Source: a virus
Virus record (IMG/VR): IMGVR_UViG_3300031772_000300
Location: 1-23,011 of that record
Length of the DNA stretch: 23,011 nucleotides
Reading direction: 5' to 3' (one strand)
The stretch's first letter is position 1, and every line of letters begins with the position of its first letter. Shown piece by piece: positions 1 through 23,011 of the stretch. The position numbers were made by a program, and so were the translations under genes. The notes under the pieces were generated by a model. It made no database searches, had not been told where the DNA came from, and saw only the letters and a list, made by a program, of their open reading frames with translations.

Positions 1-744
1 GATAATCCTACAAAATTTCAGTGCATGTCAACATATGATAGTTACGTATTTGACATGGAAACAGAAACGGAATTGATCTGGGAGGCTTACGGATATGTTG
101 ACATACAGTTTAGAGATTCGATTGACAATATAACATGGACGGCGTGGAAAAGCAAAATAGACGCCACGGCAACAGACCGACGCAGTAAAGTATATAGATA
201 CATGCAATATCGAGTATTGTTTACATCCGAAGGATGGATTGATACTGAAAGTTATTTTCAATGGACTTCACCAGATCAAAAACAGAAAGACATAATTATT
301 TCTGAAATTACAAGGAACGCATATACCAATTGGATGATTAGAATCGTACCACAATATCAAATAGACCCGATAGACCCGATACAGATCGGAAATATTTTTC
401 TCGGTACTGCTTTAACGATGCCAGGAATGGACATTTCAAAAATCATATCAAGAAAAACAAATTCAGAATATTCCAAAAGTCTTACCGGCCAGATGTACGG
501 GTCTGAAGGCGTCAAGCTAAAATATGCCGAGATACCTTTTAAGGGTGTCGAGATCGAAGATAAAACGAGCGTGGAAAAGTTCATCGATTATTGCGACACG
601 ATCACTCCTTTCATCCTGCTTATCTGGGAAGATGATCTATTGATTGAGCCTCCGATTTATTGCAATTTGACAGAGGCAATAAACTTCCAAAAGGAAAGCG
701 CGTATGGGTGGTCGTTCAACATGAAATTCGAGGAGTGCCGATAA
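1..744 (+). CDS. Phage tail protein, 5'-truncated by the window edge
   Basis: The frame is open from base 1. The first ATG is at 25 but has no Shine-Dalgarno sequence before it, so the true start probably lies upstream. The N-terminal part (about residues 25-80 from that ATG) has the pattern of a beta-sandwich carbohydrate-binding or fibre domain (SIDNITWTAW, then RYMQYRVLF), common in phage tail and receptor-binding proteins. The C-terminal part is beta-rich and ends WSFNMKFEECR. The stop overlaps the next start by one base (TAATG), as in a translationally coupled tail operon. The exact structural role (distal tail, fibre adaptor) cannot be decided from the sequence alone. Confidence 0.7.
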   Translation, partial: DNPTKFQCMSTYDSYVFDMETETELIWEAYGYVDIQFRDSIDNITWTAWKSKIDATATDRRSKVYRYMQYRVLFTSEGWIDTESYFQWTSPDQKQKDIIISEITRNAYTNWMIRIVPQYQIDPIDPIQIGNIFLGTALTMPGMDISKIISRKTNSEYSKSLTGQMYGSEGVKLKYAEIPFKGVEIEDKTSVEKFIDYCDTITPFILLIWEDDLLIEPPIYCNLTEAINFQKESAYGWSFNMKFEECR

Positions 745-1403
745 TGGCCGGAACAAAATTAAATAATTTTTCAACCGTTAACGTCAACCTCACGGCGATG
801 ATGACAACATTAACTGCGATGTACAAGGGACTGTTCAAATTATCATTGACTGACTTTGATACGGATGTTCGCCCGAAAGTCGCTACAGGGTCTATTATTG
901 ATTTAAATGGGTCATTGTACTTGTTTGATGAAGAGACAGCCGCAACTGTAACGATTAGCGACGGGATCGTTTTTATGAAAATAATTCCTTCTGGTTCTAC
1001 CGCGTCGGTTGTGTTTACAGCGGTAGAGCCTGAATGGTCTGATTCGAAACAGGGATGGTATGAAACTGGAACGTCGCATAGATATATCGCAAAGATGATT
1101 AAATCCGGCACGGCATACAGTCAGAAAATATTATATGATAAGCAGGACATTGCGAAAATCAGGGAGACGATTGTATCACAAATTGCAGGAAACAATACAA
1201 CAACTTTAATCCATGAGTTAACATTTTCTTTTAACATTGGTGCAATAGTTAATTATACGTGCGATTCAACGACTATATTATTTGAATATATTGATTCTTT
1301 TGTTGCTTCTGATTATACTTTAACAATAACAAGAAAATCTGTTTCAGATAATTTTGTTCCTTACCTGAAATATTCTGTAGTAATAACGGCTGAAGAAATA
1401 TGA
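744..1403 (+). CDS. Phage tail/structural protein, paralogue of the 1669 gene
   Basis: 219 residues starting MAGTKLNNFS. The ATG at 744 overlaps the previous stop (TAATG), so it is preferred to an in-frame upstream ATG at 660 that would lie inside the previous gene. A middle segment reads LYLFDEE, then PEWSDSKQGWY, then RYIAKMIKSG and KILYD. The same order recurs in the gene at 1669 (LYYFD, PVWDSFSQGYY, RHFAVITLVAAGG, KTEL), so the two look like diverged copies of a tail domain. The C-terminus is beta-rich with many Thr, Ile and Val. No enzymatic motif is seen. A tail or fibre-associated role is inferred from neighbours and this domain pattern. Confidence 0.65.
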   Translation: MAGTKLNNFSTVNVNLTAMMTTLTAMYKGLFKLSLTDFDTDVRPKVATGSIIDLNGSLYLFDEETAATVTISDGIVFMKIIPSGSTASVVFTAVEPEWSDSKQGWYETGTSHRYIAKMIKSGTAYSQKILYDKQDIAKIRETIVSQIAGNNTTTLIHELTFSFNIGAIVNYTCDSTTILFEYIDSFVASDYTLTITRKSVSDNFVPYLKYSVVITAEEI

Positions 1404-1669
1404 ATAAATTAGAAACGAAAACAGATTTTTCACACACATCAATCGTTTTATCTGATGGTAATACGCACGATATTACATTAACATTCTCTTTTGTCCCTGT
1501 TTCAATAGAGATGATTCATTTTTATTGTGCTCACATTGGTGCTTCTTTTGCAGAATTGGTAATAAAGTCTATTTCTTTTTCAGGGTATGACATTATAATT
1601 ACAATAGAATGTACATATGGAACATCGAGTACTTATAACACCGGTGTAATTGTAACGGCGGCAGGGTAA
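1400..1669 (+). CDS. Small beta-rich tail-associated protein
   Basis: 89 residues. The ATG at 1400 overlaps the previous stop (ATGA) and its own stop overlaps the next start (TAATG), so it is coupled on both sides. The product is rich in Ser, Thr, Ile and Val in alternating patterns (ITLTFSFVPVSIEM, YDIIITIECTYG), as expected of a beta-sandwich, and has no signal peptide or catalytic motif. It may correspond to a detached C-terminal domain like that of the preceding protein (which also has a LTFSF segment), but the resemblance is short. Function unknown; virion structural protein by context. Confidence 0.6.
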   Translation: MNKLETKTDFSHTSIVLSDGNTHDITLTFSFVPVSIEMIHFYCAHIGASFAELVIKSISFSGYDIIITIECTYGTSSTYNTGVIVTAAG

Positions 1670-2103
1670 TGCCTAAGATACCACCATACATTAACGGCGG
1701 GGCTACACTTACTAATTTTATAAATTACATGTATGAGTCTATTATCGGATTTATGCGGGCTTCTATTTCTGGATTTAAAAATAATATTACATATCTTATA
1801 TGTGTGAATGAAGGTTCGTTAATAGAATCAAATCAATATTTATATTATTTTGATTCAGTTGAATGGGGAGAACTCACAACTATTATTGATACGAAAATAT
1901 ATTTTTATATAAATAAATCTACTGGAGAAATCGGAGGAACGGCAACGGCTCCGGTTTGGGATTCTTTTTCGCAAGGGTATTATGGAGCAACTGGCGATTA
2001 TGTTAATTATCGACATTTCGCTGTTATAACGCTGGTCGCTGCCGGTGGGGCTATTTTAAAAACTGAGTTGATGGATTCCATGTATTATGAGTCATACAGA
2101 TGA
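1669..2103 (+). CDS. Phage tail protein, paralogue of the 744 gene
   Basis: 144 residues starting MPKIPPYINGG. Its C-terminal two thirds repeat the pattern of the 744 product: LYYFDSVEW, PVWDSFSQGYYGATG, a conserved Arg followed by a hydrophobic strand, then KTELMD. The Trp/Gln-Gly-Tyr signature is typical of small domains in phage tail and fibre proteins. The start shares its A with the previous stop, and its stop overlaps the next ATG (ATGA at 2100). No catalytic residues are visible. A minor tail or fibre role is inferred. Confidence 0.6.
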   Translation: MPKIPPYINGGATLTNFINYMYESIIGFMRASISGFKNNITYLICVNEGSLIESNQYLYYFDSVEWGELTTIIDTKIYFYINKSTGEIGGTATAPVWDSFSQGYYGATGDYVNYRHFAVITLVAAGGAILKTELMDSMYYESYR

Positions 2104-3926
2104 ATAGTATAATCGAAATAGATTACCCGGTTTTAATAACTGATTTATTTTCATATCAGGCCGGTATCTGGTGGTGCGATCTCACGCCGGGAACGGGAAC
2201 AATCACCGGGTCAGACGGACTTGTGGGGTACTGGGGGACGCAAAACACAATCGAGTATAGCAACATAAAGACGCTCACGGCCTATTTAAATTCGTACACG
2301 AAATATGAAACATTAGCCGCGTGTATTGCTGACGACATGTCTTTTTATGTAGATGGGTCAATAATATATATTCATTTTGAAAACCATGAACCGATGTTGG
2401 ACAAAATAACAAAGATCGGAAACGCTCGCGGGTTTGTTGATTATTTTGAAAAGTACTACAACGATTTATACTATGACCCACGGGTAAGCAGGGTTCCCAA
2501 TATTTCCTTGAAGAAAGACCCGTTTAATTTTGGTATTCAATCCTTTAGTAATTTTTCTGTATCGTTTATAAATGAAGATGGATTTTTTGATAATGCGAAC
2601 AATGACGATATATACAGTCAGACAATCCGGCACTTAGTCGGAAACATCGGAGACGACTATGAAGATTTTCACCTTATAAATGAGGGGTATATCGAAGATT
2701 TTTCAATCAACAGGAATTCTTTTTCCGTCAAAGTAGCCGATAAAAGAAAAGCCCTGACACAAAAATTACCGCTTCATACTTTCAACTTGATCGATTATCC
2801 TAATATGAGTGTTGAAGATTCAAACATCGGTCAAAAAATACCCATAGCATGGGGCGGGCCCTTCATGTATGCGCCTTGTTTTTGTATGGATACCGATGAA
2901 ACATATTTTGCAAACCATGATTTTATTCAATTCAAATTATTGGACTGCTATTATTATCCGATGATTTCAGATCCGACAATATACAAGAAAGTTGAGGAGA
3001 CATATATCGAGGTTACACCGACGGCGATCGATCTTGTAAATGGAACTGTGATAATTGCAAAAACTGATTGCGTTGACGCAGATGACAATATTTATTCTTT
3101 TTATTTCACTGGGTACGGCGCGGACCAAGCGGGATATTATGACGAGGGGGTATATGTACCGGGTGAATATAATAATCCGTTGATTCAAATTGTTTATCTA
3201 ATGCAGGACGTCGCGAATATCCCGTATAATAATATTTTATGGGACATCGGAAATCCGCTGATTAATGAATATTTAGAGATGACCGAAATTTCAGACTCAT
3301 TAAATCCGCTTATTGAAACGAGTATTTACATCAAAGATGATATTGATTTAAAATCGATAATTGAAAAAATATGCCGTTCGTCAAACATGATGTTCTACGT
3401 CAAGACGAATGGTAAGTATTCACTGAAGGCATATTTCCCAGAACGTGTTTCAAAGAAAATTTTTCTTGACGATGAATGGTTGAGTCATCCTGATTTCAGT
3501 TATGAGTCAAACGACTTTCTGAGTTCAGTTACGATTGCATATAAAACAAATTATGAAAAAGATGAAAATAATCAGACGCCTGATGATTCATATAAACGCA
3601 CCGTACTTGAAAGATACCGTAAGGAAAAAAGCAAATCAATCGAAACATATAGCGCAAATGAGGTATCAGCTAATGCGCTGTCAGGCGACATCCTCGAAAG
3701 GCAACAGTATATTCTTGAGCGGGTAAAAAGGACTTGCCATATCTCAAGTCTGTATTATAACAATGGCATGACGCTTTACGATGTACCGCTTGAGCTCATG
3801 GATTTTGTCAGAGCCTCACATCATAGGTATGGAGCGGTTGAAGTTTTAAAGACGTATGAAATAATCGGAATAAATATAAATATGGACAACTCAAAAGTTG
3901 AATTAGAATTTATGGAGGTCAGATAA
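2100..3926 (+). CDS. Large tail-tip/baseplate-like protein
   Basis: 608 residues, the largest complete gene in the window. A central segment (about residues 150-250) contains SFSVKVADKRKALTQKLP followed by a proline-rich stretch with IGQKIPIAWGGP. This resembles tail-tip and hub proteins, in which a beta-domain is followed by a (G)xxIPxxxG motif. The C-terminal third (IEKICRSSNMMFYVKTNGKY, then VSKKIFLDDEW) resembles the hub-type domains of such proteins, which describe an interface at the tail end. It starts inside the previous stop and ends overlapping the next ATG (TAATG at 3926). No lysozyme or peptidase motif is seen. Baseplate/tail hub is the likeliest role; the exact family is not certain. 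Confidence 0.65.
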   Translation: MNSIIEIDYPVLITDLFSYQAGIWWCDLTPGTGTITGSDGLVGYWGTQNTIEYSNIKTLTAYLNSYTKYETLAACIADDMSFYVDGSIIYIHFENHEPMLDKITKIGNARGFVDYFEKYYNDLYYDPRVSRVPNISLKKDPFNFGIQSFSNFSVSFINEDGFFDNANNDDIYSQTIRHLVGNIGDDYEDFHLINEGYIEDFSINRNSFSVKVADKRKALTQKLPLHTFNLIDYPNMSVEDSNIGQKIPIAWGGPFMYAPCFCMDTDETYFANHDFIQFKLLDCYYYPMISDPTIYKKVEETYIEVTPTAIDLVNGTVIIAKTDCVDADDNIYSFYFTGYGADQAGYYDEGVYVPGEYNNPLIQIVYLMQDVANIPYNNILWDIGNPLINEYLEMTEISDSLNPLIETSIYIKDDIDLKSIIEKICRSSNMMFYVKTNGKYSLKAYFPERVSKKIFLDDEWLSHPDFSYESNDFLSSVTIAYKTNYEKDENNQTPDDSYKRTVLERYRKEKSKSIETYSANEVSANALSGDILERQQYILERVKRTCHISSLYYNNGMTLYDVPLELMDFVRASHHRYGAVEVLKTYEIIGININMDNSKVELEFMEVR

Positions 3927-4429
3927 TGGCTTATGTAAGTATACCGACAAGAACATCAAGCGATACAGCAGTACCATACGCAGACACAAATCAGTTAATG
4001 ACAAATTTTAAGACTTTCATTTCTGGTGTGATTGTAAATACTGATTTTTACGTTGATACGACCACTCACAGGGTTGGTATAGGAATAACAAGTCCAACCG
4101 AGTCATTTGTTGTTGGTTCTTCGAGTACGGAAAGATTTACAGTAGCTGCTGCGACCGGAAACATTTATATTGGCGGTAATATAGGAATTGGTACAGCGAC
4201 ATTTGCCTCTTCAGCAACTCAATCTTTGGCGATTAAAAACGGGACAGCACCAAACGCACATCTTGACGATACGGTGCATATTTTTTCAAAAGATGCGTCC
4301 AGCGGTGGTGCGACGTTGGGACTGTTTACTGAATGCGCGGTTGAGTCAATAGGAACATTCGTGGAAAGTCATAAGTTGAAAGTTTGGATTAACGGGACTG
4401 AGTATTACATATCATTAGATGCCGTATAG
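3926..4429 (+). CDS. Tail fibre-like protein with GIG repeats
   Basis: 167 residues. It contains the recurrent phage-fibre motif RVGIGITSPTESFVVG followed by a second copy NIGIGTATFASSATQSLAI; such G-I-G-T-x-x-P strands occur in tail fibres before a C-terminal tip or chaperone domain. The C-terminus (HKLKVWINGTEYYISLDAV) is a short beta-hairpin often seen at the end of such proteins. The start overlaps the previous stop (TAATG) and is preceded by GGAGG. A short tail fibre or adhesin subunit is the best reading. No intramolecular chaperone domain is present. Confidence 0.65.
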   Translation: MAYVSIPTRTSSDTAVPYADTNQLMTNFKTFISGVIVNTDFYVDTTTHRVGIGITSPTESFVVGSSSTERFTVAAATGNIYIGGNIGIGTATFASSATQSLAIKNGTAPNAHLDDTVHIFSKDASSGGATLGLFTECAVESIGTFVESHKLKVWINGTEYYISLDAV

Positions 4430-4437
4430 GGGGAATA

Positions 4438-4675
4438 ATGGCCTTAAGCAAAGTACAAAAAAATGATGAAGGCGTGGATGTTGAATATTGGAGAGTTAAA
4501 ACAATAGTGGCAGATGCTGATAGTGAAACTGGCGAGAATTGACAGCAGACATCCGGCTGAAAATAAAAGTTTTGTTGTTGACATCGACGTGAAACAGTAT
4601 GATAAAAAAATCATGGATAAATGTTATGATGAAATCAAAAAAAATATATTCTTTACAGGAGCGACCGATGTTTAA
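4438..4675 (+). pseudogene. Small tail/structural gene apparently broken by a frameshift
   Basis: The ATG at 4438 has a good ribosome site (GGGGG five bases upstream) and encodes 34 residues beginning MALSKVQKNDEGVDVEYWRV before a TGA at 4540-4542. A +1 frame is open from an ATG at 4514 to 4675. It reads VKLARIDSRHPAENKSF and so on, and ends FFTGATDV; its only start has no ribosome site and lies inside the first frame. Read together, with a +1 shift between about 4514 and 4540, they give one protein of about 84 residues. Its layout resembles small phage tail-region proteins that begin with a D-G-x-x-x-x-YW segment and end just before the next gene. No classical slippery heptamer is visible, so natural mutation, sequencing error and an unusual programmed shift all remain possible. 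Confidence 0.5.
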
Positions 4676-4805
4676 TAAAAAACAATTAGAGATCATTTAT
4701 CAATTACTTTCAAATGCAACGTTTAAAACGCCGGAGGCACGACTGGCGATGGAGGTTAACGAGATATGCGAAAAGATAGTGTCCGAATTAAAGAAAGAGG
4801 CCTGA
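4668..4805 (+). CDS. Small hypothetical protein before the lysis genes
   Basis: 45 residues starting MFNKKQLEIIYQLL. The ATG at 4668 has AGGAG at 4657-4661 and is preferred to an in-frame upstream ATG at 4599 that has no ribosome site and lies within the previous frame. The product is a mostly helical, mildly amphipathic peptide with an acidic/basic C-terminus (ICEKIVSELKKEA). No domain is recognised. It overlaps the end of the preceding frame and is followed after one base by the GTG start of a membrane protein. Its pattern resembles very small phage proteins of unknown function often found between tail and lysis genes. Confidence 0.6.
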   Translation: MFNKKQLEIIYQLLSNATFKTPEARLAMEVNEICEKIVSELKKEA

Positions 4806-4806
4806 C

Positions 4807-5133
4807 GTGCAAGTTATTTCATCGGGCGATTTTATTTCAGTTATTTCTATTGTTATTGGGCTGTTCTTTACTGTTTGCGGGTCTTACTCATTATTCGTTA
4901 TCAACACCCTTCGATCCAGTATTAACCTCGAAAAAACTGAGCGACTTAGAAGAGAAGAGAATGATAAGAATGATCGAATAAGAGAAAAAGAAGAACTTCG
5001 AGAATATCGACGAGATATAGCGTGTGACATGCAAGACATGATAAAATGCTGTAATGAATTGAAATCACGGATTGACAAAATTGAAGTCCGGTTATTAGAT
5101 ATATGTAAAGACCACGAGAAGAATCATGGTTGA
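4807..5133 (+). CDS. Membrane-anchored coiled-coil protein of the lysis region (holin or spanin candidate)
   Basis: 108 residues with a GTG start one base after the previous stop. Residues about 8-31 (FISVISIVIGLFFTVCG and on) form one transmembrane helix. It is followed by a highly charged predicted coiled coil (ERLRREENDKNDRIREKEEL) and a heptad-like C-terminus (CNELKSRIDKIEVRLLDI). A single N-terminal membrane helix with a long charged coiled coil is the architecture of inner-membrane spanins and of some holin-associated proteins. It directly precedes the M23 peptidase gene and overlaps it by 8 bases. Lysis role inferred from architecture and position. Confidence 0.6.
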   Translation: MQVISSGDFISVISIVIGLFFTVCGSYSLFVINTLRSSINLEKTERLRREENDKNDRIREKEELREYRRDIACDMQDMIKCCNELKSRIDKIEVRLLDICKDHEKNHG

Positions 5134-5527
5134 CTGTAAAAAGCAAATCATAACCAGCCCATACGGCCCGCGTAAAGATGTATTTCATCACGGGGTCGAC
5201 CTTCGATCGTATGACCTCACGCTATACAAACCGCTTGCGATAATATTTCCTGAACGCTGTCGAGTGCTTAGAATTTGGCATGATGGATGGGGCGGGGGCC
5301 TCGCGGTCAAGCCACTTGAAACAGATTACGACGAATTTAAATTTATCCACGTTGGAATCCGATCTGAAATTATAGTTGACAACGAATATGGACAGGGGTA
5401 TAATATAGGATATTCGATGCTGAGTCAACTGAACAAAAAGCATCATTTACATTTTGAAGTATGGCGCGGAGGAAAATCGGAAAATCCGATTAATTACTTT
5501 GAGGCGCGGGGAATTGAATATGAATAA
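5126..5527 (+). CDS. M23-family metallopeptidase, probable endolysin
   Basis: 133 residues, a compact LytM/M23 catalytic domain. The Zn-ligand motifs are visible: H21-x-x-x-D25 in FHHGVDLR, His75 in FIHVG, and H107-x-H109 in HHLHFEVW. The N-terminal ITSPYGPR motif is the standard M23 lead-in. The enzyme would cleave peptide cross-bridges of peptidoglycan at the end of infection. There is no cell-wall-binding domain and no signal peptide, so release would need a holin, for which neighbouring membrane proteins are candidates. The ATG overlaps the upstream stop by 8 bases, and its own end overlaps the next gene by 8 bases. Confidence 0.85.
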   Translation: MVDCKKQIITSPYGPRKDVFHHGVDLRSYDLTLYKPLAIIFPERCRVLRIWHDGWGGGLAVKPLETDYDEFKFIHVGIRSEIIVDNEYGQGYNIGYSMLSQLNKKHHLHFEVWRGGKSENPINYFEARGIEYE

Positions 5528-5696
5528 AGCCGGACTCGATGCGATTAAGTTGCTTCTTAAGAATTGGTGGAAGGTCATACTTGTAATTATCGCGGCCGGT
5601 GTGATGGTATCGGGGTACGTTATACAGATTGGTAATGTCGGATGTAACAAGCAACAAATCAAACTCATGGATGAGGTAAAAAAAGATGGCCGCTGA
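5520..5696 (+). CDS. Small single-span membrane protein, holin candidate
   Basis: 58 residues. The ATG at 5520 lies in the last codons of the peptidase gene and has GGGG a few bases upstream; an in-frame upstream ATG at 5454 would overlap the peptidase more deeply. The sequence MNKAGLDAIKLLLKNWWKV leads into a hydrophobic helix (about residues 19-39, VILVIIAAGVMVSGYVI). A short polar tail ends KKDGR. One membrane span next to the endolysin fits a class III-type holin or a spanin-like anchor, but several membrane proteins here compete for that role. It overlaps the next small ORF by 11 bases. Confidence 0.6.
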   Translation: MNKAGLDAIKLLLKNWWKVILVIIAAGVMVSGYVIQIGNVGCNKQQIKLMDEVKKDGR

Positions 5697-5775
5697 AATA
5701 GGACAGATAATAATTACGGGGCTGATCGTGGTAGGGTCGTTTGTGATTGTGTACAAGATGGTTAAAAATTCATGA
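5686..5775 (+). CDS. 29-residue single-span membrane peptide
   Basis: ATG at 5686; product MAAEIGQIIITGLIVVGSFV plus a short basic tail (YKMVKNS). Nearly the whole chain is one transmembrane helix with a positively charged C-terminus. It starts inside the preceding gene and overlaps the next start (ATGA-type overlap, 5772-5775), which supports coupled translation. GAGG lies about nine bases upstream of the ATG. Such tiny membrane peptides in lysis cassettes may act as holins or antiholins, but nothing proves this here. Confidence 0.5.
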   Translation: MAAEIGQIIITGLIVVGSFVIVYKMVKNS

Positions 5776-6023
5776 AGTATGCGATATTTTTATTACCGCT
5801 GTTTTCAATTTTAATTATGTGTTGTAATGTCCATAAAATCGAACGTCCAGAAATGCCGCGTTGCTGCCAAGCACTCTATGATGTTCTTTATCTGAGTCAG
5901 AAAGTCCAGCAGCCGGTCAATGTGTCCAGCCTGATGGATTGTTGCCGACAGCAGAATAAAATTGAATATTGTCGGAAGCATGAAGACCCGTCAAGCTGCT
6001 TAAAACTGATGACAACTTTTTGA
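5772..6023 (+). CDS. Cysteine-rich exported protein, possible lipoprotein/outer spanin
   Basis: 83 residues. A signal-like N-terminus MKYAIFLLPLFSILIMCC ends at Cys17-Cys18. The -1 residue is Met rather than Gly, Ala or Ser, so a true lipobox is uncertain. The rest has two further Cys pairs (31-32 and 57-58) plus Cys67 and Cys76, a pattern suggesting disulfides after export. Its place after the peptidase and two membrane peptides fits an outer-membrane spanin lipoprotein, but the high cysteine content is unusual for one. It starts inside the previous stop codon. Confidence 0.6.
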   Translation: MKYAIFLLPLFSILIMCCNVHKIERPEMPRCCQALYDVLYLSQKVQQPVNVSSLMDCCRQQNKIEYCRKHEDPSSCLKLMTTF

Positions 6024-6030
6024 GGATGAA

Positions 6031-6255
6031 ATGAACGAAATAGCAACAGCGATTAAAAAAGGAATAATGTCAGAAATGCGATACTTGAAACATCCATCAT
6101 TCGCGCCTGCTTATGTCCCAATGCACGCGAACGCCGACAAGCTCGACAAAGTAAAAGAAGATAAATTTTGGCTTGATTCTAAAGATATTTCAGGTAAAAA
6201 AATATTGCAAAACTGCGCCGTAATATCCGCGAACGAAGAGCCGCTGGAACCATGA
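6031..6255 (+). CDS. Hypothetical protein, last gene of the late operon
   Basis: 74 residues beginning MNEIATAIKKGIMSEMRYLK, with a weak ribosome site (GAGGATGAA) directly upstream. The product is soluble, with no membrane helix or recognised motif; central residues are rich in Lys and Asp. It is followed after about 40 bases by a strong intrinsic terminator, so it is probably the last gene of the structural/lysis transcript. Function unknown. Confidence 0.55.
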   Translation: MNEIATAIKKGIMSEMRYLKHPSFAPAYVPMHANADKLDKVKEDKFWLDSKDISGKKILQNCAVISANEEPLEP

Positions 6256-6295
6256 TATCCATCGATTAAAATCCATTCAAAATCACTCCTCACTT

Positions 6296-6328
6296 AAAAA
6301 CCGGTCAGAAATGGCCGGTTTCTTTTTT
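6296..6328 (+). terminator. Intrinsic terminator of the late operon
   Basis: Stem AAACCGGTC (6298-6306) pairs with GGCCGGTTT (6313-6321) through a six-base loop, with one U-G wobble, followed by TCTTTTTTT. The flanking A and T runs could make it partly bidirectional. Confidence 0.85.
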
Positions 6329-6483
6329 TATGTCTGTATCTATGGAAAGTCAATTTGGACGCGCCACAGGGCTTTATATTGCGTCTAATAGCCTTGTAAA
6401 CAATGTTTTGTGATAGTAATAAAGAACAAAAAAACATTTTTTAATAAAAACTAATAAAATTTAATAAAAATTAATTATTTTGC

Positions 6484-6511
6484 TTGACAATTATTAATAA
6501 TAAATTATATT
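6484..6511 (+). promoter_or_regulatory. Sigma70-type promoter of the early region
   Basis: -35 TTGACA (6484-6489, consensus) and -10 TATATT (6506-6511, five of six) with a 16-base spacer in very AT-rich DNA. Transcription would start near 6518, about 24 bases before the first early gene at 6542, whose ribosome site is AAGGAG. Confidence 0.75.
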
Positions 6512-6541
6512 GTATATATCAAAGAGAAAAGGAGAACGGAA

Positions 6542-6757
6542 ATGAGCGATATAAAAAGTTTAATGAAAAGTCAACACAGGGGAATTATTGATGCGTGGCA
6601 GACAAAAAAAGGTTTTATAGTAATATGTAAAAATCCAAAAACTGCAAAAAAAATTGCGATAGATTTTTTAAGAGCAGGATTGAAAAACGCTAAAATAGAA
6701 GTACCGAATCAAGGAAATCCTTATGCTAAAGATTATGTAATATTCGCTGAAGTATAA
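6542..6757 (+). CDS. Small basic hypothetical protein, first early gene
   Basis: 71 residues beginning MSDIKSLMKSQHRGI, with AAGGAG nine bases upstream of the ATG. It is lysine-rich. Alternating beta and helix segments (GFIVICKNPKTAKKIAIDFL, then AKIEVPN and YVIFAEV) suggest a small alpha/beta fold. No known motif. It is first after the early promoter, a common position for proteins that act on the host soon after infection, but its function is unknown. Confidence 0.6.
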   Translation: MSDIKSLMKSQHRGIIDAWQTKKGFIVICKNPKTAKKIAIDFLRAGLKNAKIEVPNQGNPYAKDYVIFAEV

Positions 6758-6762
6758 AAACC

Positions 6763-6783
6763 GAGCCGGTGAAAATCCGGCTT
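6763..6783 (+). other. Short hairpin after the first early gene
   Basis: AGCCGG (6764-6769) pairs with CCGGCT (6777-6782), extended by one G-U pair, around the loop TGAAAAT. There is no T-run, so it looks like an RNA-stabilising or pausing hairpin rather than a terminator. Confidence 0.5.
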
Positions 6784-6835
6784 ACAAATAAAATACAAAT
6801 ATTTACAAATAAAATACAAATATTTACAAATAAAA
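6784..6835. repeat. Tandem 21-bp AT-rich repeats before the 6848 gene
   Basis: Two perfect copies of a 21-bp unit (ACAAATAAAAT followed by ACAAATATTT) at 6784-6804 and 6805-6825, then a partial third copy (ACAAATAAAA). Each unit is made of two related halves, so the ACAAATA motif recurs every 10-11 bp, close to one helical turn. The same sequence recurs at 7063-7090. Confidence 0.85.
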
Positions 6836-6847
6836 AGGAGAGCAGAA

Positions 6848-7066
6848 ATGAAAACATTAAAAGTAAAAATGAACAATAAAGTAAAATTTGAAAGAAGCAT
6901 GAAAGAATTGAAAGCATTGAAAGTTTGGGGCATCGGACTGGCTTATGATGGTGAAAAAAAATTTTGGACAGTATCATACGAGACAGAAGAGCAAGAACAA
7001 AAAATCAATAGAGTAGTTGGATGGTGCTGGGATAAAATAGAAATTACAGAAGATTTTTCAATATAA
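6848..7066 (+). CDS. Small hypothetical protein flanked by repeats
   Basis: 72 residues beginning MKTLKVKMNNKVKFERSMKE, with AAGGAG 8 bases upstream. The product has a basic N-terminus and a more acidic C-terminus (ETEEQEQKINRVVGWCW, ending EITEDFSI). No recognised domain. Its stop codon lies inside a copy of the AT-rich repeat that also precedes it, so the gene is bracketed by direct repeats and may have been gained or moved as a unit, or both flanks may share a regulator. Confidence 0.6.
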   Translation: MKTLKVKMNNKVKFERSMKELKALKVWGIGLAYDGEKKFWTVSYETEEQEQKINRVVGWCWDKIEITEDFSI

Positions 7067-7090
7067 AATACAAATATTTACAAATAAAAT
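7063..7090. repeat. Second copy of the AT-rich repeat
   Basis: It matches the tandem array at 6784-6835 (TAAAATACAAATATTT, then ACAAATAAAA). It spans the stop codon of the preceding gene and leads into the ribosome site of the next. Confidence 0.8.
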
Positions 7091-7102
7091 TTGAGGTATA
7101 AA

Positions 7103-7270
7103 ATGAAATTTAGATATGATGTAACAGACGGGAACGAATGGAGAACTGAAATATTAGATACCGATAATATCGCCAATGACTCTGGTGTTGAATTAGATAT
7201 TATAATGATCGAGCAATATTTAAGATTAGTATATGGATTAAATAATATTAAAAACATAGAAGAGGTATAA
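7103..7270 (+). CDS. Small acidic hypothetical protein
   Basis: 55 residues beginning MKFRYDVTDGNEWRTEILD and ending NIKNIEEV. The ATG has GAGGT eight bases upstream. The protein is acidic and has a likely C-terminal helix (VELDIIMIEQYLRLVYGL). No motif is recognised. It ends one base before the next start, whose 14-base initiation sequence is identical to its own (GAGGTATAAAATGA). Confidence 0.55.
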   Translation: MKFRYDVTDGNEWRTEILDTDNIANDSGVELDIIMIEQYLRLVYGLNNIKNIEEV

Positions 7271-7271
7271 A

Positions 7272-7454
7272 ATGACAAATACTCAAAAAGTACAGTTAAA
7301 CATTCTCAAAGAAATGGCAGACAAGCAGGTCATAACATCAATTGACTATTCGACGTATGAAGGATTAGTCGAGATCAGCAAGAAAGAAGATCGAAGCATA
7401 AGAAAAATAGTGAGGAGGTTAATCATTGAACACGTTAAAAATTATAGCTATTGA
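7272..7454 (+). CDS. Ribbon-helix-helix-like small protein, possible regulator
   Basis: 60 residues beginning MTNTQKVQLNILKEMADKQV. The C-terminal half (YEGLVEISKKEDRSIRKIVR and on) has the spacing of a CopG/Arc ribbon-helix-helix domain: a helix with E-x-x-KKEDRS, a turn, then the helix IRKIVRRLIIEHVKN. It could bind DNA as a dimer and act as a regulator of the early region, perhaps on the nearby repeats, but no target is proven. The ribosome site is GAGGT. Its 3' end overlaps the next gene by 29 bases. Confidence 0.6.
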   Translation: MTNTQKVQLNILKEMADKQVITSIDYSTYEGLVEISKKEDRSIRKIVRRLIIEHVKNYSY

Positions 7455-7602
7455 TCGACTTGCAAGGTCTCTTCGGTCACGGCTTGACACGATCGATCAA
7501 GACCGTGTCAAGGAAATCGAGTTTTTACTCCGCCGGTTGAGAGTGTCGAGTCAAGAAGAAAAACCAACGGTTATAAAATGCGGTTCTTATTATAATAATT
7601 GA
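7426..7602 (+). CDS. Small basic protein with TTG start
   Basis: 58 residues starting at TTG (7426) with a strong GAGGAGG site seven bases upstream; no ATG is available near it in frame. The sequence MNTLKIIAIDRLARSLRSRL continues as a charged helix (TIDQDRVKEIEFLLRRLRVS). The protein is basic and helical, and may bind nucleic acid. It overlaps the previous gene by 29 bases and ends ten bases before the next ATG. A pair of competing hairpins lies inside it. Confidence 0.5.
   Translation: MNTLKIIAIDRLARSLRSRLDTIDQDRVKEIEFLLRRLRVSSQEEKPTVIKCGSYYNN
7478..7512 (+). other. Two overlapping, mutually exclusive hairpins within a small gene
   Basis: CTTGACACG (7483-7491) pairs perfectly with CGTGTCAAG (7504-7512). 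Alternatively CACGGCTTGA (7478-7487) pairs with TCAAG-A-CCGTG (7497-7507, one bulge). The arms overlap, so only one can form at a time. Confidence 0.5.
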
Positions 7603-7611
7603 GGTGGTGAA

Positions 7612-7788
7612 ATGGATGAGTTAATTTATGCAACAAAAGAGAATGTAAAGCGGTTTGAAATGTCAGAGATGAGGCGCCGGATATACTGGCACTTGACGCA
7701 AAAGGCCGGAGTTGATGCAATCGAAGCGCGGCTGGTTTACCTAAATTTAATATTGAGAATTGATAAGGTGAAGAAAGATGGAAAATAA
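7612..7788 (+). CDS. Small hypothetical protein upstream of ERF
   Basis: 58 residues beginning MDELIYATKENVKRFEMSEM, with GAGGTGG seven bases before the ATG. Mostly helical, basic centre (RRRIYWHLTQKAG). No motif recognised. It overlaps the ERF recombinase start by 11 bases and is probably coupled to it. Its role is unknown. Confidence 0.55.
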   Translation: MDELIYATKENVKRFEMSEMRRRIYWHLTQKAGVDAIEARLVYLNLILRIDKVKKDGK

Positions 7789-8392
7789 AATTTATTCAAA
7801 AATTATCGAGATCAGCCGCGAGATAAAGCCGATCTTAAAAAACAGAAAGAACGTGCAGCAGGGGTATGTATTCAGAGGTATCGATGACATGTATAATAGC
7901 CTTCAGCCTCTATTATCATCCGCTGGTGTGTTCGTATCGTCTAAAGTTACTGACTCAAAACGTGAAGAGAGGCAAAGTCAAAAAGGCGGGTTACTGCTAT
8001 GGACGATCTTGACTGTTGAGTTTACATTCTGGGCGGAGGACGGTTCAAGCGTCGCTTGTACGATGATCGGAGAGGCGATGGACTCTGGAGACAAGGCTTC
8101 AAATAAAGCCATGAGTACGGCGCTTAAATATGCCCTCATGCAAATGTTCATGATACCGACAGATGAACAGATTGACACGGAATATGAAAGTCATGAGCCA
8201 GTTTCTAAACAAATAAAAGAACGCGGAAACATCGAGGAAGCAATGCGAGAACTCGACAAACAAACACCTGATAGTATCGGAGCGACAGCAAAAAGATTAA
8301 ACTATAATTACGAATGGACAAATGATGAAAAATTAAAACTCAGGGATATTTGCTCAATAAAAATAGCAGAATTTAAGGAGGCCGCAAAATGA
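7778..8392 (+). CDS. erf: ERF-family single-strand annealing protein
   Basis: 204 residues. The N-terminal two thirds match the ERF recombinase pattern: GYVFRGIDDMYNSLQPLLSS (about 29-48), a hydrophobic strand segment (LLLWTILTVEFTFWAEDGS) and the signature GEAMDSGDKASNKAMSTALK (98-117) followed by YALMQMFMIPTDE. The variable C-terminal part is acidic and helical. ERF proteins bind ssDNA and anneal complementary strands, helping phage DNA circularise and recombine without RecA. The gene is followed at an ATGA overlap by 8389. It probably belongs to the early replication/recombination operon. Confidence 0.9.
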   Translation: MENKIYSKIIEISREIKPILKNRKNVQQGYVFRGIDDMYNSLQPLLSSAGVFVSSKVTDSKREERQSQKGGLLLWTILTVEFTFWAEDGSSVACTMIGEAMDSGDKASNKAMSTALKYALMQMFMIPTDEQIDTEYESHEPVSKQIKERGNIEEAMRELDKQTPDSIGATAKRLNYNYEWTNDEKLKLRDICSIKIAEFKEAAK

Positions 8393-8829
8393 ACGATATA
8401 ATACCAATTGATATATCAAGCGACATCGTGCGTCATCCGGAAAATTACCCTGATGAAATGGTCGTAGCGGCAACGCTGAACATCAAAGAGATAATTAACC
8501 AGGCGTATGAAGCTAAGAAGCGCCTTGAACATCACATCATTAAGCGCATGGATGAAGAGCAAGCCAGCAAATTATTTTTCAATGACGGGTCAGGTCGTGA
8601 GCTGGTCGCAACTCTCAGGAGCGGGCCGGTCGAATGTAAAGAAAAAAACATTGACCTGATATTCGAGCAGATCGGATTCCAGCCGATTGAGATCGGGGAT
8701 TATGTTTTTAAACCAAGCTGGACGAAAGCAAAAGAAGCGGCGAAGGTCGGCGGTGAAAAGAAAATACTCATTGAAAAGTATTTTAAATCCGGTGAAAAGA
8801 AACTTGTAATTGATGAGGTGAAGAAATGA
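8389..8829 (+). CDS. Hypothetical protein linked to ERF
   Basis: 146 residues beginning MNDIIPIDISSDIVRHPENY; ATGA overlap with ERF and GGAGG upstream. A long helix (EIINQAYEAKKRLEHHIIKR) is followed by GSGRELVATLRSGPVECKEK and a C-terminal basic region. Proteins of this kind often sit beside phage annealing proteins, but no enzyme motif is seen and the family is not recognised. A role in phage recombination or in protecting DNA ends is an inference from context. It overlaps the next gene by 4 bases. Confidence 0.6.
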   Translation: MNDIIPIDISSDIVRHPENYPDEMVVAATLNIKEIINQAYEAKKRLEHHIIKRMDEEQASKLFFNDGSGRELVATLRSGPVECKEKNIDLIFEQIGFQPIEIGDYVFKPSWTKAKEAAKVGGEKKILIEKYFKSGEKKLVIDEVKK

Positions 8830-9086
8830 ATTTTTCATACAAAGTAATTTTGGAGATTCCAGTCCGTGTACAGGTCGAAGGATTCTCACACGGGACGCTA
8901 CCAACTCAAGAATTCCCCGGATACCCTGAAGAGTGGGACGATTTCAAAGTCATGCTTGGCAAAGTTGACATTACAGATTACCTGCCGCGTGAGGTGCTAA
9001 ACTCGATCATCGATGAGATCCCGGAGCAGGCGCGGGAATATGAATTTGATTTAATGGTAAGCAAAGATGAGTCAAGAAGTAGTTAA
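8826..9086 (+). CDS. Small acidic hypothetical protein
   Basis: 86 residues beginning MNFSYKVILEIPVRVQVEGF; GAGGTG upstream, ATGA overlap with the preceding gene. Net acidic, with a beta-rich N-terminus and a helical C-terminus (PREVLNSIIDEIPEQAREYE). No known motif. It overlaps the zinc-ribbon ORF at 9067 by 20 bases and is probably part of the same transcript as ERF. Confidence 0.6.
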   Translation: MNFSYKVILEIPVRVQVEGFSHGTLPTQEFPGYPEEWDDFKVMLGKVDITDYLPREVLNSIIDEIPEQAREYEFDLMVSKDESRSS

Positions 9087-9186
9087 GTGTCCGCTGTGCG
9101 GGGCAGAGTGTGAGCGGTACGAATATAAAGAATGGATTGTTCACACTTGCCCGAAGTGCAGCTATAAACAACAAATAAAAAAATAA
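9067..9186 (+). CDS. Zinc-ribbon mini-protein
   Basis: 39 residues. Two knuckles, CPLC (residues 8-11) and CPKC (28-31), plus Cys15, separated by a Glu/Tyr-rich linker (ERYEYKEWIVHT), make a typical rubredoxin-like zinc ribbon. It begins within the last codons of the previous gene. A weak GCAAAG precedes the ATG. Role unknown; such tiny ribbons often bind nucleic acid or partner proteins. Confidence 0.6.
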   Translation: MSQEVVKCPLCGAECERYEYKEWIVHTCPKCSYKQQIKK

Positions 9187-9191
9187 ATGGA

Positions 9192-10577
9192 ATGATTATG
9201 GAATACGAAGAGTTTTTAAAATCAAAAAGTCAATCAGGAACTCAGACGGGTTTTGATCCGGTGTTCATGCCTGACTTTCTTTTTGATTTTCAGAAAGCCT
9301 TGATTGAATGGGCGGTTAAAAAAGGAAAGGCCGCGATATTTGCAGATTGCGGCCTCGGAAAGTCTCCGATGGAATTAGTCTGGGCGCAAAATATAGTTGA
9401 AAAGACAAATGGAAACGTATTGTTATTAACGCCTCTTGCGGTTGGAATTCAAATGGAGAGAGAATCAAAAAAATTTAATATTGATGCATCACGATCAAGA
9501 GATGGAAAAATACACGGTAAAATAACAATAACAAATTATGAACAATTGCAACATTTTAATCCTGATGATTTTTCAGGAATAATTTGTGACGAATCGTCTA
9601 TACTGAAAAATTTTGATGGTAAGACAAAAAATCTTATAAATATTTTTTCAAGAAAAATACAGTATAGACTTCTTGCAACAGCGACAGCCGCGCCGAATGA
9701 TTTTATTGAACTCGGGACATCCAGTGAGGCGTTAGGTTATCTTGGTTATATGGATATGCTCGGAAAGTTTTTTAAAAACGATCAAAATAACTGCGCTACA
9801 AATAGGCGCGGGAGGTTTACCGATGCGACGAAATGGAGACTCAAGGGTCATGCTCATGAATATTTCTGGCGATGGGTGACGAGCTGGTCGAGAGCAATGA
9901 GAAAACCGTCTGACATGGGTTTTGATGATACAAATTATAATCTTCCTGATTTAATTGAATATGATCATAATCTCAAAGTTGACGGGAGGTTTGTTGATGG
10001 AACTCTTCCCGGTTTTGTTCTTCCGGCAAATGGACTAAAAGAACAGAGAGATGAGAGGAGGGCCACGATAAAAGACAGATGCGAGAAGGCAGCAGAGATC
10101 GCAAATAATACAAAAGATTTTGCAGTTGTTTGGTGCAACTTAAATGATGAAGGTGATTTACTTGAAAAACTTATTCCTGATTCTATACAGGTTAGCGGAA
10201 AAGATGACGATGATAAAAAAGAAAATAAACTTTTTAACTTTTCATCTGGAAAAAACAGAGTTTTGATTACAAAGCCGAAGATCGGAGCATGGGGTTTGAA
10301 TTGGCAACATTGCAACCATGTTATATTTTTTCCATCTCATTCTTATGAACAATATTATCAAGCGATAAGAAGATGCTGGAGGTTTGGTCAAAAAAGAAAA
10401 GTAAAAGTTGATTTGATTTATTCTCAGGGTGATGAAAATATTATTTCAAATTTGAAAAGAAAACAGAATCAGGCAGAAGAGATGTTCGAAAACCTTGTAA
10501 AGGAAATGAATAATTCATTACATATCAACAATATTAAAATATTTGAAAATAAAATGGAGGTTCCGTCTTGGCTATAA
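9192..10577 (+). CDS. SNF2/superfamily 2 DNA helicase
   Basis: 461 residues. Helicase motifs appear in order: a Q-like FDFQ (31-34), Walker A DCGLGKS (52-58), a DEAD-type box CDESS (132-136), ATATAAPND (162-170), GLNWQHCNHVIFF (368-380) and motif VI QAIRRCWRFGQKRK (390-403), which is typical of SNF2-like phage helicases. An ATG six bases downstream is an alternative start. It is followed by a DNA methyltransferase gene whose TTG start lies in its last codons, a pairing seen in several phage genomes. Likely a DNA translocase or remodeller working with that methyltransferase or in replication. Confidence 0.85.
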   Translation: MIMEYEEFLKSKSQSGTQTGFDPVFMPDFLFDFQKALIEWAVKKGKAAIFADCGLGKSPMELVWAQNIVEKTNGNVLLLTPLAVGIQMERESKKFNIDASRSRDGKIHGKITITNYEQLQHFNPDDFSGIICDESSILKNFDGKTKNLINIFSRKIQYRLLATATAAPNDFIELGTSSEALGYLGYMDMLGKFFKNDQNNCATNRRGRFTDATKWRLKGHAHEYFWRWVTSWSRAMRKPSDMGFDDTNYNLPDLIEYDHNLKVDGRFVDGTLPGFVLPANGLKEQRDERRATIKDRCEKAAEIANNTKDFAVVWCNLNDEGDLLEKLIPDSIQVSGKDDDDKKENKLFNFSSGKNRVLITKPKIGAWGLNWQHCNHVIFFPSHSYEQYYQAIRRCWRFGQKRKVKVDLIYSQGDENIISNLKRKQNQAEEMFENLVKEMNNSLHINNIKIFENKMEVPSWL

Positions 10578-11542
10578 AAACACAAAAAATTACAAATCAA
10601 TACGCTATTTATAATGGCGATTGTATCGAGGTTATGGCGGATATGCCAGATGAATCAATAGATCTATCAGTATATTCTCCGCCGTTCGGAGGACTTTATC
10701 ATTATTCAAGTTCTGAGAGGGATTTATCAAATGCGGATAGTTATGAAGATTTTTTTAATCATTATGATTTTGTAGTAAAAGAACTATCAAGGATAACAAA
10801 GAATGGTAGATGCACCGCCGTTCATTGTATGGACGTGCCGTCTGGAAACTCTGGAGGTGATCATCTTGTTGATTTTCCCGGAGATATAATTCGATTGCAT
10901 GAAAAAAATAATTTTCATTATATCGCTCGTCATGCAATCTGGAAAGAGCCGTTAGCCGTTAGAAATAGAACAATGCAAAAAAATCTTGCACACAAAACAG
11001 TAGTTGATGATTCTATAAATTGTGGTGTCGCAAGCGCGGATTATCTTTTGATATTCAGAAAACATGGTGAAAATATTATTCAAGTTAATCATCCGACAGG
11101 TCTTGAGTATTATTCAGGAGAAAGAAAAATTCCAGATGAATTGATGTCATTCAAAAATTATTCAGGAAATCAAATTGAGAATAGATATTCTCATTGGATA
11201 TGGAGACAGTACGCTTCGAGTTTTTGGGATGATATCAGAATAGATCATGTTCTAAAATTTAAAGAAGCGCGAACAGATGAAGATGAAAAACACGTGCATC
11301 CATTGCAACTTGATGTAATAAATCGTGTTATTGTTTTAAGAACAAATCCGGGTGAAATTGTATTCACTCCGTTCATGGGTGTAGGTTCTGAAGTTTATGG
11401 ATCTGTTTACAATGGACGTAAAGGTATCGGTGTTGAGCTAAAAGAAAGTTATTATAATCAGGCAGTTAAAAATCTTGAAAATGTTAAACTTTATAAAGAT
11501 ATGGATGTACAGTTGACGTTGGAGGATTCAATTGCAATCTAA
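10568..11542 (+). CDS. DNA methyltransferase, SPPF type (N4-cytosine or N6-adenine)
   Basis: 324 residues with a TTG start and a good GGAGG site seven bases upstream. Motif IV is SPPF (37-40, in YSPPFGGLYHY) and motif I comes late: TPFMGVG (267-273), followed by GRKGIGVELKESYY. This order (catalytic motif first, SAM motif last) is the beta class. SPPF is common in N4-cytosine enzymes but also found in N6-adenine ones, so the base cannot be stated. The usual DPF(x)GSG is replaced by TPFMGVG, which may alter activity. No restriction nuclease gene is adjacent; self-protection of phage DNA is the likely use. Confidence 0.85.
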   Translation: MAIKTQKITNQYAIYNGDCIEVMADMPDESIDLSVYSPPFGGLYHYSSSERDLSNADSYEDFFNHYDFVVKELSRITKNGRCTAVHCMDVPSGNSGGDHLVDFPGDIIRLHEKNNFHYIARHAIWKEPLAVRNRTMQKNLAHKTVVDDSINCGVASADYLLIFRKHGENIIQVNHPTGLEYYSGERKIPDELMSFKNYSGNQIENRYSHWIWRQYASSFWDDIRIDHVLKFKEARTDEDEKHVHPLQLDVINRVIVLRTNPGEIVFTPFMGVGSEVYGSVYNGRKGIGVELKESYYNQAVKNLENVKLYKDMDVQLTLEDSIAI

Positions 11543-11744
11543 AAAGTTTAGCTTAATCGAATCAGTAGTCAATGTCTTAGTTGGTTACTTTGTATCAATG
11601 ATATCACAGGTAATAATATTCCCTGTGTTCGGAATAGTTACAACGATCAAAGATAATTTAATGATCGGATTGTTTTTCACTGCGGTATCAATAGTTAGGT
11701 CTTATATTTTAAGGCGCATATTTAATAAAATTAAAGAGGTGTGA
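11532..11744 (+). CDS. Small two-span membrane protein (DUF7220-like)
   Basis: 70 residues, TTG start with GGAGG seven bases upstream, overlapping the methyltransferase by 11 bases. Two hydrophobic helices (VVNVLVGYFVSMISQVIIF and LMIGLFFTAVSIVRSYIL) are followed by a basic tail (RRIFNKIKEV). The layout and the ESxxNVxVGY...IFPxFG pattern resemble the small phage family DUF7220, recalled from memory and not checked. No function is established for it. Confidence 0.6.
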   Translation: MQSKKFSLIESVVNVLVGYFVSMISQVIIFPVFGIVTTIKDNLMIGLFFTAVSIVRSYILRRIFNKIKEV

Positions 11745-11746
11745 AA

Positions 11747-11899
11747 ATGAAAAATACTCAAAAAGTATTAACAGGATTGGTTAATGTTGTTTTTGTAGTA
11801 ATCGCTTCAATTTTGATCGGTAGTGAGTACGGTTTAAAGATTGGCACAGCAGTGGGTTTGTTGGCATGGTCATTATTGCCATTGATTGAAAAAAAATAG
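11747..11899 (+). CDS. Small two-span membrane protein
   Basis: 50 residues beginning MKNTQKVLTGLVNVVFVVIA. Two hydrophobic helices (about 8-24 and 30-47) are linked by SEYGL and followed by a short acidic/basic end (EKK). The initiation site AGGTGTGAAAATGA is identical over 14 bases to that of the next gene. Holin-like in shape, but it is far from the lysis region, so this is only a shape comparison. Unknown function. Confidence 0.55.
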   Translation: MKNTQKVLTGLVNVVFVVIASILIGSEYGLKIGTAVGLLAWSLLPLIEKK

Positions 11900-11910
11900 G
11901 AGGTGTGAAA

Positions 11911-12102
11911 ATGAGATTCAACATTGACAGAAAAGGTGATGGATTTGTTTCAATCGAAATGTTTATTTCATTATACGGTAAAAAGTTTATGATGTACTGG
12001 GAGTTTAACATCACGCCACAATTTGAGATTTCAAGGACTAATGATTATTACTGTATCATTTTTAAATTTTTAATTTTCGGGCTCGAAATAACTTTTAGAT
12101 AG
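11911..12102 (+). CDS. Small hypothetical protein
   Basis: 63 residues beginning MRFNIDRKGDGFVSIEM. AGGAGG lies seven bases before the ATG at 11911; the in-frame GTG at 11905 would be too close to that site. Mostly beta-strand with aromatic residues (WEFNITPQFEIS, then IIFKFLIFGLEITFR). It may be a small beta-sheet protein, with the last segment hydrophobic. No motif is recognised. Confidence 0.55.
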   Translation: MRFNIDRKGDGFVSIEMFISLYGKKFMMYWEFNITPQFEISRTNDYYCIIFKFLIFGLEITFR

Positions 12103-12114
12103 GAGGTAGTTAAA

Positions 12115-12279
12115 ATGTATTGTGAGAACTGTAAACAGGTAGTTCAGGAACATCGTATCATCGGAGTTGGCACGCTGATCGCTGCAATCGTTACCGGAGG
12201 GTTATGGCTGATCGCTATCATGATGTATAACAAGAGATGTCCGATATGCCACGACACACGATTCAGAACAGGAGAATGA
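12115..12279 (+). CDS. Membrane protein with split zinc ribbon
   Basis: 54 residues. CENC (3-6) and CPIC (42-45) flank a glycine-rich transmembrane segment (VGTLIAAIVTGGLWLIAIMM). Two CxxC pairs around a hydrophobic loop recall LITAF-like and other membrane zinc-ribbon proteins in which the ribbon holds a membrane hairpin. AGGAGG precedes the ATG by nine bases. Function unknown. Its stop overlaps a 20-codon ORF. Confidence 0.6.
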   Translation: MYCENCKQVVQEHRIIGVGTLIAAIVTGGLWLIAIMMYNKRCPICHDTRFRTGE

Positions 12280-12338
12280 GTGGTAATAAGATTAAAACAG
12301 GAAAATGGAAACTCAGAAAAATAGGAGAAAAAGCCTGA
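12276..12338 (+). CDS. Putative 20-residue basic micropeptide
   Basis: ATGA overlap with the upstream stop, with GGAG just before the ATG. The peptide MSGNKIKTGKWKLRKIGEKA is strongly basic. The length is within chance for such DNA; the only support is the coupled start and the absence of other use of this 60-base gap. Confidence 0.3.
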   Translation: MSGNKIKTGKWKLRKIGEKA

Positions 12339-12339
12339 T

Positions 12340-12579
12340 ATGAAAAAAGTTAGAATAGAAAATATTCACAAAAATCCTAGAAATAAAGGAACTAAACTTG
12401 AAAATTATTTTTATGCTCAATTAAAAGACACTGAAACAAATAAACTTCTTATTTGTGCTGGATTAGATTATATTCTAGAAGCGATTATTGAAAGAGAGTA
12501 TGTTTTAGAAAATGGTCCACAAACAAGAGACGTGGAACTAGGATATGTTAATGTTAATAATGGAATAATAGGAGGATAA
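12340..12579 (+). CDS. Hypothetical protein
   Basis: 79 residues beginning MKKVRIENIHKNPRNKG, with AGGAG about 12 bases upstream. N-terminus basic, remainder mildly acidic, with a helix (AGLDYILEAIIEREYVLEN) and a beta-like end (RDVELGYVNVNNG). No recognised motif. It is one of a run of small accessory genes between the methyltransferase and replication modules. Confidence 0.55.
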   Translation: MKKVRIENIHKNPRNKGTKLENYFYAQLKDTETNKLLICAGLDYILEAIIEREYVLENGPQTRDVELGYVNVNNGIIGG

Positions 12580-12584
12580 AAATT

Positions 12585-12770
12585 ATGGCAAAATGGCAAC
12601 TTGTAACATCAACAACATGGATGGGAACAGAACAATACCATGATATCGATGGAGACTATGAGACAGAGGAAGAAGCTCTTGAATCGTTCGGAGGAAATGA
12701 TGAAGCATATTTGCAAGCGCTGGAAGATCATTGCCCTGAATATCATATTAAAAAAGTTGATGGAGAATGA
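12585..12770 (+). CDS. Small acidic hypothetical protein
   Basis: 61 residues beginning MAKWQLVTSTTWMGTEQYHD, with AGGAGG upstream. Strongly acidic (DIDGDYETEEEALESFGG). The pattern of an N-terminal strand followed by an acidic helical centre is common among small phage proteins that mimic DNA or bind host proteins, but this is only a general resemblance. ATGA overlap with the next gene. Confidence 0.55.
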   Translation: MAKWQLVTSTTWMGTEQYHDIDGDYETEEEALESFGGNDEAYLQALEDHCPEYHIKKVDGE

Positions 12771-13024
12771 AGATGAGTAACGAGCCTGTAGTAATTTATT
12801 TACATGACCGTGATGATTTTTTCGGTGAAAATGCGCACAGAGATAATACAGTGCAATGGTCGGAAACATCTGTTGCTGATGATGATTATCAGTACATCAG
12901 GAGCACGACAGGACTGTTTAATTTCTTTATGTGGTTCAGAGCGAACGGAGAAAAGTATGTCAATCTGCCGGTCGAAAAAATGATTGAAACGTACTTAAAA
13001 AGTATTGACAAAAACGAAAGCTAA
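12767..13024 (+). CDS. Hypothetical protein before the structured RNA
   Basis: 85 residues beginning MKMSNEPVVIYLHDRDDFFG, overlapping the previous stop (ATGA), with GGAG upstream. Acidic N-terminal half (SETSVADDDYQYIRS) and an aromatic central segment (LFNFFMWFRANGEKYVN). No recognised motif. Its 3' end contains the -35 box of the promoter at 13005-13033, so expression of gene and RNA may interact. Confidence 0.55.
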   Translation: MKMSNEPVVIYLHDRDDFFGENAHRDNTVQWSETSVADDDYQYIRSTTGLFNFFMWFRANGEKYVNLPVEKMIETYLKSIDKNES

Positions 13025-13033
13025 TTATACAAT
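13005..13033 (+). promoter_or_regulatory. Near-consensus sigma70 promoter of the structured RNA
   Basis: -35 TTGACA (13005-13010, six of six) and -10 TACAAT (13028-13033, five of six) with the optimal 17-base spacer. Expected start at about 13040-13041, exactly at the base of the first RNA hairpin. Confidence 0.8.
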
Positions 13034-13040
13034 TTAATTA

Positions 13041-13146
13041 GTTGATGTAACTGGACCGACATCAAAAAAGAATGAGACCATTTTGATGAGCGCCGCGTCC
13101 AGCCTTCAGGTAAAACTGAAGGGGCGTTCTTCAAAGTGGTTTTTTT
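13041..13146 (+). ncRNA. Candidate structured small RNA or leader with pseudoknot and terminator
   Basis: About 106 nt from the predicted start to the end of a T-run. P1: TTGATGT (13042-13048) pairs with ACATCAA (13059-13065) around a ten-base loop. P2: CCATTTTGA (13078-13086) with TCAAAGTGG (13131-13139). P3: GAGCGCC (13088-13094) with GGCGTTC (13123-13129). P4: CCTTCAG (13103-13109) with CTGAAGG (13116-13122). The P1 loop holds CTGGAC (13051-13056), complementary to GTCCAG (13097-13102) in the eight-base bulge between P3 and P4, so a six-pair pseudoknot is possible. It contains no ORF with a ribosome site and matches no RNA family I recognise. It could be a free sRNA or a regulatory leader of the initiator gene. 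Confidence 0.7.
13078..13146 (+). terminator. Extended intrinsic terminator ending the structured RNA
   Basis: Helices P2-P4 stack into 23 base pairs interrupted by one T-T mismatch and one 8-base bulge, directly followed by TTTTTTT (13140-13146). Read-through would be needed to express the initiator gene from the upstream promoter. Confidence 0.75.
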
Positions 13147-13158
13147 ATGGAGAAAATT

Positions 13159-13878
13159 ATGAACGATAACAAAATAGAATTATCAGGAATATTTTCAAAC
13201 GGTTATGGAATTATACCGAAAAAACTTATGCAGAATAAAGAATTGAATGTTTATGATAAATGTATTCTTGCTTATATGCTGAGTTTTACCGGAGGAGGGA
13301 ATGTTTGTTTTCCTTCATATAAAAAAATAGCTGAAGATTTACAGATCAGCGAACCAACCATTGCAAAGTCATTGAAGAAACTATCAGGTAATGGCTTTAT
13401 AAAAATTGAATTATTATACCCAGAGGATAGGTTAAAACATAATAATAAATACATTCTATCTTTCTTAAATGAAGCCACGATACTAAACGACGTTAAGTCT
13501 CACGCTACATCTGATGAAGTCTCGCGCTTCGCTAAACTTAGTAGTAATAATAACATAAATAATAATAACATTCTTAATAATAAAAATAGTGATTTATATC
13601 AGGAAATAACAAAAATCATCTATAATGAATACCTACTATTAACAAAAGAGAAATTGATTATTGATGCAAAAGAAGGTAAAGCGATAAAAGAAATAATCAA
13701 GAAATGCACGACAATTGATAAAGACTTTCCGATTACTATCCTTAAATATAAAATATCAATATTGACTACCTTAATAAAAAATGATACAAGAAACTATTAT
13801 CATATGACTCCATCTTGTATAAATTCAAACTGGCAAAGAATAACACACGTAAAAAAACCACATGATTATGAGGATTAA
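13159..13878 (+). CDS. Replication initiator-like protein with winged HTH
   Basis: 239 residues. The ATG at 13159 has GGAG six bases upstream and is preferred to an in-frame ATG at 13147, which directly abuts the terminator T-run. A winged helix-turn-helix (CFPSYKKIAEDLQISEPTIA and on, about 50-80) matches the N-terminal domain of phage O-like and DnaD-like replication proteins. An Asn-rich linker (about 125-142) leads to a C-terminal helical domain. Its stop directly abuts the DnaB-like helicase start, as for initiator-helicase pairs. It probably binds the origin and loads that helicase. Possible origin repeats lie within the gene itself. Confidence 0.75.
   Translation: MNDNKIELSGIFSNGYGIIPKKLMQNKELNVYDKCILAYMLSFTGGGNVCFPSYKKIAEDLQISEPTIAKSLKKLSGNGFIKIELLYPEDRLKHNNKYILSFLNEATILNDVKSHATSDEVSRFAKLSSNNNINNNNILNNKNSDLYQEITKIIYNEYLLLTKEKLIIDAKEGKAIKEIIKKCTTIDKDFPITILKYKISILTTLIKNDTRNYYHMTPSCINSNWQRITHVKKPHDYED
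13472..13590. other. Possible replication origin inside the initiator gene
   Basis: AAGTCTCACGCTAC (13495-13508) and AAGTCTCGCGCTTC (13517-13530) are repeats matching at 12 of 14 bases, 22 bp apart; a weak third (AAGCCACGATAC) starts at 13472. Directly downstream is a highly AT-rich stretch (13541-13590, with AATAATAACAT twice) that encodes the Asn-rich linker. Iterons next to an AT-rich melting region inside an initiator gene parallel the lambda O/ori arrangement. Confidence 0.4.
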
Positions 13879-15135
13879 ATGAAATACTGTGAACAAACCG
13901 AGCGAGAGATATTAAATTCCGCTATCATAAAACAAGAAAGCCTGTTTCTGCTGATGGAGCATGACCGGGACTTATTCTACTTTGAAGAAAACCGGGCGAT
14001 ATTTGACACGCTCAAGGAATTATTCGAGATCGGTTCTCAGCCTGACATTAGTATAATCGGATTGAAGTTGAAAGAGGCAGGAAAATTTGAAGAGATGGAA
14101 AATCATTTACTTTTAATAATGAAGTCATACACTCCATACAGCATTGATACACATATCGAAACACTTGAACGTTATTACAACGAACGAAAACTATTGATGC
14201 TGAGTAAAGACATTTACAACGCTGTAAAATCCGGAGACATGACATATTATCAACTTGCTAACCAGTTTGCTGAATTTAATAATAATATTAACCTGACAAA
14301 GCACACTGAGTTTTGCACCATTGACGACATCGCGAAGTATAACCTTGATGAACTGTTCAAGGCAAGTAATTTTATTAGGACTGGGCTACGGGCCCTTGAT
14401 GATAAGATAATCGGACTTTTTAACGGTCAACTTATAGTCTTGGCCGGTCGTCCTAAAATGGGAAAGTCAACTTTTGCAATCCAGTTATTGAAGAACATCA
14501 AAGAGCATACTTTATTTTTCTCAATGGAAATGAAGAGACAAGAGATTTACGCGAAAATACTTTCCGGATTCTGCGATGTCGAGAGCTGGAAAATTGAATT
14601 GAATAAATTGAATGTTGAAGAGTTTGACAAGGTTGCCAGATGTCACCTTAGTATTAAGGACAAATTAAATTGCACGGTATTTGATACTTCATTCAATATT
14701 TCAAAACTGAAAGCAACGATTAAGAAGTTTCATAACATGAAAAAGCCAGTCGCGATATTTGTAGACTATTTACAACTGATAACCGGAGGAGCGACTGAAA
14801 GCCAGGTATTGAGGATTGCGTCTATTACCCGGGACTTGAAACTGTTGGCGATGGAGCTTAATATTCCGATTGTATTATTGAGCCAGTTATCAAGAGAAAG
14901 CGAAAAGCAGAAAAGACGCCCTATCATGTCAGATCTGAGGGACTCTGGAAGTATAGAGCAAGACGCGGACATAATAATTTTCGTACATGAGGAGGACGGG
15001 AAAACTGAAATAATAATAGGTGCGAATCGTAAAGGTAAAAGCGGAATCGTTAAGGGAATAAAATTTGTGAAAGAGTATTCACGGTTTGAAGATGAAGAAG
15101 GCACATTCGATAATCCGGAATATTTTCATGAATAA
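13879..15135 (+). CDS. dnaB: DnaB-type replicative helicase
   Basis: 418 residues. An N-terminal helical domain (about 1-130; EREILNSAIIKQESLF resembles DnaB_N) is followed by a RecA-fold ATPase: Walker A GRPKMGKS (190-197), FFSMEM (213-218), Walker B VAIFVDYLQL (291-300), LLSQLSRESEKQKRRP (333-348) and SDLRDSGSIEQDADIIIFVH (351-370). The order and sequences are those of DnaB hexameric helicases, which unwind the fork ahead of the polymerase. It is somewhat shorter than bacterial DnaB. The ATG follows the initiator stop with no gap. It ends 20 bases before the SSB-like gene. Confidence 0.92.
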   Translation: MKYCEQTEREILNSAIIKQESLFLLMEHDRDLFYFEENRAIFDTLKELFEIGSQPDISIIGLKLKEAGKFEEMENHLLLIMKSYTPYSIDTHIETLERYYNERKLLMLSKDIYNAVKSGDMTYYQLANQFAEFNNNINLTKHTEFCTIDDIAKYNLDELFKASNFIRTGLRALDDKIIGLFNGQLIVLAGRPKMGKSTFAIQLLKNIKEHTLFFSMEMKRQEIYAKILSGFCDVESWKIELNKLNVEEFDKVARCHLSIKDKLNCTVFDTSFNISKLKATIKKFHNMKKPVAIFVDYLQLITGGATESQVLRIASITRDLKLLAMELNIPIVLLSQLSRESEKQKRRPIMSDLRDSGSIEQDADIIIFVHEEDGKTEIIIGANRKGKSGIVKGIKFVKEYSRFEDEEGTFDNPEYFHE

Positions 15136-15155
15136 AAAATAAAGTGAGGGTTACT

Positions 15156-15437
15156 ATGAAAAAGACTTTTGATTTATGTGTAAAAGTAGGAAGCTATCAA
15201 GGCAAAGACGGAAAAGAAAAAGGACGGTACGAGACTATCGGGTCAATCGTTGAAGGCGATAAAGGGCCGTTCATGTTTCTAAAGCGCACGTTTAACCCGG
15301 CAGGAATTAACAGCGACAAGGAATCAATCATCGTGTCAATGTTTAAAGTTGACGGGACGGCGAAAGAGCATTACCCGAAGCAGCCGGCTGAGGCAATTTT
15401 TGAAAATCCATTCGATGACGATCAGGTGCCGATATGA
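15156..15437 (+). CDS. SSB-like small protein with acidic tip
   Basis: 93 residues beginning MKKTFDLCVKVGSYQGKDGK. The ATG at 15156 has GAGGG five bases upstream; the GTG at 15144 overlaps that site and is less likely. The beta-rich body (RYETIGSIVEGDKGPFMFLK and on) plus a C-terminal acidic tip with hydrophobic end (ENPFDDDQVPI) recalls the partner-binding tail of SSB proteins. Similar small phage proteins sit near replication genes. Probably binds ssDNA, but the OB fold is not proven. It ends overlapping the next gene by 4 bases. Confidence 0.55.
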   Translation: MKKTFDLCVKVGSYQGKDGKEKGRYETIGSIVEGDKGPFMFLKRTFNPAGINSDKESIIVSMFKVDGTAKEHYPKQPAEAIFENPFDDDQVPI

Positions 15438-15640
15438 TGGAATGGCGGAAAGACTTTGAGAATATCGGTAAAGGATATTTCATCGCTTCATACTGTAGTA
15501 AAGGTTATTACTCTTACAAAGAAAGCAAGAAATCAAAAGAATGCAGTTTGTTTAGCATAAGAGGTCACGTTTTTGATCGAGGTTACAAATTTGAAATTAT
15601 AGACGGATGGATGCCAATGCCGGATGGAGTTAAGAAATGA
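15434..15640 (+). CDS. Small hypothetical protein
   Basis: 68 residues beginning MMEWRKDFENIGKGYFIASY. ATG at 15434 overlaps the previous stop (ATGA). Tyr/Lys-rich centre (CSKGYYSYKESKKSKECS) and an aromatic C-terminus (EIIDGWMPMPDGVKK). A short beta-rich protein of unknown role, coupled on both sides. Confidence 0.55.
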   Translation: MMEWRKDFENIGKGYFIASYCSKGYYSYKESKKSKECSLFSIRGHVFDRGYKFEIIDGWMPMPDGVKK

Positions 15641-15855
15641 AATGTGAACAATCAGCAGACTTTACATATTACGAATATTATATCAGGCCATTTATAAATC
15701 CAATAAAAGTTTGCATATGGTTTTTAGCCGCTCTTTGTGTTATTAGTTTAACTGTATCAATGTTTTTATTCAGTAGGATTAAATCAAATGAGATTAAGAT
15801 CGAAATACAAAACAAAAAGATCAATGTGCTGATAGATAAGTTTGAGGTACAGTGA
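15637..15855 (+). CDS. Single-span membrane protein with C-terminal coiled coil
   Basis: 72 residues beginning MKCEQSADFTYYEYYIRPFI. One hydrophobic helix (VCIWFLAALCVISLTVSMFL) at about 25-45, then a charged helix (IKSNEIKIEIQNKKINVLID). Coupled by ATGA overlap to the previous gene. N-terminal soluble part and C-terminal coiled coil suggest a bitopic inner-membrane protein. Function unknown. Confidence 0.55.
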   Translation: MKCEQSADFTYYEYYIRPFINPIKVCIWFLAALCVISLTVSMFLFSRIKSNEIKIEIQNKKINVLIDKFEVQ

Positions 15856-16100
15856 TGATTGATAAAAAAACAGCAATCCAATTATCAGAAAGTAAATTCT
15901 GGGAAAGAATGAGTTTTAAAGAGCGAGCTCAATTTCAGATAAATCAGGAATTATTATGTATGCCGTTCGATGTGTTTCATGAAGCGGTTGAAAAGACAGT
16001 TGGACATCCGGTATTTACTCATGAATTTGCAGTTCGTTTTGAAGAATTGAAAAATGAAATAATGAGGTACAGTGATGGATTATTCTGCATGGAAATTTAA
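15855..16100 (+). CDS. Hypothetical protein with PVFTHEF motif
   Basis: 81 residues beginning MIDKKTAIQLSESKFWERM. The ATG at 15855 shares its A with the previous stop; the in-frame GTG at 15852 is an alternative. GAGGT lies six bases before the ATG. Helical, with EAVEKTVGHPVFTHEFAV, a segment that I recall from other small phage proteins, without a named function. The initiation sequence TGAGGTACAGTGATG recurs exactly at the next gene. Confidence 0.55.
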   Translation: MIDKKTAIQLSESKFWERMSFKERAQFQINQELLCMPFDVFHEAVEKTVGHPVFTHEFAVRFEELKNEIMRYSDGLFCMEI

Positions 16101-16302
16101 CAAGGAATTTATTATTAAATTACTTCATGATAAATATCAACGTGATACTGATGAATTACATATTGATTACACATATGATCATTTACCTTTCAGTAAAAAA
16201 TATACAGAATGGTTGGAAAACTATATTGTAGAAATGAGCAATTATACTCACAAGTCATTTGATGAAGAGGATGGTTATTTAAATGTTAAAATGGAAATGT
16301 AA
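16075..16302 (+). CDS. Hypothetical protein
   Basis: 75 residues beginning MDYSAWKFNKEFIIKLLHDK. The ATG at 16075 has GAGGT at the same spacing as the previous gene (identical 15-base site); the GTG at 16072 is an alternative. It overlaps the previous gene by 26 bases. Aromatic and acidic (IDYTYDHLPF, EDGYLNV). No motif is recognised. It overlaps the zinc-ribbon gene by 20 bases. Confidence 0.5.
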   Translation: MDYSAWKFNKEFIIKLLHDKYQRDTDELHIDYTYDHLPFSKKYTEWLENYIVEMSNYTHKSFDEEDGYLNVKMEM

Positions 16303-16474
16303 ACATTGCGGCGAAAACATGATACTTGATTTTGCGTATAGTAAAACATGCTGTAAGTCATGCGCTAAGAAGTACATCAAGAAAAAACCGCAAACTGAAT
16401 ACATGAGAGAGTACATGAAGACGCGACGCTGGCTTGATGGAAGCAATGATAATTTATTACTGGGGGAAAAGTAA
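16283..16474 (+). CDS. Basic zinc-ribbon protein
   Basis: 63 residues beginning MLKWKCKHCGENMILDFAYS. CKHC (6-9) and CCKSC (23-27) form a four-cysteine zinc ribbon, followed by a very basic segment (AKKYIKKKPQTEYMREYMKT) suited to binding nucleic acid. It starts within the previous gene and its stop shares an A with the next ATG (TAATG). A small DNA/RNA-binding or adaptor protein is the most that can be said. Confidence 0.6.
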   Translation: MLKWKCKHCGENMILDFAYSKTCCKSCAKKYIKKKPQTEYMREYMKTRRWLDGSNDNLLLGEK

Positions 16475-16596
16475 TGATTAGTGAACTTGTAATCAATGTT
16501 ATTATTTTTATCATGTATGCTATATTGTATTTACTATTTTTATTTTTTCTTTCGGCTCTTATTGTTAAAGTATACGAAATGTTTGAAAAACGGTGA
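16474..16596 (+). CDS. 40-residue single-span membrane peptide
   Basis: MISELVINVIIFIMYAILYL continues as a strongly hydrophobic helix (LFLFFLSALIV) and ends in a basic KRstop. TAATG overlap with the previous gene and GGGG 9 bases upstream. One long transmembrane helix with a short charged tail, in the size class of small phage membrane peptides. Role unknown. Confidence 0.5.
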   Translation: MISELVINVIIFIMYAILYLLFLFFLSALIVKVYEMFEKR

Positions 16597-16599
16597 GCG

Positions 16600-17034
16600 A
16601 TGATGGAAACGATAGTTAAAATCAAAGAATCTCACATTGTCTGGGATCCTGATAAAGTTAATCCATTTTTATGGAAACATGAAGGTCAGGAACTGGTGAT
16701 GAAACTTGAAGCGCTTGCAGATCGAAAGAGCTACGAACAGTTAAAATTTTATTTCGGAATAATTCTCCCGGCGTTCGTTAAGGCAACCGGCGAGACAGGG
16801 AAAGAGAAACTTGATGCTTACCTTAGAGATAAATATCTTTCAAGCATACATTATGTCAATGGCAATGCGTTCAAATATATCCCTACCTTACAGATTGGGA
16901 AGAACAAAGTCAACCGGGCTACGATGTCAAACTATATCGAGAATTGCCTTAATGAGTTGATAGACTGCGGAGGGTCAATACCGATTCAAGAGGTGGAGGC
17001 ATACCGTGAGATCATGCTGTCAGATACTGAATAG
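16600..17034 (+). CDS. NinB-like recombination-associated protein
   Basis: 144 residues beginning MMETIVKIKESHIVWDPDKV; a second ATG three bases downstream is an alternative start. The segment DRKSYEQLKFYFGIILPAFV followed by KATGETGKEKLDAYLRDKYL has the R-S-x-x-Q-(x)n-Y-(W/F)-G pattern of phage NinB/orf-type proteins, often beside NinG-like HNH proteins, as here. NinB (Orf) of lambda binds ssDNA and helps RecA load. The match is at pattern level only. It overlaps the HNH gene by 29 bases. Confidence 0.5.
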   Translation: MMETIVKIKESHIVWDPDKVNPFLWKHEGQELVMKLEALADRKSYEQLKFYFGIILPAFVKATGETGKEKLDAYLRDKYLSSIHYVNGNAFKYIPTLQIGKNKVNRATMSNYIENCLNELIDCGGSIPIQEVEAYREIMLSDTE

Positions 17035-17581
17035 AAAATGGATTGAAAACAAATTATATTTCATCTGCCATCATTGCGGATGGAGAATAAATTATGGTGA
17101 GGTGATATTTAATGAAACACTTAAGACGATTGATAAGATGGGTATTAAGAAACGAACTCGAACACGCGATGCGGAGAAACAATCGGGAGAGGCTTTTAAA
17201 ATCATGGCTAAAATAAAAGGATGCGGAGATTCTAATATGATTTTTTTATGGCGCAAGGCTGTATTAAAGAAAAACGGCCATAGATGTTTTTTATGCGGAA
17301 AGGATTACGGCCTTGACTGTCATCATATCGTTAAGAGTAGAAATAAAATATTAAGGTATGATTATAGAAACGGAGTTCCAGTTTGCAATTTTGGATGTCA
17401 TCAAAAATTAGATTCAATCGCAGGAAGAAAAATGCTTGAAGAGTTTAGGCCGTTCGATATAATTCATGTAACTGAATTCGAGAAAATGACGTTTAAGGAT
17501 TATTTATTAAGCAAGGGAATGACCGAACGTGAGTTTTTAGAAGAGAAGAAAAAAGAATTAAATAGAATAATTGGAGAATGA
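17006..17581 (+). CDS. HNH nuclease with N-terminal zinc knuckle (NinG-like position)
   Basis: 191 residues, GTG start at 17006 with GTGGAGG a few bases upstream; the next in-frame ATG is residue 45 and would remove the N-terminal knuckle. C4-C5 and CHHC (21-24) form a zinc knuckle. The HNH domain has CFLC (94-97), LDCHHIVKSRNK (103-114) and VCNFGCHQKL (126-135). Such proteins cut or resolve DNA. Its place after a NinB-like gene recalls the nin region of lambdoid phages. The basic segment between the domains (KKRTRTRDAEKQSG) may bind DNA. Confidence 0.75.
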   Translation: MRSCCQILNRKWIENKLYFICHHCGWRINYGEVIFNETLKTIDKMGIKKRTRTRDAEKQSGEAFKIMAKIKGCGDSNMIFLWRKAVLKKNGHRCFLCGKDYGLDCHHIVKSRNKILRYDYRNGVPVCNFGCHQKLDSIAGRKMLEEFRPFDIIHVTEFEKMTFKDYLLSKGMTEREFLEEKKKELNRIIGE

Positions 17582-17582
17582 A

Positions 17583-17831
17583 ATGAGCGGATACTGTAAT
17601 GACTGCGGTAATCAGCATTGTATTTGTGCCATGAATACTGTTACAATGTTAAACGAGCCAAGACAAGTATTTATTTTTGGTGATAAAGTTAAAATAATAT
17701 TATTAGAACTGTACGGATATATAACCGCTATATGTTACCGTGGTGATTATGTGACGTATGAAGTTTCATTCTTCAGCAATGGTGAATATCATCAAGTATG
17801 GTTTGAGAATTTTGAAATCGAGGAGATATGA
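17583..17831 (+). CDS. Zinc-knuckle/SH3-like small protein
   Basis: 82 residues. N-terminal CNDC (5-8) and CIC (13-15) make a compact metal site. The rest (FGDKVKIILLELYGYITAIC and on) has the GD-V-x-(n)-G-x-I/V-x-x-I pattern of a KOW/SH3-like beta-barrel, common in small phage proteins. The ATG at 17583 has GGAG six bases upstream; the in-frame TTG at 17571 lies before that site. It ends one base before the next start. Function unknown. Confidence 0.55.
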   Translation: MSGYCNDCGNQHCICAMNTVTMLNEPRQVFIFGDKVKIILLELYGYITAICYRGDYVTYEVSFFSNGEYHQVWFENFEIEEI

Positions 17832-17832
17832 A

Positions 17833-18165
17833 ATGAAAAAAGAAAAAGTCTATAAAATCGGTGATACAATTCAAATACAAGAAAAGTACAGGAATGAAAT
17901 ATTTGCAAGGTTTGATGATATTCGGTCACTTGAAGGACAGATTGAATCATTGTCAATGAGCGCACACAATAAGAAAATAGCATTATGGAGGTTCATCGAA
18001 AATTTAGCTTTTGGAGAAAATCAGAACAAATATGGCGAATCATACGATCATCTTGGTAATATGTTAATCATAACAAAAGTCAACACCGTGGAGGAAACAA
18101 GGGATGCCGATTATTATAGAAATATTCAAGAGCGCATTGAGAGCGCGAAAAAACAACGACCGTGA
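17833..18165 (+). CDS. Hypothetical helical protein
   Basis: 110 residues beginning MKKEKVYKIGDTIQIQEKYR, with GAGGAGATATGAA before the ATG; an upstream in-frame ATG at 17758 lies within the previous gene without a ribosome site. Long helix (DDIRSLEGQIESLSMSAHNK and on), then KIALWRFIENLAFG and a charged C-terminal helix. No motif recognised. It overlaps the next frame by 62 bases, an unusually long overlap here. Confidence 0.5.
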   Translation: MKKEKVYKIGDTIQIQEKYRNEIFARFDDIRSLEGQIESLSMSAHNKKIALWRFIENLAFGENQNKYGESYDHLGNMLIITKVNTVEETRDADYYRNIQERIESAKKQRP

Positions 18166-18403
18166 AAATCTTGAATGGTTGGTGTACTATTGTTTGATAA
18201 GTGATGTACCTCCGATATCAACCGGACGCGGGAAAGAGTTATTGGGATTTAGCGACATGCAACAAATGCGTGATTTTATAATTAAGATGTCTGAAAAAGA
18301 ATATATTAGGAACCATACTCCCGTTATTAGGAAAAAGGTTACGGAAAATATTGACCATGAATTTGTTGATATAGTCGATAAACATTTTTGGGATATAATT
18401 TAG
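18104..18403 (+). CDS. Hypothetical protein, long overlap with the preceding gene
   Basis: 99 residues beginning MPIIIEIFKSALRARKNNDR. The ATG at 18104 has GGAGG 13 bases and AAGGG directly upstream. Tandem usage of both frames over 62 bases is long, but the downstream frame has no other start with a ribosome site and runs 80 codons beyond the overlap. A middle segment (GRGKELLGFSDMQQMRDFII) is helical. Unknown function. Confidence 0.5.
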   Translation: MPIIIEIFKSALRARKNNDRENLEWLVYYCLISDVPPISTGRGKELLGFSDMQQMRDFIIKMSEKEYIRNHTPVIRKKVTENIDHEFVDIVDKHFWDII

Positions 18404-18412
18404 GCGGAATTT

Positions 18413-18625
18413 ATGAGATGTAAATATGAATTTAAATGTACTAAGTTTGAAGAGGATTCATATCCTTTGTTAGGCGATGTAACCTCCGCCGAGGTAGATA
18501 TAATAGTCGATGCCTTGTATGATTATCAATTACATATTATGGGAATTAAAGAATTGCAAGAAACAAATTTTTTAGTAAAAATAATATTGGATAAGCTTAC
18601 AAAAGATTTACCGGAGATAGACTAA
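18413..18625 (+). CDS. Small acidic helical protein
   Basis: 70 residues beginning MRCKYEFKCTKFEEDSYPLL, with GGCGGA seven bases upstream. A Cys-x-(n)-Cys pair in the first ten residues may bind metal or be chance. The rest is helical and acidic (SAEVDIIVDALYDYQL, then VKIILDKLTKDLPEID). No motif recognised. It precedes the hairpin element at 18632-18703. Confidence 0.5.
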   Translation: MRCKYEFKCTKFEEDSYPLLGDVTSAEVDIIVDALYDYQLHIMGIKELQETNFLVKIILDKLTKDLPEID

Positions 18626-18631
18626 CTTTTC

Positions 18632-18703
18632 AAGGCTATACGAAGCCACAGGAGAGAATATTATGAAAAGGATTAAAATTATTTTGTGGTTTTGTATAGC
18701 CTT
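18632..18703 (+). other. 19-bp inverted repeat enclosing a translation start
   Basis: The left arm 18632-18650 (AAGGCTATACGAAGCCACA) pairs with the right arm 18685-18703 over 19 bp with only two G-U wobbles. The 34-base loop holds a GGAG site (18651-18654) and the ATG of a 16-residue ORF whose codons form the right arm. Confidence 0.75.
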
Positions 18704-18713
18704 TGTTATATGA
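18663..18713 (+). CDS. 16-residue hydrophobic micropeptide
   Basis: MKRIKIILWFCIAFVI: a basic N-terminus followed by a short membrane-like helix, the style of type I toxin peptides and some leader peptides. GGAG lies eight bases before the ATG. Start signals sit in the loop and codons form one arm of the hairpin above, so translation and folding are mutually dependent. No antisense RNA promoter is evident. Chance cannot be ruled out for a 16-codon ORF. Confidence 0.4.
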   Translation: MKRIKIILWFCIAFVI

Positions 18714-18739
18714 CGTTTTGAGAATCGAAGGAGGAAGTT

Positions 18740-18931
18740 ATGGATGATGATAAGTTATTAAGGTTACTTTTAAATAGTAAATTAAAAGATGATGATGAAG
18801 CTATGGGGATGATATTCAGCAATTATATAGATATAGGTGGTAGTTTAATTGGATTAACAGTTGAAAATGCAATTAAAGCTGGAAAGTTATTGAGAGAGTA
18901 TGACAAGAGAAAGTCTCAAAATGTCATATAA
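18740..18931 (+). CDS. Small acidic hypothetical protein
   Basis: 63 residues beginning MDDDKLLRLLLNSKLKDDDE, with GGAGG five bases before the ATG. Acidic and helical with a central hydrophobic segment (IDIGGSLIGLTVENAIKAG) and a basic end (KLLREYDKRKSQNVI). No domain recognised. It begins 27 bases after the micropeptide stop. Function unknown. Confidence 0.55.
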   Translation: MDDDKLLRLLLNSKLKDDDEAMGMIFSNYIDIGGSLIGLTVENAIKAGKLLREYDKRKSQNVI

Positions 18932-18990
18932 CATACAATATGCGAAATAAAAAGGGTTGAGAGATATTGGCGAAGGTGATTTAAACTAAA

Positions 18991-19119
18991 ATGAATAAAG
19001 ATGTTTTTAGAGACATAATGTTGAGACACAGAGAATTAAACGATGAAATTATAATTAAAAAGGTGGGTGATATGGAAGTAAATTTTGACAATTTAAGAAT
19101 AAAGGGCTATTGCATATAA
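18991..19119 (+). CDS. Small hypothetical protein (weak)
   Basis: 42 residues beginning MNKDVFRDIMLRHRELNDEI, with GAAGGTGA about ten bases upstream. A second ATG at residue 28 has a better GGTGGGTG-type site, so the true start may be later. No motif. Supported only by the ribosome site and by filling an otherwise empty 218-base gap. Confidence 0.4.
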   Translation: MNKDVFRDIMLRHRELNDEIIIKKVGDMEVNFDNLRIKGYCI

Positions 19120-19149
19120 TATTTCAAGCGTAATAAAAAGGAGTGAATT

Positions 19150-19458
19150 ATGTTTCCAATATTTAAAAAAGTAGACAATAGAGATTATCAAAAAGAGATC
19201 AAGAATTTAATCAAGGATCACAAAAAAGAAATGCGAGAAAAAGACAAGAAGATCGAGCGTTCACGTAAGGCGTGGGAAGTCTACAAGCACAGGGTGGTTC
19301 ACCTTGAAGAAAACATGACAGAGATTACAAAGATGTTTAGCGAGTTCTTATTGTCAGCCGGTCGGATGTATCAGCAGTCGGTTACTATTACCGACAAGAT
19401 GGAATCGATTAAAAGGCATATGGCAGACAATCAGAAAAAGGTTGAGAGATATTTATGA
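19150..19458 (+). CDS. Basic coiled-coil protein
   Basis: 102 residues beginning MFPIFKKVDNRDYQKEIKNL, with AAGGAG before the ATG. Long heptad-like charged helix (KDHKKEMREKDKKIERSRKA, then VYKHRVVHLEENMTEITKMF) and a second helix to the end. Highly basic coiled coil; no catalytic motif. It may be an oligomeric scaffold or nucleic-acid-binding protein. It overlaps the next gene by 4 bases. Confidence 0.55.
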   Translation: MFPIFKKVDNRDYQKEIKNLIKDHKKEMREKDKKIERSRKAWEVYKHRVVHLEENMTEITKMFSEFLLSAGRMYQQSVTITDKMESIKRHMADNQKKVERYL

Positions 19459-19679
19459 TGTGCTATAAAGATAAAACTTTCTGCCAATTTTATGAAGAAT
19501 GTAAAGACGGTGAAAAATGCCCACATAGCTATAATGAAATAACAAAAAATCAGGCAATCAAGCAGACTCTTTTTATTTGTTTTTACCGAAATAAACCAGA
19601 TTGTTTTAAAAATAAATGTGATCATGAGATCGTGCAAAAGTTCGGTGTGTTTGAATGTCAGATTTGCGGAAAAGAATAA
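19455..19679 (+). CDS. Cysteine-rich zinc-binding protein
   Basis: 74 residues beginning MMCYKDKTFCQFYEECKDGE. About ten cysteines: the N-terminal cluster CYKDKTFCQFYEEC and C22, a central C-x-(n)-C segment, and a C-terminal CDH...CQIC (about 55 and 69-72). Looks like two small zinc-binding units. The start overlaps the previous stop (ATGA). It may be an adaptor binding nucleic acid or host protein; no family is recognised. Confidence 0.55.
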   Translation: MMCYKDKTFCQFYEECKDGEKCPHSYNEITKNQAIKQTLFICFYRNKPDCFKNKCDHEIVQKFGVFECQICGKE

Positions 19680-19691
19680 ACGGTGAAAAAT

Positions 19692-19856
19692 ATGAAATAC
19701 AAATCTATTAAATTAAAAAATGGTGATGTTTATTGTTGCCCATGGAAACAAGAATCGGCTACAGAAAGATCATTAAATATCTTAGAGCAGATTATCATAG
19801 AACTTTCTGAACGGATAGAAGAGCTTGAAAACTATATAGATTATAAACATATATGA
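19692..19856 (+). CDS. Small hypothetical protein with coiled-coil end
   Basis: 54 residues beginning MKYKSIKLKNGDVYCCPWKQ, with CGGTGA upstream. N-terminal beta-like stretch with a CCPW motif, then a charged helix (LNILEQIIIELSERIEELEN) with heptad spacing. No motif recognised. The last gene before the promoter/operator at 19875-19915. Confidence 0.5.
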   Translation: MKYKSIKLKNGDVYCCPWKQESATERSLNILEQIIIELSERIEELENYIDYKHI

Positions 19857-19874
19857 TTTTATTGAAAAAATAAC

Positions 19875-19915
19875 TTGGCAGATAAAACCTACTTGATATA
19901 TTTACAAATATATCA
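19875..19915 (+). promoter_or_regulatory. Promoter with palindromic operator
   Basis: -35 TTGGCA (19875-19880) and -10 TATATT (19897-19902) with a 16-base spacer, each five of six. The -10 lies inside a perfect 22-bp palindrome (TGATATATTT, two bases, AAATATATCA; 19894-19915), the geometry of a dimeric repressor site that blocks RNA polymerase. Confidence 0.6.
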
Positions 19916-19986
19916 GGGGGTTATATGAAAACAGAGCAATAAAAAAAGCACGGCAAGAAATGGAGAAAATAATTTAAAATAAGAGT

Positions 19987-20013
19987 AGGAGAATATTTTA
20001 TATGAACGACATG
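19987..20013. repeat. Duplicated translation-start cassette, copy 1
   Basis: 27 bases (AGGAGAATATTTTATATG plus AACGACATG) identical to 20408-20434. Holds the ribosome site, ATG and first codons of the 20002 gene. Confidence 0.9.
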
Positions 20014-20154
20014 AATACAATAAATAAAACTATAGAATTATTAAATATTATTTCAACAGATATGGAATATAAATTAGAAACAAGATGTGCCGCTCTTGAA
20101 GCAAGTATAAACATTATGAAAGTAAAATTATTACTAAAAGGCGGTATATCATGA
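20002..20154 (+). CDS. Small helical hypothetical protein
   Basis: 50 residues beginning MNDMNTINKTIELLNIISTD; strong AGGAG 11 bases upstream, within a 27-base sequence identical to the start of the 20423 gene. The rest is a helix (MEYKLETRCAALEASINIMK). Its stop overlaps the next ATG (ATGA). First coding gene after the promoter/operator at 19875. Function unknown. Confidence 0.5.
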   Translation: MNDMNTINKTIELLNIISTDMEYKLETRCAALEASINIMKVKLLLKGGIS

Positions 20155-20426
20155 AAACAATCTTTAAAATTTTACGATTAGCAAAGATGAAAAATAGACT
20201 CGAAGAACAAATTGATAAAGAAGTATTTGGGCCGAGACTTATTAGTTTTCCAGAAACAGAATATAAAATAAAAATAGTTAAAAAGAGATTTTATCATAAA
20301 TATTTTAAACGAGAATCAAGGCATACCTTCGGACAGCTTGTATTAAATATATGCTCAGACAAGAAAGGAAATGTTTTTATTGAATGTGATGAATTTAAAA
20401 TAAGCTCAGGAGAATATTTTATATGA
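20151..20426 (+). CDS. Basic hypothetical protein
   Basis: 91 residues beginning MKTIFKILRLAKMKNRLEEQ; GGCGG before the ATG. Very basic centre (YKIKIVKKRFYHKYFKRESR) followed by beta-like LVLNICSDKKGNVFIECDEF. No motif recognised. Its 3' end carries the second copy of the duplicated start cassette, so the last residues (SSGEYFI) are encoded by that ribosome site. Confidence 0.55.
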   Translation: MKTIFKILRLAKMKNRLEEQIDKEVFGPRLISFPETEYKIKIVKKRFYHKYFKRESRHTFGQLVLNICSDKKGNVFIECDEFKISSGEYFI

Positions 20427-20434
20427 ACGACATG
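20408..20434. repeat. Duplicated translation-start cassette, copy 2
   Basis: Identical to 19987-20013 over 27 bases. It overlaps the end of the 20151 gene and the start of the 20423 gene. Confidence 0.9.
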
Positions 20435-20692
20435 GAAAAAATGCAACAGCAAATATATAACCATTATCGTATCTGGGAAGAGATAAGAACTCGAAGACCT
20501 GAAAGATGCGTACCTTACAGATATAAACTAAATACTTTCGTTACGTGTTCAAATTGCAGGATTATGGTCAAGCGTGAGGAGTCATTCAGGCAGGCCAGGG
20601 GAAGGAATGGCATTATAAGGAACGTGTGCCCAAAGTGCCACGATCTTTATGCTCAAGGAAAATCAAAATATCATATATTAAATGGAGAATAA
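20423..20692 (+). CDS. Zinc-finger protein with basic flanks
   Basis: 89 residues beginning MNDMEKMQQQIYNHYRIWEE. CSNC (42-45) and CPKC (69-72) flank a basic segment (RIMVKREESFRQARGRNGII), making a four-cysteine ribbon likely to bind nucleic acid. The start lies in the duplicated cassette. It is part of the run of zinc-binding mini-proteins in this phage. No family is named. Confidence 0.6.
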   Translation: MNDMEKMQQQIYNHYRIWEEIRTRRPERCVPYRYKLNTFVTCSNCRIMVKREESFRQARGRNGIIRNVCPKCHDLYAQGKSKYHILNGE

Positions 20693-20696
20693 TAAA

Positions 20697-20882
20697 ATGT
20701 TAATATGTAATTGTAGTTTAGCAGGGTCAAAGACTTGTCTTAATTGTCCGCAAGATGATGGTATTATATCTGGACTTGACAGAGCAATTGAAGTAAAAAA
20801 ATTATTAAAGATAATTCAAACAACAGAGTATATCGATGAGTACGGTAAAGTAATTAAACGAGTCATCGAGGAAATACAATAA
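20697..20882 (+). CDS. Small cysteine-motif protein
   Basis: 61 residues beginning MLICNCSLAGSKTCLNCPQD. The ATG at 20697 has GGAG nine bases upstream; an in-frame ATG at 20682 would overlap that site. CNC (4-6) and CLNC (14-17) form a compact N-terminal metal site, followed by a helical charged region (IEVKKLLKIIQTTEYIDEYG and on). Its last codon is followed closely by the promoter of the ParB-like gene. Function unknown. Confidence 0.55.
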   Translation: MLICNCSLAGSKTCLNCPQDDGIISGLDRAIEVKKLLKIIQTTEYIDEYGKVIKRVIEEIQ

Positions 20883-20886
20883 ATGA

Positions 20887-20914
20887 TTGACAATTTACTT
20901 TGATTGGTTATATT
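20887..20914 (+). promoter_or_regulatory. Sigma70-type promoter before the ParB-like gene
   Basis: -35 TTGACA (20887-20892, consensus) and -10 TATATT (20909-20914) with a 16-base spacer. The expected start, about 20921, coincides with the ATG of the ParB-like gene, so this transcript may be leaderless. Confidence 0.65.
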
Positions 20915-20920
20915 TTAATT

Positions 20921-21442
20921 ATGGATAAACAATTTATAAAAGATTTTCCGGTAAAAGATTTAATCAACTACGAAAGAAATCCACGAAAGAACAATCATGC
21001 CGTCGATGCTCTTGCTAAGTCAATAAAGAGAGTAGGAAACAACGATCCGATCGAGATCACGCCCGACAATGTTATTCTATGCGGACATACTCGCAAGAAG
21101 GCCCTCGACAAGCTGGGAATAAAAACAACCGATGTAATAGTAATATCAGGGCTCACTGAGGCGCAGCAAGTAGAATATAGGATTACCAATAATAAAACCG
21201 GTGAGATCGCAGAATGGGACTTTGAGATATTGGAAGCGGATTTTACTCCAGATGAATTGATAGAAATGGGATTTTATGAAAAAGAAGTTCAAAATTTGAA
21301 TGATATACAAGTTAATAATGATGATAATTTTTATTTAAGTTTTTTAGTTGATGAAGAACAAAGACAAATAATAGAAAATAGATTGAGTATTATTGATGGA
21401 GAAACAAACACGGAGAAGCTATTAAATTTATGTGCGATATAA
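20921..21442 (+). CDS. ParB-like domain protein upstream of terminase
   Basis: 173 residues from the ATG at 20921; a TTG at 20900 in the same frame falls between the promoter boxes and is less likely. The ParB/sulfiredoxin-like N-domain shows LINYERNPRKNN (14-25), a helix, NDPIEITPDNVILCGHTRKK (41-60, with the GHTR motif) and a C-terminal NNKTGEIAEWDFEIL (90-104). Such domains near phage terminase genes are common, sometimes fused to methyltransferases. A role in DNA processing or modification is likely but unproven. Its end overlaps the GNAT gene by 13 bases. Confidence 0.75.
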   Translation: MDKQFIKDFPVKDLINYERNPRKNNHAVDALAKSIKRVGNNDPIEITPDNVILCGHTRKKALDKLGIKTTDVIVISGLTEAQQVEYRITNNKTGEIAEWDFEILEADFTPDELIEMGFYEKEVQNLNDIQVNNDDNFYLSFLVDEEQRQIIENRLSIIDGETNTEKLLNLCAI

Positions 21443-21855
21443 TTTATAGAGATGTTTCAAAAAATGATTTTAATGATGTATGTAAATTTGTAGATTATTG
21501 GTTAAGTGGAAGAGCCGTAAAAATAGGCGGCGGTAATGATTATTTTGTTACAAGAAATCAACATAAATCATATTTTAAAAATTATAAGGTTATGATAGCA
21601 ATAGATAATAATAAAATAATTGGATGGGCGGTAAAAGGGAAAAATAATGTTTTAAATCATATACTTATAGCTGCCGATTATAGAGGAAAAGGGATAGGAA
21701 AAGTTTTAATGAATAAAATAAACCCTGATATTATTAGAAGTAAATCAGATCAATTGACGGGAAATCCAAAAGAATTTTATGAGAAATTAGGGTATAAAAG
21801 TATTATTTCAAAAAAAGTTGGTAAAAAAAATAATATTGAGTTGATGACAAAGTGA
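21430..21855 (+). CDS. GNAT-family acetyltransferase
   Basis: 141 residues. The acetyl-CoA loop is HILIAADYRGKGIGKVLMNK (77-96) with R-G-K-G-I-G. The typical C-terminal segment is PKEFYEKLGYKSI (113-125). The N-terminal part has WLSGRAVKIGGGNDYF and YKVMIAIDNNKIIGWAV. The substrate is unknown. Pairing with a ParB-like gene next to terminase recalls the phage Mu Mom protein, a GNAT-fold enzyme that modifies adenine in DNA; this comparison is an inference only. It starts within the preceding gene, with a weak ribosome site. Confidence 0.75.
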   Translation: MCDIIYRDVSKNDFNDVCKFVDYWLSGRAVKIGGGNDYFVTRNQHKSYFKNYKVMIAIDNNKIIGWAVKGKNNVLNHILIAADYRGKGIGKVLMNKINPDIIRSKSDQLTGNPKEFYEKLGYKSIISKKVGKKNNIELMTK

Positions 21856-21861
21856 GTAATT

Positions 21862-22215
21862 ATGCCACGCGGTAACCCTGACAACTTAATCAAGAACTCC
21901 GATTTAAGTCCAGAACAGCTTAAAAAAATGACTTCAAACGGTGGCAAGGCATCAGGAAAGGCACGCGCTGAGAAAAAAAGAATGAGTCAGATATACGCCG
22001 AGTTCTTAGATAAAGACCACGATATAATCGGAAAGGACGGAATCAAGAAGAAACTTTCTGGTCATGCTTTACTTTCAAGCGTCATGTCAAAGGTATTAGC
22101 GAGGGGCGACAGTGCAGCGGTCAGTCTTATGAGAGAGATCAGAGAGGCGACCGAGGGTAGTAATTACAGTCATAACGTAACCATTGACAACGATTTCAAG
22201 ATAGTAAAAAAGTAA
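21862..22215 (+). CDS. Terminase small-subunit-like protein
   Basis: 117 residues beginning MPRGNPDNLIKNSDLSPEQL. A basic K-x-x-x-GGKASGKARAEKKR segment (about 28-42) is followed by a long helix (MSQIYAEFLDKDHDIIGKDG and on) and a C-terminal acidic part. Proteins starting with this GGKASG-A-R-A-E-K signature commonly sit directly before the terminase large subunit and act as, or replace, its small subunit, which recognises the packaging site. A weak GTGAG site precedes the ATG. Its stop abuts the large-subunit ATG. Confidence 0.65.
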   Translation: MPRGNPDNLIKNSDLSPEQLKKMTSNGGKASGKARAEKKRMSQIYAEFLDKDHDIIGKDGIKKKLSGHALLSSVMSKVLARGDSAAVSLMREIREATEGSNYSHNVTIDNDFKIVKK

Positions 22216-23011
22216 ATGGAAATACCTGAAGTACTTCTACCATTATTCACAGACCCCCATACTCACAATATTATAAAAGGCGGTCGAGGTGGTGCTAAGA
22301 CGCGAACAGTGGCAGGGCTTATCGTCTGGATTATGGCACGGGTTCCACTGAATATAATCTGTGGACGTGAGATACAGAAATCACTCAAAGATTCATCATT
22401 TGCGGTAATTAAAGACGAGATCATCCGGCAGAAACAATCTAATAATTTTGACATTAGGGAATCACGCGCCGAGATAGTTTCAAGGACAGGCGGAAGGGCT
22501 GTTTTTATAGGCCTACAGCAGCACACAATTGACAGTATCAAGAGTTATGAAGGCTTTCATTGGTCATGGTGCGAGGAGTCTCAGAGCGTGTCTAAGGCAT
22601 CCCTTGATATACTCATTCCGACGTTGAGGATTGATGATTACTTTGAAATAATGCTTGGTTCGCTCAAATGTGTTTTCCCGCTACGGATGTTCATTTATAC
22701 GCTCAATCCTTATACATGGGATGACCCGATCAACTTAGTTCTTCCGGAATACCGCGAGGATGTGCAATCACTTACAATCAATTACTCAGATAATCCGTGG
22801 TTTCCTGAATCACTTGAAAAAGAACGTGTCCAGGCTAAACAGCAAATGTCCCCTGAAGAGTACGGCCGGATATGGGAGGGCATACCATTCGAGGAAGCTG
22901 AAAAATCCGTCATGGTGCGATCAAAGGTTAACGCTGCAATGGAAAGAGACGCGAGCAGGGACGGCGGTATCGTGGTCGGTGCGGACATAGCCAGGTTCGG
23001 CAGCGACAAGA
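22216..23011 (+). CDS. terL: Terminase large subunit, 3'-truncated by the window edge
   Basis: 265 codons are present. The ATG follows the previous stop directly. Walker A is KGGRGGAKTR (21-30), Walker B with the paired acidic residues is WSWCEES (116-122), and YTLNP (about 168-172) is the coupling motif. ADIARFGSDK at the very end of the window begins the nuclease domain with its first catalytic Asp. This matches PBSX/Terminase_3-like large subunits, which pump DNA into the prohead and cut the concatemer. The rest of the nuclease domain lies beyond the window. Confidence 0.92.
   Translation, partial: MEIPEVLLPLFTDPHTHNIIKGGRGGAKTRTVAGLIVWIMARVPLNIICGREIQKSLKDSSFAVIKDEIIRQKQSNNFDIRESRAEIVSRTGGRAVFIGLQQHTIDSIKSYEGFHWSWCEESQSVSKASLDILIPTLRIDDYFEIMLGSLKCVFPLRMFIYTLNPYTWDDPINLVLPEYREDVQSLTINYSDNPWFPESLEKERVQAKQQMSPEEYGRIWEGIPFEEAEKSVMVRSKVNAAMERDASRDGGIVVGADIARFGSDK

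Follow-up and report, generated by a model that had tools for sequence, protein, structure and literature searches.

A pseudoknotted RNA, predicted to fold as a transcription terminator, directly precedes a phage replication initiator gene

Directly before the replication initiator gene in 23,011 nt of viral DNA (IMG/VR record IMGVR_UViG_3300031772_000300, positions 1 to 23,011; this whole stretch is referred to as the window), we found an RNA element of roughly 105 bases that is knotted and, in the modeled structure, folds as a predicted transcription stop signal. Sequence comparison indicates that the element is real, since two relatives keep the fold with almost entirely different letters, and we regard the structure as almost certainly a genuine RNA fold. 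On balance, its sequence and surroundings suggest an attenuator: a structured leader of the phage's replication operon that probably limits the amount of replication protein made.

RESULTS

A stable fold with a loop-bulge pseudoknot

The predicted 106-nt transcript (13041-13146) has a minimum free energy (MFE) of -43.3 kcal/mol, compared with -23.3 +/- 3.4 kcal/mol for shuffled sequences (z = -5.84), and none of the 200 shuffles was as stable. As listed in Table 1, the MFE fold contains helices P1 to P4. The two strands of the pseudoknot, one in the P1 loop and the other in the bulge, stay unpaired in it. The initial annotation had placed all four helices correctly, with P2 now reaching beyond the 9-bp core given there, and the exact complementarity between loop and bulge and the closing U-run that it described were likewise found. 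The linker between P1 and P2 measures ~9 nt and ~11 nt, respectively, in the two relatives described below (L022 and L002).

Table 1. Features of the RNA element and its surroundings in the window
Feature	Position	Strand	Basis
Predicted sigma70-type promoter, TTGACA-17-TACAAT (boxes 13005-13010 and 13028-13033)	13005-13033	+	11/12 matches
P1 hairpin, 10-nt loop	13042-13048/13059-13065	+	MFE fold and double changes in relatives
Pseudoknot 5' strand CUGGAC, in P1 loop	13051-13056	+	exact complement of 13097-13102
P1-P2 linker, 8-11 nt depending on P2 fraying	13066-13073	+	fold
P2	13074-13086/13131-13143	+	fold; 9-bp core extended into U-run
P3	13088-13094/13123-13129	+	fold
P2 plus P3, lower arm of terminator hairpin, 18 bp from bulge to U-run	13074-13143	+	fold and relatives
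5' bulge (8 nt) between P3 and P4, with pseudoknot 3' strand GUCCAG (13097-13102)	13095-13102	+	fold
P4 hairpin (whole 13103-13122)	13103-13109/13116-13122	+	fold
U-run (seven T) completing the predicted intrinsic terminator	13140-13146	+	sequence
Initiator ribosome-binding site GGAG	13149-13152	+	sequence; same position relative to ATG in L022
Replication initiator, 239 aa, HTH_36/DnaD N-terminal-like	13159-13878	+	profile matches (HTH_36, 2.6e-12; DnaD_N, 8.7e-7); start by alignment
DnaB-like replicative helicase	13879-15135	+	phrog_19, 1.2e-82

Two relatives keep the fold and exchange the sequence

Both relatives were found through the initiator protein, independently of the RNA: L022, a contig of an Eubacteriales MAG, has an initiator segment 84% identical to that of the window, and L002, an IMG/VR contig, an initiator 61% identical to it. 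In each, the initiator gene is directly preceded by the same parts: hairpin P1, then a long terminator hairpin bulged on its 5' side, then a U-run (kept as GGCTTTTTTAT). The loop/bulge strands are CUGGAC/GUCCAG in the window, CUUGGAC/GUCCAAG in L022 and AUUCCCC/GGGGAAU in L002; in L022 and L002, the bulge pairs along its entire length to the P1 loop. By our own calculation, a 7-bp match of this kind between a 7-nt bulge and a loop of 8 or 9 nt has a chance of ~1-2 in 10,000 per relative. The lower stem, from the bulge to the U-run, is exactly 18 bp long in all three sequences, free of insertions and deletions.

The exchange of letters preserved pairing. Double changes among the three sequences were found at 22 of the 32 comparable pairs (5 in P1, 18 in P2/P3, 4 in P4 and 5 in the pseudoknot) and a one-sided change at a single pair, counts that derive from structural landmarks in few sequences and may lean towards the structure; landmarks were used because MAFFT misaligned L002. 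Specifically, all 5 loop-proximal P1 pairs, 11 of the 18 P2/P3 pairs and 3 of the 4 compared P4 pairs changed on both sides, and standard pairing was present in 95 of the 96 cells (32 pairs in three sequences). The window and L022 alone differ at 12 pairs, 10 of them by double change. Five cells hold G-U wobbles and none holds A-C, a pattern indicating that selection acts on a working RNA of the (+) strand. A covariance model (R1) built from the window and L022 only, without pseudoknot information, recovers L002 at 27.1 bits with every helix aligned, and its alignment gives the same register as the landmark-based counts. Across these three members, there is no conserved core in the loops, linker or bulge.

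A blind scan ranks the same three elements first

A blind descriptor was run on both strands of phage and host sequences (827 kb, non-redundant). It asked for a T-run, a long terminator hairpin whose 5' bulge spans 5 nt or more, an upstream hairpin and a loop complementary to the bulge. From 6,839 T-runs, 150 structures with the right parts emerged, and the best three pseudoknot scores (18, 18 and 16) belonged to the elements of the window, L022 and L002. The fourth-best score was 13, made up of A-U pairs and wobbles only, and of 1,000 shuffles of the three element regions, 1-3 passed a cut-off set far lower, at 8. Above background scores, the element occurs once per record in three records, always before the initiator. 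Since the relatives keep the architecture and the blind scan ranks the same three first, chance is excluded.

Searches for further members left the number at three. DNA patterns and blastn, run against viral contigs and phages, returned no close copies of the RNA, and the search for relatives via the DnaB protein gave nothing useful. R1 with strict filters, applied to 391 genomes of the class of G001, matched G001 alone; two weak model matches in host genomes (G035 and G049) were inspected and rejected, the loop-bulge complement being absent. The element had been described as belonging to no known family, and a cmscan comparison of the window with all 4227 families of Rfam 15 agreed, with nothing at gathering score and, at E <= 10, only far-sub-threshold matches to unrelated families. 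A literature search, with most subscription journals outside its scope, found no description of such an RNA before a phage initiator.

Between the RNA and the phage's own transcripts, complementary stretches reach 10-12 nt, about the level of chance, and they differ between members. The hexamers GTCCAG and CTGGAC occur 10 times on the two strands of the window (3.3 expected), and a small ORF contains the bulge hexamer GTCCAG three times in 85 nt (5845-5929). This cluster was considered as a target and rejected, as the corresponding motifs of L022 and L002 show no comparable clustering in the stretches searched. Neither hexamer occurs in the initiator and DnaB genes, so a second site like seqC of phage P4 is missing there.

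Predicted promoter and downstream genes

The promoter proposed in the initial annotation is present as described and is a prediction from sequence; it overlaps the end of an upstream ORF (12767-13024). Promoter-like sites of at least 9/12 matches are no commoner in this region of the window than in shuffles, so the prediction depends on its 11/12 quality and its position. L022, whose sequence starts at the -35 box, has a counterpart (TTGACA-16-TAGATT) with P1 at the same distance as in the window. Right before the element of L002, no promoter-like site was found; the nearest lies 120 nt upstream, separated from the element by a separate plain terminator. In L002, a TTGACA-17-TATGTT promoter lies at 5698-5810 together with a hairpin and a plain terminator, resulting in two serial terminators before the initiator, and an 18-codon ORF lies between the pseudoknotted element and the initiator gene of this contig. 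On the minus strand over the leader, promoter-like sites reach 9-10/12 only, a chance level, and the best one is directed away from the RNA. GTTACA-16-TATAAT (minus strand, 13051-13024) diverges from the RNA and overlaps P1 and the forward -10 box.

The position directly before the initiator gene also stood up, with the start moved: it is most likely the second ATG at 13159, as aligned with L022, L002 and the further relative L019, and the GGAG listed in Table 1 is its ribosome site. In the window and L022, the U-run closes the hairpin immediately before this site. A four-codon ATG...TGA frame with similar codons lies in the linker and P2 of the window (13072-13089) and of L022 (62-79); we rejected it as a leader peptide, since it lacks a ribosome site and L002 has no such frame.

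Genomic setting and distribution

Regarding homologues that keep the proteins and break the helices, a case raised in the initial annotation, L022 and L002 keep the helices and the complementarity, and L019 has no element at all. The L019 initiator, 63% identical and thus as close as that of L002, directly follows another gene, with the element found neither directly upstream nor anywhere in its 36 kb; an initiator of this family can therefore do without the element.

Plain terminators precede initiator genes more widely. At -10 kcal/mol, they were counted before 16 of 36 initiators vs 3 of 163 control ORFs, an uncleaned count with some false positives in coding sequence and several related loci; at -13 kcal/mol, the count was 11 of 36 vs 3 control ORFs. 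Plain intrinsic terminators lie directly before distant initiator homologues at four loci (L025, L034, L043 and L064), the first of which adjoins an apparent tmRNA gene, as if integrated there. Since plain ones precede several distant relatives, a terminator before the initiator gene is a recurring arrangement, of which the pseudoknotted form looks like an elaboration.

Inside the initiator gene of the window (13480-13590), TTAACGACGTTAAG-like inverted repeats are followed by TAATAATAACA repeats, and similar repeats occur in L022 (470-580), L002 (6310-6440) and L019 (6318-6430). Judging by sequence, these are probably an in-gene replication origin and its unwinding element. The putative origin signals lie ~300-450 bp downstream of the RNA element, and because they are inside the initiator gene, leader transcription would also cross the origin. 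There is no evidence of lysogeny, since the three viral records searched, all of which may be incomplete, contain no tyrosine or serine integrase. Elsewhere in the window (9192-11542), adjacent helicase-like (phrog_62/16) and DNA methyltransferase (phrog_67) genes both match parts of the longer phrog_16, as if a larger fused protein had been split, and L002 carries PAPS-reductase-like and Mom-like DNA-modification genes (6708-7421 and 9749-10495) downstream of the initiator, in the place taken by DnaB in the window.

DISCUSSION

A structured leader as the preferred reading

Attenuation is the simplest reading of the element because the terminator sits between the promoter and the initiator ribosome site. 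Among the three functions initially offered for the RNA, a leader controlling read-through fits best: the RNA turned up at no other place, the hairpin it forms serves as the terminator and the initiator's ribosome site comes directly after it. The three members have hardly any unpaired nucleotide in common, which makes a riboswitch with a conserved ligand pocket unlikely, and a classical copy-number antisense RNA is without support because no good opposing promoter lies over the leader.

Transcription would start at the predicted promoter, near the first base of P1, and P1 would fold first. Bases 13097-13102 would pair with six bases of the P1 loop as they emerge, so the pseudoknot could form once position 13102 leaves the polymerase, before the 3' arm of the terminator exists. 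P4 would then close, followed by P3 and P2, and the long stem with its U-run would stop most transcripts before the ribosome site, releasing a knotted RNA of ~105 nt; the initiator and DnaB would be expressed from read-through transcripts only. Three points of this scheme are inferred: termination in vivo, a limit on initiator synthesis imposed by read-through, and tuning by the pseudoknot.

The strand that pairs with the P1 loop sits in the bulge, outside the terminator stem, and thus does not obviously compete with the terminator. The pseudoknot would lay P1 along the 18-bp lower stem, and a geometric estimate (linker of 8-11 nt, P1 of 5-13 bp, 18-bp stem of ~50 A) allows the knot and the full stem to coexist. 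It probably sets the speed or completeness of terminator closure and, through this, would set the read-through fraction. Folding of successive prefixes showed that, in the window and L022, the loop and bulge strands can also pair as the outermost helix of an antiterminator-like nested hairpin, which sequesters the terminator's 5' arm until its 3' partner emerges; the nested hairpin is absent from the prefix folds of L002. According to these models, the conserved loop-bulge contact may slow or steer closure of the terminator. More tentatively, the three elements may represent a new family of RNAs, intrinsic terminators gated by a pseudoknot: the 5' hairpin loop would dock into the terminator's own bulge during transcription and set the initiator read-through fraction, with loop and bulge changing together, the sequence free and the 18-bp geometry fixed.

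Alternative readings

A free-standing, trans-acting sRNA, placed before the initiator by chance or linkage, would likewise have its own promoter and terminator, with the knot as protection and the P4 loop or linker presented to a target RNA or protein. The promoter at P1 in the window and L022 suits this reading, and an RNA with such a stable fold would accumulate if termination were efficient. However, the element always lies directly before the initiator and nowhere else in the DNA scanned, its loop and linker sequences are not conserved, its complementarity to the phage's own transcripts is about that of chance and varies by member, and L002 has no promoter of its own; we consider a trans-acting sRNA unlikely, although a serious candidate. 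A feedback RNA like phage P4 CI or IsrK of Gifsy-1 seems quite unlikely. In that case, the released RNA would pair in trans, loop with bulge, on nascent leaders, and more termination or changed translation would lower replication-gene expression as phage copies rise, the rapid paired change of loop and bulge then reflecting type specificity. The two strands are indeed mutually complementary and co-vary in every member, and the same control logic is documented for P4 and IsrK (PMC4825925), but intramolecular pairing should beat intermolecular pairing, no further copy of the pairing sequence is present in the replication genes, unlike P4 seqC, and the viral records give no sign of lysogeny.

The plain terminators before the initiator in several distant relatives raise the improbable reading that the element is an ordinary insulating terminator against upstream-gene transcription, with the pseudoknot as a stabilizing ornament. 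In the window and L022, however, the terminator comes right after a promoter-like site, and an insulator needs neither a 6-7 bp pseudoknot nor P1, nor an 18-bp stem kept through near-complete sequence turnover. An origin or single-strand origin hairpin acting as DNA would explain why the element adjoins the initiator gene; it is very improbable in light of the (+) strand wobbles, all G-U and none A-C, the U-run on one side only and the likely origin signals within the initiator gene downstream. In the pistol ribozyme, a six-bp pseudoknot joins the P1 hairpin loop to an internal loop between two further stems. The element shares this topology, but all three members lack 3'-side nucleotides between P4 and P3, where the pistol cleavage site sits, their stems are far longer and end in a terminator, and there are no conserved core nucleotides and no Rfam match at E <= 10, so a pistol-like self-cleaving RNA is barely credible.

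Relation to known systems

Small phage RNAs beside the replication initiator or origin include lambda oop and the origin transcripts of phage c2; oop runs opposite to the replication gene, and the c2 RNA lies at the origin itself. Closer in layout are IsrK and the structurally related P4-like SeqA leader, which, like the element (by prediction), are short phage RNAs with their own promoter and intrinsic terminator. In Gifsy-1, the fraction of IsrK transcripts that passes the terminator continues into downstream phage genes and yields their mRNA, and in P4, premature termination holds down the replication genes (PMC4825925). The element differs from both in its fold, with a loop-bulge pseudoknot in the terminator and no Rfam match at the same threshold, in having no second pairing copy downstream, and in that no ORF-translation switch was seen. 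Plasmid attenuators set the initiator level by premature termination in the leader, as in pIP501 (PMC4981023). Those of pIP501 repR (RNAII/RNAIII) and pT181 repC resemble the element in having an intrinsic terminator in the initiator leader (predicted here, also in L022 and L002); they need an antisense RNA from the opposite strand, whereas our leader has no good opposing promoter and its pseudoknot is intramolecular. An antiterminator pairing of the kind expected of such attenuators, between an upstream segment and the terminator's 5' arm, shows in the prefix folds of the window and L022 and is absent in L002. The features tested do not place the element in either group, and both are precedents for its layout only. 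What is new is the fold and its extreme freedom of sequence; a leader or attenuator of a replication initiator is of a known kind.

Implications

To our knowledge, few regulatory RNAs are known for replication control in tailed phages of anaerobic Firmicutes. The element is small and clearly bounded, and a fold so free of sequence would largely escape searches by sequence or by ordinary covariance models. Should the pseudoknot tune termination, the strength of a terminator would be set here by a tertiary contact, with the fold conserved and the sequence almost free.
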